Below the pieces are notes generated by a model that was not told the origin of the DNA, did not search any database, and worked only from the letters and a program-made list of their open reading frames with translations. Below, piece by piece: positions 1 through 64,000 of a DNA stretch of 64,000 nucleotides (its first letter is position 1; every line of letters begins with the position of its first letter). A program made the translations under genes and the position numbers. The DNA comes from Wenzhouxiangella sp. XN201 (GTDB lineage Bacteria; Pseudomonadota; Gammaproteobacteria; Xanthomonadales; Wenzhouxiangellaceae), in the NCBI RefSeq assembly GCF_011008905.1, contig NZ_JAAIVI010000017.1, positions 744,001-808,000 on the forward strand, given 5' to 3'.

Positions 1-652
1 GCACGAAGGTTTCCTGGAGATCGACCGCGGCCGCCGGATCATAGCCGGCGAGCTGCATGTAACGCATGCCGTAGTAATCGGCTTCGCGTTCGGCTTCGCG
101 CGAATAGCGCTGCTGGATGAGCTGGGCGCCGATCATCCCGCCGAGCAGCGCCACCGTGGTGTAGTCGTCATTGTCGGTGCCGGCACCGACGGCAACGGCC
201 CCGAGAATGACGGCGCCCTGGGCCAGGGCGGCGCGTGATGCCGCCTGTGCACTGTGCCGTGCTGCGGCGTGAACGACCTCATGCCCGAGCACAGCGGCCA
301 GTTCCGCCTCGGAGTCGAGCTCGGTCAACAGCCCGCGATTGACGGCAATCTTGCCGCCGGGCAGGGCCCAGGCATTGGGTACGGAACTGTTCAGTACCTG
401 GAATTCGTAGGGCAGTTCGCGATCGGCTGGGTCGGCAACGCTTTGTCCGACACGCTGGACATAGTCGACGAGAGCAGGGTCGAGGACGTAGTCACCGCCC
501 TGGGCCTGGCGCAGCGGGGCATACTGCTGTTCGCCCACCTGGCGCTCCCAGTTCTCGCCGTAGAGACTGAACTCGCTCTCGCCGGTGACCGGATTGGTGG
601 CGCAGGCGGCGAGAAAAAGGGGGATGGCGAGGATGCAGATGATTCGATGCAT
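1..652 (-). CDS. M48 family metalloprotease lipoprotein (C-terminus cut by window edge)
   Basis: The reading frame runs from an ATG at 652 off the left edge, so about 217 N-terminal residues are visible. It starts with a lipoprotein signal (hydrophobic run, then LAAC with the lipidated Cys at residue 17), predicting an exported lipoprotein. The zinc-protease motif HEVVH lies near residue 130, followed by a second metal-ligand region rich in Glu (SREAEREADYYG), as in M48 (BepA/LoiP-like) peptidases. Family members act in the periplasm on misfolded or misassembled outer-membrane proteins. It lies downstream of the DUF3108 gene on the same strand, 231 bp away across a repeat array. The family call is firm; the substrate is not known. 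Confidence 0.88.
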   Translation of the reverse strand, partial: MHRIICILAIPLFLAACATNPVTGESEFSLYGENWERQVGEQQYAPLRQAQGGDYVLDPALVDYVQRVGQSVADPADRELPYEFQVLNSSVPNAWALPGGKIAVNRGLLTELDSEAELAAVLGHEVVHAAARHSAQAASRAALAQGAVILGAVAVGAGTDNDDYTTVALLGGMIGAQLIQQRYSREAEREADYYGMRYMQLAGYDPAAAVDLQETFV

Positions 653-700
653 GGTGGCCTCCGAGCTAAGCGTGATCCTGATTATACGAATCTATGGATT

Positions 701-881
701 GGTTCGCTTGTTGGCTGGTTAGCTTGTTCGCTGGTTAGCTTGTTCGCTGGTTCGGCCGCCGGTCGTTTTGCGGGGCGGCTTCGCCGCGCCGGGTCTCCAG
801 GCCACGGATATCATTGGCCAACCAGCCAACCAGCCAACCAGCCAACCAGCCAACCAGCCAACCAGCCAACCAGCCAACCAG
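701..881. repeat. Inverted pair of 8-bp tandem arrays (unit GGTTNGCT)
   Basis: The left arm (701-754) is about seven degenerate 8-bp units of the form (G/T)GTTNGCT. The right arm (818-881) is exactly eight perfect copies of CCAACCAG, which is the same unit on the opposite strand. The arms are separated by about 63 bp, so the whole could fold as a long hairpin. It fills the gap between the DUF3108 and M48 genes. Related partial arrays occur at 9350-9380, 35987-36002 and 61600-61631. There is no spacer structure, so this is not CRISPR. Confidence 0.9.
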
Positions 882-883
882 TT

Positions 884-1663
884 TTAACAGCCGTTCAATG
901 GCAGGTCGGTGTCCAACAGCCGGATGTCGAGCTTGTCCTTGCCGTCTTCCTGGCGCAGGATGCGCACCGGCATCCAGTGGAAGTCGCCGGCGTGCCAGGA
1001 CAGGTTGTTCTTGTCTGATCCGGGGTTTTCGATACGGCGGATCCGTACGGCCTCGAAGCAGCCGGCGGGGACTTCAACGCGCTCTTCACCGTCGAAGGTG
1101 TACTGCTTCTGCTTGATCTCGTCGCGGTCGAGCAGGGTGAAGTCATGTGTTGCGCGGCGCTGTTCGGGGTCGGCCAGGTTGACCGCCAGTTGCAAACGCA
1201 GGCTCAGGGGGTCGACCAGGTTGTCGACCAGTTCCACGGTCTTTGTAATTTCCTCGGTGCGCACCTCTGTGGTCCCAGCCTTCCAGTCCGTGCGGTGCTG
1301 GAAGAAGCGGTTGTTGGCCGGGGCGTGCTGGGCATGGTGGTAGGTCAGCATTGCGATGCGATCGCCGCGCCAGACGAAGTGGGCGGCTTCCTCGGCAGAG
1401 ACGTTCAGTGCCTTGACCCACCAGGCCGTGGCCCGGGTATCGGAACGGTAGTGCCATACGCCGTTTTCGAGTTGCCGGAGGCTGACCGCCAGTTCGCCGA
1501 TTTTCTTGCCGTGGCGCAGGACTTCGTAGTGAGCTTCGTGCGGTGGCAGGGGCGGTTCTTCAGCGGCCATGGCCGGCATCAAGAAGGCCACCGTCGCGAC
1601 CAAGATCGCGATCGAGTAGCAGCGGCTGACGCAGCGGTGTGTCGTCGAGGTGGGTGCTGTCAT
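884..1663 (-). CDS. DUF3108 domain-containing exported protein
   Basis: This 259-residue protein has an N-terminal signal peptide (hydrophobic run ending near PAMAAEE) and then a DUF3108 beta-rich domain, recognisable by HYEVLRHGKKIGE near the N-terminus and a C-terminal FHWMPVRILRQEDG stretch. Its function is not established; the family is periplasmic or outer-membrane associated. The ATG at 1663 was chosen because it directly precedes the signal peptide; upstream codons in this frame lie deep inside purN. It overlaps the end of purN by 104 bp in another frame. The purM-purN-DUF3108 order is common in gammaproteobacteria. Confidence 0.82.
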   Translation of the reverse strand: MTAPTSTTHRCVSRCYSIAILVATVAFLMPAMAAEEPPLPPHEAHYEVLRHGKKIGELAVSLRQLENGVWHYRSDTRATAWWVKALNVSAEEAAHFVWRGDRIAMLTYHHAQHAPANNRFFQHRTDWKAGTTEVRTEEITKTVELVDNLVDPLSLRLQLAVNLADPEQRRATHDFTLLDRDEIKQKQYTFDGEERVEVPAGCFEAVRIRRIENPGSDKNNLSWHAGDFHWMPVRILRQEDGKDKLDIRLLDTDLPLNGC

Positions 1664-2255
1664 GGTGGAGTTCGACCCGGTGTTTGAGCAAAAGTGCCAG
1701 CGTAGCAGGGTAGAGCAGGTGTTCCAGCGGCAGCAGTCGCTCGGCCAATGCGTCGGCGGTGTCGCCGGGCCGAACCGCCACGCGCGCCTGGCTGATGACC
1801 GGGCCGGCATCCAGGTCTGGCGTGACGAAGTGGACGCTGGCGCCGTGTTCATGTTCGCCCGCGTCGAGAACGCGCCGGTGGGTGTGCAGGCCGCGATGGC
1901 GAGGCAGCAGGGAAGGGTGGATGTTGAGCATTCGCCCGAGATAGTGCTGCACCAGTTCTCGGCCGAGCACACGCATGAAACCGGCCAACACGATAAAGCG
2001 CGGATCGAAGCCGTCGATGGCGGTCATCAGCGCCCGCTCGAAGGCGGACCGGTCCGGAAATCGGGCAGGCTCGATCATGACCGTGTCCAGGCCATGTCGC
2101 GCTGCATGATTGAGCCCGGCCGCTTGCGGACGATCACTGACGACGGCCGCGATGCGTGCCGGCAGGCGCCCGGCCTCGATGGCAGCTTGTATCGCTTGCA
2201 GGTTGCTGCCCCGCCCGGAAATCAGGACGACCAGGCGGGCCGGTTCCGCTGCCAT
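1560..2255 (-). CDS. purN: Phosphoribosylglycinamide formyltransferase
   Basis: GART transformylase transfers a formyl group from 10-formyl-tetrahydrofolate to GAR in de novo purine synthesis. The N-terminus shows the typical VVLISGRGSNLQA loop, the folate site has NIHPSLLP (catalytic Asn and His), and the catalytic Asp lies in HGASVHFVTPDLDAG. At 231 residues it is longer than the E. coli enzyme (about 212). The extra C-terminal tail is the part that overlaps the DUF3108 gene. The ATG at 2255 follows the purM stop by one base, so the two are one translational unit. Confidence 0.95.
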   Translation of the reverse strand: MAAEPARLVVLISGRGSNLQAIQAAIEAGRLPARIAAVVSDRPQAAGLNHAARHGLDTVMIEPARFPDRSAFERALMTAIDGFDPRFIVLAGFMRVLGRELVQHYLGRMLNIHPSLLPRHRGLHTHRRVLDAGEHEHGASVHFVTPDLDAGPVISQARVAVRPGDTADALAERLLPLEHLLYPATLALLLKHRVELHHDSTHLDDTPLRQPLLLDRDLGRDGGLLDAGHGR

Positions 2256-2256
2256 G

Positions 2257-3288
2257 TCAGAGATAGTGCACCCGATCGCCGTCGGCATGCTCCGTGACCC
2301 GGCCGATGGTGACGACCGGCTCGTCGAGCGCATCGGCAATGCGCGCTACCTCGCCTTCCGGCACGACCAGCACAAAGCCGATGCCCAGGTTGAAAGTGCG
2401 CCGCAGTTCCGCATTGCTGATGCCGCCGGCATCGCGCAGCCACTCGAACACCGCCGGCAAGGACCAGGCGGCGGCGTCGATTTCGAGCCCGAGTCCGTCG
2501 GGCAAGACCCGGACGATATTCTCGGTCAGGCCGCCGCCGGTGATGTGGGCCATGCCGCGGATGTCATGCTCGCCCAGCAGCTGCCGGACCTCGGGGACGT
2601 AGATCCGCGTCGGCGCCAGCAGTGCCTCGCCCAGGCTGGTCTCTCCCATCGGCTGCTCGAGCGCGGCCTGGCTGACTTCGATGACCTTGCGTATCAGTGA
2701 ATAGCCGTTGCTGTGCGGTCCGCTCGAGGCCAGCCCCAGCACGACGCAGTCGGTGTCGATGTTGGAACCGTCGATGATGCCGTCGCGCTCGACCGCGCCG
2801 ACGGCAAAGCCGGCCAGGTCGTATTCGCCGTCGCCATACATGCCCGGCATTTCGGCCGTCTCGCCGCCGATCAGGGCGCAGCCGGCCTGCTGGCAGCCTT
2901 CGGCAATCCCGGCGACCACATCGGCAGCGGCATCGACATCAAGCCGGCCGCAGGCGAAGTAGTCGAGAAAGAACAGCGGCTCGGCCCCACACACCAGAAT
3001 GTCGTTGACGCACATGGCGACCAGGTCGATACCGATGCTGTCGTGGCGGTCCAGTTGCCGGGCCAGCAGCAGCTTCGTGCCGACACCGTCGGTGCCCGAG
3101 ACCAGCACCGGATCGCGAAACTTGTCACCCAGGTGGAACAGCCCGCCGAAACCGCCCAGCCCGCCGAGCACTTCAGGGCGAGTGGTCCTGGCCACCAGCG
3201 GTTTGATGCGGTCGATCAGGGCGTTGCCGGCATCAATGTCGACACCGGCATCGCGATAGCTCAGGGACGGGCGTTTGCGCTCGGACAT
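2257..3288 (-). CDS. purM: Phosphoribosylformylglycinamidine cyclo-ligase
   Basis: AIR synthetase, 343 residues, close to the E. coli length (345). It closes the imidazole ring using ATP in purine biosynthesis. Diagnostic stretches are [13 protein letters not shown] at the start, [40 protein letters not shown] and the late [11 protein letters not shown]. The ATG at 3288 gives the standard N-terminus ([15 protein letters not shown]). It leads the purM-purN(-DUF3108) operon and is divergent from the DUF2066 gene, with 133 bp between them. A weak CATAAT -10 candidate lies on the minus strand near 3324. Confidence 0.96.
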
Positions 3289-3421
3289 GGGTTTGGCCGC
3301 GGAGAGTAAGGATTGCCGCACATTATGACGGATTGGGCCGGCAGTTTGATCGCTGTTGCGGGCTCTCTCCCAGCGTCGGAAACGCGGCTGAAGACCTGCG
3401 CGCCTGTGCTATCTTTGCGCC

Positions 3422-4468
3422 GTGATGATTCGCTTGCTGTTCATTTCCCTGACTCTGGCGACCGCGCTGACAGCACAGCCGGTCTGCGCCACGCCGCTGT
3501 ATGTCGGCGAGGTGGCGATCGAGCGGCAGCCGGGCAGCGCGGGCGATCGCCTGGCGGCGCTCGACCAGGTGCTTGCCCGGCTGACGGGCCGCTTCGAGGG
3601 CTCGCTGGTCCGGGAGCTCGGGCTCGGGCCGGAAGATCTCGATGAGCTGGTGCTTTCGCAGCAGCTTGCCGAGCGTTCTGTCGTCACGCCTTCGGGTGAG
3701 AGTGAAGAGGAGTTGCGCCTGGAAGTCGAGTTCGACGAGCCGACCATCAATGAACTGTTGCGCCGCAACCAACTGCCACGCTGGGGGCGGGAGCGCTCGG
3801 CGGTGTTGCTGTGGATGGCCATCGAGGATGAAGCGGGCGCCCGCTTTGTCGAAAGCCCCCATCTGGAATACCTGGTTCTTGAACATGCGCGGCGGGTCGG
3901 GCTGGACGTCATTCGGCCGCTCAGCGATGCGCTTGATCTGGCTGAAGTCACCCTGGCTGACGTACGCGGCGGTTTTCTCGGCTCTGCCGAGGCGAGCGCG
4001 CAGCGATATGGCGCCAGCGTGATCGCGATGCTCGATTTGCGTCGGCGTGGTGACGACGATGATGCCGTCCTCTGGAACGCGCGCTGGCGCTGGCGGGTCG
4101 AGGGGCAGGACGCCGGCCTCGACCGGTCCGGCGAAGATGTCGAAGCGCTGATCCGCGCAGGTTTGCAACGCCTGTCCTCGCAGCTGGCGGGCCGCTACGG
4201 CGTGCTCGATACCGACGGTGCCCCCACGCGCTGGCTGATTGGGGTCGATGGCATCGTCGATGAAGTTCAGTATGCCGAGGTATTACGCCATCTGGACAAC
4301 CTGAGTGTGGTGGAGAACGTGCGGGTCGTCTCGGCGGTCGAGCGCGAAGTGGTTTTCGAAGTGCTCGCCCGAGGTGAGCGCATCGAGCGTTACCTGACCA
4401 TGGGCGGCTTGCTGGTTCCCCGACAGGGTCGAACTGGCAATCGCCTCGACTTCAGGCTGGCGCGTTGA
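3422..4468 (+). CDS. DUF2066 domain-containing exported protein
   Basis: This protein of about 348 residues has a signal peptide (MIRLLFISLTLATALTAQ, cleavage near VCATP) and then a DUF2066 domain, recognised by YVGEVAIERQ near the N-terminus, the central Leu-rich part, and the neighbourhood. The start is either GTG at 3422 or the adjacent ATG at 3425. Its function is unknown; it is predicted periplasmic. It is the first gene of a tightly packed run (DUF2066, CDP-alcohol phosphatidyltransferase, hda), an arrangement conserved opposite purM in many gammaproteobacteria. Confidence 0.8.
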   Translation: MMIRLLFISLTLATALTAQPVCATPLYVGEVAIERQPGSAGDRLAALDQVLARLTGRFEGSLVRELGLGPEDLDELVLSQQLAERSVVTPSGESEEELRLEVEFDEPTINELLRRNQLPRWGRERSAVLLWMAIEDEAGARFVESPHLEYLVLEHARRVGLDVIRPLSDALDLAEVTLADVRGGFLGSAEASAQRYGASVIAMLDLRRRGDDDDAVLWNARWRWRVEGQDAGLDRSGEDVEALIRAGLQRLSSQLAGRYGVLDTDGAPTRWLIGVDGIVDEVQYAEVLRHLDNLSVVENVRVVSAVEREVVFEVLARGERIERYLTMGGLLVPRQGRTGNRLDFRLAR

Positions 4469-5046
4469 ACCTCAGTTTCCTGCCCAATCTGCTCACTATC
4501 GGCCGGATGCTGGTCGTGCCGCCGATGGTCTGGCTGTTGCTGATCGGAGAGTATCAGTGGGCGCTGGCGCTGGCGGTGTTTGCCGGTGTTTCCGATTTGC
4601 TCGACGGCTGGCTGGCGCGGCGATTCGGCTGGCAGACGCGCTGGGGTGGCGTGTTCGATCCGCTGGCCGACAAGCTGCTGATGATGGCCGGCTACCTGAC
4701 GCTCGGCTGGCTGGGCGAATTGCCCTGGTGGCTGATTGGCATGGTGGTGTTTCGCGACCTGGTGATCGTGGTCGGAGGTTACATCTACTACACCCGCTTT
4801 GAGCGATTCGAGGCCGAGCCGACCCAGCTGTCGCGATTCAATACGTTCTGCCAGGTTTTCCTGCTGTGGTTCGTGCTCGTTCGCCTGGCCGGCGTTTCCC
4901 TGCCGCCGGAGGCGCAGATCGGCCTGGTCTGGCTGGTCGGCGTACTGGTCGTTCTGACGCTCGTTCAGTATGTCTGGATCTGGGCCGGGCGGGCTGTCGA
5001 GGTCAGTCGATCGCGCCGTGAGGGCGGTGACGGCCCGGCATCCTGA
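4465..5046 (+). CDS. CDP-alcohol phosphatidyltransferase family membrane protein
   Basis: This is a 193-residue integral membrane protein with several hydrophobic helices. The family signature D-G-x2-A-R-x8-G-x3-D-x3-D is complete (LLDGWLARRFG then GGVFDPLADK). Such enzymes swap CMP for an alcohol head group on CDP-diacylglycerol (PgsA/CLS type). The head group cannot be read from sequence. The predicted start is TTG at 4465, overlapping the TGA of the upstream gene, which implies translational coupling. It is followed closely by hda. Confidence 0.87.
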   Translation: MNLSFLPNLLTIGRMLVVPPMVWLLLIGEYQWALALAVFAGVSDLLDGWLARRFGWQTRWGGVFDPLADKLLMMAGYLTLGWLGELPWWLIGMVVFRDLVIVVGGYIYYTRFERFEAEPTQLSRFNTFCQVFLLWFVLVRLAGVSLPPEAQIGLVWLVGVLVVLTLVQYVWIWAGRAVEVSRSRREGGDGPAS

Positions 5047-5056
5047 AGGTGCCGCC

Positions 5057-5731
5057 GTGAGTCGTACCCAGCTTCCCCTGGCGCTCAAGCCGCCACGCCG
5101 GCCACGCTTTGACAACTTCGTTGCCGGCCCCAATCAGGCGGTCATTGCCACACTGTCGCAGGGCGTCGAGCGCGGCGGCTGGTATTTTCTGGTGGGTCCG
5201 GCCGGCAGCGGGCGTTCGCACCTGGTTTCCGCCTTTTTCTCCGACCGCTGTCAGCGAGACGAACAGGCGCATTTCATCGCCCCGGGCAATCCACAGCAGC
5301 GCTTGTTGCTCGGGCATGCCGATGGCGACTGGGTCGTGCTCGATGACATCGACATTCTGGCCGGTGACGACGATGGCGAGCTGGCCCTGTTCAATGCGCT
5401 CAATCGCTGGCGAGCCGGGCGTACAGGGGTGCTCATGAGCGGAACAGGGCGCGACGGTTTCGTGCTGCCCGACCTGCGTTCACGCCTGGGCCAGGCCACG
5501 CGCTTGACGCTCAAGCCGCTGGAGGAAGGCGATCTGGGCGAGCTGGTGCGCCGCATGGCGGCCGAACACGAAGTGTTGCTCGGCCGCGGGGTGGTCGACT
5601 ACATCCTCAGCCGGGCGCCGAGAAACGCCGGCCGGATCGCCGAGCTGGTCGAATCCGGCGCCCGCCGCGCCCTGACCGAGCGGCGCACCCTTTCGGTGCC
5701 GTTGGTGAGGGAGATATTAAGCACCAAATAA
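5057..5731 (+). CDS. hda: DnaA regulatory inactivator Hda
   Basis: This 224-residue DnaA-like AAA+ protein would, with the DNA sliding clamp, promote ATP hydrolysis on DnaA and so limit re-initiation. An N-terminal clamp-binding motif is visible (TQLPLAL), followed by Walker A GPAGSGRSH (Arg replacing the usual Lys, as in other Hda proteins) and Walker B VVLDDIDIL. The GTG at 5057 is chosen over upstream codons because it has an AAGGTG ribosome site and gives the canonical N-terminus. The last four codons (Ser-Thr-Lys-stop) are formed by the repeat element that begins there. Confidence 0.93.
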   Translation: MSRTQLPLALKPPRRPRFDNFVAGPNQAVIATLSQGVERGGWYFLVGPAGSGRSHLVSAFFSDRCQRDEQAHFIAPGNPQQRLLLGHADGDWVVLDDIDILAGDDDGELALFNALNRWRAGRTGVLMSGTGRDGFVLPDLRSRLGQATRLTLKPLEEGDLGELVRRMAAEHEVLLGRGVVDYILSRAPRNAGRIAELVESGARRALTERRTLSVPLVREILSTK

Positions 5732-5884
5732 CAAGCACCACATCAAACAAATTCCAATTTCTAATGCTCGAATGACCGAAACGGGTGCCAGCTTCCAGGG
5801 AAAGGCCGGGATGCGGTCCCGTTTTGATCATTGGGATTTGATCATTGGCACTTGTTTGATGTGGTGCTTGGAATTTGATCATTG
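5719..5884. repeat. Inverted-repeat element between hda and asnB
   Basis: A perfect 18-bp inverted repeat, AAGCACCACATCAAACAA, lies at 5733-5750 with its complement at 5852-5869. Outside and inside it are short repeats: AAGCACCA twice on the left (5719, 5733) and TTTGATCATTG three times on the right. The interior is AT-richer than its neighbours and contains a smaller AAACGGG/CCCGTTT stem. It shares the segment TTCGAATGACCGAAA with the elements near 56.5 and 57.3 kb. It sits between convergent genes and could also act as a bidirectional transcription barrier. Confidence 0.85.
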
Positions 5885-5888
5885 AATG

Positions 5889-7547
5889 CTAGTAGGCATC
5901 CTGATGCACTCCCTTCACCGCTCTTCCCGAAGGATCAGCCGTATTGGCAAAGTTCTCATCCCACGCCAGCGCCTCGGGCGTGGAGCAGGCGACCGACGGC
6001 CCGCCGGGTACCGTGGCGGCCGCAGCCGGCGAGGGGAAATGGCGTTCGAACAGTCGTCGGTAGAGACAGGCTTCCTTCGTCGCCGGTGGATTGATCGGGA
6101 AACGACGAGTGGCCTCGGCCAGTTCGCGGTCGCTGACTGTTTCTTCGGCGCGGGCCTTGAGCGCGTCGATCCAGCCGTAGCCAACCCCATCGGAAAACTG
6201 CTCTTTCTGGCGCCAGAGAATCTCGTCGGGCAGCAGGTCAGCGCCGGCCTCGCGCAGGATGGCCTTTTCGGGTCGGTCCGGGCCCGGCATCTTGGCGGCC
6301 GGGTCGATCGACATGGCCACGTCGAGGAATTCGAGATCCAGGAAGGGGACGCGCGCCTCCACGCCCCAGGCAGCCATCGCCTTGTTGGCGCGCAGGCAGT
6401 CGAACTGGTGCAGCTTGTCGAGCTTGCGGACGGTTTCGGCGTGGAAGGCCTGCGCATTCGGTGCCTTGTGAAAATACAGGTAACCGCCGAAGATTTCGTC
6501 GGCACCCTCCCCGGAGAGCACCATCTTGATGCCCATGGCCTTGATGCGACGTGCCAGCAGGAACATCGGGGTCGACGCCCGCACGGTGGTGACGTCGTAG
6601 GTCTCGATGTGGGCGATGACGTCGTCCAGCGCATCAAGGCCTTCCTGGATGGTGTAGTGGAATTCGTGATGCTGGGTTCCGATGGCCTCTGCGGCAATGC
6701 GCGCGGCAGCCAGGTCGGGTGAGCCTTCCAGGCCGATGGCGAAAGAGTGCAGTCGGGGCCACCAGGCGGCCTCGGTGTCGTCCGACTCGACGCGGCGGTC
6801 TGCATAGTGCTTGGTGATTGCGGCGATCAGCGAGGAATCCAGGCCGCCGGAAAGCAGCACGCCATAGGGCACGTCGCCCATCATCTGGCGGTGGATCGCG
6901 TCTTCCAGCGATTGGCGCAGTCGGATAGGGTCGGCCGGCTGACTCGCATTGCCGAAATCGCGCCAGGCCGGCTCGTACCAGCGGCGGATTACTCCTTCGG
7001 CGGAATCGAGCAGGTGGCCCGGCGGAAAGGCCTCGACCTGTCTGCACCAGGGTTCGATGGCCTTCAGTTCGGAGGCGACCCAGAGCATGCCGTCCTCGTC
7101 GCGGCCGTGGTAGAGCGGCATGACACCGAGCGGGTCGCGGGCAATCAGGTAACGGTCCTTGTCCTCGTCGTAGAGGACGAAGGCGAAGATGCCGTTGAGG
7201 CGGTTCAGGAAGTCGGTGCCGAAGCGTTGGTAGAGAGCGAGGATGACTTCGCAGTCGGAGCCGGTGCGAAAGTCATAGTCGCCGCAGTCGGTTCGCAGCT
7301 GGCGGTGGTTGTAGATTTCGCCGTTGACGCCCAGCACCTGCTTTTCGTCTGGCGAGAGAATGGGTTGGGCGCCGGAGTCGACATCGACGATGGCCAGGCG
7401 CTCATGGGCGATGACCGCCCGGTCGTGGACGTAGATGCCGCTCCAGTCGGGCCCGCGATGGCGTTGTCTACGCGAGGCCTCCAAGGCAAGACCCCGCAGG
7501 CCGGTGCGACCTGCGGGGATCTCGAATAGCCCGAGAATCGAGCACAC
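5889..7547 (-). CDS. asnB: Asparagine synthase (glutamine-hydrolysing)
   Basis: At 552 residues this is essentially the length of E. coli AsnB (554). The N-terminal Ntn glutaminase domain begins MCSILG, with Cys2 as nucleophile, then QRHRGPDWSG and VNGEIYNH for glutamine binding. The C-terminal synthetase domain has the ATP-pyrophosphatase loop LSGGLDSSL near residue 235 and SGEGADEIFGGYLYF. It makes asparagine from aspartate, glutamine and ATP in the cytoplasm. It is followed at once upstream on the same strand by the large lipoprotein gene (9 bp gap), so the two may be cotranscribed. Confidence 0.95.
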   Translation of the reverse strand: MCSILGLFEIPAGRTGLRGLALEASRRQRHRGPDWSGIYVHDRAVIAHERLAIVDVDSGAQPILSPDEKQVLGVNGEIYNHRQLRTDCGDYDFRTGSDCEVILALYQRFGTDFLNRLNGIFAFVLYDEDKDRYLIARDPLGVMPLYHGRDEDGMLWVASELKAIEPWCRQVEAFPPGHLLDSAEGVIRRWYEPAWRDFGNASQPADPIRLRQSLEDAIHRQMMGDVPYGVLLSGGLDSSLIAAITKHYADRRVESDDTEAAWWPRLHSFAIGLEGSPDLAAARIAAEAIGTQHHEFHYTIQEGLDALDDVIAHIETYDVTTVRASTPMFLLARRIKAMGIKMVLSGEGADEIFGGYLYFHKAPNAQAFHAETVRKLDKLHQFDCLRANKAMAAWGVEARVPFLDLEFLDVAMSIDPAAKMPGPDRPEKAILREAGADLLPDEILWRQKEQFSDGVGYGWIDALKARAEETVSDRELAEATRRFPINPPATKEACLYRRLFERHFPSPAAAATVPGGPSVACSTPEALAWDENFANTADPSGRAVKGVHQDAY

Positions 7548-7556
7548 CTGGGAGAC

Positions 7557-9263
7557 CTAGTCTTTGAGGGTCACCGCACTGCGGAACTCGATACCGCGGT
7601 CGGTCAGGTGCAGGCTGACGGAGGTGTAGTCGTAAAACTCGGCGATGGCTTCCATTCCGGCCGACGGGTTGCTGAAGGCTTCGTCTTGTTCCATCTCCTC
7701 GAACTCGGATTCGAGCGTGGTCATGACCCGGCCCATCAACTCGGCGTAGGCAGAAAAATCGATGCCGTACCTGAGGATCGCACCGCCGCCTTCTCCCGGC
7801 TCCATCGCCTCGCCCAGGCGCTCGCGTTGACTTTCACCCACGGCGATTCCCAGGGCGCCGTCGCCCAGGCCGATGAAGGCGGGAATTCCGGCTGGAAGAT
7901 TCGGGATCACGCCTTCCGGCACGGGTTGTGGTTCTCCGCCGGGCGTGAGATCGAGTGCCGCCAGATCGGGTGAGAACATTTGCGCCATGCCGAGCATCAT
8001 CTGCGGATTGCGCATGAACAGGGCCAGCGTGCCCTGGGCTGACTCGAGCTCGAGCGACTCGCTGATTTCGAAGTCATTGAGACTGACGCGCAGGCCCTGG
8101 AAGTTGGTGACCACCGGCGGAATCGGCTGGTTGAGCGCCTGCTGCCACTCTTGGGCTTTTTCGCCGATGCTCGCAAAAGCCCGGCACTGCGGCGGATTGT
8201 TAACCCAGCCCGCGACCAGTTCGCGCGCGAAATCGCGCGTCCCGACGATGTTGAGTGCCAGGCCCAGGTCGAGCAGACCGGGCTCACCCTTGTCGAGGCT
8301 GATCGGCGTATCGGCGATGGCGCCCATGCGCTTGGCGAACGAAGCTTCGGTCTCGACCGTCACGTCGAACGCCATGGTCGACTCGTTCATCTCCGTGTAG
8401 CCGAGGCTCAGGCGTGGAAAGGTCTCGACCAGGGCGTTGAATTCCGCCCGGCAGACCGGGTCGGCGGCCATTTCGGCCAGGTTCTCGGACTCGCGGGCCG
8501 TCTGCAGCATCTCGTCGTCTTCGTCAAGCAGCAGGTTTACGACGTGTGCAAAATCAACGAACCCGCTGCCGTAGGGCATGTAGCCGCGCTCTTCGGAAAA
8601 CTGTTCGAGGTCAGCCGGATCGAATGCACGGGCCGGCTGGTCCAGATTGGCGACGCGGCGCATCAGAGCCAGGTTGTCGGGAATGATGGCGGCGGTCACG
8701 TAGCGGTCATCGTGCGAAACCGCCACGCCGACATCCCCGAGTCCGATCCAGAGCACGCGGGCGTCGTCGATGTCACGCCATTCCGGTTCGACTTCGGCCT
8801 CGCCGATAACCCGGTCGATGGTGGCCTGGAAAGCCTCTGCATCCGACAGTTGCCAGGTGACGAAGGGGAAGAGCGAGACCGCATGCACGGCCCAGCGACC
8901 GTTGGGCTCGATGCCGCGTTCGGCCAGGGCCTCGCGGCTGTCGATCTGCGCCAGTTCACGCAACAGCGCCGCGGCGGCGGGTGTCTCGTCGAGTTCGTCG
9001 GCAACTCCGTTATAGGTTTCGCGGTTGAACTCCGCCATCGAGGCCATGGGTGCCCAGAGCAGCTCGCTGAGATTTTCCGGTAGCTGTTCGGTGTTGGCAA
9101 TCAGCCAGGCGGTGTCGGCATCGATGCGGTCAAAGAGGGCATGACTGGCTGCTCCAGCGGCGCTTGACCCGGCTTCGCCGGTCGATGTGGAGTCGGCTTC
9201 GTCGCGGCCGCAGCCGGCCAGGAGCAGGGCACAAACCCCGAAAACGGCAATCTTGCGAATCAT
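7557..9263 (-). CDS. Large lipoprotein of unknown function
   Basis: This 568-residue protein has a clear lipoprotein signal (MIRKIAVFGVCALLLAGC, lipidated Cys18) followed by a low-complexity Ser/Ala/Gly linker. The rest is acidic and globular, without a domain I recognise. It has no transmembrane segments after the signal. A strong AGGAGGG ribosome site precedes the ATG and a sigma70-like promoter lies about 45-70 bp upstream. The Leu/Glu-rich body with repeated alternating strands resembles other uncharacterised large lipoproteins of gammaproteobacteria. The reading frame is secure; no function is assigned. Confidence 0.82.
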   Translation of the reverse strand: MIRKIAVFGVCALLLAGCGRDEADSTSTGEAGSSAAGAASHALFDRIDADTAWLIANTEQLPENLSELLWAPMASMAEFNRETYNGVADELDETPAAAALLRELAQIDSREALAERGIEPNGRWAVHAVSLFPFVTWQLSDAEAFQATIDRVIGEAEVEPEWRDIDDARVLWIGLGDVGVAVSHDDRYVTAAIIPDNLALMRRVANLDQPARAFDPADLEQFSEERGYMPYGSGFVDFAHVVNLLLDEDDEMLQTARESENLAEMAADPVCRAEFNALVETFPRLSLGYTEMNESTMAFDVTVETEASFAKRMGAIADTPISLDKGEPGLLDLGLALNIVGTRDFARELVAGWVNNPPQCRAFASIGEKAQEWQQALNQPIPPVVTNFQGLRVSLNDFEISESLELESAQGTLALFMRNPQMMLGMAQMFSPDLAALDLTPGGEPQPVPEGVIPNLPAGIPAFIGLGDGALGIAVGESQRERLGEAMEPGEGGGAILRYGIDFSAYAELMGRVMTTLESEFEEMEQDEAFSNPSAGMEAIAEFYDYTSVSLHLTDRGIEFRSAVTLKD

Positions 9264-9304
9264 GTTCGATCCCTCCTAGGGGGATGGGTGGTCTCGTGGT
9301 AATA

Positions 9305-9333
9305 GTGTTATACAACACCAACACACTTGTCAA
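9305..9333 (-). promoter_or_regulatory. Sigma70-type promoter for the large lipoprotein gene
   Basis: On the minus strand TTGACA (9328-9333) is a perfect -35. A -10 of TAACAC at 17 bp spacing, or TATAAC at 15 bp, follows at 9305-9312. It lies about 42 bp upstream of the lipoprotein ATG at 9263. This is read by eye only. Confidence 0.6.
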
Positions 9334-9349
9334 GTTTTTTGGATTGGCA

Positions 9350-9380
9350 TGTTGGCCGGTTCGCTAGTTGCTCGTTAGCT
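9350..9380. repeat. Partial GGTTNGCT 8-bp array
   Basis: Four adjoining degenerate units (TGTTGGCC, GGTTCGCT, AGTTGCTC, GTTAGCT) match the 8-bp unit of the array at 701-881. They lie between the lipoprotein promoter and the end of pntB. Immediately beyond are two small palindromes (CTGGATC/GATCCAG near 9415-9431 and an AACCC-based stem over the pntB stop), which may act as a pntB terminator. Confidence 0.6.
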
Positions 9381-9446
9381 GTATGCCGTAGTTTCCGTCC
9401 TGTGGCGATGTGCCCTGGATCAGCGATCCAGAACCCGGGTTGTCAT

Positions 9447-10844
9447 TCAACCCAGGGACTTCACGCCGCTGATCAAGGCTTGCGCCACCTTCTGGGCGTC
9501 ACCGTAGAGCATGCGGGTGTTTTCCTCGAAGAACAGCAGGTTTTCGATGCCCGAAAAGCCGGTGCCCTGGCCGCGCTTGATGACGATGCAGTTCTTGGCA
9601 CGGTCGGCGTCCAGGATCGGCATGCCGTGGATCGGGCTGCTTGGGTCCTTGCGTGCGGCCGGGTTGACCACGTCGTTGGCACCGATCACCAGCGCGACAT
9701 CCGTGGTCGGGAACTGGGCGTTGATGTCTTCCAGGTCGTGGATGACATCGTAGGGCACGCCGGCCTCGGCCAGCAGCACGTTCATGTGGCCGGGCATGCG
9801 CCCCGCGACCGGGTGAATGGCGAAACTTACCTTTACGCCGCGGGCGGTCAGCAGTTCGGTCAACTCCCAGATCTTGTGCTGTGCCTGGGCCACGGCCATG
9901 CCGTAGCCGGGAATGATGATGACCTTCTCCGCGTAGGCCATCTGGATGGCAGCGTCGGTGGCGTCGATTGACTTCATCTCGCCGCTGGCTGCCGCACCGG
10001 CAGCGTCCTCGTCAGCCTTGCCGAAGCCGGCGAAGAGCACGTTCGAAAGCGGGCGGTTCATGGCCTTGGCCATCAACTGGGTCAGCAGGGAGCCGGCCGC
10101 ACCGACGACGATGCCGGCGATCATCATCGCAGGATTCTGCAGTACGTAACCCTCGAAGCCGACCGCCAGGCCGGTCAGGGCGTTGTAGAGCGAAATCACC
10201 ACCGGCATGTCGGCGCCGCCGATGGGTACGGTGATCAGCAGGCCGGCGAGCAGGGCGAAGGCGAAGAAAGCGATCAGCACGCCCGTGGAGGCACCCTGAA
10301 CGACCAGAACCGCACCCAGCACCACGGTCGTGACGAACACCAGCAAGTTGAGTATCTGCTGTCCGCTAAAGCGCCAGGTCTTGCGCATCCAGCCCTGAAG
10401 CTTGGCAAAAGCGATCAGCGAACCGGTAAACGCGATCGAGCCGATAATGCCGCCGAGCACGGCCAGTATGATCGTGGCCAGGTCCATGGTGACCGCGCCG
10501 CTTGATGCCTTGAGCAGTTCAACGCCGGCGATGGCTGCTGCTGCGCCGCCGCCCATGCCGTTGTAGAGCGCGATCATCTGCGGCATGTCGGTCATGGCCA
10601 CACGCTTGGCTGTCCACCAGGCGGCCACCGAGCCGATGGCGATGGCGACGATCATCAGGGCGTAGTTGCCCTTGACCTCCGGGTGGACAAAAGTGACCAG
10701 GACGGCGACCAGCATGGCCGCGCCCGACCACAGGATGCCGCGCCGGGCGGTGACCGGCGAACTCATGGCCTTCAGGCCGTAGATGAACATCACCGCGGCG
10801 ATGAAATAGGCGGCGGGAATGATGAAGTCGAGTGCGGAGGTCAT
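9447..10844 (-). CDS. pntB: NAD(P) transhydrogenase subunit beta
   Basis: At 465 residues it matches the usual PntB length. The N-terminal two-thirds are membrane-spanning helices forming half of the proton channel, with the conserved MIALYNGMGGGAAAA region. The C-terminal domain III binds NADP(H), with VIIPGYGMAVAQAQH and VALVIGANDVVNPAA. The complex uses the proton gradient to reduce NADP+ with NADH. It is the last gene of pntAA-pntAB-pntB, starting 3 bp after pntAB. Confidence 0.96.
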   Translation of the reverse strand: MTSALDFIIPAAYFIAAVMFIYGLKAMSSPVTARRGILWSGAAMLVAVLVTFVHPEVKGNYALMIVAIAIGSVAAWWTAKRVAMTDMPQMIALYNGMGGGAAAAIAGVELLKASSGAVTMDLATIILAVLGGIIGSIAFTGSLIAFAKLQGWMRKTWRFSGQQILNLLVFVTTVVLGAVLVVQGASTGVLIAFFAFALLAGLLITVPIGGADMPVVISLYNALTGLAVGFEGYVLQNPAMMIAGIVVGAAGSLLTQLMAKAMNRPLSNVLFAGFGKADEDAAGAAASGEMKSIDATDAAIQMAYAEKVIIIPGYGMAVAQAQHKIWELTELLTARGVKVSFAIHPVAGRMPGHMNVLLAEAGVPYDVIHDLEDINAQFPTTDVALVIGANDVVNPAARKDPSSPIHGMPILDADRAKNCIVIKRGQGTGFSGIENLLFFEENTRMLYGDAQKVAQALISGVKSLG

Positions 10845-10847
10845 CGT

Positions 10848-11138
10848 TTATTCCTTCTTCCGGCCGGTGGAACTGAACATCTCCAGCATGCGTTCGGTGA
10901 CCACGTAGCCGCCGACGACGTTGCCTGCTGCCAGCACGACGGCGATGAAGCCGACGATGATCTCCGCTGAGGTGTCGGCCATGCCCAGGATGACCATGGC
11001 GCCGACGAGCACAATGCCGTGGATGAAGTTCGATCCCGACATCAGCGGGGTGTGCAGAATCGACGGCACCCGCGAGATCACCTCGACCCCGGTAAATGCC
11101 GCCAGCATGAAGATATAAAGTGCGACCCAGCCTTCCAT
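10848..11138 (-). CDS. pntAB: NAD(P) transhydrogenase subunit alpha, membrane part
   Basis: This 96-residue protein with three or four membrane helices corresponds to the C-terminal membrane segment of E. coli PntA. Here it is a separate gene, as in the three-subunit enzymes of Rhodospirillum type. The LMSGSNFIHGIVLVGAM and VVLAAGNVVGGYVVTERML stretches are typical. The ATG at 11138 has a GGAGT ribosome site. Longer upstream codons in frame fall inside the repeat element and are rejected. Confidence 0.92.
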   Translation of the reverse strand: MEGWVALYIFMLAAFTGVEVISRVPSILHTPLMSGSNFIHGIVLVGAMVILGMADTSAEIIVGFIAVVLAAGNVVGGYVVTERMLEMFSSTGRKKE

Positions 11139-11160
11139 GGCTACTCCCGATTGAGCGTTA

Positions 11161-11314
11161 ATTTGGAACCGCAGATGAACGCAGATGAACACAGATCAAA
11201 ATAAAGAATACGCGCATGCGGTGCTAACTGCCCGGATTGGCACGCACCTTCATCCAGTGTCTGAATCATTCAATCTGCATTTATCCGCGTTTATCCGCGT
11301 TCATCTGCGGTTAT
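11161..11314. repeat. Inverted-repeat element inside the pnt operon (unit CGCAGATGAA)
   Basis: The left arm has three 10-bp units (CGCAGATGAA type, 11167-11196). The right arm has three complementary units at 11279-11312. A 16-bp core, AACCGCAGATGAACGC (11167-11182 and complement 11297-11312), is perfect. The roughly 85-bp interior has no open frame of note. The element fills the whole gap between pntAA and pntAB. It resembles the arms of the GxxExxY element at 26.0-26.5 kb. Confidence 0.88.
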
Positions 11315-12436
11315 CTAATCCTTTTCAAGAAACTTGTCGTGAACGATCGCGCCGTCGTGCGCCAGCAGGCAGCCGGCGATGACGTCGTCTTCGGTGTCGA
11401 CCTTCAGCCCGCCTTCCTCGTCGATCAGCAGCTTGATCAGGTTGTGGAGGTTGCGGGCGTACATTTCCGAGGCGTGCAGCGGCGCGCGACTGGGCAGGTT
11501 GGTCGGACCGTTGACCAGCACGCCGCCGTGATTGACCGTCTCGCCGGCCTTTGTCAGTTCGCAGTTGCCGCCGGTCTCGGCGGCCAGGTCGACGATCACG
11601 CTGCCCGGGGCCATATCGTCGACCATTTCCCGAGTGATGATTTTCGGCGCAGGGCGGCCGGGAATGGCGGCGGTGCTGATTACCGCGTCGGCTTTCGCCA
11701 GGTGCTTGGCCAGCGCATCGGCCTGCTGCTGACGTTCCTCGTCGGTCAGCTCACGCGCGTAGCCGCCTTCCGTCTCGGCATCCACACCGGTATCGATCAT
11801 CTTTGCCCCCAGGGACTCGACCTGTTCGCGTGCCGCGGCGCGAATATCGTAAGCCTCGACCTGAGCGCCCAGGCGCCGGGCCGTGGCAATGGCCTGCAGG
11901 CCGGCCACACCGGCGCCGATGACGACGACCTTGGCCGGGCGCAGCGTGCCCGCGGCGGTGGTCAGCATCGGGAAAATTCTCGGTGCGATGTCCGCGGCGA
12001 TGATCACCGCCTTGTAGCCGGCGATGGTGGCCTGTGAAGAAAGCACATCCATGGCCTGGGCGCGGCTGATGCGCGGCACCAGTTCCATCGCGATCAGCGA
12101 CAGGCCCTGTTTGGCCGCCGTCTCGAGCGCGTCGAAGTCCTGGTACGGCGAGAGCTGGCCGATGACGACGCTGCCCTGGCCGAGTTTCTCGAGCACCTCC
12201 GGTTCGGGGCGTCGTACGGACAGGAGGATCTGGCACTTTCCGGCCAGTTCAGCGACATCCTCGACGATGGTGCACTCGCCCCAGCTGTCGTCCGGATGGC
12301 CGGATTCAGTGCCGGCGCCGGCCTGCACGAGCACTTGGTGCCCGTCGGCAACAAGCTTGGCGGCGGTGGGTGGATCCAGCGCCACGCGGCGTTCGCCAGG
12401 CGCGGTTTCCCGGACAATACCGATCTTGAGCGTCAT
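11315..12436 (-). CDS. pntAA: NAD(P) transhydrogenase subunit alpha, NAD-binding part
   Basis: This 373-residue soluble subunit (domain I) resembles alanine dehydrogenase. IGIVRETAPGERRVALDP at the N-terminus and the Rossmann loop VVVIGAGVAGLQA near residue 170 bind NAD(H). It works with pntAB and pntB in the cytoplasmic membrane. The ATG at 12436 gives the standard start (MTLKIGIVRE). It leads the operon and is divergent from the alkaline phosphatase gene. A repeat element separates it from pntAB. Confidence 0.95.
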   Translation of the reverse strand: MTLKIGIVRETAPGERRVALDPPTAAKLVADGHQVLVQAGAGTESGHPDDSWGECTIVEDVAELAGKCQILLSVRRPEPEVLEKLGQGSVVIGQLSPYQDFDALETAAKQGLSLIAMELVPRISRAQAMDVLSSQATIAGYKAVIIAADIAPRIFPMLTTAAGTLRPAKVVVIGAGVAGLQAIATARRLGAQVEAYDIRAAAREQVESLGAKMIDTGVDAETEGGYARELTDEERQQQADALAKHLAKADAVISTAAIPGRPAPKIITREMVDDMAPGSVIVDLAAETGGNCELTKAGETVNHGGVLVNGPTNLPSRAPLHASEMYARNLHNLIKLLIDEEGGLKVDTEDDVIAGCLLAHDGAIVHDKFLEKD

Positions 12437-12560
12437 GGGATTCCCTTCGAATATCTGTCGATGAGTGTAGCCGGTCACAAGCGGCTTGTTCAATTGAGAT
12501 TTGGTTTCAGTCCGTCACTTCGCAATCTCATCGAAATATGGATGAATTAAACTCGACACC

Positions 12561-14144
12561 ATGAACACCATGACTTTATCCCGCATTTCTTTCGCCCTTT
12601 CCGCTCTGATCTTCGCCGCCGGCGCCGTGGCCGACGAGAGCCCGGCCCAGTGGTATGAGCATGGAAAGACCTTGATTGCCGAACGCCGCGCCGCCCTGAA
12701 CGATCCGGGCGAGGCGCGTAACGTCATCCTGTTCATTGGTGACGGCATGAGCCTGACCACGGTCGCCGCTTCGCGCATTCTCGAGGGGCAGATGCGCGGT
12801 GAGAGCGGCGAGGCCAACACGCTTCATTTCGAGCGGTTCCGCCATACCGGCCTGGCGAAGACCTATAACACCAACCAGCAAACGCCGGATTCGGCCGGAA
12901 CGATGACGGCCATGGTTACCGGCGTGAAGAGTTTTGCCGGGGCGATATCCGTCGATCAGAACGCCAGTCGCGCGAACTGTGCCTCCATGGCCGGCAACGA
13001 GCGGGCGTCACTGCTCGACCTGGCCAAACTCAGCGGACTCAAGACCGGTATCGTGACCACCACCCGAATCACCCACGCCACACCGGCAACCCTGTATGCC
13101 CGCTCGGTCGACCGCGGATGGGAAACCGACAAGGGAATTCCGCCGTCGCAGCGGGATGCCGGGTGCCGCGATATTGCCAGGCAGCTGATCGAGTACAGCC
13201 CCGGGCCGATCGACGTGGTCCTCGGCGGCGGTCGCAGGGCTTTCCTGCCCACCGAGGAGAACGATCCGGAGGATCCGGATCAGCGCGGTCATCGCGGTGA
13301 CGGTCGCAACTTGATAGCCGAATGGCAGGCCCTGCACGAGAACGGCCACTACGTCTGGAACGCCGAGGGCTTCGACGCCCTGCCGGACGCCACCGACGGC
13401 CCGGTGCTGGGCTTGTTCGCCCCAAGCCACATGAATTACGAGCATGATCGGCCAGAAGATATCGCCGGCGAGCCCTCCCTGGCCGAGATGACGGCCAAGT
13501 CGCTGCAATTGCTGGACGACGAAGAGCGCGGATTCTTCCTGATGGTCGAGGGCGGGCGCATCGATCATGCGCATCACGCCAATAACGCCTGGCGGGCCCT
13601 GACCGATGCCATCGCCTTCGCGGAAGCCGTCAGACGCGCCGACGAGATGACCGGCGAGGACACGTTGATCATCGTCACCGCCGATCATGGCCACGCGCTG
13701 ACCTTCGGCGGCTACGGCAAGCGCGGCAACCCGATCGCCGGGTTGGCCGACCGTCCGAGCCGGGACGGGGGAGAGCCGCGCCTGATGCGCGACGACAACG
13801 ACAGGCCCATAACCGTTCTGGGCTATTCGAACGGCCCGGGCTACCGCGGCGGTGAACGGCCCGATTTCGACGAAGTCGATCCGCGTGATCCCGATTACCG
13901 GCAGGAGTCGGCCGTGGGCCTGTGGTCGGCCACGCACTCCGGTGAGGATGTTCCGGTTTACGCCAAGGGTCCGGGTGCGGCCGTCCTCTACGGCGTATTC
14001 GAGCAAAACGTCATTTTCCATACCATCGTCCAGGCGATGCCGCCCCTGCGGGACATGGCCGGATCCCTGGCCGGCGAGAACGATCTGCCCGACTGGTCGA
14101 AGCTGCTTTGCCAAGCCGCAAACGCCGAGACGTCGGACTGCTGA
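12561..14144 (+). CDS. Alkaline phosphatase (PhoA family), exported
   Basis: This 527-residue protein has a signal peptide (cleavage near GAVADES). The PhoA metal and catalytic motifs are all present: ILFIGDGMSL (metal Asp), TPDSAGTMTAMVTG (nucleophilic Ser), TTTRITHATPA, VEGGRIDHAHHAN and VTADHGHALTFGG. It hydrolyses phosphomonoesters in the periplasm or outside the cell with zinc and magnesium. ATG 12561 and ATG 12570 are both possible starts, and neither has a strong ribosome site. The DSAGT active site is closer to the animal/Gram-positive subtype than to E. coli PhoA. Confidence 0.93.
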   Translation: MNTMTLSRISFALSALIFAAGAVADESPAQWYEHGKTLIAERRAALNDPGEARNVILFIGDGMSLTTVAASRILEGQMRGESGEANTLHFERFRHTGLAKTYNTNQQTPDSAGTMTAMVTGVKSFAGAISVDQNASRANCASMAGNERASLLDLAKLSGLKTGIVTTTRITHATPATLYARSVDRGWETDKGIPPSQRDAGCRDIARQLIEYSPGPIDVVLGGGRRAFLPTEENDPEDPDQRGHRGDGRNLIAEWQALHENGHYVWNAEGFDALPDATDGPVLGLFAPSHMNYEHDRPEDIAGEPSLAEMTAKSLQLLDDEERGFFLMVEGGRIDHAHHANNAWRALTDAIAFAEAVRRADEMTGEDTLIIVTADHGHALTFGGYGKRGNPIAGLADRPSRDGGEPRLMRDDNDRPITVLGYSNGPGYRGGERPDFDEVDPRDPDYRQESAVGLWSATHSGEDVPVYAKGPGAAVLYGVFEQNVIFHTIVQAMPPLRDMAGSLAGENDLPDWSKLLCQAANAETSDC

Positions 14145-14353
14145 CGGTCAAGCCTGGCGTCGCACGCCGGGCGACGCGGTCCATCCCGGCAGGCCGCCTT
14201 CCCCAGGCTTGCCGCACTCCCGACATGGCGAGCCAGATCCCGACGGATTCAAGCTCGTCAGCCCCGATCCGGGAAACCCTTCACGGCTTGATCATGGCCC
14301 GAGCGTAGCGTGGACCCTGCAGGAAGGGGCCACTCACGTTCGGAGGTAACATC

Positions 14354-15778
14354 ATGAAATATTCAAGACTCGCAGCCTTGGCGGCAATCATTCCGCTCGC
14401 GGCTGCCCAGACATTCGCAGCGGATCATCTCGATTCGCCCCTCGTCCAGAACGATCCGGCAGCCGACATCAATGACGTGTACGCCTTCGTTAATCCCAAC
14501 GACGCATCCGAGCTCGTAATGCTCAAGACCGTGGTGCCGGTCGCGTCGGTCGATTCGAGATTCTCCGATGCCGTCGACTACGAATTCCACGTCGACAACG
14601 GTTCCAGCAGCGCCACGATCACTTGTACTTTCGACGGCGACGGCGTCCGGGTTCATTGTGCGGGCCCCGGCGGCCTGAAGGCTGAAACCGGACTCAATCA
14701 AATCGGCATGGGCGACGGAATGCGCGTGTGGATCGGTCTGGCCGACGATGCTTTCTTTTTCGACCTGGAGGCATTCAACCAGACGGTTGCCACGCTCGCA
14801 CCCCAGTTCACCGATCCGGGTACGGATTTTTTCGCCAATCTCAATACGCTGGTTCTGGCTGTCGGCATCGACAGCGACCGGCTGACGGATAATGGCGCCA
14901 ACAATACGCTCCAAATCTATGCCTCCACCGACCGGGTGGGCAACACGGGTGCCGACGGCAGCTTCACAGGCTCGTTCTTCGACGCGGACAACTCCGGGCA
15001 CGGAATGACGCTGCAAGTTCTCTCGCCCTCCAGCGATGGCGGGCCCAAGCGTCTGTATGCGATCTGGGACGTCTATTCGCCTGATGGGACACCCCGCTAT
15101 CTTACTGGTGTCGCGCCGATCGAAGGCGGAACCGCCGAGATCCAGGCATTTGAAACATCGGATGGCGCCTTTCCGCCTGAATTTTTCGGAGACGGTCCGA
15201 CTGTGTCCGAGTGGGGTACGCTCAGCTTCGAGTTCGACGGCTGTAGTTCCGCAACGATGGGCTACGACGGCGTCGACGGTCAGGGCACGATCGACTGGCA
15301 GCGCCTGACTTCGATTGATGGCGTGGGCTGCCAATTTCTTAGCGGTGGCCAGATCGACCGCATGGGGCGGCCTGCGATCAACACAGCACTGATCGATCTG
15401 CTCGAAGACACCGGTCTGAAGGATCAGTACAACCGGTCGGAAGATCCTGCCGATTGGTCGCAGTTCACGGCCGAGATCCAGTCGAATCTCGAAGCGCTGG
15501 ACACGCTGGACGGCGAAACCGGTAATACCGTGCTGCCTCCGACCGATCTGGCGCCCGTACTCGCCGACGATCGCCTGATCGTGGACGCATCCATTCCCGA
15601 GTGCGACGCCTACCTGGCGGTCGAACTGGGCGTCGCCGGCCAGTGCGGCGGCCGCACGCTCAGCCGCGACGTGATCGACGACACGCTGGGTGCTGTCGTC
15701 GGTCCGGGAGTGAGCGACTTCGTCGGCTTCAGTAGCGAACTGCGTGACGCGTTCCCGTTCGTCGCGCTTCCGAACTGA
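14354..15778 (+). CDS. DUF4331 protein with an inserted secreted-repeat module
   Basis: This 474-residue exported protein has a signal peptide ending near TFAADHLDSP. DUF4331 features are seen at both ends: HLDSPLVQNDPAADINDVYAF at the N-terminus and DRMGRPAINTALI near residue 335. Between them, about residues 202-326, is a separate module (GSFFDADNSGHG ... WGTLSFEFDGC ... GC). The same module occurs twice in the protein at 52648-54078. An AGGAGGT-like ribosome site precedes the ATG. The gene is followed by a TPR protein on the same strand. Function is unknown. Confidence 0.85.
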   Translation: MKYSRLAALAAIIPLAAAQTFAADHLDSPLVQNDPAADINDVYAFVNPNDASELVMLKTVVPVASVDSRFSDAVDYEFHVDNGSSSATITCTFDGDGVRVHCAGPGGLKAETGLNQIGMGDGMRVWIGLADDAFFFDLEAFNQTVATLAPQFTDPGTDFFANLNTLVLAVGIDSDRLTDNGANNTLQIYASTDRVGNTGADGSFTGSFFDADNSGHGMTLQVLSPSSDGGPKRLYAIWDVYSPDGTPRYLTGVAPIEGGTAEIQAFETSDGAFPPEFFGDGPTVSEWGTLSFEFDGCSSATMGYDGVDGQGTIDWQRLTSIDGVGCQFLSGGQIDRMGRPAINTALIDLLEDTGLKDQYNRSEDPADWSQFTAEIQSNLEALDTLDGETGNTVLPPTDLAPVLADDRLIVDASIPECDAYLAVELGVAGQCGGRTLSRDVIDDTLGAVVGPGVSDFVGFSSELRDAFPFVALPN

Positions 15779-15902
15779 TTCCGATCCATCCTTGCAACGA
15801 AATCGGAACACATAACCCTGGCGCCGGACCGAACCGGTCCGGCGCCGTTCGCCGTGTGGCCCACCAGGCCTGGCCTTCGGACTGAACGTTCGGGAGAATC
15901 TC

Positions 15903-17954
<2,052 letters not shown>

Positions 17955-18037
17955 TTATCCTCCCAGCCCTGGGTAGGGCCGGGGCCTCCACGACCAAGTC
18001 ACGGGCACGCGCCGTGGCGACAAGGAAAACGGACCGG

Positions 18038-19849
18038 ATGCGTCGAGCCTACCAACGTGCCTTTTCGGGCCAGCGCCGGACGATCGCCCGCCAGGCCCTG
18101 CTTGCGGCTATGGTGCCGCTGATCGTGGCACTGGTAATCGCCCTGGCTGTTTACCAGCTGATGCGCGATCATGCCGAACTGTCCCGCCAGATCGAGCGTA
18201 CCAGTACGGGATTGACGCTCAGCCAGGAGATGCTGGTCAATGTGCTCGATGCCCAGACCGGCGTGCGCGGATTCATCATCACCGGGGACGAGGCCTTTCT
18301 GGCCCCGTATCGTGAAGCGCTCGATGCCCAGGCGGAGACGACCGCGGAGGCCCGGCAGGCCTGGTCTCCCGGCTCGCGCGAACGGGAGTTGTTCGACCGT
18401 TTCGCCGCCCAGTTCGCGGTGTATCGCCGGGAGCTTGCCGAGCCGATGATTGCACTCGAACGCCAGGTACTCGCCGGTGGCCGGGACAGCCAGAGGGTGC
18501 GGGAAGACCTGGAGGTACTCGTCGCGAGCGGGCGAGACAAGGCTCAGGTCGATGATATGAAACGGATCGCGCGAGATCTGATCGAACTGATCCGGGCTCG
18601 CGTCGACGCACATATCGCCCAGGCCGGTGCGCACCAACGCAATGCCCAGATCGTGAGCATTGCGGGTGCCCCGCTGGCGGTAGTACTCGGCATGTTTCTG
18701 GTCGGCGCACTGGTGCGCCGGATTCGCGGTGGTCTCAATGTGCTCTCTGAAGCTGCCGAGAGGGTGGCGCAAGGCGACTTTTCCCATCGGGTCGAGCTGG
18801 AAGACAGCCGGGAGTTCGCGCAGCTTGCCAACGGCTTCAACCAAATGGCCGCGCGCCTGGAGGAACGCAAGCGCCATTCCGACCTGCTCGACCGGCTCAC
18901 GCGCAGCCTGCAGGATTGCCAGACCTCGGACGAATCCTTCGCGGTTGCCGAAGGCTACGTCTCGAAGCTGCTGTCGGGTACGGCCGGTGCACTCAGCTTG
19001 TACCGGGCTTCACGCGACCAGCTCGCCGCCGCCTTCGCCTGGCCGCCGGAAACAGCGGCCAAACCCCACGATCAGATGTTCGAGCCCGGGGAGTGCCGGT
19101 CTCTGCGTACCGGCTACAAGTACCACTTCCGCAGTGCCGACGGCGATCCACCCTGCCGCCACTTCCCCGTGTCTTCGGCGCCCGAGGGGCTGTGCATTCC
19201 CATGATGGATCGCGGCGAGGTCATCGGCGTGCTCAGCCTCACGCCGCTCGACGGTCCCGGACTTGACCAGGAGACGCGGCACATCGCGGCGGTGCTGGCT
19301 GAAACACTCGCGCTCAATGTCGGCAATCTGCGGCTGCGAGATTCCCTGCGCGACCAGTCGATCCGCGATCCGTTGACGGGCCTTTACAACCGCCGTTTTC
19401 TCGATGAAAACCTCGGCCGCGAGATATCGCGCAGCCGGCGTACCGGCAATCCCCTTTCGGTCATCGTTCTGGATGTCGATCACTTCAAGCAGTTCAACGA
19501 TTCGCTCGGCCACGATGCCGGTGACGCCGTGCTGATCGACCTGGCCAGGCTGCTGGCCGAACAGGCCCGGGACATGGACCTGCCGTGCCGGCTGGGCGGA
19601 GAAGAGTTCCTGATCGTGCTGCCACGCGCGTCGGTCGAGCAGGCCATGCTGGCGGCCGAACGCCTGCGCAAGGCGGTCTCGGATATGGATGTCGAGTATC
19701 GTGGGCAACCCCTTCACGGCGTGACTGTTTCACTCGGTGTTGCCAGTTACCCCGATCACGGCGACGAGGCCGAGAGTCTGATCAAGGCAGCCGACCAGGC
19801 GCTCTATCGCGCCAAGCGCGCCGGTCGCGACCGGGTCGAGCGGGCCTGA
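18038..19849 (+). CDS. Membrane diguanylate cyclase (CHASE3-HAMP-GAF-GGDEF)
   Basis: About 603 residues. Reading from the N-terminus: a membrane helix, a periplasmic helical sensor resembling CHASE3 (LDAQTGVRGFIITGDEAFL), a second helix (IAGAPLAVVLGMFLVGALV), HAMP, a GAF-like domain, and a GGDEF domain with active site GGEEF. The inhibitory I-site RDMD sits exactly five residues before it. It should make cyclic-di-GMP at the inner membrane with product inhibition. ATG 18038 is preferred; in-frame codons back to 17933 are possible. It forms a tandem with the next GGDEF gene. Confidence 0.9.
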   Translation: MRRAYQRAFSGQRRTIARQALLAAMVPLIVALVIALAVYQLMRDHAELSRQIERTSTGLTLSQEMLVNVLDAQTGVRGFIITGDEAFLAPYREALDAQAETTAEARQAWSPGSRERELFDRFAAQFAVYRRELAEPMIALERQVLAGGRDSQRVREDLEVLVASGRDKAQVDDMKRIARDLIELIRARVDAHIAQAGAHQRNAQIVSIAGAPLAVVLGMFLVGALVRRIRGGLNVLSEAAERVAQGDFSHRVELEDSREFAQLANGFNQMAARLEERKRHSDLLDRLTRSLQDCQTSDESFAVAEGYVSKLLSGTAGALSLYRASRDQLAAAFAWPPETAAKPHDQMFEPGECRSLRTGYKYHFRSADGDPPCRHFPVSSAPEGLCIPMMDRGEVIGVLSLTPLDGPGLDQETRHIAAVLAETLALNVGNLRLRDSLRDQSIRDPLTGLYNRRFLDENLGREISRSRRTGNPLSVIVLDVDHFKQFNDSLGHDAGDAVLIDLARLLAEQARDMDLPCRLGGEEFLIVLPRASVEQAMLAAERLRKAVSDMDVEYRGQPLHGVTVSLGVASYPDHGDEAESLIKAADQALYRAKRAGRDRVERA

Positions 19850-19955
19850 CAAGGAAGGGGTTGCTGTCTGCCCACGGGGTCTGAGCGGGTTTCCGACCCG
19901 ATCGAGTCGCGCTATTGTAGGAGGGGATTGGTGATGCCGAGCGGGAACGAGCGAC

Positions 19956-21131
19956 GTGATTGAGCTGCTGCTGCTGGATGTCCGCACGTTGGCTTTCGCC
20001 TCCAGCGTCAGTGGCTTTCTGATGGCCGCCACCATGATCGGAATCTACCTGGCCGGCATGCGCTCGCGGGTGCTGATTGACTGGGCCATCGCCGGCCTGG
20101 GCTTTGGCCTGGGTTACCTGCTCGGCCACATCCTGCAGACCCTCGAGGTGCCGGTAGCGACCTGGATCGCCGCGTCGCTGGCCAATTCGCTGATCGGATT
20201 CGGCCACGGCATGGTGCTGGTCGGTATTCAGCGCTACCTGGGCTACCGGACCTGGTTCTGGCCGGTGCTGGCCATGGTCATGGTGATTTGTGCGTCCGTG
20301 TTCGTGTCGGCTGAACTGCGCGAGAGCCTGCGCTGGCGGATCATCGTGCAATCCGGTTTCTACGTCGCGCTGGGCCTGTATGCCGGCGCCTTGCTGTGGC
20401 GGGCACGCCGACCGGGCATGCGGCGCTTTCATCGTATTGCCGCGACCGTCATCATGGTCTACGCCGTGTTACTGGCCCTGCGTTTCGGTTATGCCCTGAT
20501 CAGCCCGGCCCTGACAACGTCGTTCGTCGGCGACCCGTTCCAGATCGGCATTTTCGTCGTCTCGATGATCTACGGCTATGCGCTGACCATGGCGCTTGTA
20601 CTGGTGCTGTTCCGTGAAAAGCAGGTGGAACTGTCCGACCTGGCCGAACAGGATCCACTGACCGGTCTCTACAACCGTCTGTCACTCGACAGCATCGCCG
20701 AGCGGGAACTGCAGCGCGCGATCGAGCGTGATGTGCCGCTCTCGCTCATCCTCATCGACCTGGACCACTTCAAGGACGTTAACGACCGCTTCGGCCACCA
20801 GGCGGGGGATCGGGCACTGTGTCGCGCCGCGGACCTGATCAATGGCGTCATTCGGGACAGCGACATTGCTTTCCGTTTCGGCGGGGAGGAATTTCTGGTG
20901 TTGCTACCCGGCGCCGAACGTCAGCAGGCCGCGCAAGTGGCCGATCGACTGCGCTCGAAAATGCGGCGAACCGATTTCAGGATCGACGATCAGCCGGTCG
21001 ATCTGCGTGCCAGCTTCGGCGTAGTGGAATGCCGGCCGGGGCAGATGTGTTGGGAGGACTGCGTTGCTATCGCCGATCAGGCGCTGTACCGGGCCAAGAG
21101 CGCTGGTCGAGACCGGGTCGAACTGGCCTGA
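19956..21131 (+). CDS. Membrane diguanylate cyclase (multi-TM sensor plus GGDEF)
   Basis: This 391-residue protein has roughly six or seven membrane helices in the first 220 residues and a C-terminal GGDEF domain. The active site is GGEEF, and the I-site RDSD is five residues before it, so an active, product-inhibited cyclase is expected. The start is a GTG at 19956. It follows the first cyclase by 106 bp and converges head-on with amgK, leaving only one base between stops. The signal sensed by the membrane part is unknown. Confidence 0.9.
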   Translation: MIELLLLDVRTLAFASSVSGFLMAATMIGIYLAGMRSRVLIDWAIAGLGFGLGYLLGHILQTLEVPVATWIAASLANSLIGFGHGMVLVGIQRYLGYRTWFWPVLAMVMVICASVFVSAELRESLRWRIIVQSGFYVALGLYAGALLWRARRPGMRRFHRIAATVIMVYAVLLALRFGYALISPALTTSFVGDPFQIGIFVVSMIYGYALTMALVLVLFREKQVELSDLAEQDPLTGLYNRLSLDSIAERELQRAIERDVPLSLILIDLDHFKDVNDRFGHQAGDRALCRAADLINGVIRDSDIAFRFGGEEFLVLLPGAERQQAAQVADRLRSKMRRTDFRIDDQPVDLRASFGVVECRPGQMCWEDCVAIADQALYRAKSAGRDRVELA

Positions 21132-21132
21132 C

Positions 21133-22119
21133 TCAGGCCGACCGGTTGCGCCAGGCGGCCAGCAAACGACGCAGGTCGCCCAGTTCCGGATTGCGATCGA
21201 TGGCCTGGTCCAGATAGGCGAAAAAGCGCGGGGCGTCCTCCAGGTATCTCGGCTTGCCGTCGCGATAACGGATGCGCGCGAAGATACCGATGACCTTGAG
21301 ATGGCGCTGCACCCCCATGAAGTCGCAGGTTCGGCGCCAGAGATCGGCGTCTTCCGGGACCGGCAGTCCGGCCTCCAGTGCCTTGTTGCGATAGTGCTCC
21401 AGCCAGCCGTCGACCTGTTCGGGTGGCCAGCTCAGGAAGGCATCGCGGAAGAGGCAGACCGGGTCGTAGCTGATCGGACCGCGGACGGCGTCCTGGAAGT
21501 CGATGATGCCGGGATTGGGCTCGGCGACCATCAGGTTGCGCGGCATGAAGTCGCGATGGCAGAAGACCTGCGGCTGATCCAGCGCCCAGCGGATCAGCGT
21601 GGCGCAGACCAGGTCCCAGGCATCCAGTTCGCCGTCGGTCGGATCGACCTGCCAGTGACGGGCGAGGAACCAGTCGGGGAACAGCGCCAGTTCCCGCATC
21701 AGAAGCGCCGGGTCGTAGTCCGGCAAGCCTTGGGGGTCGGCGCCGCGCTGGAAGCGGAGCATGGCGTCCAGGGCATCGCCGAACAGGGCGTCGGCATTGT
21801 TGGCGTCGAGCACTTGGTGATAGGGGCGGCATCCGAGGTCTTCGAGGAGCATCAGGCCCCGCTCGGTGTCATGGGCGAGTACTTCCGGGACATGAACGCC
21901 GCTGCGCCTCAGGCGAGCGGCCACGTCGGCAAAACGGTCGGTATCTTCATGCTCGGGCGGCGCGTCCATGACGATGTGGCAAGCATCGCCGCGGCGCAGG
22001 CGGAAATAGCGGCGAAAGCTGGCGTCGCTGGAAACGGATTCGGCGTCGAAGTGCTTCCAGCCGAGCTGCGCAGCCGCCCAACTTTGCGCCAGTTCGCGTC
22101 GATCGTCGGTGGTGCTCAC
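21133..22119 (-). CDS. amgK: N-acetylmuramate/N-acetylglucosamine kinase (AmgK-like phosphotransferase)
   Basis: This 328-residue aminoglycoside-phosphotransferase fold kinase has the catalytic loop CHRDFMPRNLMV (HxDxxxxN) and metal loop GIIDFQDA. AmgK phosphorylates MurNAc at the anomeric position for MurU. The GTG at 22119 is chosen because it overlaps the TGA of the upstream gene (GTGA), giving tight coupling. An ATG at 22182 would add 21 residues inside that gene. With murU nearby, a role in peptidoglycan recycling is likely. Confidence 0.87.
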   Translation of the reverse strand: MSTTDDRRELAQSWAAAQLGWKHFDAESVSSDASFRRYFRLRRGDACHIVMDAPPEHEDTDRFADVAARLRRSGVHVPEVLAHDTERGLMLLEDLGCRPYHQVLDANNADALFGDALDAMLRFQRGADPQGLPDYDPALLMRELALFPDWFLARHWQVDPTDGELDAWDLVCATLIRWALDQPQVFCHRDFMPRNLMVAEPNPGIIDFQDAVRGPISYDPVCLFRDAFLSWPPEQVDGWLEHYRNKALEAGLPVPEDADLWRRTCDFMGVQRHLKVIGIFARIRYRDGKPRYLEDAPRFFAYLDQAIDRNPELGDLRRLLAAWRNRSA

Positions 22120-23945
22120 TGTGTGGAATCCAGCAGGTCGGCCAGGTTGAGTGACTGGCAGGACTGCCAGGCCCGACGCCAATGCGGAAGACTGGCGGCA
22201 TAGCTCTCGAGAAATGCCGGCAGGCTGGCCGCCAGGTGGTTCAATCGTTCCTCGTCCTGGTCAGTGATGCTTCGCTGCGCCTTGAGCGATCGAGCGAAAT
22301 CGCGGTCAAGCCAGGGCGGCGGCTTGAGCGATTGCCGCGTTTTTCCGATCCGCTCGATCAGGTCGGCCCGGGTTTCCAGCAACTCGCGCTTGAGCCGCCA
22401 GTCGAGATCGTCGCAGCGGGCGAGATCACGCAACGCGGCGGTGAGCAGATCGGCACGCCGCTCCGGATCACGCGAGCGGCTGGTCTGGGCGAGTTGCTCG
22501 ATCTGCCGCGCCAGGAAGCCGCCGCGTTCGACATTGCGCGGCCGCTCGATGTCCGCTGTCTCCCAGCGACGCGGTTCGGGGCGCAGGTGGAACAGCATGT
22601 GCGGCAGGCCGACTTGCAGCGAACCGGGATGCAAAAAGTCGATCAGGGCTCCGAACAGCAGATCCTCGTTGGCACCTCGCGCCTGGGTCGGCAACAGCAG
22701 GGCGCGGTTGTCGATGCCGGTCAGCGTGGTGGTCATCAGCGCGTAGGCCGTCGTGGCCAGGGGCCGGTCGGCACAGCGGGCGAGCCGGCGCTGGCCGATC
22801 AGTTCCCGGTAGCGGGACTCGCTTTCGCACAGTGGCTGCAGATACACCGGATCCTCGGCCAGAAGCCAGAGGATGCTGCCGGTGCCGGGGTCACCCAGGG
22901 TGCCGCTGCTGGTCATGCGAACCCGGGTTTCGCCCGAGAGTTCGTGCAGGAGCTGCGGGTCCAGATCCTCAAGCAGTCCGCGCTGGTCGGATTGACCGAG
23001 CGCGGCGAGGTCCCCACCGGTAGCGCCGAGCAGCTCGTCGTGACAGCTCAGCGGGTGGCGCCCGAGCGCCTGATAGTGATCACCGGGCAGTGTCCAGTCG
23101 GGCTCGGGAAAGTGAATGCGTGCCGACTGGCTACAACGAAACGCCGGCGTGTTTGCGACGTTCGGCAGTTCGAAGGCGTCGAAACTCGCATCATCATCCA
23201 TGATGGCGATGCGCGAACCGGCCCCCAACAGCAAGGCCAGATTGAGGCTGGCGCCGTAGCTCGGGGCCGGATCATCGGGGTCGCCCTCAATCACCCAGTG
23301 CAGGCTTTCTGCCTCGACGCCGGATTGGGCTGCAATCGCTTCGATCAGGCGGCGGCGCTGATCGACATCGACCAGCCGCAATTTACCGTCCAGGCGGTCC
23401 TCGAAGTCGGAAATGACCGAGCGCGTTGCGGTGCGTTCATCGGCATCCCGGCTGTCGTCGAGCACCAGGCAATGCGACAGGCCGTCGGGCAAACTCCGTG
23501 CTGCCAGCGACTCGAGCAGGCGGCCCAGGGTGGCGGGCCGGCCGCAACTGCGGACGAACAGGATCTCGATTGGGCGTTGTGATTGTTTCGAGCGGCGATT
23601 GGCCAGGCGGGCAAGCACGTCGGATTCCGAATGCAGCAGATCCAGTTCGACCAGTTGGTCGAGGGAGCGGCGGATTTCAGCGGCGCGCGGTGGCGGCAGC
23701 TGCAGTGAACGCGCCACTTCCCGGGCGTGCTCATCGAGGGTCCGGAAGCGGCCGCACTGGCTCAGGACCTGCACCAGCGACAGCGGCAGTTCCCTGGCCT
23801 GTGCGGTGCCGCTGATCAGCAGGGAAACCGTTTGCTGATCGATCAAGCGCGCGTTGTAGGGTGGAGCCAGGTAGCGAGTCGAATCCTCGCTGGCTGCACC
23901 CCCGGAAGAGGCGGATACGGAAAAGCTGAAATCGTTACCGTTCAT
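22116..23945 (-). CDS. Glycosyltransferase-like protein of unknown function
   Basis: This 609-residue cytoplasmic protein has no signal or membrane segment. Residues about 25-110 look like a small winged-helix/PqqD-like domain (SLLISGTAQARELPLSLVQ). From about residue 125 a GT-A-like Rossmann start is seen (PIEILFVRSCGRPATLGRL, then LVLDDSRDADE). A DxD-like motif follows (IAIMDDDASFDAF) near residue 250. The C-terminal half is helical. Translational coupling to amgK suggests a role in cell-envelope sugar metabolism, but that is inference. I cannot name a known family. Confidence 0.7.
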   Translation of the reverse strand: MNGNDFSFSVSASSGGAASEDSTRYLAPPYNARLIDQQTVSLLISGTAQARELPLSLVQVLSQCGRFRTLDEHAREVARSLQLPPPRAAEIRRSLDQLVELDLLHSESDVLARLANRRSKQSQRPIEILFVRSCGRPATLGRLLESLAARSLPDGLSHCLVLDDSRDADERTATRSVISDFEDRLDGKLRLVDVDQRRRLIEAIAAQSGVEAESLHWVIEGDPDDPAPSYGASLNLALLLGAGSRIAIMDDDASFDAFELPNVANTPAFRCSQSARIHFPEPDWTLPGDHYQALGRHPLSCHDELLGATGGDLAALGQSDQRGLLEDLDPQLLHELSGETRVRMTSSGTLGDPGTGSILWLLAEDPVYLQPLCESESRYRELIGQRRLARCADRPLATTAYALMTTTLTGIDNRALLLPTQARGANEDLLFGALIDFLHPGSLQVGLPHMLFHLRPEPRRWETADIERPRNVERGGFLARQIEQLAQTSRSRDPERRADLLTAALRDLARCDDLDWRLKRELLETRADLIERIGKTRQSLKPPPWLDRDFARSLKAQRSITDQDEERLNHLAASLPAFLESYAASLPHWRRAWQSCQSLNLADLLDSTQ

Positions 23946-24029
23946 CGGGCCCCGTTGCCGGTGGGAAACGGCGTCAGTTTACCAGCGAATTCGAGCGTTT
24001 CATGCCCGGTAACGACAAGGGCGACGGCT

Positions 24030-24077
24030 AAACAATACCAATCTGGTCTTGTTTCGGCGCCGGCCGGCCCGCATAAT
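24030..24077 (+). promoter_or_regulatory. suf operon promoter with a palindromic operator
   Basis: A palindrome of two 11-bp arms with a 3-bp centre lies at 24030-24054: AAACAATACCA, ATC, TGGTCTTGTTT, with one mismatch. Its right arm contains a -35-like TTGTTT (24049-24054). Exactly 17 bp later is a -10-like CATAAT (24072-24077), 29 bp before the regulator ATG. An operator overlapping the -35 fits autorepression by the Rrf2-type regulator encoded just downstream. Confidence 0.6.
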
Positions 24078-24106
24078 GAACGGTACAGTTTTCGCGAGCG
24101 CAGGCC

Positions 24107-24571
24107 ATGCTTCGAATCAGCAAACTGACCGACTACGCCACGGTACTTCTGGCCGCGCTTGCGCGGGGTCCCGAAGAGTGCGTTCCCGCCAGTCGCCTGG
24201 CGGAATTGACGCATCTGGAGCCGCCGACGGTGGCAAAGGTGCTCAAGACCCTGGCGCGCGCTGGCCTGGTGACCTCGATTCGCGGCGTCAACGGCGGCTA
24301 CAGGCTGGCCGAGCCACCCGAGGACATCTCGGTGGCCGGCATCGTCAGCGCCATGGAAGGACCGATCGCCCTGACCGAGTGCGGGCTCGAGCCGGGGCTT
24401 TGCTCACACGAGTCCGACTGCAGCCTGCGGGGTAACTGGCAGATGATCGGTCAGGCCGTGGAGGCTGCGCTCGCCGGGCTGAGCCTGGCCGACCTGGCCG
24501 AACCCGCTTCGCGCCGTATCGCCATTCGTGCCGAAACCACGCTGCGTGAGTCGCAGAGAGAATTGTCATGA
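24107..24571 (+). CDS. Rrf2-family SUF operon regulator
   Basis: This 154-residue Rrf2-type transcription factor has an N-terminal winged helix ([18 protein letters not shown], then VNGGYRL of the wing). Three cysteines ([15 protein letters not shown]) are spaced to ligate an Fe-S cluster, as in IscR relatives. It corresponds to the SUF-system regulator type that heads suf operons. It would sense Fe-S status and control sufBCDSU. Its stop overlaps the sufB ATG by 4 bp. The palindrome at 24030-24054 is its likely target. Confidence 0.9.
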
Positions 24572-26013
24572 GTCAGACTACCGAACAGGTCCAGCACTAC
24601 ATCCAGCAGCGCTACAAGGCCGGGTTCTATACCGATATCGAATCCGATCGCGTGCCGGCCGGCCTGAACGAAGACATCATCGCCATGATTTCGGCCAAGA
24701 AGAACGAGCCGGAATGGCTGCTGGAATGGCGCCTGAAGGCCTTTCACCAGTGGCAGAAGATGGTCGGCCCGAACTGGGCGCATCTGAAGCTGCCGCCGAT
24801 CGATTTCCAGAAGATTCACTATTATTCGGCGCCGAAACAAAAGGACCGGCCGAAGAGTCTCGACGAAGTGGATCCCAAGCTGCTCGAGACCTTCGACAAG
24901 CTGGGCGTGCCGCTGCACGAGCGCGAGCGCCTGGCCGGCGTGGCCGTCGATGCGGTGTTCGATTCGGTTTCACTCGGCACCACTTTCCAGAAGGAACTGA
25001 AGGAAGCCGGCGTCATCTTCTGCAGCTTCTCCGAGGCCGTGCAGGAGCACCCCGACCTGGTGCGCGAGTACCTGGGATCGGTCGTACCCCATACCGACAA
25101 TTACTTTGCCGCGCTCAACTCGGCGGTGTTCACCGACGGGTCCTTCGTCTACATCCCGAAGAACACGCGCTGCCCGATGGAGTTGTCGACCTACTTCCGG
25201 ATCAATGCCCGCGATACGGGGCAGTTCGAGCGCACGCTGATCATTGCCGAGCCGGGCAGCCATGTCAGCTACCTGGAAGGCTGCACCGCGCCCATGCGCG
25301 ACGAAAATCAGCTGCACGCCGCCGTGGTCGAACTGGTGGCCAAGGAAAAGGCCCATATCAAGTACTCGACCGTCCAGAACTGGTACCCGGGCGACGAGAA
25401 CGGCAAGGGCGGCATCTATAATTTCGTGACCAAACGTGGAGACTGCCGCGAGGACGACGCGCGCATCACCTGGACGCAGGTCGAGACCGGTTCGGCCATT
25501 ACCTGGAAGTACCCGTCCTGCATTCTCCGGGGTGACCGGTCCTCGGGCGAGTTTTACTCGGTGGCACTGACGCGCAACTACCAGCAGGCCGATACCGGCA
25601 CCAAGATGATCCATCTGGGCAAGAACACCACCAGCAAGATCATCGCCAAGGGCATCTCGGCCGGCCACAGCAACAACAGCTACCGCGGCCTGGTGCGCAT
25701 GGCCAAACGGGCCGAGAACGCGCGCAACTATACGCAGTGCGATTCCCTGCTGATCGGCAAACAGTGCGGGGCGCATACTTTCCCCTACATCGAATCTTTC
25801 AACCCGACCGCAAAGGTCGAGCACGAGGCGACCACCTCGCGCATTGGCGAAGATCAGCTTTTCTACTGCCGCTCGCGCGGTCTGAGTGAAGAAGACTCGG
25901 TTGCCCTGATCGTCGACGGCTTCTGCAAGGAAGTCTTCAAGGAGCTGCCGATGGAATTCGCGGTGGAAGCCAAGGCGTTACTCGAGATCAGCCTGGAAGG
26001 TGCGGTCGGCTGA
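24568..26013 (+). CDS. sufB: Fe-S cluster assembly scaffold SufB
   Basis: This 481-residue protein is the usual SufB size and is highly typical along its length ([69 protein letters not shown]). With SufC and SufD it forms the cytoplasmic scaffold on which clusters are built. The C-terminal beta-helix residues, including the conserved Cys in CDSLLIG, are present. Its stop now overlaps the start of an inserted gene (TGATG), so sufC is separated from it by 463 bp. Confidence 0.97.
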
Positions 26014-26435
26014 TGAATGAGATCGCGAAACCGCAGATTGCGCAGATTCGCGCAGATTATGAATCTGGAAATGATCCGGAGTCGTATGCGGTGATCGGTG
26101 CAGCCATGGAAGTGCATCGGGCCTTGGGTCCGGGTTTTCTGGAGGCTGTTTACCAAGACGCGCTCGAGATTGAAATGCGGCAACGCGAAATCGAATTCAC
26201 TCGGGAAAGCGTACTTCCCGTCACTTACAAGGGCACGCCCTTGAGAACAACTTACAAGGCGGACTTCCTCTGCTTTGACTCGATGATTGTCGAATTGAAG
26301 GCAGTCAGTCACCTGGATTCAGTCCATGAAGCCCAGGTGATCAATTATCTGAAAGCGACCGGTCTGGAGAAAGGACTGCTGTTGAATTTCAAGGCCCGGT
26401 CACTTCAGTACAAAAGATTCGTCAATCAAACTTAA
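26013..26435 (+). CDS. GxxExxY protein (PD-(D/E)xK-like) carried by an inverted-repeat element
   Basis: This 140-residue protein has the name-giving motif G41-x2-E44-x2-Y47 (GFLEAVY) preceded by [13 protein letters not shown]. The nuclease-like core D84 ... E94-L-K96 ([17 protein letters not shown]) matches PD-(D/E)xK superfamily 3. The C-terminus ([16 protein letters not shown]) is typical of the family. The gene starts in the sufB stop, and residues 6-15 are translated from the left arm of the element. Its biochemical role is unknown. It has no link to Fe-S assembly, so it is read as an insertion within the suf operon. Confidence 0.85.
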
Positions 26436-26466
26436 ATCTGCGTAAATCTGCGAAATCTGCGGTTTC
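26027..26466. mobile_element. 440-bp inverted-repeat element (three CGCAGATT units per arm) carrying GxxExxY
   Basis: The left arm (26027-26060) begins GAAACCGCAGATT and has three CGCAGATT units separated by 1 and 2 bases. The right arm (26433-26466) is its inverted copy with the same unit spacing; the outer 13 bp (26454-26466) are perfect. Only the GxxExxY gene lies between. It separates sufB from sufC, which adjoin directly in most suf operons. No clear target duplication is seen. Calling it mobile is inference from architecture. Confidence 0.65.
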
Positions 26467-26476
26467 AAAAACTCTT

Positions 26477-27232
26477 ATGCTCAAAATATCAAATCTACAC
26501 GCCACCATCGACGGCAAGGAAATCCTCAAGGGCCTGGACCTCGAGATCGGCCCCGGTGAACTGCATGCCATCATGGGCCCCAACGGCTCGGGCAAGTCGA
26601 CGCTTGGCTATGTGCTGGCCGGCCATGACGGCTATGAAGTCACCGAGGGCTCGATCGAGTTCGAGGGTAAGGACATGGCTGACATGGAGCCGGAGGAGCG
26701 GGCCGCCGCCGGCCTGTTTCTGGCCTTCCAGTACCCGGTCGAGATTCCGGGCGTGAACAACGCCTACTTCCTGCGCTCGGCGCTGAATGCCCAGCGCAAG
26801 GCGCGCGGCGAGGAAGAAATGGACTCGATGAATTTCCTCAAGGCCGTTCGCGCTGCATTGGGTGACCTGAAGATGGACGATTCGCTGCTCAAGCGCGCCG
26901 TCAACGAAGGCTTTTCCGGTGGCGAAAAGAAGCGCAACGAGATCGTGCAGATGGCCATTCTGCAGCCCAAGCTGGCGGTGCTCGACGAAACCGACTCCGG
27001 GCTCGATATCGATGCGCTCAAGCTGGTGGCCGAAGGTATCAACCGGCTTCGGGACAACAAGCGTTCCTTCGTGGTGATCACCCACTACCAGCGTCTGCTC
27101 GAGCACCTCACGCCCGACCGCGTTCACGTGTTGTCCGGCGGTCGCATCGTCGAGTCCGGCGGCAAGGAACTGGCGCACCGGCTCGAGGCGGAAGGCTACG
27201 CGCATCTGGAAGCGGAAGCGACCGAGGCCTAG
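26477..27232 (+). CDS. sufC: Fe-S assembly ATPase SufC
   Basis: This 251-residue ABC-type ATPase has Walker A GPNGSGKST near residue 35, signature FSGGEKKRNE, and Walker B AVLDETDSGLD. It binds SufB and SufD and drives conformational change during cluster assembly. No convincing ribosome site precedes the ATG: the bases just upstream are the right arm of the inserted element, then CAAAAACTCTT. Translation may therefore depend on coupling from the GxxExxY gene or be weakened. Confidence 0.96.
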   Translation: MLKISNLHATIDGKEILKGLDLEIGPGELHAIMGPNGSGKSTLGYVLAGHDGYEVTEGSIEFEGKDMADMEPEERAAAGLFLAFQYPVEIPGVNNAYFLRSALNAQRKARGEEEMDSMNFLKAVRAALGDLKMDDSLLKRAVNEGFSGGEKKRNEIVQMAILQPKLAVLDETDSGLDIDALKLVAEGINRLRDNKRSFVVITHYQRLLEHLTPDRVHVLSGGRIVESGGKELAHRLEAEGYAHLEAEATEA

Positions 27233-27236
27233 TAGC

Positions 27237-28439
27237 ATGAATGAACTGGCCCAAAAACTTGCCCCGGAATCGGCGCTGGCTGCCGACGACTTCAGCGATC
27301 TGCGCCAGGGTGCGCAGCGTGCGTTGATGCAGTACGGCTTTCCCGACCTCAAGACCGAGGCCTGGAAATACACGCCGATCAAGCTGCTCGAAAAGCGCGA
27401 TTTCCAGCCCCTGCCGGGATCGGCATCGATTGCCCCCGAACTGCCGTTCGAGGCGTACCTGCTGCATTTCGACAACGGCATCCTGAGCGCTGACGTCGCC
27501 GAATTGCCCGACGCCATCAGGCTGGTTCCGGCCACCCGCGAGGATTTCGAAGGCATCGAGTACGGTGGACGCGAGGATGCCTTCGCCTGGCTCAATCTGG
27601 CCCGCTTTGGCCAGGCTTGGCGTATCACCATCGAGGGCGAATTGGATCGCCCACTGGTGCTCGTCTACACAAGCTCCGACGATTTTGCTGCCGCCGTGCA
27701 CCCCCGCCTGTTCATCAATCTGGCTGAAAACGCTCGCGCCACGCTGGTGGAAGCCCAGTCAGGTGGCGGCGAGGGCATGGTCAATGCCGTCACCGATATC
27801 CGGGTGGGGCAGGGCGCGGCCCTGAACCACGTCATGCGCCGTGCCGGCGGCGACATCGTGCGCGTGGCCCGCACGCGCGTGGACGTGATGCGAAATGCCG
27901 AGTACCACAGCTTCGTGCTCGATACCGGCGTACGGCTGGGCCGACAGGACCTCAATGTCTTTTTGAACGGGGCCGGCTCGGTCGGCGAGATCGACGGCAC
28001 CGTGGCATTGAGCTCGAAGCAGCACGTTGACTATCACACCTCGATCGATCACTGCACGGGCCACACCAACAGTCGCGAATCTTTCCGCATCCTGGCCGGT
28101 GGTACGGGCGTGGGCGTGTTCAACGGTCGCATCCACATCCACGCCGATGCCGACGACAGTCACTCGGACCTCAACACGGCCAACCTGCTGCTCGGGGAAC
28201 AGGCGCGCATCAACGCCAAACCCGAGCTGGAAATCTATTCCGAAGACGTTACCGCATCCCACGGTGCGACTATCGGCCAGCTCGACGACGACGCCCTGTT
28301 TTACCTGCGCTCGCGCGGCCTGCCGACCGAGGAAGCCAATCGCCTCCTCAAGTACGGCTTCGCCGCCGCCCCGCTGGAAAACCTGGCCGCTGGGCCAGTT
28401 CGCGACTGGCTGCTGGCTGAGTTGGAGTCGGAGCTTTAA
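27237..28439 (+). CDS. sufD: Fe-S assembly protein SufD
   Basis: A SufD of 400 residues. Typical stretches are TEAWKYTPIKLLEKRDF near the N-terminus, SSKQHVDYHTSIDHCTGHTNSRE in the beta-helix, and DALFYLRSRGLPTEEANRLLKYGFA at the C-terminus. It pairs with SufB in the SufBC2D scaffold and helps iron entry. It begins 4 bp after sufC. It is followed by a 184-bp gap containing an inverted-repeat element before sufS. Confidence 0.96.
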   Translation: MNELAQKLAPESALAADDFSDLRQGAQRALMQYGFPDLKTEAWKYTPIKLLEKRDFQPLPGSASIAPELPFEAYLLHFDNGILSADVAELPDAIRLVPATREDFEGIEYGGREDAFAWLNLARFGQAWRITIEGELDRPLVLVYTSSDDFAAAVHPRLFINLAENARATLVEAQSGGGEGMVNAVTDIRVGQGAALNHVMRRAGGDIVRVARTRVDVMRNAEYHSFVLDTGVRLGRQDLNVFLNGAGSVGEIDGTVALSSKQHVDYHTSIDHCTGHTNSRESFRILAGGTGVGVFNGRIHIHADADDSHSDLNTANLLLGEQARINAKPELEIYSEDVTASHGATIGQLDDDALFYLRSRGLPTEEANRLLKYGFAAAPLENLAAGPVRDWLLAELESEL

Positions 28440-28447
28440 ATTTTTTG

Positions 28448-28601
28448 GGAACCACGGAAGTCACGGAAATCACGGAAATTGAAAAGTCGACTGGATGCAG
28501 TTGAATTGGATCGCCCGCTTTTCTGGAGGAATCAATCAATTGTGCTCCATCAAGAGATTGAACGAGTCCTTATCCGTGAATTCCGTGATTTCCGTGGTTC
28601 C
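28448..28601. repeat. Inverted-repeat element between sufD and sufS (unit CACGGAAAT)
   Basis: The left arm (28448-28480) starts GGAACCACGGAA and has three units at a 9-10 bp period. The right arm (28572-28601) is the inverted copy ending TTCCGTGGTTCC. The interior of about 90 bp has no gene. The same unit type makes the smaller hairpin at 59941-60007. It is the second element within the suf operon. Confidence 0.87.
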
Positions 28602-28623
28602 AATCTAAACACCTGGAAAGTTC

Positions 28624-29874
28624 ATGGAAACGGTTGAATCGAAAGTCAAAGACCAGCTCGACGTGTTCGCCCTGCGCGACCAGTTCCCCGTGCTCGCGCG
28701 GAAGGTGCACGATGGCAAGCCACTGGTCTATCTCGATAACGCCGCCACTGCCCAGCGACCGCTGAAGGTGATCGAGGCGATGGACGAGTTCTATCGTTAC
28801 TACAACGCCAACGTGCACCGCGGCGTCCACCAGCTTTCCGTAGAGGCCTCCGAGGCATTCGAGGGCGCGCGCGAATCCGTGCGCCGGCTGCTCAACGCCG
28901 ACTCCATTCGGGAAATCGTCTTTACCCGCGGGACGACCGAAGCCATCAACCTGGTTGCCCAGGCCTACCTGCGCCCGCGCCTGAAAGAAGGCGACGAGAT
29001 CCTGATCACGCACATGGAACACCACTCCAACATCGTGCCGTGGCAGATTCTGTGCGAACAGACCGGAGCGGTGCTCAAGGTCGCGCCGATCAACCACCAG
29101 GGCGAGTTGCTGGTCGATGAGTTGGCGGCAATGATCAACGAGCGCACCAGGCTCATCGGTATGGTGCATGTCTCCAATGCCCTGGGCACGATTAATCCGG
29201 TCGAGGAAGTCTGCCGGATCGCCAGGCAGCACAACGTGCCGGTGCTGGTCGACGGCGCCCAGGCCACGCCGCACATGGCCGTCGACGTCCAGGCCCTGGG
29301 TTGCGACTTCTACTGCATTTCCGCTCACAAGATGTACGGCCCGACCGGCATCGGCGCCCTGTGGGCGGGCGAATCGACCCTGGAGGAAATGCCGCCATGG
29401 CAGGGTGGCGGCGAGATGATCAATCGCGTCAGCTTCGACGGCACCACCTACAACGACCTGCCGCACAAGTTCGAGGCCGGCACGCCCAATATCTCCGGCG
29501 CCATCGGTTTTGGCAAGGCGGTGGAGTTTCTGGAAGAGACCGGCCTTGAAGGTATCGTGTGGCAGGAAGAACGCCTGCTCGATTACGCTACCGAGAAAAT
29601 GCAGGCCGTCGATGGTTTGACCGTGATCGGTACGGCCAAACACAAGGGCCCCGTGGTTTCATTCACGCTCGAAGGCGCTCACCCCAACGATATCGGCACG
29701 ATCGTCGATCACTATGGCGTGGCCATTCGTACCGGCCACCACTGCGCCATGCCGGTGATGCAATTCTTCGGTGTGCCTGCTACCGCACGGGTGTCCTTTG
29801 CCCCCTACAACCTGCGTAACGAAATCGATATCTTCGTCAAGGCCCTGGGCAAGGCGCGCGAGATGCTGGCCTGA
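28624..29874 (+). CDS. sufS: Cysteine desulfurase SufS
   Basis: This 416-residue PLP enzyme has N-terminal LVYLDNAATAQRP, the PLP lysine in FYCISAHKMYGPTG, and the sulfur-carrying Cys in RTGHHCAMPVMQFFGV. It takes sulfur from cysteine as persulfide and hands it to the scaffold, here probably via the SufU-like protein encoded next. A GGAAAG ribosome site lies just before the ATG, downstream of the repeat element, so its translation is not disturbed. Confidence 0.96.
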   Translation: METVESKVKDQLDVFALRDQFPVLARKVHDGKPLVYLDNAATAQRPLKVIEAMDEFYRYYNANVHRGVHQLSVEASEAFEGARESVRRLLNADSIREIVFTRGTTEAINLVAQAYLRPRLKEGDEILITHMEHHSNIVPWQILCEQTGAVLKVAPINHQGELLVDELAAMINERTRLIGMVHVSNALGTINPVEEVCRIARQHNVPVLVDGAQATPHMAVDVQALGCDFYCISAHKMYGPTGIGALWAGESTLEEMPPWQGGGEMINRVSFDGTTYNDLPHKFEAGTPNISGAIGFGKAVEFLEETGLEGIVWQEERLLDYATEKMQAVDGLTVIGTAKHKGPVVSFTLEGAHPNDIGTIVDHYGVAIRTGHHCAMPVMQFFGVPATARVSFAPYNLRNEIDIFVKALGKAREMLA

Positions 29875-29894
29875 ACGCGTTAAAATTCCGAGCC

Positions 29895-30314
29895 ATGGCG
29901 CTCGATCAGCTCTACCAGCAGGTCATTCTCGACCACAATCGCTCCCCGCACCACAACGGCCGTCTGGACGGCGCGACCCACAGCGCTCGTGGCCAGGACG
30001 CCCTGTGCGGCGACGATATCCTGATCGAGCTCCGGGTGGTCGAGGGCCGAATCGAGAAAGCCGCCTTCTCCGGTGAAGCCTGCGCCATCACCACGGCGAG
30101 CGCTTCGATGCTGATGGACTGGCTGGTGGGGCGTTCCCTGGCCGAGACTACGGCCGCTTACGAGCGCTTCAGTCAACTGCTCGATGAACCTGAGAGCACC
30201 GACGATCCTGAACTTGGGGAAATGAATCACCTGCGATCGGTCAGCGGTTTTCCCGCGCGGGTGCGCAATGCGTTGCTGCCTTGGCGAACGACATTGAGCG
30301 CTCTCGAGTGCTGA
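29895..30314 (+). CDS. sufU: SufU/IscU-like protein lacking the third conserved Cys
   Basis: This 139-residue IscU-fold protein follows sufS by 20 bp. Cys38 (ALCGDD, with Asp40) and Cys63 (GEACAI) of the active centre are present. The third ligand, normally Cys in R(V/I)KCATLAW near the C-terminus, is Asn125 here (FPARVRNALLPW; codon AAT). The only other Cys is the terminal residue 139. In SufU proteins the three cysteines and Asp bind zinc and relay sulfur from SufS. Altered metal binding or use of the terminal Cys is possible. Confidence 0.88.
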   Translation: MALDQLYQQVILDHNRSPHHNGRLDGATHSARGQDALCGDDILIELRVVEGRIEKAAFSGEACAITTASASMLMDWLVGRSLAETTAAYERFSQLLDEPESTDDPELGEMNHLRSVSGFPARVRNALLPWRTTLSALEC

Positions 30315-30374
30315 TGCGCCGCGAGAGGCATGGAGTCGTCGCGGCCCGGGGTCCAGGACCGCGACGGCGGATAG
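30315..30374. other. Gap between convergent sufU and rquA-like genes
   Basis: Sixty bases between two stop codons. A GTCGCGG/CCGCGAC stem with a GC-rich loop is present (about 30334-30364). There is no T-tract on either strand, so termination activity is uncertain. Confidence 0.4.
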
Positions 30375-31157
30375 TCAGAGGACCCGGAATCGCATGACCC
30401 GGTAGAACCCGCCAAAGATATCCACGTGTTCGTCGAGTTCGACTTCGCGACCTTCCTCGGCGGCACATGCCTTCAATGTTTCCACGAGGTCTTCGTTCCA
30501 GAAATCCCCGAGGAAGGGCTCGGCGGTGGTGAGAATCCAGCGCATGGGTGCGAAGCGGTGGAAGAAGTGGCGGCGTCGGACTTCGCCGTATTCGGCGATG
30601 ACGAAACGGCCGCCGGGACGAATCACGCGCAGGGCCTCGCGCAGGCTGTTGCGCCGCGCCCGGGGTGGCAGTTCGTGGATGAGCAGGAACATCAACGCGG
30701 TATCGAAGCTCTGGGCGCCGTACTCAAGTTGCTCGGCGTTCATGCGTTCAATCTTGGCCTTCAGCCCGGATGCTTCGAGTTTGCGCTCGGCGGCCCGGAT
30801 CTGGACCGGGGCGACTTCGGCCAGGTGCAGTTCATCGACCTCCGCGGCCAGGGTCGGCGTGAGCTTGCCGTAGACAGCCGCGATCTGGAGGGTCTTGCCG
30901 GCATTGGGGGCGTCCATCAGTCGCCGGGTCTCGTTCATGATGCGGCGGTAATTGCCGAAGAGAATGGCGTTGATGATGGGCTGGTGGTCGAAGAACCACA
31001 CCGCGATGGGCCATAAGTAGGCCCAGCGGTAGTAGCGGACGAGATAGTCCGGCAGGGACTTGTCGTCCCGCACCGGAGTTGGGAAGGCCGGAGCGGTAAT
31101 GGCGGTGGACCCGCCGCCCGCAGCGTCATGGCGGTACTCTAGTTTGCAGTTTTTCAT
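30375..31157 (-). CDS. rquA: RquA-like rhodoquinone biosynthesis methyltransferase
   Basis: This 260-residue class I SAM-binding protein aligns from memory with RquA along most of its length: DYLVRYYRWAYLWPIAVWFF, INAILFGNYRRI, TLQIAAVYGKLTP in place of the classic glycine motif, and FLLIHELPPRARRNSLREALRV. RquA converts ubiquinone to rhodoquinone, the low-potential carrier used with fumarate reductase. It is the last gene of the frdABCD run, 46 bp after frdD, with a GGAGA ribosome site. Some acidic positions differ from RquA as I recall it (Asn in RMNAEQ, Glu in LAEVAP), so a divergent relative with another quinone substrate is possible. Confidence 0.65.
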   Translation of the reverse strand: MKNCKLEYRHDAAGGGSTAITAPAFPTPVRDDKSLPDYLVRYYRWAYLWPIAVWFFDHQPIINAILFGNYRRIMNETRRLMDAPNAGKTLQIAAVYGKLTPTLAAEVDELHLAEVAPVQIRAAERKLEASGLKAKIERMNAEQLEYGAQSFDTALMFLLIHELPPRARRNSLREALRVIRPGGRFVIAEYGEVRRRHFFHRFAPMRWILTTAEPFLGDFWNEDLVETLKACAAEEGREVELDEHVDIFGGFYRVMRFRVL

Positions 31158-31203
31158 AATTCCGTCTCCACGGTGACCGACTCAGGGGTCGAAACTTTGC
31201 AAT

Positions 31204-31560
31204 TCATGGTGTCGGCAGCAGCGCATAAAGGAGCGCTATGGTGGCCAGCGCGGCCAGGCCGTAACACAGCCGGGCAACCAGCCGGCGCGCGCCGGAGCGG
31301 CGCACGCCCAGGTCCTGTAGCGTCATCCGCAGCCGGTGGGCGGCATGCCACAGGGGCAGCGCCAGCACGACCAGGATCGCGAGTTTGCCGACGGGATGGA
31401 CGACGAGAGCTTGCATACGAGCATGGGACAGCGCATCGGCGGGCAAAGCGCCGAGCGAGACGAGCAGGACGGCGAGCATCACAGCGGGCAACAGGAACGC
31501 CGCAACCGTGCCGCCGGCGGCGAATGGCAACCAGATGATTGGCTTGTTCGATCGCGCCAC
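31204..31560 (-). CDS. frdD: Fumarate reductase membrane anchor subunit D
   Basis: This 118-residue protein has three membrane helices (IIWLPFAAGGTVAAFLLPAV; VGKLAILVVLALPLWHAAH; LCYGLAALATIALLYAL), the size of E. coli FrdD (119). With FrdC it anchors the enzyme and forms the quinol site. The GTG at 31560 lies one base after the frdC stop, and the conserved start VARSNKPIIW supports it. Longer in-frame versions run antisense to the FrdC frame and are rejected. Confidence 0.9.
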   Translation of the reverse strand: MARSNKPIIWLPFAAGGTVAAFLLPAVMLAVLLVSLGALPADALSHARMQALVVHPVGKLAILVVLALPLWHAAHRLRMTLQDLGVRRSGARRLVARLCYGLAALATIALLYALLPTP

Positions 31561-31561
31561 G

Positions 31562-31951
31562 TTACACCCCCACCCAATAGAGTATGAAAAGGGACGCCAC
31601 GATCCAGGCCGCGTAATGGGCCAGCTCGATCCATCCCGACGGCATCCGGGTTTCGCCGATCCAGACGGGCATCGTGCTGGGCGCCAGCCGGAACCAGCTG
31701 ACCGTGTGATACAGCACGAACAGCAGTGCCACGAACTGGAAGATGATGCCCGGCGCCGACCCCAGCGTGTCGAGAAAGCCTTCCCAGGCATTCGGCCCCT
31801 GTCGGAGTCTGATCAGGCCGACAATGGCCATGCCAACCCAGGCGCCCACCCAGACGCAGGTCAGTTCCCGGATCATGTAGCGCAGGTAGCCGGGCCGGTC
31901 CAGCCACCAGAAGGTCGGCATTTCCGGACGCCAGGGGGTGGGTCCCTTCAT
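31562..31951 (-). CDS. frdC: Fumarate reductase membrane anchor subunit C
   Basis: This 129-residue protein with three membrane helices is close to E. coli FrdC in length. Residue 29 is Glu in MIRELTCVWVG, the position implicated in menaquinol oxidation in E. coli FrdC, and the ENxxAW-like GPNAWEGF segment is also kept. This marks the complex as the heme-free, two-anchor type of quinol:fumarate reductase rather than a succinate dehydrogenase with heme ligands. It overlaps the frdB stop by 4 bp (ATGA). Confidence 0.92.
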   Translation of the reverse strand: MKGPTPWRPEMPTFWWLDRPGYLRYMIRELTCVWVGAWVGMAIVGLIRLRQGPNAWEGFLDTLGSAPGIIFQFVALLFVLYHTVSWFRLAPSTMPVWIGETRMPSGWIELAHYAAWIVASLFILYWVGV

Positions 31952-32688
31952 GATTTGTCTCCGCGCTTCAAGGGCCGCGAGATCCAGTCCAGGGAGCTGG
32001 CCAGCTTCATCTGCTGGATCGCGCCGGCCGGGTCAACGCCCTTGGGGCAGACCTCCGAGCATTCGCCCACGAAGGTGCATTCCCAGATACCGTCTTCGCT
32101 GGCGGTGACTTCCTCGCGCTCGGCTCGCCCGCCGTCGCGTGAGTCCCGGTTGTAGCGGTGGGCCAGGGCGAGAATCGATGGGCCCAGGTAGTTTTCGTTC
32201 AGCCCCACCTGGGGGCAGGCCGCGTAGCACAGCAGGCAGTTGATGCACATGGTGAACTGACGGTATACGGCCAGTTCAGAAGACTGCTGCCGGAACACGT
32301 CCTCCTGGGGGGGTTCCACTTCGGGAATGAGGAAGGGCTTGACCGTCGGCAGCCGGGTGGCGAAAGTCTCCATGTCGCCGATCAGATCGCGGTGGACGGC
32401 CAGATTGGCCATGGGTGCCACACGCACCGTTTCCGGGTAATCGCGCAGAAAGGCCTTGCAGGCGAGTACCGGCTTGCCGTTGACCATCATGCCGCAGCTG
32501 CCGCAGACTGCCATGCGGCAGGACCAGCGGTAGCTCAGTGTTCCGTCGAGGTGGTCCTTGATGTAGTTGAGTGCGTCCAGCACCACCCAGTCTTCCCGGG
32601 CCGGGACGTCATAGCTTTCCCAGGTGGGCTCCGAATCCGTTTCCGGGCGGTAGCGCTGCACTTCCAGCCGAATGCGGCGTTCAGTCAT
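31948..32688 (-). CDS. frdB: Fumarate reductase iron-sulfur subunit B
   Basis: This 246-residue protein carries all three cluster motifs. The [2Fe-2S] set is [20 protein letters not shown] then AC, and the [4Fe-4S] and [3Fe-4S] sets are in [12 protein letters not shown] and [12 protein letters not shown]. The stretch [11 protein letters not shown] is diagnostic of FrdB. It passes electrons from quinol to FAD in FrdA. ATG 32688 has a GGAGGA ribosome site and overlaps the frdA stop by 8 bp. Confidence 0.95.
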
Positions 32689-34432
32689 CGCTCGTTCCTC
32701 CGTACACGCGTTCGGCGGGCTCCCAGCGTGTGATAGTGACCGGTTTGCGGGTGATTTCCGGTGGCCCGTCGCCGCGGAAGCCGGCCATGCTGTGGACCAG
32801 GAACTCACCGTCGTTGCGCTCGGGAAAGTCCAGGCGCTGGTGGGCACCGCGAGACTCGCGGCGCGTGCGTGCGGCATGCACCATGGCCTCGCCGATCTCG
32901 AGCATGGCGCCCAGTTCCAGGGCGTAAGCGAGTTCCGTGTTGAACACGCTGCTCTTGTCAGTAATACCAAGCTTTCCGTAGCGCCGTCGAAGCTCGCCGA
33001 TCCCATCGCAGGCCCGGTCGAGCCGCTCCTGGTCGCGGTAGATGCCGGCGCATTCTTCCATGTAACCGTTCAATTCATCGCGCAGGCCCGCTATGGTTTC
33101 CTCACCTGGCAATGTGTCGCGCAGGCGCTGGATACGGGACATGGCGGTGCCGGCCAGCGATTGTGCCAAGGCCTCGTCGGCCCGCTCGACCTTGGCAGTG
33201 GCCGCTGCGTTCTGGCCTGCGATGCGGCCGAAGACCAGAAGTTCCGTGAGCGAGTTCGAGCCCAGCCGGTTCGCGCCGTTGATGCTCACGCAGGCGCATT
33301 CTCCGGCCGCGTAAAGTCCGTCGACCGGGCTGGCCGCATCGATATCGGTGTCGATGCCGCCCATGGTGTAGTGGACGACCGGACGTACGGGGATGGGCTC
33401 GTGCACCGGGTCGACGGCGGCATAGATGCGCGCGAGTTCACGCACGAAGGGCAGGCGCTCGTTAATCTTCTTCTCGCCCAGATGGCGCACATCCAGCATC
33501 ACGACCTGGCCGGCAGCGTGATCGACCGTGCGGCCCTTCTGCTGTTCGTGCCAGAACGCCTGGCTGAGGCGGTCACGCGGCCCCAGTTCCATGGCTTTCT
33601 TGCGCGGCCAAGGGTCGGGCGGACCGAGGTTGTAGTCCTGCAGGTAGCGATAGCCGTCGCGGTTCACCAGGACCCCACCTTCGCCACGCGCGCCCTCTGT
33701 GATGAGGATGCCCGTGCCAGGCAGACCCGTAGGGTGGTACTGGACAAACTCCATGTCCTTGAGCGGCACCCCGGCGCGATAGGCCATGGCCATGCCGTCC
33801 CCGGTATTGATGCCGGCATTCGTGGTGAACGGGAAGGCGCGCCCGGCGCCCCCCGTGGCCATAACCACCGACGGCGCCAAGAAGACGACCGTCTCGCCGG
33901 TTTTCAACTCGATCGCTACGCAGCCCGTGCACCGGCCATCGGCCACCAGCAGATCCACCACGTAGTACTCGTCATAGCGGTGGATTGCGTCGTATTTGAG
34001 GGAGGTCTGGAAGAGCGTGTGCAGGATGTGGAAGCCGGACTTGTCGGCCGCATACCAGGTGCGCTCGATCTTCATGCCCCCGAAGGGGCGCACCGCGACC
34101 CGGCCGTCGGGCTGCCGGCTCCAGGGACAGCCCCAGTGTTCCAGTTCTCGCAGGGCACCGGGCGCTTCGGTGACGAACAGGTCCACGGCGTCCTGGTCGC
34201 AGAGCCAGTCTCCGCCGCTGACGGTGTCCCGGAAGTGGTTCTCCAGACTGTCGTCTTCGCCCGCAACGGCCGCCGCGCCACCTTCGGCGGCGACGGTGTG
34301 GCTGCGCATCGGGTAGACCTTGGACACCAGGGCGACATGCAGAGAAGGATCGGCCTCGGCGGCTGCAATCGCGGCCCGCAGACCCGCGCCACCGCCTCCG
34401 ATGATGACTACATCTGCATTAACGAGCCGCAT
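32681..34432 (-). CDS. frdA: Fumarate reductase flavoprotein subunit A
   Basis: This 583-residue flavoprotein has the FAD Rossmann start [14 protein letters not shown] and the FAD-linking His45 in [13 protein letters not shown]. The substrate-site runs are [32 protein letters not shown] and [15 protein letters not shown], with [12 protein letters not shown] near the C-terminus. The resemblance to E. coli FrdA is close throughout. It reduces fumarate to succinate as the terminal step of anaerobic respiration, or runs in reverse. It leads frdABCD-rquA and has an FNR-like promoter. Confidence 0.96.
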
Positions 34433-34507
34433 CGCCGCTCCTCGTAGATCAGTTGCTTCTGCGTTACCGGTCAGGCACCGGAATATCCACTTTCAAGCTA
34501 TTGCTCC

Positions 34508-34556
34508 TGGGTGCACTATCACCCAGCCGTGGAAGTAGCCCGTTGATCTGGGTCAA
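34508..34556 (-). promoter_or_regulatory. FNR/ANR-type class II promoter for frdA
   Basis: On the minus strand TTGACCCAGATCAA (34543-34556) matches the FNR box TTGAT-N4-ATCAA with one change. The hexamer GATAGT (34515-34520) lies exactly where the -10 falls if the box is centred at -41.5, placing +1 near 34508 and a leader of about 76 bases. This is the geometry of an FNR-activated class II promoter. Confidence 0.55.
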
Positions 34557-34683
34557 GAAGCCAGAGCACGAAGTCGTCTCCTTCATGCAATTCCAGACAC
34601 GCCTGAAACTCCGGCGTGATGGGGTCCTCGCCATCACCGAGACGCCCCGTGTATCCACCTCTGCCACGGCTGAAATCAAAACA

Positions 34684-34797
34684 CATGCACTGGACAATCC
34701 AAAGACGGTCAACGACACCCTGGGTTACGAGATGGGCGACCGGTTGTAGCACGACGTCGCAGATCGGCTCGTCGAAAACTCCCGCGCATCAAATAAA
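34684..34797 (+). pseudogene. Remnant of a GGDEF domain
   Basis: The plus-strand translation reads LDNPKTVNDTLGYEMGDRL, a stop (TAG at 34747), then HDVADRLVENSRA. This is the D-x-D-(H/N)-F-K-x-V-N-D-x-x-G-x-x-x-G-D-x-L region of a diguanylate cyclase, continued in frame after the stop. Nothing recognisable of the rest of the domain is seen on either side, so it is a short decayed fragment. Confidence 0.6.
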
Positions 34798-34823
34798 AAA
34801 CCCCGCAACCAGCGGCTGCGGGG
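34791..34823 (-). terminator. Rho-independent terminator after the membrane-protein gene
   Basis: On the minus strand the stem CCCCGCA (34817-34823) pairs with TGCGGGG (34801-34807) around a 9-base loop and is followed by TTTTTTATTT. It lies 77 bp past the stop of the gene at 34900-35910. Confidence 0.88.
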
Positions 34824-34899
34824 CAGTTCGGTTTCTTGTTGTGGCAGGGCGATGCCCGGCAGGTTTACATCGTTCTTCTTCTGTTCGTTTTATTCGATA

Positions 34900-35910
34900 C
34901 TAGCTCTGTTCGGGTTGCGCTGCGCCGCCCGGGGTCGGTTCGTCGGAGGCCTGGGGCTTGGTACCCTTCTCGCGGTCCCAGTCCATCGCCTTGGTCTTCA
35001 TCTCGCCGAACTTCTTGGAGACGCTGCTGAGCTTGTCGTCCCACTCGGGGTTTGGCTCCTGGCCTTCGGTGACCTTGAAATAAACCTGCATCAGGGCGGT
35101 CATGCCGATGGGCTCGATCACGGCCTGCTTGATGCCCCAGGCGAACACCAGCGCGATGACCAGGGTCAGGATGCCGGCAGTGCCCGGGAACAGGGAAACC
35201 AGTCCGGCGACCGGCAGCAACACCACCAGGAAGACGAGGAAGGTCATGGCCCAGATGAAGAAGGCCAGCCAGAAGGCGTTCTTCAGGAAGGTCTTGTAGT
35301 TCTGTGCGTAGAGGATCAGCGCGGTCTGGCCTGATCGCCAGGGGTTGTCTGACTTGGTGCGCATGTTGTGCGCCAGGATGACCTCGTCGAGGTAGGTGAG
35401 CGACAGGTTGACGACGGTGTTGATGAATTTCACCACGCCTTGCAGTCCGGGAATCGGGATGAAGGCGGTGATGGTGAAAAATGCCCGGTTGAATGCCTTG
35501 AGCACAGCCTTGATGAGCTGATCGATGCCGAATAACACGGACGATTCCACGAAGCGTTCGCGCACGATGCCCTGGGCATAGTCGATCTGACCCCTGCCTT
35601 CGGGAAGCTCCCGTCCTTCCAGTAGCTCGACCAGTACGGCAATGTGGCCGGCCTTGACCATGTAAAGCAGGTACTCGCGCAGGAAATACAGAATGGCCGA
35701 AGTGATGCCGAATCCGACCAGGCCGCCCCAGACGCTGAATGCGCCAGGGTCGTCGCCAATGTGGCCGACAAAATATCCGATTCCAGCCCCGACGCCGGTT
35801 ACCAGCACATAGGCCAGCGTGATACCGAAGTAGATCAGGAAGCGGAAAATCAGGAATGGCATGGTTTTGGCCATCAGGCCCAGTACTTCACCGATCTTGA
35901 AGTCCATCAT
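34900..35910 (-). CDS. Multi-pass membrane protein of unknown function
   Basis: This 336-residue protein has about six hydrophobic segments (for example FLIYFGITLAYVLVTGVGAG, FLVFLVVLLPVAGLVSLF) and a charged cytoplasmic-looking tail rich in Lys, Glu and Pro. It has no enzymatic motif. ATG 35910 and ATG 35907 are adjacent start choices, with a GAGGGA ribosome site. It has its own strong terminator, so it is probably a single-gene unit. I do not recognise the family. Confidence 0.75.
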   Translation of the reverse strand: MMDFKIGEVLGLMAKTMPFLIFRFLIYFGITLAYVLVTGVGAGIGYFVGHIGDDPGAFSVWGGLVGFGITSAILYFLREYLLYMVKAGHIAVLVELLEGRELPEGRGQIDYAQGIVRERFVESSVLFGIDQLIKAVLKAFNRAFFTITAFIPIPGLQGVVKFINTVVNLSLTYLDEVILAHNMRTKSDNPWRSGQTALILYAQNYKTFLKNAFWLAFFIWAMTFLVFLVVLLPVAGLVSLFPGTAGILTLVIALVFAWGIKQAVIEPIGMTALMQVYFKVTEGQEPNPEWDDKLSSVSKKFGEMKTKAMDWDREKGTKPQASDEPTPGGAAQPEQS

Positions 35911-35986
35911 GGGGAATCCCTCGTTTCACCAGTTGGTTCGTATCCGATACTACGGGAATTCGGGCCGGAACGTGACAGCCAAAATT

Positions 35987-36161
35987 GGTTGGCTGGTTGG
36001 CGAAACACTTGTCATCCCGGCCAGCGCGGCGCGCTGAGCCGGGATCTCGCAGGTTTCAGGCCGGCAATCCCCGGGGCCGTGCCGGATTCAGGCGTGCGGG
36101 ATCCCGGCTCAAGGCCGGGATGACCCCTGATTACTTGTTATCCCGGACAGTGCGGAGCGGG
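35987..36161. repeat. GGTTGGCT pair plus TCATCCCGG inverted-repeat element
   Basis: Two copies of the 8-bp GGTTGGC(T/G) unit (35987-36002) are followed by an inverted repeat. GTCATCCCGGCC ... GAGCCGGGATC (36011-36045) has its complement at 36100-36124, with 11 more bases in the left arm. A third partial copy (GTTATCCCGGAC) starts near 36137. TCATCCCGG-type repeats are widespread between proteobacterial genes. This one fills the gap between the membrane protein and the SDR gene. Confidence 0.8.
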
Positions 36162-36163
36162 CG

Positions 36164-36877
36164 CTAAAGGTTGCGGATGTCGACGAAGTCGCCCGATTCG
36201 CGATTTTCCTTCAGGTCGTCGAGCAGGTCGAGGATCTGGTCGGCTGCCTCTCGCGGCTTGGGCATGTGCTCGGTGCCGCGAGCATCCTTGAGTTTCTGTA
36301 CCGACGGGAATTCCTCGCTGTCGACCTCGTCGCGGATGTAGTCCTGCATGCCGGTCTCGATCAGGCCGGGTGCCAGGCTGATCATGTGCGTGTCCGGCAT
36401 TTCCGGCGCGTAGAGCTTGATCAGGTTGTTGAGCGCGGCTTTCGAGAGGGAGTAGCCGCCCCAGCCGTAGTTCATGTTGACGGCCGCCCCGGATGAAATG
36501 GCCACCACCTGGTCGATCGGAATCTGGCGCTCGATGAACCAGTCCAGGATCAGCTTGTTGGCCCAGACGTTGACACGCATCAGGTGCTCGAGATCGTGCA
36601 CGTCGGTATGCGAGATTTCCTGGATGCGGCCGAGCATGCCGGCGTTGAGCACGACCAGGTCGAGGCGCAGGCAGTCGGATAGCAGTGCGTCCAGGCCTTC
36701 CTCGAGATGATTGAGGTTGCCGATGTCCTGCTTTCGGTCCCTCAGGCCGTCGTCGTTGTGCGCCGCCAGCGGGCATCCGCGCCGGCTCATGCCCCAGACG
36801 ATGGCGTCGCGATCGAGCAGCGCTTCGGTCAGCCCCAGTCCCAGGCCGCTGCTGTTGCCAGTGATGAACACGTTCAT
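36164..36877 (-). CDS. Short-chain dehydrogenase/reductase
   Basis: This 237-residue SDR has the nucleotide loop TGNSSGLGLGL, VLNAGML, the catalytic Ser in VAISSGAAVN, and the YxxxK pair in YSLSKAALNNL. The substrate cannot be told. ATG 36877 has a GGAGGG site 11 bp upstream; an in-frame TTG at 36895 is less likely. It starts 4 bp downstream of the S9 peptidase stop, so the two are probably cotranscribed. Confidence 0.9.
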   Translation of the reverse strand: MNVFITGNSSGLGLGLTEALLDRDAIVWGMSRRGCPLAAHNDDGLRDRKQDIGNLNHLEEGLDALLSDCLRLDLVVLNAGMLGRIQEISHTDVHDLEHLMRVNVWANKLILDWFIERQIPIDQVVAISSGAAVNMNYGWGGYSLSKAALNNLIKLYAPEMPDTHMISLAPGLIETGMQDYIRDEVDSEEFPSVQKLKDARGTEHMPKPREAADQILDLLDDLKENRESGDFVDIRNL

Positions 36878-36881
36878 GCTG

Positions 36882-39251
36882 TCAGTTCCCTCCAATGGTG
36901 TTCTCGAACAGGTTCAGGATACGCCAGTATTCGTCGCGCCAGCTATCCGGGCGGGTGAATCCGTGCCGCTCCATTGGATACGACGCCATTTCCCAGTGGT
37001 CTTTTTCGAGCTCGATCAGGCGTTGTGCCAGGCGCACAGAGTCCTGGTAGAAGACGTTGTCGTCGAGCATGCCGTGTGCGATCAGCAGGTGGCCGTCCAG
37101 GCCCTCGGCAAACTCGATGGGCGAGCTGCGCCGGTAAGCTTCGGGGTCGACCTCGGGTGTGTTGAGGATGTTCGAAGTATAGAAGTGGTTGTAGTGGGCC
37201 CAATCGGTGACCGGCCTTAGTGCAGCCCCGGCCTGGAACACTTCAGGTGCCCTGAACATCGCCATAAAGGCCATGAATCCGCCGTAAGAGCCGCCGTAGA
37301 CACCGACTCGGCCGGGGTCGGCGTTGTGGTTTTCCACCAGCCAGTCGACGCCGTCGATCAGGTCTTCGAGTTCGGGTGTGCCCATCTGCCGGTAGATGGC
37401 GGTGCGCCAGTCCCGGCCGTAGCCGGCGCTGGCGCGGTAGTCCATGTCGAGTACGTGGTAGCCACGTTCGGTCAGCAGGTTGTGGAACATCTGCTCGCGG
37501 AAGTAGTTGGGGTAGCGCAGCCAGGTGTTCTGCAGGTAGCCGGCGCCGTGGACGAACAGCACCACCGGATGCCTGTCGCCGCCGTGGGGCGGTTCGCTAC
37601 GGGCCGGGTAGAACTTGGACCAGACGGGGCGGTCGACATGGCTTGACGGCACGCCGACGATCTCGGGCTGCTGCCATTCGATTGTCTTGAATGCATCCGT
37701 GCGCGTGTCGGTCAGGGCTTCGAGTTCGCCGGTCTCCAGATCGACCAGGCCGGCCTGGGGCGGCAGGTAGGGTGAGGAATAGCGCACCAGGGCGCGCTCG
37801 TCATCGCCGGGCCGAAGGGTGAAGGACTCGATCCCGCGCTGTTCGGTCACGCGCTCGAGTTCGTCGAGCTCGAGATCCAGTTGATAGAGGTCGTACTCGG
37901 CCGGATGGGAGCGATTGGCAAGCAGCAGCACGGTGCGGCCATCGGCGCGCACGACCGGTTCGAGCACTTCGAAGTCGCCTTCGGTGCGCTGTCGCGCCGC
38001 TCCAGCGCGGGCATCGACGGTGTAGAAGTGGCTGTAGCCGGATTCCTCCGACAGCAGCCAGAGCGTCTCGGAATCAGGCAGCCAGCCGAAATCGTTGAAG
38101 TACCAGTTGATCCAGGCCACGTCGCTGAGACGGTGGCGATGGTGCAGGGCGGGCTCATCATCGGCGGTATCGACGATCGCCAGCCACCGGTCCTTGTTGT
38201 CAATGGCGCGGATCTGCACTGCGGCCAACTCGCCCCCGGCGTGCCATTCAAAATCGTTGATGCTTACCGGCCGGTTTTCGTCATCGGCGAGCGGGTCGAT
38301 ATCCTGTGCCTGCTTGAGCTCGGCCAGCGGATCCTCGCCGATGCCCGGCAGGTCGTCGAAGGCCAACTCGTGTTTGCTGCGTTTCTCGAGGTCGAGCAGC
38401 CACAGCGTTTGTGGCGGCGGCGCGTTACGGCCAACGCGCGTGCGTACGTCCTCGACGTCGATATAGCCGTCGTTAGTGACGTAGTGCGGCATCTGGCCGT
38501 CATCTCCGTCGTCGTGGTCTTTGGGGCTCACCGCCAGCAGCAGCCAGCGGCCGTCGGGCGAGAGGCTGGACTGCTGCATTTCCATGTCGTCGCCCAGGTA
38601 CCAGGGTGCGACCGACCGGGTCGGATCCTGGCTGGCGGCCTTTTCGGCTTCGGTTCGGGCTTCGCGCTTGTCCGCTTGCTGATCGCGCAGGCTCTGGAAC
38701 AGACGAAGCTGCATCTCTCCCAGCTCGTCCTCCGGCTCGGCATCCGGCTTGTCCTCGAAGCGCAGGTCGGTCGCCGGCCAGTTCAGGCCCCGTTCGAAAT
38801 CATGCACCCACCACTGGCTGTCGCGGCGAAAGATGACCCGCTTGCCATCGGGACTGAAGGCGGGCTGGGCGTCGGATTCCGTGCTGCGGGTAAGCTGCAG
38901 CAGGCGGTCGCGGTCGGGCAGGCGAGCAAACAGGTTGCCGTCGCGCACGAACACCACCCGACCGCTTGCGTGATGGACAATCGGATCCGGCCCGTCAATC
39001 ACGGCCTGTTCGGCGTAGTCGAGGCGGCGGTCTTCACCGCGTTCGAGGTCGATCTGGTGGATATCGTCCAGATCGCTGTCCGGTCGCTCCACGCGGTAAT
39101 TGACGGCACTGCCGTCGAGCTGCCACCAGGCCTGCTCGACCGGCGGTCCGATCCAGTCCGGGTCGGCCATAATCTGTTTCAGGGGCGGGGTCTGGGCCTG
39201 GCTGGCGATCGTCAGGCCCAGCAGGAAAAGCGTAATCAGTCGTGCTTGCAT
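36882..39251 (-). CDS. S9 family prolyl oligopeptidase (DPP IV-like), exported
   Basis: This 789-residue protein has a signal peptide (LITLFLLGLTIASQAQ). An N-terminal beta-propeller with WD-like strands (FSPDGKRVIFRRDSQWWVHD) is followed by the alpha/beta-hydrolase domain. The catalytic Ser is in GGSYGGFM, Asp in HGMLDDNV and His in ERHGFTR. It should cleave peptides, often after proline, in the periplasm. ATG 39251 is chosen because it begins the signal peptide; earlier codons encode unrelated sequence. Confidence 0.92.
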   Translation of the reverse strand: MQARLITLFLLGLTIASQAQTPPLKQIMADPDWIGPPVEQAWWQLDGSAVNYRVERPDSDLDDIHQIDLERGEDRRLDYAEQAVIDGPDPIVHHASGRVVFVRDGNLFARLPDRDRLLQLTRSTESDAQPAFSPDGKRVIFRRDSQWWVHDFERGLNWPATDLRFEDKPDAEPEDELGEMQLRLFQSLRDQQADKREARTEAEKAASQDPTRSVAPWYLGDDMEMQQSSLSPDGRWLLLAVSPKDHDDGDDGQMPHYVTNDGYIDVEDVRTRVGRNAPPPQTLWLLDLEKRSKHELAFDDLPGIGEDPLAELKQAQDIDPLADDENRPVSINDFEWHAGGELAAVQIRAIDNKDRWLAIVDTADDEPALHHRHRLSDVAWINWYFNDFGWLPDSETLWLLSEESGYSHFYTVDARAGAARQRTEGDFEVLEPVVRADGRTVLLLANRSHPAEYDLYQLDLELDELERVTEQRGIESFTLRPGDDERALVRYSSPYLPPQAGLVDLETGELEALTDTRTDAFKTIEWQQPEIVGVPSSHVDRPVWSKFYPARSEPPHGGDRHPVVLFVHGAGYLQNTWLRYPNYFREQMFHNLLTERGYHVLDMDYRASAGYGRDWRTAIYRQMGTPELEDLIDGVDWLVENHNADPGRVGVYGGSYGGFMAFMAMFRAPEVFQAGAALRPVTDWAHYNHFYTSNILNTPEVDPEAYRRSSPIEFAEGLDGHLLIAHGMLDDNVFYQDSVRLAQRLIELEKDHWEMASYPMERHGFTRPDSWRDEYWRILNLFENTIGGN

Positions 39252-39411
39252 GTTCTTCCAGGGTTTGGGGTCAGAAACTTGAAACCTTTGGTTGGCGATG
39301 CCGGGGCATCGCCGGGCGCTCAGGATACCGCACCGGAGCCGGCGCGGGGCGGCCGTCCTCGTGTGCGCTGGCGGGGTACAATCGTTGGCGGGCATTCAGG
39401 GAGAATCACGC

Positions 39412-40005
39412 ATGCAGCACGCCGCCGGACTGTTTCAGCCGGTTCTCGAGCTTTTTGCCGATTATCCCTACCTGGTGCTGTTCGTCGGCTTGCTCCTGGC
39501 CGGGGAGGCGGTCCTGCTGCCGGCACTCTACCTGGCCACCACCGGGCGCCTGGATCCGGCTGGGGTGATCGCCGTGGCGATCGTGGCCACTTTGATCTCC
39601 GATGGTCTGTGGTACCTGCTGGGTCGCTGGTATCCGGCTCAGGCGCTGGCCCGGATTCGCGCCCGGCAATCGGATGCCAAGGTGGCACGGCTCGATACCC
39701 TGTTTCGCCGCAACGGTCCCAGGTTGCTGTTCTTATCCAAGTTCGTCTATGGCACCCGCATTGCTGCGCAGGTGCTGGCCGGTGCCGCGCAAATGCCGTT
39801 TTCAGTCTATATGGGCGTCAATGTCCTGGGCGTGGCCACGCTCGTGCTCTGCCTGGCGGGACTGGCCTGGTCGGTGGTGGAAACGGCCCAGCAGCTCGAG
39901 GCGCTGGTCAGCCATATCGAGGTCGTATTCCTGCTGTTTGTGCTGTTGACCGTTGGCCTGTTCATCCTCGTAGGCACGATTGTGAGAAAACAATGGTTTC
40001 GGTAA
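39412..40005 (+). CDS. DedA family membrane protein
   Basis: This 197-residue membrane protein of the DedA/SNARE-associated family has VLLPALYLATTGRLDP near the N-terminus, the GRWYPAQALARI region, and FLSKFVYGTRIAAQVLAGAAQMP, the amphipathic conserved segment. DedA proteins act as lipid scramblases or flippases and in proton-motive-force homeostasis. The AGGGAGA ribosome site precedes ATG 39412. Its end overlaps the following glycosyltransferase by 13 bp. Confidence 0.88.
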   Translation: MQHAAGLFQPVLELFADYPYLVLFVGLLLAGEAVLLPALYLATTGRLDPAGVIAVAIVATLISDGLWYLLGRWYPAQALARIRARQSDAKVARLDTLFRRNGPRLLFLSKFVYGTRIAAQVLAGAAQMPFSVYMGVNVLGVATLVLCLAGLAWSVVETAQQLEALVSHIEVVFLLFVLLTVGLFILVGTIVRKQWFR

Positions 40006-40688
40006 TCATCGCCGCATTCAATGAGGCGCCCACTGTGGGGCTTTGTGTCGCCGATGTGGTCGGTCATCCACAGGTCAGTGAAATCATCGTGGTCGACGAT
40101 GGCTCCAGCGACGACACCGCTGAACAAGCCCGCAAGGCCGGTGCCCGGGTCATCACGCTGCCGGAAAACCGCGGCAAGGCCCTGGCGCTCGATGCCGGTG
40201 TGGCGGCGGCCCGCGAGGATGTGCTGCTGTTTCTCGACGCCGATGTGACCGGTCTGACCCAGGAGGTGCTCAGTCGCATCATGCGGCCGGTCATCGAGGG
40301 GCGTTACGAGATGTTCGTCGGCGTGCGGGCGCGCAAGACACTGTGGCTCAACCGCCTGTTACGGGTCTTTCCCATCATCGGTGGCGAGCGGGCCCTGACG
40401 CGCGGGCTATGGCAGCGGGTGCCGGAGCGGCACAAGCGTGGATTCCGCATCGAGATCGCGCTCAATCACACCGCCAAGCTCTGCGGCGGTGGCATGGGCT
40501 TTGATCTGATCGAGGGTGTGGTGCACCGCACCAAGGAGAACAAGTTCGGTTGGTGGCGGGGCTTGTGGCGGCGTCTGCGCATGATCGGCGAGGTGACAGC
40601 AGTCACCTGGAGCCTGTACGTGATTGGTGGGCTCGTCGGCTTGCTGAGAATCGGCCGGCAAGACCGCGTTCGCGATACCGGTGGTTGA
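39993..40688 (+). CDS. Family 2 glycosyltransferase
   Basis: This 231-residue GT2 enzyme begins directly with VSVIIAAFNEAPTV and has VDDGSSDDT and DADVTG (the DxD site) at residues 36-90. A hydrophobic C-terminal helix (AVTWSLYVIGGLVGLL) may attach it to the membrane. The acceptor is unknown. ATG 39993 lies inside the end of the DedA gene, implying coupling and perhaps a shared lipid-linked role. A much longer in-frame extension upstream is spurious because it runs antisense through the S9 peptidase. Confidence 0.88.
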   Translation: MVSVIIAAFNEAPTVGLCVADVVGHPQVSEIIVVDDGSSDDTAEQARKAGARVITLPENRGKALALDAGVAAAREDVLLFLDADVTGLTQEVLSRIMRPVIEGRYEMFVGVRARKTLWLNRLLRVFPIIGGERALTRGLWQRVPERHKRGFRIEIALNHTAKLCGGGMGFDLIEGVVHRTKENKFGWWRGLWRRLRMIGEVTAVTWSLYVIGGLVGLLRIGRQDRVRDTGG

Positions 40689-40754
40689 GCCTTGAACGTA
40701 CCATCAGTACACCCCATCTGTTCGTCCAGGCATCGGTCGATTTTGGATTGCGGC

Positions 40755-40783
40755 TTGCAATCCAACTGGTCCGATCCTATAAT
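40755..40783 (+). promoter_or_regulatory. Promoter of tRNA-fMet
   Basis: TTGCAA (40755-40760), a 17-bp spacer and a perfect TATAAT (40778-40783) precede the tRNA by 12 bp. This is one of the strongest sigma70-type promoters visible in the window. Confidence 0.85.
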
Positions 40784-40795
40784 TACCGGCTCGAT

Positions 40796-40872
40796 TGCGG
40801 GGTGGAGCAGTCTGGCAGCTCGTCGGGCTCATAACCCGAAGGTCGCAGGTTCGAATCCTGCCCCCGCTACCA
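40796..40872 (+). tRNA. Initiator tRNA-Met (CAT)
   Basis: A 77-base cloverleaf with CCA encoded. The anticodon CAT is at 40830-40832, flanked by the GGG/CCC stem pairs that mark initiator tRNAs. The first and seventy-second bases are T and T, so the 1:72 pair is unpaired as required for formylation (E. coli has C:A). It precedes rimP-nusA-infB, the same place as metY in E. coli. Confidence 0.95.
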
Positions 40873-40886
40873 GGTTTTTGGAAAAG

Positions 40887-40916
40887 AAAAAAGCCCCTGG
40901 TCAAAGGGGCTTTTTT
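40887..40916 (+). terminator. Rho-independent terminator after tRNA-fMet
   Basis: AAAAAAGCCCC (40887-40897) pairs with GGGGCTTTTTT (40906-40916) around an 8-base loop. It stands between the tRNA and rimP; partial read-through may feed the rimP operon, as known for metY-nusA in E. coli. Confidence 0.9.
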
Positions 40917-40939
40917 CGTTCAAGGCCGGAGAGAATACC

Positions 40940-41425
40940 GTGGCTGTACCCGACAAACTGGAATCGCTGCTGGCGCCGCTGGTCGAGGATCTTGGCTACG
41001 AGTACGTCGGCATCGAGTATCAGCCCAATCCAAAGAATCGGCTGATTCGGCTCTACATCGACCGGCCGGAGGTCGGTATCAGTGTGGATGACTGCGAGCG
41101 TGTCAGCCACGAGGTTTCGGCCCTGCTGGACGTGGAAGACCCGATCAGCAGCCAGTACACGCTGGAGGTATCATCGCCGGGCATCGAGCGGCCCCTGTTC
41201 ACCGGCGCGCATTTTGCCCGCTTTGTCGGCGAAGAAGCCCGTGTGATCATGGCCGTACCAGTTGAGAGTCGGCGCAAGTTCAAGGGTCGCATCGTGTCGG
41301 CCGACGACGAGCGCGTCATCCTCGAGGTCGATGGTGAGCGTCACGAATTGATCGTGGCTGACATGCAACGGGCTTCGCTCGCGCCGGACATGGACGCGCT
41401 TCTGGCGGCCGGACGGAATCAATGA
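40940..41425 (+). CDS. rimP: Ribosome maturation factor RimP
   Basis: This 161-residue protein has a start at GTG 40940 with a GGAGAG site. Two RimP domains are visible, with LVEDLGYEYVGIEYQ near the N-terminus and YTLEVSSPGIERPL, the family signature, in the middle. It helps 30S subunit assembly. It is the first protein gene of the rimP-nusA-infB-rbfA operon. Confidence 0.95.
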   Translation: MAVPDKLESLLAPLVEDLGYEYVGIEYQPNPKNRLIRLYIDRPEVGISVDDCERVSHEVSALLDVEDPISSQYTLEVSSPGIERPLFTGAHFARFVGEEARVIMAVPVESRRKFKGRIVSADDERVILEVDGERHELIVADMQRASLAPDMDALLAAGRNQ

Positions 41426-41459
41426 TCAAATTAATGAGCTATTGCGGAATCAGGCAATC

Positions 41460-42965
41460 ATGAACAAGGGCAAGGAAATCCTGCAGGTGGTCGAGGTCGT
41501 CTCGAACGAGAAGGGCCTGCCGCGCGAGACGATCTTTGAAGCGATCGAGGCGGCGCTGGCGTCAGCCGCGCGGCGTCGCCACCCCGAAGACATCGAAGTG
41601 CGCGTCTCGATCAGCCGGGAAACGGGCGATTATGACGCCTTCCGTCGCTGGGAAGTCATCTCGGATGACGAAGAAGAAGCCGAACTCGAATCCGAGGATC
41701 ACCAGATCCGCCTGAGCGAGGCAAGGAAGCACGATCCCGAGCTGGAAGTTGGCGACTACATCGAGGAACCGATGGAGCCGCCCGAGTTCGGCCGCATCGC
41801 CGCCCAGGCCGCCAAGCAGGTGATCGTCCAGCGCGTGCGCCAGGCCGAACGAGCCCAGGTCGTCGAAGCCTTCGAGGAACGCGTCGGCGAACTCATCAGC
41901 GGTCAGATCAAGCGCATGGAAAAGGGCGGCATCATGCTCGACCTGGGTGAGAACGCCGAGGCCTTCATTCCCTCGCGTCACACCATTCCCGGCGAAACTG
42001 CGCGCATCAACGATCGCGTGCGTGGATTCCTCTACGAGGTGCGTCCGGAAGTGCGCGGCCCGCAACTGTTCGTCAGCCGGACCATGAACGAGTTTCTGAT
42101 CGAACTGTTCAAGCTCGAGGTGCCCGAGATCGGCCAGGGCCTGATCGAACTCAAGGGCGCAGCCCGCGATCCGGGCCGGCGCGCCAAGATCGCCGTCCAC
42201 GCCCTCGACAGCCGCACCGACCCGATCGGTGCCTGTGTGGGCATGCGCGGCTCGCGCGTGCAGGCTGTATCAAACGAGCTGGCCGGAGAGCGCATCGACA
42301 TCATCCTGTGGGACGAGAATCCGGCCCAGTTCGTCATCAATGCCATGGCGCCGGCCGAAGTCCACTCGATCGTGGTCGACGAAGATTCCAACAGCATGGA
42401 CATCGCCGTCGAGGAAGAGAACCTCTCGCAGGCGATCGGCCGCGGCGGCCAGAACGTGCGCCTCGCTTCCGAGCTGGCCGGCTGGACCCTCAACGTCATG
42501 ACGATCGAGGAAGCCGAGCAGAAGAGCGAAACGGAAGCCAGCAGCATCCTCGAGATGTTCAAGGAAAAGCTCGACGTTGACGAAGAGGTTGCCTCCATCC
42601 TGGTGCAGGAGGGGTTTACCAACATCGACGAAGTTGCCTACGTGCCGGAAAGCGAACTGCTCGAGATCGAGGAGTTCGACGAGAATGTCGTGGCTGAACT
42701 GCGCCAACGCGCACGCGATGCCCTGCTCACCCAGATGATCGCTTCGGAGGAACAGCTCGAAGAGCACAAGCCGAAGCAGGATCTGCTTGATCTGGAGGGC
42801 ATGACCGATACCATGGCCTACCGGTTGGCCGAAAAGGGCATTCGTTCGCGCGATGACCTGGCCGAATGCGCGGTCGACGAGCTCGAGGAAATCGAGGATC
42901 TCGAGCCCGAGCAAGCTGCCGACTTGATCATGAAGGCTCGCGCGCACTGGTTTGCCGAAGAATAA
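41460..42965 (+). CDS. nusA: Transcription termination/antitermination factor NusA
   Basis: This 501-residue protein (E. coli 495) has the N-terminal polymerase-binding domain (EILQVVEVVSNEKGLPR), an S1 domain (KRMEKGGIMLDLGENAEAF), two KH domains (GACVGMRGSRVQ; AIGRGGQNVRLA), and two acidic C-terminal repeats of the gammaproteobacterial type. It controls pausing, termination and antitermination. ATG 41460 yields the standard MNKGKEIL start. Confidence 0.97.
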   Translation: MNKGKEILQVVEVVSNEKGLPRETIFEAIEAALASAARRRHPEDIEVRVSISRETGDYDAFRRWEVISDDEEEAELESEDHQIRLSEARKHDPELEVGDYIEEPMEPPEFGRIAAQAAKQVIVQRVRQAERAQVVEAFEERVGELISGQIKRMEKGGIMLDLGENAEAFIPSRHTIPGETARINDRVRGFLYEVRPEVRGPQLFVSRTMNEFLIELFKLEVPEIGQGLIELKGAARDPGRRAKIAVHALDSRTDPIGACVGMRGSRVQAVSNELAGERIDIILWDENPAQFVINAMAPAEVHSIVVDEDSNSMDIAVEEENLSQAIGRGGQNVRLASELAGWTLNVMTIEEAEQKSETEASSILEMFKEKLDVDEEVASILVQEGFTNIDEVAYVPESELLEIEEFDENVVAELRQRARDALLTQMIASEEQLEEHKPKQDLLDLEGMTDTMAYRLAEKGIRSRDDLAECAVDELEEIEDLEPEQAADLIMKARAHWFAEE

Positions 42966-42986
42966 GACGAGGTTCAAGGAATACAC

Positions 42987-45560
42987 ATGTCTCAGGTCAC
43001 AGTTGCACAGCTAGCTGACGTATTGGGCGTTGACGTCAAGCGTCTGATTACCCAGCTCAACGAGGCCGGTATCGAGGTCAGTGAACCCGATGCCGAGGTG
43101 ACCAATGAAGACAAGATAAAACTCCTCACCTACCTGCGCTCGAGCCATGGCAAGGCCGAGTCCGAAGACACGACGCAACCGCGAAAAGTCACGCTCACGC
43201 GCAAGAGCATGAGCGAGTTGAAAGTGCCCACCGGCGGCGCCGGGCGCACCCGTTCACGTGGTGCAGCACCCTCACGCACGGTCAACGTCGAGGTGCGCAA
43301 ACGCCGCACCTACGTCAAGCGGCGCGAGATCGCCGAGCAGGAGCAATCCGATCCCGAGCGCGAAGCCGCAGTGCAGGCGCTGGAAGAATCGAAGCGCCAG
43401 CGCGAGGAAGCCGAGCGCAAGGAGCGCGAAGAAGCTGAACGGCGCCAGCGCGAGGCCGAGGAACAGGCCCGTGCGGAAGAAGAAGATCGCAAGAAGCGTG
43501 AGGCCGAGGAAGAAGAGCGCCGCAAGGAAGAAGACCGGCTGCGTGCCGAAGCCGAGGCCCTCAAGAAAGTCGAGGAAAAGGTTGTTCGCCAGGCCAAGCA
43601 GAAGGAAGCCGAGCGCAAGGCTGCCAAGGGCAATGTCGGCAAGGAAGAGCCGGCCACCCGATACGGTCGCGAGGAACTGCACATCGCACCCAAGTCCAAG
43701 CGGCGCAAGCCCAAGCGCAAGAGTGCGGCGCGCCCTGGCAAGGTGGCGAGCGTCGGGGCCGAGCACGGCTTTCAGAGGCCGACCGCGCCGGTCAAGCGCG
43801 AGATTGAGGTGCCCGAGACCATTACCGTGGGCGAGTTGGCCAAGCTGATGGCGGTCAAGGCCGGCGAATTGATCAAGGTGCTAATGAATATGGGCACCAT
43901 GGTCACGATCAACCAGCCATTGGACCAGGACACGGCCATTCTGGTGGTCGAGGAAATGGGGCACACCGCCAAGGCGGCCGAGGACAAGGATATCGAGCAG
44001 GAACTGGTCGAAGCCGAAGAGTCCGTCGAGAGCGACGAGGTCTCGCGTCCGCCAGTGGTCACGGTCATGGGCCATGTCGACCACGGCAAGACCTCGCTGC
44101 TCGACTATATCCGTCGTGCCAAGGTAGCTGCCGGCGAGCAGGGCGGGATTACCCAGCACATCGGTGCCTACCACGTCGAGACGGACAACGGCGTGGTCAC
44201 CTTCCTGGATACACCCGGTCACGCGGCGTTTACCGCCATGCGGGCACGCGGTGCACAGGCCACCGATATCGTGGTGCTCGTGGTGGCTGCCGACGACGGC
44301 GTCATGCCCCAGACCAAGGAGGCTATCCAGCACGCGCGAGCCGCTGGCGTACCGCTGATCGTGGCGGTCAACAAGATGGACAAGCCCGATGCCGATCCGG
44401 AACGCGTCAAGTCCGAGCTGGCGGCCGAGGAGGTCGTGCCGGAAGACTGGGGCGGACAGGAAATTTTCGTCCCCGTTTCGGCCATTACCGGCGATGGCAT
44501 CGACAATCTGCTCGAGTCGATCCTGCTGCAGTCGGAAGTGCTCGAACTGAAGGCCAATCCCGACAAGCGCTGTCGCGGGGTCGTGGTCGAGTCATCGCTC
44601 GACAAGGGCCGTGGACCGATCGCCACCATCCTGGTTCAGGACGGCACGCTTCGGCGCGGCGACATGATTCTCGCCGGCGAGGAGTTCGGTCGCGTGCGCG
44701 CCATGTTCAATGAGGCCGGCCAGCCGATCGAGGAAGCCGGTCCGTCGATTCCGGCCGAAGTGCTGGGCCTGTCGGGCGTACCCAATGCCGGCGACGATGT
44801 GCTGGCCGTGACCGACGAGAAGAAGGCCCGCGACGCAGCCGATCAGCGTAAGCAGTCGGCGCGCGAAGGACGTCTGGCCGAGAAGCAGGCAGCCAAGCTG
44901 CAGAACCTGTTCGATCAGATGGACGAGGGCGGTGAAGATCAGCAGAACGTCAACCTGGTCATCAAGGCTGACGTACAGGGCTCGGTTGAGGCGCTCAAGG
45001 ATGCACTCACGCGCCTGTCGAATGACGAGATCAAGGTCAACGTGGTCGCCTCGGGTGTCGGCGGCATTACCGAATCCGACGCCAGTCTGGCGCAGGCCTC
45101 GGGCGCGATCATCATCGGTTTCAACGTGCGCGCCGATGCCTCGGCACGCAGGATTATCCAGGAAGCCGATCTCGACCTGAACTACTACAGCGTCATCTAC
45201 AACGCCATCGATGACGTCAAGAAGGCCATCACCGGCCTGCTCGGCACGGAGACCAAGGAAGAGATTATCGGCCTGGCCGAAGTCAAGGACGTGTTCCGTT
45301 CCTCCAAGCTGGGCGCGATTGCCGGTTGCCTGGTGGTCGAAGGTGTGGTCAAGCGCGCCAACCCGATTCGCGTCTTGCGCGATAACGTGGTGATCTACGA
45401 AGGCGAACTCGAGTCGCTGCGTCGGTTCAAGGACGATGCTAGCGAAGTGCAGGCGGGTACCGAGTGCGGTATCGGCGTCAAGCAGTACAACGACGTCAAG
45501 CCGGGCGACCAGATCGAGTGCTTCGAGCGCATCGAAGTGCAACGCACGCTGGACGACTGA
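42987..45560 (+). CDS. infB: Translation initiation factor IF-2
   Basis: This 857-residue GTPase has N-terminal IF2N domains ([18 protein letters not shown]), a long charged Glu/Arg/Lys-rich linker (about residues 110-220) and a second IF2N near 280. The G domain has [17 protein letters not shown] and NKMDKPDAD, and domains II-IV follow. It places fMet-tRNA on the 30S subunit; the initiator tRNA gene lies at the head of the same locus. The charged linker is low-complexity in sequence but in frame. Confidence 0.98.
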
Positions 45561-45907
45561 TGAGTACCGGCCGAGCTGAACGCGTCGCCGGGCTCCTGCG
45601 GCGTGAAGTGGCCGATATTCTCCACGGCCAGTTCGAGTACGAAATTCCGCGCGGCCTGATCAGCGTGACCGACGTGGAGGTCGCGCATGACTTGTCCCAC
45701 GCAAAGGTGTACATTGCCGTGCTCGAGATCGAGCAGGCGCCGGAAATCATCAAGTTCCTGAATGAGAATGCCGGCCAGGTCCGCCACGAGCTGGGCAAAC
45801 GAATTCGTCTGCGTGTGACCCCGACCCTCAAGTTCCTGCACGACACCTCATCGGAGACCGGCGACCGCATCGAGCAACTCCTGGCGGCCGCGAAGAAGAA
45901 GAGCTGA
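45560..45907 (+). CDS. rbfA: Ribosome-binding factor A
   Basis: A 115-residue KH-like protein for late 30S maturation. ERVAGLLRREVADIL, LISVTDVEVAHDLSHAKVYI and TPTLKFLHDTSSETGDRIEQLL are typical. The ATG overlaps the infB stop (TGATG). In most relatives truB follows directly; here 4.9 kb of opposite-strand genes intervene. Confidence 0.96.
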   Translation: MSTGRAERVAGLLRREVADILHGQFEYEIPRGLISVTDVEVAHDLSHAKVYIAVLEIEQAPEIIKFLNENAGQVRHELGKRIRLRVTPTLKFLHDTSSETGDRIEQLLAAAKKKS

Positions 45908-45941
45908 GTCTCTCAGAGTCGCAGCTTGCACCGAATGGAAT

Positions 45942-46997
45942 TCAGCGCATTCCCTCCTGCAGCGTTTTCAATGCCGCTGCTCCCGGGTTGAGTTCGTCGA
46001 ATGCGAACCGGGACAGTGGTTTTCGGGAAGTGCCCTGGATGGTGTGCAAGCTTGGCAAGTCTTCGTTCAGAAACAGCAGGCCGGTGAGAATTTCCTGGCG
46101 CTCATGAGCGGCTGCGAGGTGTCCCAGCACCTGCGCGCGGCTGGAAGGGTCGAAATCCTGATCGAGTTTCTTCAAGCGAATGACTGAACCGTCGTGTAAT
46201 TCGACGTCGGATACTTCCCCTTCGGCATAGTCCACCTCGATCTCGGTCGATGGTGCCACGTAATCGGTCTCGATGGCCGCGTGCAGGTGCTGACGGGTCC
46301 AGGCGTAGGACTTGGTCGAGCCTTCGTGGTCGTTGAAGGTCACGCACGGCGAGATGACGTCGATAACAGCGCAGCCGGGGTGCCGGAGGCCGGCCTTGAT
46401 CAGCGGAACGAGTTGCTCCTTGTCACCGGAGAACGAGCGCGCCACGAAGCTGCCGCCAAGCGAGATAGCGGTTGTGACGGGGTCGATGGCCTGATTTCTG
46501 TTTTCGAGGCCCTTCTTGGTCTTGCTGCCCGGGTCGGCCGAAGCCGAGAACTGCCCCTTGGTCAGACCGTAGACGCCGTTGTTTTCAATGATATAGAGCA
46601 CGTTCAGGTTGCGCCGCACTGCGTGCGCGAACTGGCCAAAGCCGATCGACAACGAGTCACCGTCGCCGGAAATGCCGATCGCGATCAGGTCGCGTCGTGC
46701 AGCCTGGGCGCCCGTGGCCACCGAGGGCATGCGTCCGTGTACCGAGTTGAAGCCATGTGCCCCGGACAGGAAATAGGCCGGCGTCTTGGAAGAACACCCG
46801 ATACCCGATAGTTTGATGACCTGTTCGGGTTTCAAGGCCAATTCCCAGAATGCCTTGACCAGCGCCGCGGTAATCGAGTCGTGACCGCAACCGGCGCACA
46901 GCGTTGATAGACCACCTTCGTAGTCGGCCAGCGTCAATCCCAGTTCGTTGGTCTGTCGCCCGCTCCATTTGACTTTCGGTTTGGTGATGTAGCTCAT
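45942..46997 (-). CDS. korB: 2-oxoacid:ferredoxin oxidoreductase beta subunit (KorB)
   Basis: This 351-residue TPP-binding subunit has CAGCGHDSI, IGCSSKTPAYF, the GDGDSLSIG ... NNGVYGLTKGQ thiamine-diphosphate motif, and DVISPCVTFNDHEGSTKSY. Family members oxidise 2-oxoglutarate (or pyruvate) to the acyl-CoA with ferredoxin, reversibly. Its ATG overlaps the korA stop by 4 bp. The closest recall match is the 2-oxoglutarate type, but the substrate is not proven by sequence. Confidence 0.9.
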   Translation of the reverse strand: MSYITKPKVKWSGRQTNELGLTLADYEGGLSTLCAGCGHDSITAALVKAFWELALKPEQVIKLSGIGCSSKTPAYFLSGAHGFNSVHGRMPSVATGAQAARRDLIAIGISGDGDSLSIGFGQFAHAVRRNLNVLYIIENNGVYGLTKGQFSASADPGSKTKKGLENRNQAIDPVTTAISLGGSFVARSFSGDKEQLVPLIKAGLRHPGCAVIDVISPCVTFNDHEGSTKSYAWTRQHLHAAIETDYVAPSTEIEVDYAEGEVSDVELHDGSVIRLKKLDQDFDPSSRAQVLGHLAAAHERQEILTGLLFLNEDLPSLHTIQGTSRKPLSRFAFDELNPGAAALKTLQEGMR

Positions 46998-48829
46998 GCC
47001 ACGGCTCCCTGTCTGATGTGCTCGGTAACGGACTCAACAATTACATCGGACGGTACCGGCAATCCGTTGTAGTGCAGGATCGAGATCAATTTGTCCGGGT
47101 CCGCGTCGAGTTCTAGCATCAGCAAGCCGCGCATCTGAGCGTCGCGGTTCTGCTCGAGCACGAATACCAGCCGGTGCTGGTCGAGAAACTTTTCCACTTC
47201 CTTGCCGAATGGAAATGCGCGTAACCGCAGGTAGTCTGCATCGACACCTTCGGCGGCCAGCCGATCCAGCGCCTCGACTGTGGCACCATGCGACGAGCCG
47301 AACGCAATGATGCCGACATCGGTATGGCCGCGTGCGGAGCGGAGGACAGCATCGGGGACCAACGTCTTTGCGGTCTGCCATTTCAATCGGAGTCGATCGA
47401 CGACCTGCTGGTATTCATCGGCATCCTCCGTGTAGCGGCCGTACTGGTCATGACCGGATCCTCTGACGAAGTAGCTGCCCTTGGGGTGAGACCCCGGAAG
47501 CGTGCGGTATGGGATTCCGTCACCGTCTACATCCAGATAGCGGTGGAACTGGTCGATTCGAGTCAGATCTTCGTCGGTCAGAACCTTGCCGCGGTCGGGC
47601 CGGTAACTGTCGTCCCATTCGAGCTCATCGACCATCCACTCGTTCATGCCGATGTCAAGGTCGGACAGTACGAACACCGGCGTCTGAAGGCGTTCAGCGA
47701 GATCGAATGCGGCCACGGCCATCTCGAAACACTCCTTCGGGTCGGACGGCAGTAGCACCGGGTGGCGGGTGTCGCCATGCGAGGCGTATGCGGCGGTCAT
47801 CAAGTCGCACTGCTGCGTTCGGGTCGGCATGCCGGTCGAAGGCCCGACACGTTGGATGTCGAAAAACACGGCCGGGATTTCGGTGTAGTAAGCGAAACCA
47901 ATGAACTCGCTCATCAGCGAAATGCCCGGTCCGGATGTGGGCGTGAAAGCACGCGCGCCGGCCCATCCGGCCCCCAGTACCATGCCGGCTGCAGCCAGCT
48001 CATCCTCAGCCTGGATGATGCAGAAGCGGTTCTCGCCGGTTTCGGGATCCTTGCGGAATTTGTTGCAAAAGTTCTCAAACGCGTCCATCAGGGAGGTCGA
48101 CGGTGTGATCGGATACCAGGCGCCGACCGTCGCGCCGGCGTACAGGCAGCCCAGCGCCGCAGCAGCATTGCCCTCGATCAGAATCTTGCCGCCGGTGCCG
48201 TCCATTGGCGCGGCACGGACCCGGAGCGGACAGTCGAAGTGCTCGCGCGCATAGTCGTATCCCAGCGTGACGGCCTTGAAGTTTGGCTCGACCAGCTTTG
48301 GCTTGGCGGCAAAGGTTTCTTCGAGCAGCTTGCGCACGATTTCACGATCAATCTGCATCAGCGCACACAGAGCGCCGACATAGGCGATGTTCTTCATCAG
48401 GGTCCGGATGGGGGCGGCCGTTCTGACGCGAGCGCTCTCGAAATTCGCGTTGACCATCCCGGACAGCGGAATGCCGAGTACGTGCACACCTTCGCGCTGG
48501 AGTTGCGACTCCCGGGGCCAGGTCGAGTCGTAGATCAGGTAGCCGCCTTCACCCACTTCAGCCAGGTCCCTGGCATAGGTCTGGGCGTTCATCGCCACCA
48601 TCACGTCGACTCTTGAAACCCGCGCGTTGTAGCCCTCGCGGCTTGCGCGAATCTCGTACCAGGTCGGCAAGCCCTGGATATTGGATGGAAACAGGTTTTT
48701 TCCCGTGACGGGGATACCCATCCGGAACAGTGCCTTCATCAAGAGACCATTCGCGCTCGCCGAACCGCTGCCGTTGACCGTGGCGATCTTGAGGACGAAG
48801 TCATTGATCTGCGCGTTGCCTGTAGCCAT
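46994..48829 (-). CDS. korA: 2-oxoacid:ferredoxin oxidoreductase gamma-alpha subunit (KorA)
   Basis: This 611-residue fusion has the gamma domain first (IATVNGSGSASANGLLMKAL) and then the alpha/pyrimidine domain (GATVGAWYPITPSTSLMDAF, TPTSGPGISLMSEFIG). It works with KorB. ATG 48829 has an AGGGAA ribosome site; an upstream extension in frame is without homology. It follows the FAD/ferredoxin gene by 97 bp. The trio resembles the three-gene NADP-linked 2-oxoglutarate oxidoreductase described in Azoarcus/Magnetospirillum. Confidence 0.9.
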   Translation of the reverse strand: MATGNAQINDFVLKIATVNGSGSASANGLLMKALFRMGIPVTGKNLFPSNIQGLPTWYEIRASREGYNARVSRVDVMVAMNAQTYARDLAEVGEGGYLIYDSTWPRESQLQREGVHVLGIPLSGMVNANFESARVRTAAPIRTLMKNIAYVGALCALMQIDREIVRKLLEETFAAKPKLVEPNFKAVTLGYDYAREHFDCPLRVRAAPMDGTGGKILIEGNAAAALGCLYAGATVGAWYPITPSTSLMDAFENFCNKFRKDPETGENRFCIIQAEDELAAAGMVLGAGWAGARAFTPTSGPGISLMSEFIGFAYYTEIPAVFFDIQRVGPSTGMPTRTQQCDLMTAAYASHGDTRHPVLLPSDPKECFEMAVAAFDLAERLQTPVFVLSDLDIGMNEWMVDELEWDDSYRPDRGKVLTDEDLTRIDQFHRYLDVDGDGIPYRTLPGSHPKGSYFVRGSGHDQYGRYTEDADEYQQVVDRLRLKWQTAKTLVPDAVLRSARGHTDVGIIAFGSSHGATVEALDRLAAEGVDADYLRLRAFPFGKEVEKFLDQHRLVFVLEQNRDAQMRGLLMLELDADPDKLISILHYNGLPVPSDVIVESVTEHIRQGAVA

Positions 48830-48926
48830 GCTGTTCCCTAGAGTCTCAAGGGGTCTTGTGAAAGGATCGTCGGCTGGTTTCAGCCCGCTCGCCTGAGGTC
48901 TGTGTAATCCGTGGCCTGCATCTGGA

Positions 48927-50735
48927 TCAAGACCCGACCTTTGCCTTTGCCACTGGCTTGGCGTCGTGGTCCCGGGCGTACGGAATGCGAAGTGTCGATT
49001 TCTGCATGTCCCACGCGGCGGTGGGACAACGCTCGGCGCACAGGCCGCAGTGGACGCAGACGTTTTCATCCTTGACCATGATGCGGCCGGTCTGCTTGAG
49101 TTGGTCCGAAATGAACAGGGGCTGCTCCGGTTCCTGGCGCGGTGCGGTCAGGCAAGCTTCAACCGCTTCCTGCTCGCCGTTGGCGGTGATGGTCAAACAC
49201 TGGGTCGGGCAGATGTCGATGCAGGCATCGCATTCGATGCAAAGCGAATCGGTGAATACCGTCTGGACATCGCAATTCAGGCAGCGCTCGACCTCGCAGG
49301 CAGTCTGCTCGGCGGTAAAACCAAGTTCCACTTCGGTATTGAGCTCGCGGAAACGCTCGGTCAGTGGCACATGTTCCATCTTGCGACGCGCAGCCGGATC
49401 AAAATAGTTCGAGTAGCTCCACTCGTGTATGCCCATCTTGCGTGAGCCCAGGTTCATGGTCTGCGGCAGTCGGGCGTTGATGTCTTCGCCGTGGCAATGC
49501 TTATGGATGGAAATCGCGGCCTGGTGACCGTGCTCGACGGCCCAGATGATGTTTTCCGGGCCGAATGCCGCATCACCGCCGAAGAACACGCCCGGTAGCG
49601 TGGACTGATAGGTGCTGCGATCGCAATCCGGTTCGTCCCATTGGTTGAACTCGATGCCGAGGTCGCGCTCGATCCACGGAAAAGCCGTTTCCTGGCCGAT
49701 CGCCAGAATGACGTCATCGGCCTCCAAAAATTCTTCCCCGGTTACCCGGGAATCGGTGATGCGGCCATCCGAGATGTCGTATTCCATGATTTCGAAAATC
49801 ATGCCCTGAAGCTGGCCATCCCTGACGACGAATTCTTTCGGGCTGCGGTTGATGACGATCTCGACCTGTTCTTCCTCGGCATCTTCGAGTTCCCAGTCCG
49901 AGGCCTTGAAGAATTGCCGCGGCTTGCGTGCCATGACCTTGACGTCATCGGCCCCCAGCCGCAGGCTGGTGCGGCAGCAATCCATCGCGGTGTTGCCGAC
50001 GCCGATAATCAGAACCTTCTTGCCGATTTCTTTCGTGTGCCCGAAAGCCACTGACTCGAGCCAGTCGATGCCGATGTGAATGCTGGCGTCGCCTTCACTG
50101 CGACCCGGAATATCGAGCTCCTTGCCGCGCGGTGCGCCCGAGCCGACGAAGATCGCGTCATAGCCCTGGTCCAGTAGGGACTTCATCGAATCGACCGGAG
50201 TATTCAGGCGCAGATCCACGCCCATGCGGAGAATGTATTCGATCTCCTCGTCCAGGACCTTCTGCGGTAGCCGGAATGCCGGGATGTTGGACCGCATCAG
50301 TCCGCCGGTTTTGCCGAGTTTCTCGAAAAGTGTGCACTGGTAGCCGAGCGGCAACAGGTCATTGCATACCGTCAGCGAGGCCGGGCCGGCACCGACCAGC
50401 GCGATGCGCTTGCCATTGTGGTGCTTCGGGATCGTTGGTAGCCGTTCGGTGATGTCGTCGCGGTGATCGGCTGCGACGCGTTTCAGACGGCAGATGGCGA
50501 CCGGTTTTTCATCGATGCGGCTGCGCCTGCAAGCCGGTTCGCATGGCCGGTCGCAGACCCGGCCCAGAATACCGGGAAATACGTTAGACTCACGATTAAC
50601 CATGTAGGCGTCGGAAAATCGCCCCTGGGCGATCAGCCGGATGTATTCGGGAACGTCGGTGTGTGCTGGACAACCCCACTGGCAATCGACCACCTTGTGG
50701 TAGTAATCGGGGTTTTGAGTATCGGTCGGCTTCAT
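48927..50735 (-). CDS. korC: FAD pyridine-nucleotide oxidoreductase with ferredoxin domain (KorC-like)
   Basis: This 602-residue protein has a GltD-like N-terminus with Cys-rich helices (VCDRPCEPACRR). An FAD/NAD(P) Rossmann pair follows (ALVGAGPASLTVCNDLLPLG; VLIIGVGNTAMDC). Two C-terminal [4Fe-4S] motifs follow (CIECDACIDICP; CVHCGLCAERCP). It can shuttle electrons between the KorAB ferredoxin centre and NAD(P). The ATG at 50735 is used; a TTG six bases earlier is unlikely. It is divergent from truB. Confidence 0.85.
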   Translation of the reverse strand: MKPTDTQNPDYYHKVVDCQWGCPAHTDVPEYIRLIAQGRFSDAYMVNRESNVFPGILGRVCDRPCEPACRRSRIDEKPVAICRLKRVAADHRDDITERLPTIPKHHNGKRIALVGAGPASLTVCNDLLPLGYQCTLFEKLGKTGGLMRSNIPAFRLPQKVLDEEIEYILRMGVDLRLNTPVDSMKSLLDQGYDAIFVGSGAPRGKELDIPGRSEGDASIHIGIDWLESVAFGHTKEIGKKVLIIGVGNTAMDCCRTSLRLGADDVKVMARKPRQFFKASDWELEDAEEEQVEIVINRSPKEFVVRDGQLQGMIFEIMEYDISDGRITDSRVTGEEFLEADDVILAIGQETAFPWIERDLGIEFNQWDEPDCDRSTYQSTLPGVFFGGDAAFGPENIIWAVEHGHQAAISIHKHCHGEDINARLPQTMNLGSRKMGIHEWSYSNYFDPAARRKMEHVPLTERFRELNTEVELGFTAEQTACEVERCLNCDVQTVFTDSLCIECDACIDICPTQCLTITANGEQEAVEACLTAPRQEPEQPLFISDQLKQTGRIMVKDENVCVHCGLCAERCPTAAWDMQKSTLRIPYARDHDAKPVAKAKVGS

Positions 50736-50849
50736 CCTCAAACCTTCCGCGGCACCATCGCTCGAATGTCCTCAGGCGAAGCATAGCGCAACCGGGGCCT
50801 CCCTGTAACCGTCTTTCATCGGTGGCAACCCGGATTATCGTGGATTGAA

Positions 50850-51749
50850 ATGAAAACTGAACCCTCTATTTCCAGCAGTGGAATCCTGCTGCTCGACAAG
50901 CCGGTCGGCATGACATCAAATGCCGCGCTCGGCCAGGCCAAACGTATTCTCGGCCTCAAGAAGGCCGGGCATACCGGCACTCTGGATCCACTGGCCTCGG
51001 GGCTGCTGGTGCTGTGTTTCGGTCAGGCGACCAAGGTTGCGGGTTACCTGCTCGATGCCGAAAAGGCCTACGAGGCCACGCTGAAGCTCGGTATTACCAC
51101 CGACAGTGAGGATGCCGAAGGCGAAGTCATCGAGCGACGCGAGGTGCCCGAGTTGAGTGAAAGTGACATTGATGCCGTCCTGGAGCACTTCCGTGGTTCG
51201 ATCGAGCAGATTCCACCCATGTATTCGGCCCTCAAGTACCACGGACGGCGGCTCTATGAGCTGGCGCGCCGGGGCGAGACGGTGGCGCGCCCACCGCGCC
51301 CGGTAATCATCCACGAACTGAATTTGCTGGGTCACGAAGGTGACCTGATCGAGCTGTCAGTGCGCTGCTCGAAGGGCACCTATATCCGCTCACTGGCCCG
51401 TGACATCGGAAAACGTCTGGAATGCGGTGCGCACCTGATCGGGTTGCGACGGACCGCTAGCGAACCGTTCAGGGTCGCCGATGCACACACGCTCGAGAAT
51501 TTGCAGACGCTCACGTGCGATGACGCCCGTAGCCTGCTGCTGCCCGCCGATCGCGCGCTAGAGCATCTGCCGGCGGTTCATGTCGATGAGCAGCAGGCTG
51601 CTCGCCTTCAACAGGGTCAATTCCTGTCCGGATTGCCTGGGACGGAGGCAGGCAATGTAAGAATCTACTCGCCCGAACTGTTCGTGGGGATCGGCCAGAT
51701 GGATGGAGCGGGTCATCTCCGCCCCACCAGGATTCTGCTGACCACTTGA
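50850..51749 (+). CDS. truB: tRNA pseudouridine(55) synthase
   Basis: This 299-residue enzyme makes pseudouridine 55 in the T-loop. SSGILLLDKPVGMTSN, the catalytic Asp in KKAGHTGTLDPLASGLL, and CSKGTYIRSLARDIG are diagnostic. A C-terminal PUA-like domain is suggested by the last 60 residues. It is normally the gene after rbfA in this operon; here it has its own 114-bp upstream gap shared with korC. Confidence 0.96.
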   Translation: MKTEPSISSSGILLLDKPVGMTSNAALGQAKRILGLKKAGHTGTLDPLASGLLVLCFGQATKVAGYLLDAEKAYEATLKLGITTDSEDAEGEVIERREVPELSESDIDAVLEHFRGSIEQIPPMYSALKYHGRRLYELARRGETVARPPRPVIIHELNLLGHEGDLIELSVRCSKGTYIRSLARDIGKRLECGAHLIGLRRTASEPFRVADAHTLENLQTLTCDDARSLLLPADRALEHLPAVHVDEQQAARLQQGQFLSGLPGTEAGNVRIYSPELFVGIGQMDGAGHLRPTRILLTT

Positions 51750-51830
51750 AGCGGCGGGTTGGTTGATACGGTGAACCTTCCATTACACTGATTGGCACGG
51801 CACCACCAGAATAACGAAACGGAAGCGTTT

Positions 51831-52547
51831 ATGAGTCTTTCCCTGACGATCAATCCACAGCTCGATGCTGCCAGGGCTGCCGAGCAATTGGCAGCCACGA
51901 CGCGCGTACAGATTGCGGATTTTCTGACGCCCGAGTCCGCGCAGAATCTATGGCAGGCGTTTCAGGAGAACGCGATCTGGTACCTGTCCCTCAATCGTGG
52001 CGCCGAAAATCTGGAAGTGCCTGCCGAGAATCTCGAAAAGGTTTCCCAGGTGGAACGTGAACAGTTCATGCAGCGGGTTCACGAGCGCGCAGGTAAACAG
52101 TTCCAGTACCTTTTTTGCCAGTACTACATCAGTGAAACGATTGAGCGCGGCGAGAACAAAGGTCACCCCCTGCACGAAGTCGCCGAATTTCTGAATTCCG
52201 GGACAACGTTGGACTTCTTTCGCCAGCTCACCCGCGAACCGGATGCCCGGGAAGTGGATGTGATGGCAACGCGCTACGAGCCTGGTCATTTTCTGACCAT
52301 GCATGATGATGCTCACGCGCGGCGCGACCGGGTTGCTGCCTACGTGCTCAACCTGACGCCGGAATGGAACCCGGACTGGGGTGGGCATCTCGCCTTCTTC
52401 GATGAAGACGGCAACATCGAGCACGCTTTCGTTCCACGCTTTAACGTGCTCAATGTCTTTCTCGTGCCGCAAAGACATGCGGTACAGGCAGTCGCGCCAT
52501 TTGCCCGCGGCCATCGATGCAGCTTTACCGGTTGGGTGCACCGCTAG
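51831..52547 (+). CDS. 2-oxoglutarate/Fe(II)-dependent oxygenase (prolyl-hydroxylase-like)
   Basis: This 238-residue protein has the iron triad His158-x-Asp160 (LTMHDDAHA) and His216 (PQRHAVQ), and an Arg229 (HRCSFTGW) positioned to bind 2-oxoglutarate. The double-stranded beta-helix context (YEPGHFLTMHDD, FNVLNVFLVPQRHAVQAV) fits prolyl 4-hydroxylase-like oxygenases. The substrate is unknown; proximity to ribosome-related genes hints at, but does not show, a ribosomal-protein or translation-factor target. ATG 51831 follows a GGAAG site. Confidence 0.86.
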   Translation: MSLSLTINPQLDAARAAEQLAATTRVQIADFLTPESAQNLWQAFQENAIWYLSLNRGAENLEVPAENLEKVSQVEREQFMQRVHERAGKQFQYLFCQYYISETIERGENKGHPLHEVAEFLNSGTTLDFFRQLTREPDAREVDVMATRYEPGHFLTMHDDAHARRDRVAAYVLNLTPEWNPDWGGHLAFFDEDGNIEHAFVPRFNVLNVFLVPQRHAVQAVAPFARGHRCSFTGWVHR

Positions 52548-52647
52548 GTAGCCGCCGAAGTCATTGGCCGCTGGCCCGGGATGGCGTAAATCGCCCGGTG
52601 ATTGCGTTAGTGAAGGCGTCATCAGTCATCTGGCGAGGAAGCAAACC

Positions 52648-54078
52648 ATGAAGCGACTGCTATGCATCGGGCTGGCGCTCGTGTTTTTTCAACCCGCATC
52701 GGCGGCCTTGATCGACGGTTTTTCGGTGGGCCAGGGGCCCTTCACAGTTGGACCCGGGGAGGAGATCACCGAAGAGCAGGGGGTTCTCGAGACCGATGCC
52801 GTGCTCGGCGGGTTCCGGGTCATGGCCCCGGGTCTCGATGATGAAGCCCCAGCCGGCTCGACCGTCACCGTCGGTGTGGCCGGCGGTGAATTTCGCTGCG
52901 AAATCAACCTGACTGCCAGTCATGAGGAAACGGGTGGTGGTTGTGGCACGGGCTGGGCTCGCGGTGACGGCCCGCTGTTCGACCTGTCGGGCTCGAGCGC
53001 ATTCGAGATGGACATCACGTCGGTGGGCGGCGCGACTGCGATGGCAGTGTTCGTGTTCGGTCCGAGCGAGGAGATGGCCCTTGCTTTCATCGAATCGCCC
53101 ACGGTCGGTTCCGCAACCCTGCCTTTTAACCAGTTCGCCCCCATGACCGGTACCGCCCCGGCCTGGGACGAGATCAATACCATCGTCATTTCTGCGGCAG
53201 CGATCGACGGCAATAGCGGGCACGTGGCACTCGGCCGCTTTGCCACGGACGGTCCCATCACCGGCGGCGCCCACGTGCCCACCGATGCGAACGACGATGA
53301 CGAAGGTCCGGATCCCGATCACATCCTGCGCGACGAGATTTCGGGAAGCTATTTCAACCCCTCGCGAGATGGCGAAGGCCTGCGGCTGACACGAGAGGCC
53401 GACGGCGAGACTTTCATCCTGACCTACTACACCTACCTTGACGGCGAGCAGGTCTGGCTGATCGGCGTCGGGGGTTTGATGGACGGCCAGCTGGTCTTTG
53501 ACGAAATGTCGATTACCGAGGGCCCGCAATACGGGAGCAACTACGATAGCGGTGACTACGAGGCTCGCGATTGGGGCGAAATCGTTCTCGATTTCAGGGA
53601 CTGCAACCGCATGACGGCGCGGGTCGATCCCGACGATGTCGCCTTCGAGCCAATTGTCGTCGATCTTACCCGCATTACGCCGGTGACCTGCGGCGCCGGC
53701 GCACCCCCGGACACGGATCAGGCGTATACCGGAACGATGTTTGACCCGGCCCGCAACGGAGAAGGGTTCCAGATCGTTGCCGAGGGCGATCGATACATCA
53801 TCACTTTCTATACCTATGATGGCGGTGAGCAGATGTGGATGATCGGAGTCGGCGACCGAAGCGGCAATATCGTCGAGTTCCCGGCCGTCTATATCACCTC
53901 CGGCACCGACTTTGGCGGGCAGTTCCGGCCCTGGGACGTGAGCCAGACGCTGTTCGGGTCCATCACCGTCGAGTTCTCCAATTGCAACGCGGCAAGCGTC
54001 AAGGTCGAGCCGGTACTTTCCGGCTTCGGTGAGTTCACCAGCGATGCCGTCAAGATCGTCGACGGGCCCTGTCCCTAG
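52648..54078 (+). CDS. Secreted protein with two copies of an uncharacterised Cys-ended module
   Basis: This 476-residue protein has a signal peptide (LLCIGLALVFFQPASA). Residues 22-200 form a beta-rich domain; an Asp-rich linker (DANDDDEGPDPD) follows. Two related modules (about 231-348 and 360-475) each show G(S/T)xF(N/D)PxRxGEG, YYTY/FYTY, GEQ(V/M)W(L/M)IGVG, then G-x-I-x(3)-F-x2-C-N, and end in Cys. The same module is inserted in the DUF4331 protein 38 kb away. GAGGAAG precedes ATG 52648. Function is unknown, probably surface or periplasmic. Confidence 0.82.
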   Translation: MKRLLCIGLALVFFQPASAALIDGFSVGQGPFTVGPGEEITEEQGVLETDAVLGGFRVMAPGLDDEAPAGSTVTVGVAGGEFRCEINLTASHEETGGGCGTGWARGDGPLFDLSGSSAFEMDITSVGGATAMAVFVFGPSEEMALAFIESPTVGSATLPFNQFAPMTGTAPAWDEINTIVISAAAIDGNSGHVALGRFATDGPITGGAHVPTDANDDDEGPDPDHILRDEISGSYFNPSRDGEGLRLTREADGETFILTYYTYLDGEQVWLIGVGGLMDGQLVFDEMSITEGPQYGSNYDSGDYEARDWGEIVLDFRDCNRMTARVDPDDVAFEPIVVDLTRITPVTCGAGAPPDTDQAYTGTMFDPARNGEGFQIVAEGDRYIITFYTYDGGEQMWMIGVGDRSGNIVEFPAVYITSGTDFGGQFRPWDVSQTLFGSITVEFSNCNAASVKVEPVLSGFGEFTSDAVKIVDGPCP

Positions 54079-54090
54079 CGCTGCGGAGCG

Positions 54091-54127
54091 CTCCCGCGGG
54101 TGGTCGTGCCCCGCGGGAGCCGGTTTT
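54091..54127 (+). terminator. Terminator after the module-repeat protein
   Basis: CTCCCGCGGG (54091-54100) pairs with CCCGCGGGAG (54110-54119), followed after a short gap by TTTT (54124-54127). A strong GC stem with a weak T-run. Confidence 0.7.
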
Positions 54128-54177
54128 CCCAAATTCCTGAAAGCGTTCCCGGCAGCGTGCCTGTCAGGTTACCCGGT

Positions 54178-55008
54178 TTATTGTGAAGCGTCGCCAGGCT
54201 TGGCCGTGCGCGCCTTCATGGCCTCGGTCACGTGCGGTTCGATGGCGGCGCGCATGGGGGTGATCAGCTTGAAGGGTGCGGCCAGGACATGGCCGGACTG
54301 CAGCCATTGGTCGCCGCCGGTGATATCCATGACCACGCCGCCCGCTTCCTGGACGAGCAGGGCGCCGGCAGCCAGGTCCCAGGGCTTGAGCCCCAGCTCC
54401 CAGTAACCGTCGAGCCGGCCGCAGGCGACGTAGGCCAGATCGAGCGAGGCGGTGCCGGCGCGGCGGAAATCCTCGACCCTCTCGAACATCGCATTGAACA
54501 TGCCCTGATAACCTTCCAGCAGGCGGCGCTTGCGGAAGGGGAAGGCGGTGGCAACCAGCGCGTCGGACAATTCCTTGCGCCCTGAAACGCGTATGCGCTG
54601 GCTGTTCAGAAAAGCACCCTGGCCACGGCTGGCCGTGAAAAGCTCCTCGCGGACGGGGTCATAGACGACACCGGCCTCGATGCGGCCCTTGACCTGGATG
54701 GCGATCGAGATGGCGAAATGCGGGATGCCGCGCAGGTAGTTGCTGGTGCCGTCGATCGGATCGATGATCCAGACGTGGTCGCTGTCCCCGCTGAGTCCGC
54801 CTTCCTCGCCGAGAATGGCGTGGTCGCGGTGATGCCGGCCGATGTGGTCCCGAATAACCTGCTCGCAGGCCCGGTCGACGTCACTGACGTAGTCGTGCCG
54901 GGCCTTGCGCTCCACCGGGATGCTGTCAAGGCGGGAGCGGTAGCGTAGCGCGATATCGCCAGCCTGGTGTGCGGCCTCGGAGGCGATATTGAGATAGGGG
55001 TTGGACAT
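54178..55008 (-). CDS. suhB: Inositol monophosphatase family protein SuhB
   Basis: This 276-residue Mg-dependent phosphatase (E. coli 267) has GEEGG, DPIDGTSNYLRGIPHF and WDLAAGALLVQEAGG. SuhB dephosphorylates inositol phosphates and also acts with NusA in rRNA antitermination. ATG 55008 is the conserved start (MSNPYLNIASEAA). It is divergent from trmJ, a pairing also seen in E. coli. Confidence 0.95.
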   Translation of the reverse strand: MSNPYLNIASEAAHQAGDIALRYRSRLDSIPVERKARHDYVSDVDRACEQVIRDHIGRHHRDHAILGEEGGLSGDSDHVWIIDPIDGTSNYLRGIPHFAISIAIQVKGRIEAGVVYDPVREELFTASRGQGAFLNSQRIRVSGRKELSDALVATAFPFRKRRLLEGYQGMFNAMFERVEDFRRAGTASLDLAYVACGRLDGYWELGLKPWDLAAGALLVQEAGGVVMDITGGDQWLQSGHVLAAPFKLITPMRAAIEPHVTEAMKARTAKPGDASQ

Positions 55009-55120
55009 CGCGGGAATCGACTGAAGTGCCAAACCCGTAAGGATAAAGGAATATCGGGGGCTGTGCGTGAGTCCCTCGGTCCCGGAGCCCGAATACGCCC
55101 GCGAAGGTAGAATATCGCGC

Positions 55121-55873
55121 ATGACAAATCCCGCAAGCAATATCCGGGTCGTGCTGGTCGGCACGACGCATCCGGGCAACATCGGCGCTGCGGCTCGGGC
55201 CATGAAGGTGATGGGACTCGAGCGGCTCTACCTCGTCTCGCCGGCGAAATTTCCTTCCGGCGAGGCGACCGCCATGGCCTCCAGTGCCGACGACATCCTG
55301 GCCAATGCGGTTGTGGTCGATGATTTCCTGGAGGCGATTGCCGGCTGCCCGCTGGTGCTGGGCACCACCGCGCGCCTGCGATCGCTGCCGCAGCCCTTGT
55401 TCGATCCCCGATCGGCGGCGCAGAAGGCCGTGGTCGAGGCCGGCAAGCATGAAGTGGCGCTGGTATTCGGGCGAGAGAAAAGCGGGCTCGACAATGAAGA
55501 GGTCAAGCACTGCCACTGGCTGGTCAATATCCCGACCAGCGAGCGGTATTCCTCGCTCAACCTGGCCCAGGCGGTGCAGATCCTGGCCTACGAGATCCAC
55601 CTGGCCGAACTCGATGGTGGGCCGGGCGAGACGCCGCCGCCGGACTGGGAGCCGGTCGATCCCGAGCGCCTGGAGTTCTTCTTCCAGCGCCTGGAGGAAT
55701 CGCTGCTGGCCATCCGCTTCCTCAACCCGCGCCAGCCCAAGCGCCTGATGCAGCGCTTGCGCCGGCTCTACCTGCGCGCCCGCCCCGACGAGAACGAACT
55801 CAATATTCTCAACGGCATCGTGTCACACACGCTTGGAATCGTTCGTGAGCGATCAGAAGAACAAGAAGACTGA
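55121..55873 (+). CDS. trmJ: tRNA (cytidine/uridine-32-2'-O)-methyltransferase TrmJ
   Basis: This 250-residue SPOUT enzyme shows IRVVLVGTTHPGNIGAAARAM, LVFGREKSGLDNEEV and NIPTSERYSSLNLAQAVQIL, which form the knotted SAM site. It methylates the ribose at position 32 of tRNA. A TAGAAT -10 candidate lies about 12 bp upstream of the ATG. It overlaps the following ATL gene by 29 bp. Confidence 0.95.
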   Translation: MTNPASNIRVVLVGTTHPGNIGAAARAMKVMGLERLYLVSPAKFPSGEATAMASSADDILANAVVVDDFLEAIAGCPLVLGTTARLRSLPQPLFDPRSAAQKAVVEAGKHEVALVFGREKSGLDNEEVKHCHWLVNIPTSERYSSLNLAQAVQILAYEIHLAELDGGPGETPPPDWEPVDPERLEFFFQRLEESLLAIRFLNPRQPKRLMQRLRRLYLRARPDENELNILNGIVSHTLGIVRERSEEQED

Positions 55874-56225
55874 TCCGGTCTCCGACGCCGACCGCTACCA
55901 GCGCATCTGGGACGCTGTGGCTGGCATTCCCAGCGGCTGCGTGCTCAACTATGGCTCGGTCGCCCGGCTGGCCGGCCTGCCGGGCCGGGCACGCCTGGTC
56001 GGCATGGCACTCGGCCGCGCGCCAAAGAAGATGGCCTTGCCCTGGCACCGCGTGGTTAACGCCCAGGGCAAGATAAGTTTTCCCGAGGGCAGCAGCAAGG
56101 GTGCCGAGCAACGGCGACTGCTGGAGGAGGAAGGCGTGGAGTTTGAAAACGACACGATTGATCTTGAGCGTTTCAGCCCGGAGCGCGCGCTGGACAGGAT
56201 GCTTTGGGGGCCGGGAAGGGAGTGA
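55845..56225 (+). CDS. Alkyltransferase-like protein (ATL)
   Basis: A protein of about 126 residues related to the DNA-binding domain of O6-alkylguanine transferases. The active-site PCHR motif reads PWHRVVNAQGKIS, so the alkyl-accepting Cys is Trp. Such ATL proteins bind O6-alkylguanine and flag it for nucleotide excision repair rather than reversing it. The helix-turn-helix RARLVGMALGRAPK is present. GTG 55845 lies within trmJ; a TTG at 55833 is also possible. Confidence 0.87.
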   Translation: MSDQKNKKTDPVSDADRYQRIWDAVAGIPSGCVLNYGSVARLAGLPGRARLVGMALGRAPKKMALPWHRVVNAQGKISFPEGSSKGAEQRRLLEEEGVEFENDTIDLERFSPERALDRMLWGPGRE

Positions 56226-56226
56226 C

Positions 56227-56510
56227 TTCAAAAGCACCAAATCCGAAGCACCAAATCCGAAACAAATTCGAAATTCCAATGTTCAAATGCTTCAAACAGG
56301 AATCAGCGGCTTATCGGAGCAGCCGTAGGTCGGAGTTGCATTACCGACGGACCATGCTTCGGTTCAGAACGCTAGCTATCACGTGTGAAGATCACGAACT
56401 TGCCCGTCGAGGATGCGAGCGAGATCCAGGTTGATTGTGGTGCGTTTCGGTCATTCGAATTTTGGTACTTCGAATTTGATTGAGATTTGGTGCTTCGGAT
56501 TTGGAATTTT
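56227..56510. repeat. Inverted-repeat element between the ATL and MtfA-like genes
   Basis: A perfect 21-bp inverted repeat is present at 56237-56257 and 56484-56504 (CCAAATCCGAAGCACCAAAT plus C). Inside each arm are CGAAACAAATTCGAAAT-type segments and, on the right, CGGTCATTCGAA. The 226-bp interior contains no plausible gene. This is the only gap of about 300 bases here without a gene. Confidence 0.88.
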
Positions 56511-56528
56511 TGCCCATAGGGCGAAGTC

Positions 56529-57284
56529 TCATGCGTTCCTAATCCCGTAGAAGGCCTGCAGAAGCCTGAACACCTCCGGCTCGTGCTGCTCCAACCACTC
56601 CGGCGCATCGAAGAAATATTCACTGGTTACTGCGAAATACTCGGCCGGTGACTCGGCGGCGTAGGGATCGATGGCGGGTTCTTCGTCGCGATCGAGTGCC
56701 TGATTGAGCCGGTCGTAAGCCGCGGAGAAGGCGCGGGTCCATTCGTCCGGGTCCATCGAGCGGTGCAGCGGCGGGAAACCATCCATCTCGCCGTTTAACT
56801 GATCGATCTGGTGGGCGAGTTCATGCGCGACCACGTCGAAGCCCTGGCCCTGGGCGGAGTCCATCACGTCGGCCATCGACAGCACCACCGGTCCGCGCGC
56901 CCAGGCCTCTCCCGAGCGCAGGTCACGGCCCCGGCTGACCACGCCGGCCTCGTCTTCGAACTCCTCCTCCGCGATAAACTCGTCAGGATAGAGAATGAAG
57001 GTGTGGAAATCCGCGTAGCACTCGATGCCCAGGTTCAGGATTGGACGGGCGGCGAGCAGGGCGACGGCCAGGCAATCCTCGTAGCCGGGCTGCAGGCCAC
57101 CGGCGCCGAGAAAGGTCTTGCTGGCCAGGATCTCCCCACTGCGCTGGCGCAAGCGTGCGGCGCTCTCTCCCTCGATTGTGGCCAGGACCGGGAAATGCTT
57201 GATCACCGCCGCAATGTCTTCGTGTGACGGCATGGCCACGTCGACTTTATGTTGCCAGCGTTTTTCGCGCCATTTGCGGAACAT
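56529..57284 (-). CDS. M90 zinc peptidase (MtfA-like)
   Basis: This 251-residue protein has the zinc motif VVAHELAHQIDQLNG. The family-specific tail has the AESPAEYFAVTSEYFFDAP region supplying the downstream Glu ligand. E. coli MtfA is a cytosolic aminopeptidase that binds the repressor Mlc. ATG 57284 (MFRKWREKRWQ) is the usual family start; upstream codons in frame translate the repeat. The gene is flanked on both sides by copies of the same repeat family in direct orientation. Confidence 0.88.
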   Translation of the reverse strand: MFRKWREKRWQHKVDVAMPSHEDIAAVIKHFPVLATIEGESAARLRQRSGEILASKTFLGAGGLQPGYEDCLAVALLAARPILNLGIECYADFHTFILYPDEFIAEEEFEDEAGVVSRGRDLRSGEAWARGPVVLSMADVMDSAQGQGFDVVAHELAHQIDQLNGEMDGFPPLHRSMDPDEWTRAFSAAYDRLNQALDRDEEPAIDPYAAESPAEYFAVTSEYFFDAPEWLEQHEPEVFRLLQAFYGIRNA

Positions 57285-57324
57285 GCGACACCGTGGGCGG
57301 TCGGGAGAGGTTCGATTTTCGCAG

Positions 57325-57395
57325 GTATTTCGGTCATTCGAACATTGCGATTTCGAATTTGTTTCGGAATTGAGATTTCGGATTTGGTGCTTCCG
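57325..57395. repeat. Repeat copy upstream of the MtfA-like gene
   Basis: On the plus strand this reads CGGTCATTCGAACATTGCG, then CGAATTTGTTTCGG and GGATTTGGTGCTTCC. It matches the right part of the element at 56446-56505 in the same orientation and the left part in inverted orientation. It occupies half of the gap between mtfA and dapE. Confidence 0.75.
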
Positions 57396-57427
57396 ACGAA
57401 TGTCGGTCAATGCGTTAAGCTTCTCCC

Positions 57428-58597
57428 ATGGCGACTGCCCCTTCCCAAACCGAGCGCGATGCGGTGCTGACACTGGCCCGCGAACTGATCGCGCGCGAGT
57501 CGATCACGCCTGAAGATGCCGGCTGCCAGCCCCTCATCGCCAGCCGGCTCGAGCGGGCGGGGATGACGGTCGAGTCGATCGATGTGGAGGACGTGCACAA
57601 CCTGCTCGCCCGTCATGGCAACGGCGCGCCGCACCTGATGCTGATCGGGCATACCGACGTGGTGCCGCCGGGACCGGCCCAACACTGGAGTTCGCCGCCG
57701 TTCGAGCCCACGATCCGCGATGGCATGCTCTATGGCCGCGGCGCGGCCGACATGAAGTCTTCCGTTGCGGCTTTCGTGTTGGCATTGGAGCGCTTTCTGG
57801 CGGCACATCCGGATCATGCCGGAACGATTTCCCTGCTGCTGACATCCGACGAGGAAGGGCCCGCACGCCACGGCATTCGCGCGGTTGTGCCGAAGCTCGA
57901 AGACAGGGGTTTGCTGCCCGATGCCTGCCTGGTCGGCGAGCCGTCCAGCCAAGAGCGCCTGGGTGACCTGATCCGCATCGGCCGGCGTGGCTCCATCCAG
58001 GGTCGATTGCACGTTCATGGCAGGCAGGGGCATACCGCCTACGCCGATCCGCGCGACAATCCGGTGCACCGGGCCGCGCCGCTGCTGGCCGAGCTGAGCC
58101 GGCTGGCTTTCAATGACGGCGACGAGTACTTCCCGCCGACGCGACTGCAGATTTCCAACCTCCGTGCCGGCACCGGCGCCGACAACGTCACGCCCGGCGA
58201 ACTGGAGGTCTGGTTCAACCTTCGAAACAATCCCAACAGTTCGGCCGAGACCCTCGAAGCCCGGCTGCGCCAGCTGATCGAGCGCCATGACCCGGGTATC
58301 TGGGAACTCGAATGGCGCGTTTCGGGCCAGCCCTTCGGCCCGGCCACCGGTCCGCTGGCCGACATCGTCAGGCAGGTCTGCCGGGAGCAGTTGGGCATCA
58401 CGCCTGAAGCGGATACCGGTGGCGGCACTTCCGACGGTCGCTTCTTCGGGCCGCGCGGCATTCCGGTGATCGAACTCGGTCCGGTCAACCGCAGCATTCA
58501 CCAGATCGATGAGTGTATCGATCTGGAGGATCTGGCAGCCCTGCCGGCGGTGTATGCGGCTGTCATTGAAAGCATGCTGTGCGGGCAGGGCGGCTGA
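57428..58597 (+). CDS. dapE: Succinyl-diaminopimelate desuccinylase
   Basis: This 389-residue M20 metallopeptidase-fold enzyme has [34 protein letters not shown] (catalytic Glu), [20 protein letters not shown], and the DapE-specific [12 protein letters not shown] ... [14 protein letters not shown]. It makes LL-diaminopimelate for lysine and peptidoglycan. No clear ribosome site precedes the ATG. The stop overlaps the ftsB ATG. Confidence 0.95.
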
Positions 58598-58881
58598 TGC
58601 GCATCATCCTGATTGCCCTGCTGGTCATCCTCGTCGTGCTGCAGGTGCAGTTGTGGCGGGAGTTCGCCGAGGTGAGCTCGCTGCGCGAAATGGTCGAGCA
58701 GCAGCAGATCGAGAACGAGGAGCTGGAGCGGCGGAACGAGGCACTGGCCGCCGAAGTCGAGGATCTGCGCGCCGGCCTGGAGGCCATCGAGGAGCGCGCC
58801 CGCTCGGAACTTGGCCTGATTCGCGAAGGGGAGTCCTTCTTCCTGATCGTCGATCCGGAAGATGCCGAGCCAAGCGGATGA
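58597..58881 (+). CDS. ftsB: Cell division protein FtsB
   Basis: This 94-residue bitopic protein has a single N-terminal membrane helix ([18 protein letters not shown]) followed by a coiled coil with heptads ([20 protein letters not shown]) and a conserved [14 protein letters not shown] segment. It joins FtsL and FtsQ at the division site. It overlaps dapE (TGATG) and truD (ATGA), so translation of the three is coupled. The usual ispD/ispF neighbours are absent. Confidence 0.93.
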
Positions 58882-59903
58882 GTGGTGACGAAATCAGACC
58901 GGGTCACGCCTTCGGTGGGCCGCCCGTACGCGGGCGCATCCGATGTCAGCCGGAAGATTTCCTGGTGTCCGAGCGGCTGGGTCATGAGCCCGACGGCGAG
59001 GGTGAACACTTGTGGCTGTGGGTGAGCAAGCGCGAGCGCAATACCGTCGATGTGGCCTCCGACCTGGCGCGCGCGGCCGGCGTACGCCCGAACCGTGTCG
59101 GCTTCGCTGGCCTCAAGGATCGCAACGCCGTCACTGAGCAGTATTTTTCCATTCAGCTGCCTGGTCAGGCCATGCCGGACTGGCGGGATTGGACGATCGA
59201 TGGGGTCAATATCGAGTCGGCTGCATGGAGTTCACGCAAGATTCGTCGGGGGCGACTGCGCGGCAACCGATTCGAGCTGATCGTGCGTGAGCTCGACGGT
59301 GATCGAGACGCCCTCGAGGAACGCCTGGCCGCCGTGCGAGACCAGGGCGTTCCCAACGGATTCGGTGAGCAGCGCTTCGGTCACAACAACATTGCCAGGG
59401 CGCTGGCGCTGTTCCGCGGCGAGATACGTCGCAAACCGTCGAAGACCAAGCGCGGCTTCTATCTTTCAGCGGCCCGCAGCCTGGTCTTCAACCATGTGCT
59501 GGCCGAGCGGATTCGCCGTGCTGACTGGAACCGCCTGATCGACGGGGATCTGGCCGTGCTTGATGGTAGCCACTCATTCTTCCAGGCCGATGCTGCTGAT
59601 CCGGAGCAGGTTCGTCGCTGTGCCGAAATGGACATCCACCCGAGTGGCCCGCTACCCGGGGAGGGTGACAGTCCGGCTACGGGTGAAGCGGCCGAAATCG
59701 AGAACCGGGTGTTCTCGTCCCACCGGGAACTGATCGAAGGCCTGGCGAAGTTCGGCATGAAACAGGAGCGCCGGCCGCTGAGGATGCGGGTCGGCGAACT
59801 GGCCTGGACGTTCCCCGACGAGCGAAGCCTGAAACTGGTCTTTTCTTTAGGCAAGGGCAGCTACGCCACGTCGGTACTGCGCGAGCTCGTCGACTACGAG
59901 TAA
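58878..59903 (+). CDS. truD: tRNA pseudouridine(13) synthase
   Basis: This 341-residue enzyme has [22 protein letters not shown] at the N-terminus, the catalytic Asp in [16 protein letters not shown], and [12 protein letters not shown]. It modifies U13 of tRNA-Glu. The start overlaps the ftsB stop. A TRUD insertion domain lies in the middle. It is followed by a 130-bp gap carrying a small inverted-repeat hairpin. Confidence 0.94.
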
Positions 59904-59940
59904 CAGTCACTCTGGGGCGGTTCGAGATAAAACCTTTCTG

Positions 59941-60007
59941 CCACGGAAAACACGGAATGCACGGAATTAACAGAAATAAGTTTCCGTGTCTTCCGTGCTT
60001 TCCGTGG
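59941..60007. repeat. Small inverted-repeat hairpin (unit CACGGAANN)
   Basis: The left arm (59941-59970) has three CACGGAA units at 10-bp spacing; the right arm (59981-60007) has three TTCCGTG units. The outer nine bases CCACGGAAA/TTTCCGTGG are perfect. Only about ten bases separate the arms. It is of the same family as the sufD-sufS element but compact, and lies between convergent genes where it could stop transcription. Confidence 0.85.
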
Positions 60008-60033
60008 TCCCATGGTTTTGTCTTCAGGCTTGC

Positions 60034-60435
60034 CTACTGCATCGGCCAGTAGAAATATGCTGCCGCCGCCAGGCCGCCAGCGGCAATCACCCCAAGCGAA
60101 ATCCACAACCACGCCCGACTCCTGCGCGGCCCGGCGTCCTTGAGCACGCTCGGCGGGCGCAGGCCCGGCGCCTGCAGCACGAAGCGATGTTCACCAAAGC
60201 GGATTTCGTCGCCGGACTGGAGCGGCTGCCGCTGCGCCGGCTGACCGTTGACCCAGGCCTTGCCGGCCAGCTCGAGCATCAGGGTCTCGCCGTTGTAGAT
60301 AATCCTGGCGTGTCGATCCAGAAGACCCTCGAGCCGGATGTCGGCGTCATCGGCCGAGCCGATGGATGTGTCTTCCTCGAGTGGAAAATTTTTTCCCGTA
60401 TTCGGACCGGAGGCGGCTTTCAGGCGAAATTGCAC
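60034..60435 (-). CDS. FHA-domain membrane protein
   Basis: This 133-residue protein has an FHA phosphothreonine-binding domain (about residues 1-90: FPLEEDTSIGSADDADIRLEG, LDRHARIIYNG, LQSGDEIRFGEHRFVLQ). A single C-terminal membrane helix follows (WLWISLGVIAAGGLAAAAYFY), giving a tail-anchored arrangement. The canonical GR...SxxH reads GSADDAD...DRHAR, so binding may be altered. It starts 12 bp after the cystathionine lyase stop on the same strand. Confidence 0.85.
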   Translation of the reverse strand: MQFRLKAASGPNTGKNFPLEEDTSIGSADDADIRLEGLLDRHARIIYNGETLMLELAGKAWVNGQPAQRQPLQSGDEIRFGEHRFVLQAPGLRPPSVLKDAGPRRSRAWLWISLGVIAAGGLAAAAYFYWPMQ

Positions 60436-60447
60436 GGTATCGCCTCC

Positions 60448-61596
60448 TCAGACCCGATCCAGGGCTTCGGACAGATCGCCGATCAGGTCATCGACATCCT
60501 CAATGCCCACCGACAGGCGAATCAGGGTGTCGGTGATGCCGAGTCGGTCGCGGTTCTCCTTGGGCACCGAGCCGTGGGTCATGATGGCCGGGTGATTGAC
60601 CAGGGACTCGACGCCGCCCAGGGATTCGGCCAGGGCGAACAACTTGGTGTTCTCGAGGAACCGGCGGGCGCGGTCCAGGTCGCCGCCGATATCAAAACTG
60701 ACCATGCCGCCGAAACCGGTCATCTGCTTTTCGGCCAGGGCCTTCTGCGGGTGGCTGTCCAGGCCGGGATAGATGACCTTCTCGACTTTCGGGTGCTCGC
60801 TGAGCCATTCGGCAATGCGCGCGGCGTTTTCGCAGTGGGCGGCCATCCGCAACGCCAGGGTCTTGACCCCGCGCATCACCAGGAAGGAATCGAATGGTCC
60901 CTGTACGCCGCCGGACGAGTTCTGAATGAAGGCGATGTCCTCGGCCAGCTTGTCGTCCTTGACCACGAGCGCACCACCGACCATGTCGGAGTGACCGTTG
61001 AGGTACTTGGTGACCGAATGCACCACAATGTCGGCGCCCAACGCAATCGGCTGCTGCAGCATCGGCGTGGCAAAGGTGTTGTCGACCACCAGGATTGCAC
61101 CGGATTCGCGCGCCAGTTCGGCCATGGCGGCGATGTCGACCAGCTGCAGCATCGGGTTGGTAGGTGATTCGACCCAGATCATCTTCGTCCTGTCGTTAAC
61201 CGCCGCGCGTGCCGCATCGACGTCGGCCAGGTCGGCGAAACTGAATTCCAGACCCGAGGAACGGCGGCGCACGCGTTCGAAAAGGCGCCAGGTTCCGCCG
61301 TACAGGTCGTGCATGGCCAGCACGTGGTCACCGGGTTCGAGCAGGTGCATCAGCGCATCGGTCGCGGCCATGCCCGAGGCGAAAGCAAAGCCGTGGCGCC
61401 CGCCTTCGAGATCCGCGATACAGGCCTCCCAGGCCTTGCGCGTGGGATTGTGTGTGCGCGAATACTCGAAGCCCTGGTGGTCGCCCGGGCTCCTCTGTAC
61501 ATAGGTCGAGGTGGTGTAGATCGGGGTCATGATGGCCCCGGTCGAAGGATCCGGCGATTGGCCGGCGTGGATGACGCGTGTAGCGAGTTTGGTCAT
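60448..61596 (-). CDS. Cystathionine gamma-lyase/synthase family PLP enzyme
   Basis: This 382-residue Cys/Met-metabolism PLP enzyme has FEYSRTHNPTRKAWE, DLYGGTWRLFERV, VESPTNPMLQLVDI, and the PLP Lys in VVHSVTKYLNGHSDMVGG. Beside cystathionine beta-synthase it is most likely the gamma-lyase that splits cystathionine to cysteine in reverse transsulfuration. A gamma-synthase cannot be excluded by sequence alone. The 42-bp gap to cbs is largely made of the 8-bp repeat, and no clear ribosome site is seen. Confidence 0.88.
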   Translation of the reverse strand: MTKLATRVIHAGQSPDPSTGAIMTPIYTTSTYVQRSPGDHQGFEYSRTHNPTRKAWEACIADLEGGRHGFAFASGMAATDALMHLLEPGDHVLAMHDLYGGTWRLFERVRRRSSGLEFSFADLADVDAARAAVNDRTKMIWVESPTNPMLQLVDIAAMAELARESGAILVVDNTFATPMLQQPIALGADIVVHSVTKYLNGHSDMVGGALVVKDDKLAEDIAFIQNSSGGVQGPFDSFLVMRGVKTLALRMAAHCENAARIAEWLSEHPKVEKVIYPGLDSHPQKALAEKQMTGFGGMVSFDIGGDLDRARRFLENTKLFALAESLGGVESLVNHPAIMTHGSVPKENRDRLGITDTLIRLSVGIEDVDDLIGDLSEALDRV

Positions 61597-61599
61597 GGT

Positions 61600-61631
61600 C
61601 GTTGGCTCGTTGACTGGTTTGCTTGTTGGCT
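61600..61631. repeat. GGTTNGCT 8-bp array between cbs and cgl
   Basis: Four adjoining 8-bp units (CGTTGGCT, CGTTGACT, GGTTTGCT, TGTTGGCT) fill most of the 42-bp gap between the cbs stop and the lyase ATG. They match the unit of the 701-881 array. Confidence 0.7.
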
Positions 61632-61638
61632 TGCGCGA

Positions 61639-63012
61639 TTACCGATCGGCTCGTCTTCGCAGGTAATTCAGCAGGTCGACGCGCGTGATCAAACCCATGA
61701 ATTCCTCGCCGTCGAGCACGATCGCGACCAGGTCGCGGTTGAAGATGGGGAGCAGGGCGTCGATGGCGTCATCGACCTGCACGGACTCCAGCTTGCTGAC
61801 CATGGCTGAAGAGACCGGTTCGGAGAAGCGCTCCTCGTGGTCGTAGACGGCCATCAACAGGTCGGATTCGTCGACGATGCCGACAATGCGCTTGCCCTTG
61901 ATCACCGGCAACTGCGAGATGTCGTAGAGCTTCATGCGCTTGTAGGCGTTGGATAGCGGCTCGTCGGGCCCGACCGTAATGGCGTCGCGGGTGGCCGCGG
62001 GTCGGGCGATCAGGTCGCGCAGGTCGCCCTTCTCCTCGATATCGAGAAAGCCCTGTTCGCGCATCCAGGTGTCGTTGTACATCTTCGACAGGTACTTGTT
62101 GCCGGTATCGCAGACAAAAGTCAGCACCTTCTTCGGCTCGGTCTGCTCGCGGCAGTACTTCAGCGCGGCGGCCAGCAGCGTACCGGTCGAAGAGCCCCCG
62201 AACAGGCCTTCCTTCTCGAGCAGCTCGCGCGCGGTCAGGAAGCTTTCCCGGTCCGGAATCGCGTAGGCCTTGTGCACCCGCGAGAAGTCGCTGATGCTGG
62301 GCAGGAAATCCTCGCCGATGCCCTCCACCAGCCATCCGCCGGCGTCTTCGCGGACCTTGCCGGTGGCGATGTAGTCGGCGAGGATCGACCCTTCGGGATC
62401 GGCCAGGACCAATTCCAGTTCGGGGGCCGCGTCGGCGAAGCAACGCGACAGGCCGGTAATGGTGCCGCTGGAGCCAACGCCTATGACCATGGCATCGAGT
62501 TTGCCGTCCATCTGCCGGAGGATTTCCGGCCCGGTATCTTCCTCGTGGGCCTTCGGGTTGTCCGGGTTGCCGAATTGGTTGATAAAGTAGCTGTTGTCGG
62601 TTTCCCTGGCCAGCGTTTCGGCCAGATCCTGGTAGTACTCAGGATGGCCCTTGCCGACATCCGAGCGGGTGATAACCACCTCTGCGCCCATGGCCTTGAG
62701 GTTGTAGATCTTCTCACGGCTCATCTTGTCGGGAATGACCAGGATCAGCCGATAGCCCTTCTGGGCAGCGACCAGCGCGAGGCCGAGCCCGGTGTTGCCG
62801 GCCGTGCCCTCGATGATCGTCGCACCGGGTTTGAGATCGCCGCGCTTCTCGGCTTCCTCGATCATTTTCAGCGCGATGCGGTCCTTGATCGAGCCGGCCG
62901 GATTGTTATTCTCGAGCTTGAGGTAGAGTTCGCAAGGGCCGGTGTCGAGCTTGTTGACGCGCACGATCGGCGTGTTGCCGATCAGTTCCAGGGTGTTGTC
63001 GTATACGTTCAT
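61639..63012 (-). CDS. cbs: Cystathionine beta-synthase
   Basis: This 457-residue protein has a PLP domain with the PLP Lys in NPAGSIKDRIALKMI, EGTAGNTGLGLALVA and VGSSGTITGLSR. Two C-terminal CBS domains (about residues 335-455) follow. It joins serine and homocysteine to cystathionine. There is no N-terminal heme-binding extension. With the adjacent lyase it makes a two-gene reverse transsulfuration operon. A CATGCAC/GTGCATG palindrome lies upstream. Confidence 0.93.
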   Translation of the reverse strand: MNVYDNTLELIGNTPIVRVNKLDTGPCELYLKLENNNPAGSIKDRIALKMIEEAEKRGDLKPGATIIEGTAGNTGLGLALVAAQKGYRLILVIPDKMSREKIYNLKAMGAEVVITRSDVGKGHPEYYQDLAETLARETDNSYFINQFGNPDNPKAHEEDTGPEILRQMDGKLDAMVIGVGSSGTITGLSRCFADAAPELELVLADPEGSILADYIATGKVREDAGGWLVEGIGEDFLPSISDFSRVHKAYAIPDRESFLTARELLEKEGLFGGSSTGTLLAAALKYCREQTEPKKVLTFVCDTGNKYLSKMYNDTWMREQGFLDIEEKGDLRDLIARPAATRDAITVGPDEPLSNAYKRMKLYDISQLPVIKGKRIVGIVDESDLLMAVYDHEERFSEPVSSAMVSKLESVQVDDAIDALLPIFNRDLVAIVLDGEEFMGLITRVDLLNYLRRRADR

Positions 63013-63093
63013 CCGGGGCTCTGGCGGGGGCAGGTATCAGCCGGCCACGATACCCTGTATGGCCGGCCGGGGGCAAGAGAGCATCTGTCCGAT

Positions 63094-63116
63094 CATGCAC
63101 TGAACGCCCGTGCATG
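63094..63116. promoter_or_regulatory. Palindrome upstream of cbs
   Basis: CATGCAC (63094-63100) and GTGCATG (63110-63116) form a 7-bp inverted repeat with a 9-base centre, about 80 bp upstream of the cbs ATG and just beyond the DUF465 terminator. It could be an operator. No regulator is encoded nearby and no strong -10/-35 pair was found. Confidence 0.35.
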
Positions 63117-63148
63117 ACCGATCAGAGCTTCCCAGGGCGATGGGCCCG

Positions 63149-63184
63149 AAAAAAGAACGCCCGGCCAGCATGGGCCGGGCGTTC
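63149..63184 (-). terminator. Rho-independent terminator after the DUF465 gene
   Basis: On the minus strand a 12-bp stem (GAACGCCCGGCC at 63173-63184 pairing with 63155-63166) is followed by TTTTTT (63149-63154). It is a textbook terminator 25 bp past the DUF465 stop. Confidence 0.92.
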
Positions 63185-63208
63185 GGTGAATCGGGGTTGC
63201 AGCGCTTG

Positions 63209-63427
63209 TCAGGCGGCCTGCGCCTGTTCCAACATTCGCGTGAGCTGATCCTTGGCGTGAAGTTTCTCGCGCTTGAGCTGGTTGAGCGCCAGATCTTCCA
63301 TCGGGGCCGTGCCGTTTTCGGCGGCCAGAACGCGTTTTTCGAGCTGCTGGTGGCGATTGTAAAGGTGACGGAACTCCTCGTTGCTCTTGAGCATGACTTC
63401 CATCTGATCCTTCTGATTCTCGAACAT
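63209..63427 (-). CDS. DUF465 (YdcH-like) protein
   Basis: This 72-residue small protein is all helical, with the DUF465 pattern EEFRHLYNRHQQLEKRV and LNQLKREKLHAKDQL. The family is of unknown function and probably forms a helical hairpin. The ATG at 63427 has an AAGGAG ribosome site, which fixes the short start against longer in-frame choices. It ends in its own terminator. Confidence 0.9.
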   Translation of the reverse strand: MFENQKDQMEVMLKSNEEFRHLYNRHQQLEKRVLAAENGTAPMEDLALNQLKREKLHAKDQLTRMLEQAQAA

Positions 63428-63491
63428 GGGCAGACTCCTTTTTTCATTGGGTCCAACAGGCGCGCACGGCCCCGGGCCGGGCGCATAAAAC

Positions 63492-63517
63492 AACGGGCCG
63501 CACTGGGGCGGCCCGTT
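63492..63517. terminator. Candidate terminator or hairpin between the OmpA-domain and DUF465 genes
   Basis: AACGGGCCGC (63492-63501) and GCGGCCCGTT (63508-63517) form a 10-bp stem with a 6-base loop. The T-run is weak on both strands (GTTTTA on the minus strand). It lies about 150 bp past the OmpA-domain stop. The rest of the 63428-63664 gap shows nothing I can name. Confidence 0.5.
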
Positions 63518-63664
63518 TACATTCGGGGGAGTTTGGAGACGCGCCGCATCGCGTTCTGGCGGATCGCCGAAGCGGCGGCGTGGAAATGAGACGAGCGGAT
63601 CGCTCAAAGAAACCACCATGTCATCAGTTATAGCGTCATCGGCGATACAGTTCAAGGGTGATCT

Positions 63665-64000
63665 TCAATCATTGAGCAGGATGACATCGACGCGACGGTT
63701 CTGGCTGCGACCATCAGCTGATTCGTTGGAGGCGATCGGAAAGTCCTCGCCCATGCCGACGGCCTGGACTCGCTCGGCGTCAATGCCCAGTTCGATCAGG
63801 GCGTCACGCACGGCCTCCGCCCGCTGCCGGGAAATGCGCATATTGGCGCTGGCCGAGCCGGTCGAGTCGGTATGCCCCTCGATGCGAATCTGCTTGTCGG
63901 GCTCGGAAGCGAGCAACTCGACCACGTCTCGCAGGCGCGCCTCGGCTTCGGGCTGCAGCGTGGTTTCCCCGCTGGCGAACAGGACGTCGCCGAGGGTGAC
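63665..64000 (-). CDS. OmpA-family peptidoglycan-binding protein (N-terminus cut by window edge)
   Basis: The visible 111 C-terminal residues are an OmpA C-like domain: TLGDVLFASGETTLQPEAEA at the start, IEGHTDSTGSASANMRISRQ with the Asp and Arg that bind diaminopimelate, and GMGEDFPIASNESADGRSQN then RRVDV at the end. It would tie the outer membrane or a lipoprotein to peptidoglycan. The start is beyond position 64000. The FASGETTL strand resembles YiaD-type lipoproteins. Confidence 0.9.
   Translation of the reverse strand, partial: VTLGDVLFASGETTLQPEAEARLRDVVELLASEPDKQIRIEGHTDSTGSASANMRISRQRAEAVRDALIELGIDAERVQAVGMGEDFPIASNESADGRSQNRRVDVILLND

Follow-up and report, generated by a model that had tools for sequence, protein, structure and literature searches.

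In the 64-kb stretch of Wenzhouxiangella DNA analyzed here (the window), five genes form a unit on the minus strand (34432-30375) in the order frdA-frdB-frdC-frdD-RquA-like gene, with spacings between -8 and +46 bp. The flavoprotein of fumarate reductase (FRD) is encoded by frdA (34432-32681, 583 aa; NF006686, 945 bits, cut-off 854), which overlaps by 8 bp with the gene for the iron-sulfur subunit, frdB (32688-31948, 246 aa; NF009051, 350 bits, cut-off 333). A 4 bp overlap leads to frdC (31951-31562, 129 aa), encoding a small membrane anchor of the Escherichia coli kind, and a gap of 1 bp separates frdC from frdD (31560-31204, 118 aa, GTG start), encoding the second membrane anchor. The last gene follows after 46 bp (31157-30375) and encodes an RquA-like class I SAM enzyme of 260 aa. 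An earlier note on this DNA had described five same-strand genes with overlaps or gaps of at most 46 bp, and this layout is confirmed. Wenzhouxiangella sp. 15190 (locus L118) contains the identical five-gene order with matching flanking genes (92% identity for FrdA and FrdB, 85% for FrdC, 86% for FrdD, and 82% for the RquA-like protein). As both the order and the flanking genes are kept in this second species, the five-gene order goes beyond a chance arrangement.

An FNR-like box (TTGAT-N4-ATCAA with one mismatch) is located at 34543-34556, 110 bp ahead of the frdA start; no second site within one mismatch of the motif occurs in the 64-kb window. Wenzhouxiangella sp. 15190 carries a perfect box 102 bp ahead of frdA. 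No box with up to two mismatches was found upstream of the 10 other FRD-linked loci scanned, and FNR-like sites are not rare in related loci (99 sites with at most one mismatch, six perfect, in 1.23 Mb). A terminator-like hairpin on the minus strand (34800-34824) follows the upstream ORF (35910-34900) and parts it from the frd unit; this is a weak signal, with six such hairpins in the region and 3.1 expected from shuffled sequences.

The E. coli enzyme is the top solved relative for each of the four Frd subunits (1kf6 chains; FrdA to 1kf6_A, E = 4.2e-227; FrdB to 1kf6_B, E = 1.5e-83). FrdC passes the Pfam model Fumarate_red_C (PF02300, 115.8 bits, cut-off 24.2) and scores 76.2 bits against an NCBIfam cut-off of 143, and FrdD matches PF02313 (104 bits) and NF003977 (88.7 bits, cut-off 60), so that the FrdABCD set with two small anchors that characterizes the E. 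coli type is complete. The quinol site, which we take to consist of FrdC Arg28, Glu29, His82, and Trp86, an N-terminal Trp of FrdD and Lys228 of FrdB, is retained: the four FrdC residues are the same as in E. coli (1kf6_C), one Trp of FrdD matches the E. coli Trp close to the N terminus (1kf6_D), and FrdB Lys228 is kept (1kf6_B). Position 82 is His in all nine rquA-linked FrdC proteins read and Asn in three Wenzhouxiangella FrdC proteins that belong to another frd lineage, from genomes without rquA. The resemblance to the E. coli enzyme that the earlier note had based on FrdA His45 and FrdC Glu29 thus holds, both residues being aligned with their E. coli counterparts. Judged by its sequence, the window FrdABCD is an E. 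coli-type fumarate reductase with conserved quinone-site residues. Subunits, gene order, and quinone site are shared with the E. coli quinol:fumarate reductase, from which the window operon differs by its fifth gene and by a host without a detected menaquinone marker.

RquA converts ubiquinone to rhodoquinone using SAM and Mn2+. The top curated match of the fifth protein is the RquA model NF038261, which it passes marginally (177.0 bits, cut-off 175); the orthologue in Wenzhouxiangella sp. 15190 stays under the cut-off (171.9 bits). A phylogenetic analysis was based on an alignment of 165 candidates, from which L019 (no match), L193 (too short), and seven duplicates were removed. A quick tree included 89 rows (every FRD-linked row and about half of the remaining rows of the two clades defined below) and a careful tree included 53 rows (without seven long-branch rows and, as before, roughly half of the unlinked ones). 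In the 53-row tree, the RquA-like and RquA proteins form a single clade that is separate from the ordinary methyltransferases (support 100/100). The high-scoring RquA proteins (225-318 bits) constitute clade A, and their sister group, clade B, contains the window protein, whose median identity to clade A is 34%. A tree that forces clade A and the window protein into one clade has a lnL that is 35.3 lower (p-AU = 0.0103), placing the window protein outside the main RquA clade on sequence grounds. The quick tree grouped the window protein with G011, L119, L122, L135, and L166 in a single FRD-linked subclade (SH-aLRT 97). This subclade is absent from the careful tree, which has a different sampling, although it is not rejected by the data (p-AU = 0.378); it was given no weight because the careful tree did not recover it. 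L119, L122, L135, and L166 form a clade with a support of 100/99.

A position was counted as RquA-specific when one residue occupies it in at least 90% of the rows of clade A (41) and clade B (99) but in less than 30% of the ordinary methyltransferases (up to 17). All 21 such positions are kept in the window protein, including Y38, Y43, W45, Y47, Q91, Y96, Q119, K126, H161, E162, P164, R168, Y190, and Y252. It contains the disrupted SAM motif I (LQIAAVYG) with Gln91 and Tyr96 as in all 41 clade A rows, where the aligned ordinary methyltransferases have Asp for Gln91 and mostly Thr for Tyr96. Two RquA aspartates appear to be replaced (Rhodospirillum rubrum numbering by motif spacing). Glu114 stands at Asp118, which is Asp in 97 out of 99 clade B and 41 out of 41 clade A rows, and Asn140 stands at Asp143, where 88 of the 99 clade B rows have Asn and the other 11 have Asp, and where Asp is found in 40 out of 41 clade A rows. 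R. rubrum RquA is reported to be inactive as the double mutant D118A/D143A (PMC9814641). A YH-P motif, derived in the present alignment and unpublished, has His and Pro in 41 out of 41 clade A rows each, and the window protein has Gly191 and Val193 instead; the invariant His of clade A is absent from clade B. The reading of the earlier note, in which the fifth gene encodes an RquA-like quinone-modifying enzyme, stands in part. The protein shares with the R. rubrum type the SAM-enzyme branch, the odd motif I, the RquA-specific positions, a linkage to respiratory genes, and a host in which no menaquinone marker was found, but differs from it by its low identity to clade A and position outside it, a model score only just over the threshold, the two apparently replaced aspartates, and the missing YH-P motif. 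We know of no assays of a clade B protein.

Clade B was surveyed in 80 named loci, the best 80 of at least 512 confirmed relatives and thus biased towards the window protein. Within these best 80 of at least 512 relatives, the clade B gene adjoins FRD genes in nine loci, which represent two anchor types, and 34 loci belong to iron-oxidizer lineages. The linkage was counted by tblastn, as a crude gene finder overlooked the RquA-like gene in five of the 80 loci (L118, L120, L135, L157, and L185). The order frdABCD-rquA is found in L118, rquA-frdABCD in L119 and L122, a divergent arrangement in L154, L168, L185, and L190, and rquA-frdCAB with a cytochrome b anchor in L135 and L166 (models were run for L135). 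Three or four changes are needed to explain the FRD linkage of clade B on two trees. In a class-wide sample that includes several short contigs, one out of 26 clade B genomes displays FRD adjacency, which is the window genome itself; a further clade B genome of this sample (G269) contains an E. coli-type FrdC on a separate contig. Partial clade B fragments (G591, G592, and G608) were excluded from the phylum sample and from the count for family f217. Neighbors of the Gallionella clade B genes with approximately 500 and 484 residues were considered as complex I subunits and rejected, Pfam identifying them as GatB and amidase. MreB, MreC, and MreD are also encoded near the Gallionella clade B genes (Pfam).

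In the window genome, which is 97.9% complete, neither a MenD above the cut-off nor MqnA was found, in agreement with the suggestion of the earlier note that the organism may lack menaquinone. MenD was likewise not found in any of 66 clade A or B carriers tested (including the window genome and excluding G650). The earlier note had named two observations that would speak against its reading: a placement outside the RquA clade with key residues missing, which is largely what was found, and a complete menaquinone pathway together with no detected rhodoquinone; no menaquinone marker was found. UbiU and UbiV equivalogs are present in the window genome. Overall, UbiU occurs in 9 out of 11 clade A carriers, in 9 out of 26 clade B carriers compared with 75 out of 332 noncarriers (p = 0.23), and in 2 out of 28 clade B carriers of family f217. 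The idea that clade B, like RquA, accompanies O2-independent ubiquinone synthesis was rejected, since its co-occurrence with UbiU stays near the background; this makes a role in rhodoquinone synthesis less likely for clade B in general.

The earlier note had expected an E. coli-type FrdABCD working with rhodoquinone to be unusual; its pairing with an rquA gene is less so than assumed there. Two clade A loci (L077 and L078) display the order frdABCD-rquA, and the gammaproteobacterium Ca. Thiosymbion oneisti, comparable to the window organism by gene presence, is reported to carry frdABCD and a putative rhodoquinone gene rquA and to lack menaquinone (PMC8269255, available part). A location of rquA close to complex II genes, similar to the one in the window, was reported in 2018 and an operon was suggested (Stairs 2018, PMC5953543). 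The seven orders listed in the available part of that study do not include the Lysobacterales, the Nitrosomonadales, or the Zetaproteobacteria, so that clade B was apparently outside its survey. A survey of 4107 Pseudomonadota species is reported to have found the rhodoquinone pathway in 84 genomes, only one of them a gammaproteobacterium (PMC11707229, available part).

The five genes probably constitute an anaerobic respiratory operon in which a divergent RquA relative supplies FrdABCD with a low-potential quinone, most likely rhodoquinone. The operon would be induced without oxygen, presumably under FNR control. The fifth protein would convert ubiquinone to the low-potential quinone by amination, the methoxy group being swapped for the amino group of SAM, and FrdABCD would reduce fumarate with electrons from the low-potential quinol, presumably by oxidizing rhodoquinol. 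It is unlikely that the fifth protein alters ubiquinone in some other way (methylation or a different amination) and that FrdABCD uses that product, clade B having a chemistry distinct from RquA. The Asn at Asp143, the missing His and Pro of the clade A motif, the placement outside clade A, the prevalence of clade B in iron-oxidizer lineages, and the missing UbiU link in family f217 agree with such a chemistry, but His161-Glu162 and a motif I of the RquA type, with Gln91 and Tyr96, are retained, and one would expect an enzyme that had reverted to methylation to have regained the usual motif I.

It is very improbable that the fifth gene encodes a methyltransferase unconnected with fumarate respiration and is in the operon by chance, as a passenger. 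The 46 bp gap in front of it, its presence in only 2 out of 30 genomes of the genus searched, and the single adjacency in the class-wide sample would fit a passenger, whereas the arrangement kept in two species and the repeated linkage of clade B to two FRD types, in several arrangements and with three or four changes on the trees, argue for a functional connection. Rhodoquinone would not be needed if the FRD used ubiquinol, worked as a succinate dehydrogenase, or formed a fumarate sink, and complex II is reported to work in both directions (PMC10238741, available part); with an FRD-type sequence, an E. coli-like quinone site, a linked RquA-like gene, and an FNR-like box at the locus, this is rather improbable. 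Beyond the operon, clade B might represent a second, unrecognized class of enzymes that make rhodoquinone (RquA type II), which was recruited to FrdABCD and cytochrome-b-type FrdCAB operons and is widespread in microaerophilic Fe(II) oxidizers (relatives of Mariprofundus, Gallionella, and Sideroxydans), where it would serve purposes other than fumarate reduction, for example, an uphill push of electrons to NAD. This extension is put forward tentatively and is itself somewhat doubtful.

Rhodoquinone producers are counted by the presence of rquA. If clade B proteins make rhodoquinone, the count of 84 genomes is too low and iron oxidizers become candidate producers. The operon provides a contextual clue to the function of clade B. 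A comparison of the two natural sequence types, which diverge at a small number of positions that are invariant elsewhere, would help to work out the unusual chemistry by which RquA transfers an amino group. For Wenzhouxiangella, the genes at this locus suggest that the organism may produce a low-energy electron carrier of its own.

The five genes frdA, frdB, frdC, frdD and an RquA-like gene lie in this order on the reverse strand (34432-30375) with spacings of -8, -4, +1 and +46 bp, which confirms the close same-strand packing described in the earlier note, and the five-gene operon is genuine. The host assembly measures 3.13 Mb with a completeness of 97.9%. Wenzhouxiangella sp. 15190 (locus L118) contains the same five genes in identical order, and the neighbours are shared too: a suf-like operon (named by eye) at one end and a 336-residue open reading frame lacking any Pfam match at the opposite end. 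The RquA-like protein of L118 is identical to that of genome G011 of this genus. Among solved structures the E. coli fumarate reductase is the top match of the window Frd proteins. Conserved residues include FrdA His45, as well as FrdC Arg28, Glu29, His82 and Trp86, the N-terminal FrdD Trp and FrdB Lys228, which we take to be quinol-site residues; the E. coli-like character proposed for FrdA-D, including His45 and Glu29, is thus retained.

Three other Wenzhouxiangella genomes (loci L205, L206 and L207 in G006, G016 and G012, respectively) carry another frdABCD lineage and have no RquA-like gene. The FrdA of this lineage shows 57% identity, based on the two contigs that contain frdA, its FrdC displays Asn at the E. 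coli His82 position in all three genomes, and an open reading frame resembling zinc alcohol dehydrogenase (by eye) adjoins frd in L205 and L207. Within the window, a PDDEXK_3 gene (26013-26435) with a lower third-position GC of 0.58 is located between sufB and sufC (both named by eye) and looks inserted, because the sufB-sufC spacing is 463 bp here versus only about 170 bp in Wenzhouxiangella sp. 15190. The window also includes, at 46994-49069, a gene for a 2-oxoacid:ferredoxin oxidoreductase protein with domains PF01558 and PF01855.

The identity of the fifth protein was assessed with the curated RquA model NF038261, phylogenetic analysis and residue comparison. The window protein scores 177.0 bits, just above the cut-off (175), and its L118 orthologue 171.9. 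In a class sample of 369 genomes the matches fall into clade A, the main RquA clade (11 genomes, 225-318 bits), and the sister group that includes the window protein, clade B (26 genomes, 143-183 bits), with the next-highest score at 71.7; a phylum sample of 398 genomes contains 45 A and 30 B genomes, the latter count omitting three B-like fragments of 90-93 bits. The two groups together form a single clade apart from ordinary methyltransferases (support 100/100), and clade A is monophyletic (100/99). The trees do not establish B as a single clade, and A may have arisen from within B. The window protein shows a median identity of 45% with clade B members and 34% with those of clade A. The resemblance to RquA seen in the earlier note is supported, marginally, by the score and by the joint clade, but placement inside clade A was rejected by a topology test (p-AU 0.0103).

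At 21 positions, at least 90% of the aligned A (41) and B (99) rows carry the same residue, compared with <30% of ordinary methyltransferases (up to 17 aligned). All 21 are present in the window protein, among them Tyr38, Tyr43, Trp45, Tyr47, Gln91, Tyr96, Gln119, Lys126, His161, Glu162, Pro164, Arg168, Tyr190 and Tyr252; the His161 position is Asn in two fumarate reductase-linked relatives (L135 and L166). The acidic positions, mapped by motif spacing, differ: R. rubrum Asp118 corresponds to Glu114, and Asp143, which is Asp in 40/41 A rows and Asn in 88/99 or Asp in 11/99 B rows, corresponds to Asn140. In the YH-P motif, His and Pro occur in 41/41 A rows, and B carries Gly (58/99) or Ala (34/99) at the His position. 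Loss of both aspartates together stopped rhodoquinone formation by R. rubrum RquA (PMC9814641). Asn occupies the second aspartate position in 11 of the 17 ordinary methyltransferases aligned, so SAM binding is not necessarily abolished. A Desulfobacterota rquA expressed in E. coli is reported to have formed no rhodoquinone (PMC13386864), which shows that homology alone is insufficient. Judged by sequence, the fifth protein should be named RquA-like rather than RquA.

A linkage of rquA to complex II has already been published (PMC5953543). Among 80 named clade B loci, the best 80 of at least 512 relatives, a fumarate reductase adjoins the RquA-like gene in nine (tblastn with the five window proteins). 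The order is frdABCD-rquA in L118, as in the clade A loci L077 and L078, and rquA-frdABCD in two Lysobacterales MAGs (L119 and L122); four Burkholderiaceae MAGs (L154, L168, L185 and L190, the L168 contig ending after frdB) carry an frd operon in divergent orientation at a distance of 533-704 bp. In two further Lysobacterales MAGs rquA precedes frdC, here encoding a cytochrome b anchor, and then frdA and frdB, presumably the Wolinella type (confirmed by equivalog models for L135 and by open reading frames and similarity for L166). The linkage requires three changes on one tree and four on the other. The class sample, which is less biased than the named loci and includes several short contigs, shows adjacency in 1/26 B genomes (the window's own) and 2/11 A genomes. 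E. coli-type FrdC is scarce in the class (11/369 genomes) and occurs in 4/37 A or B carriers versus 7/332 others (p 0.017), and in 2/26 B carriers alone (p 0.13).

Five gammaproteobacterial MAGs (L136, titled Chromatiales, L139, L145, L150 and L187) encode a conserved protein of ~260 residues without a Pfam match after the RquA-like gene and, further on, 2-oxoacid:ferredoxin oxidoreductase subunits and a Fer4_20/Pyr_redox_2 protein.

The proposal that the organism may be without menaquinone agrees with the quinone inventory: neither MenD over cut-off nor MqnA was found in the host genome, and the 66 tested genomes with an A or B gene, the host among them, likewise gave no MenD over cut-off. 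UbiU and UbiV equivalogs of the O2-independent ubiquinone pathway are present, and the U32 family occurs in 5/19 genus genomes searched, including both rquA-like carriers (the host and G011). One of 25 genus genomes searched has MenD over cut-off (G014:C183:1198-2571, 413.8 bits); E. coli-type FrdC was not found in this genome (73% complete).

When no more than one mismatch to TTGAT-N4-ATCAA is allowed, the 64 kb window contains a single FNR-like site, located 110 bp before frdA; single-base shuffled windows yield 0.5 sites of this quality per 64 kb. In L118 an exact match stands 102 bp ahead of frdA, in a short conserved patch amid a poorly conserved stretch, and a site with one mismatch lies 62 bp before ubiU in the host genome. 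Across 1.23 Mb, the 80 related loci (best 80 of at least 512) contain 99 sites with no more than one mismatch, including six exact matches, but none was found before the 10 other fumarate reductase-linked loci scanned.

UbiU accompanies rhodoquinone genes in 73/84 published cases (PMC11707229). In the class sample it is present in 9/11 A carriers, 9/26 B carriers (including one partial match under cut-off) and 75/332 others. By title, 14 of the 80 best clade B loci (of at least 512) belong to the Zetaproteobacteria and 20 to Gallionella, Sideroxydans and kin, together 34/80 from what we take to be iron oxidisers. Because of the 14 loci, one sampled family (f217) is taken for Zetaproteobacteria; here UbiU occurs in 2/28 B carriers and 1/35 non-carriers. 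Given these UbiU frequencies and iron-oxidiser lineages, the function or setting of clade B in general may differ from anaerobic fumarate respiration. The identified neighbours of the RquA-like genes in iron-oxidiser lineages are housekeeping genes. A search of the open-access literature, with few subscription papers and without survey supplements, found no paper mentioning both rhodoquinone and Mariprofundus; the papers there that mention rhodoquinone with iron oxidation concern Acetobacteraceae and Rhodopila, and the one mentioning rquA with Gallionella concerns nucleoid proteins of Acidithiobacillia.

The proposed pairing of a terminal reductase with its own quinone enzyme stands in that the operon is genuine, but the enzyme is only RquA-like, outside clade A. 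Overall, the best-supported reading of the operon is fumarate respiration with its own putative quinone enzyme. The broader proposal worth testing is a second RquA-type group that repeatedly pairs with fumarate reductases and is frequent among iron-oxidiser lineages.
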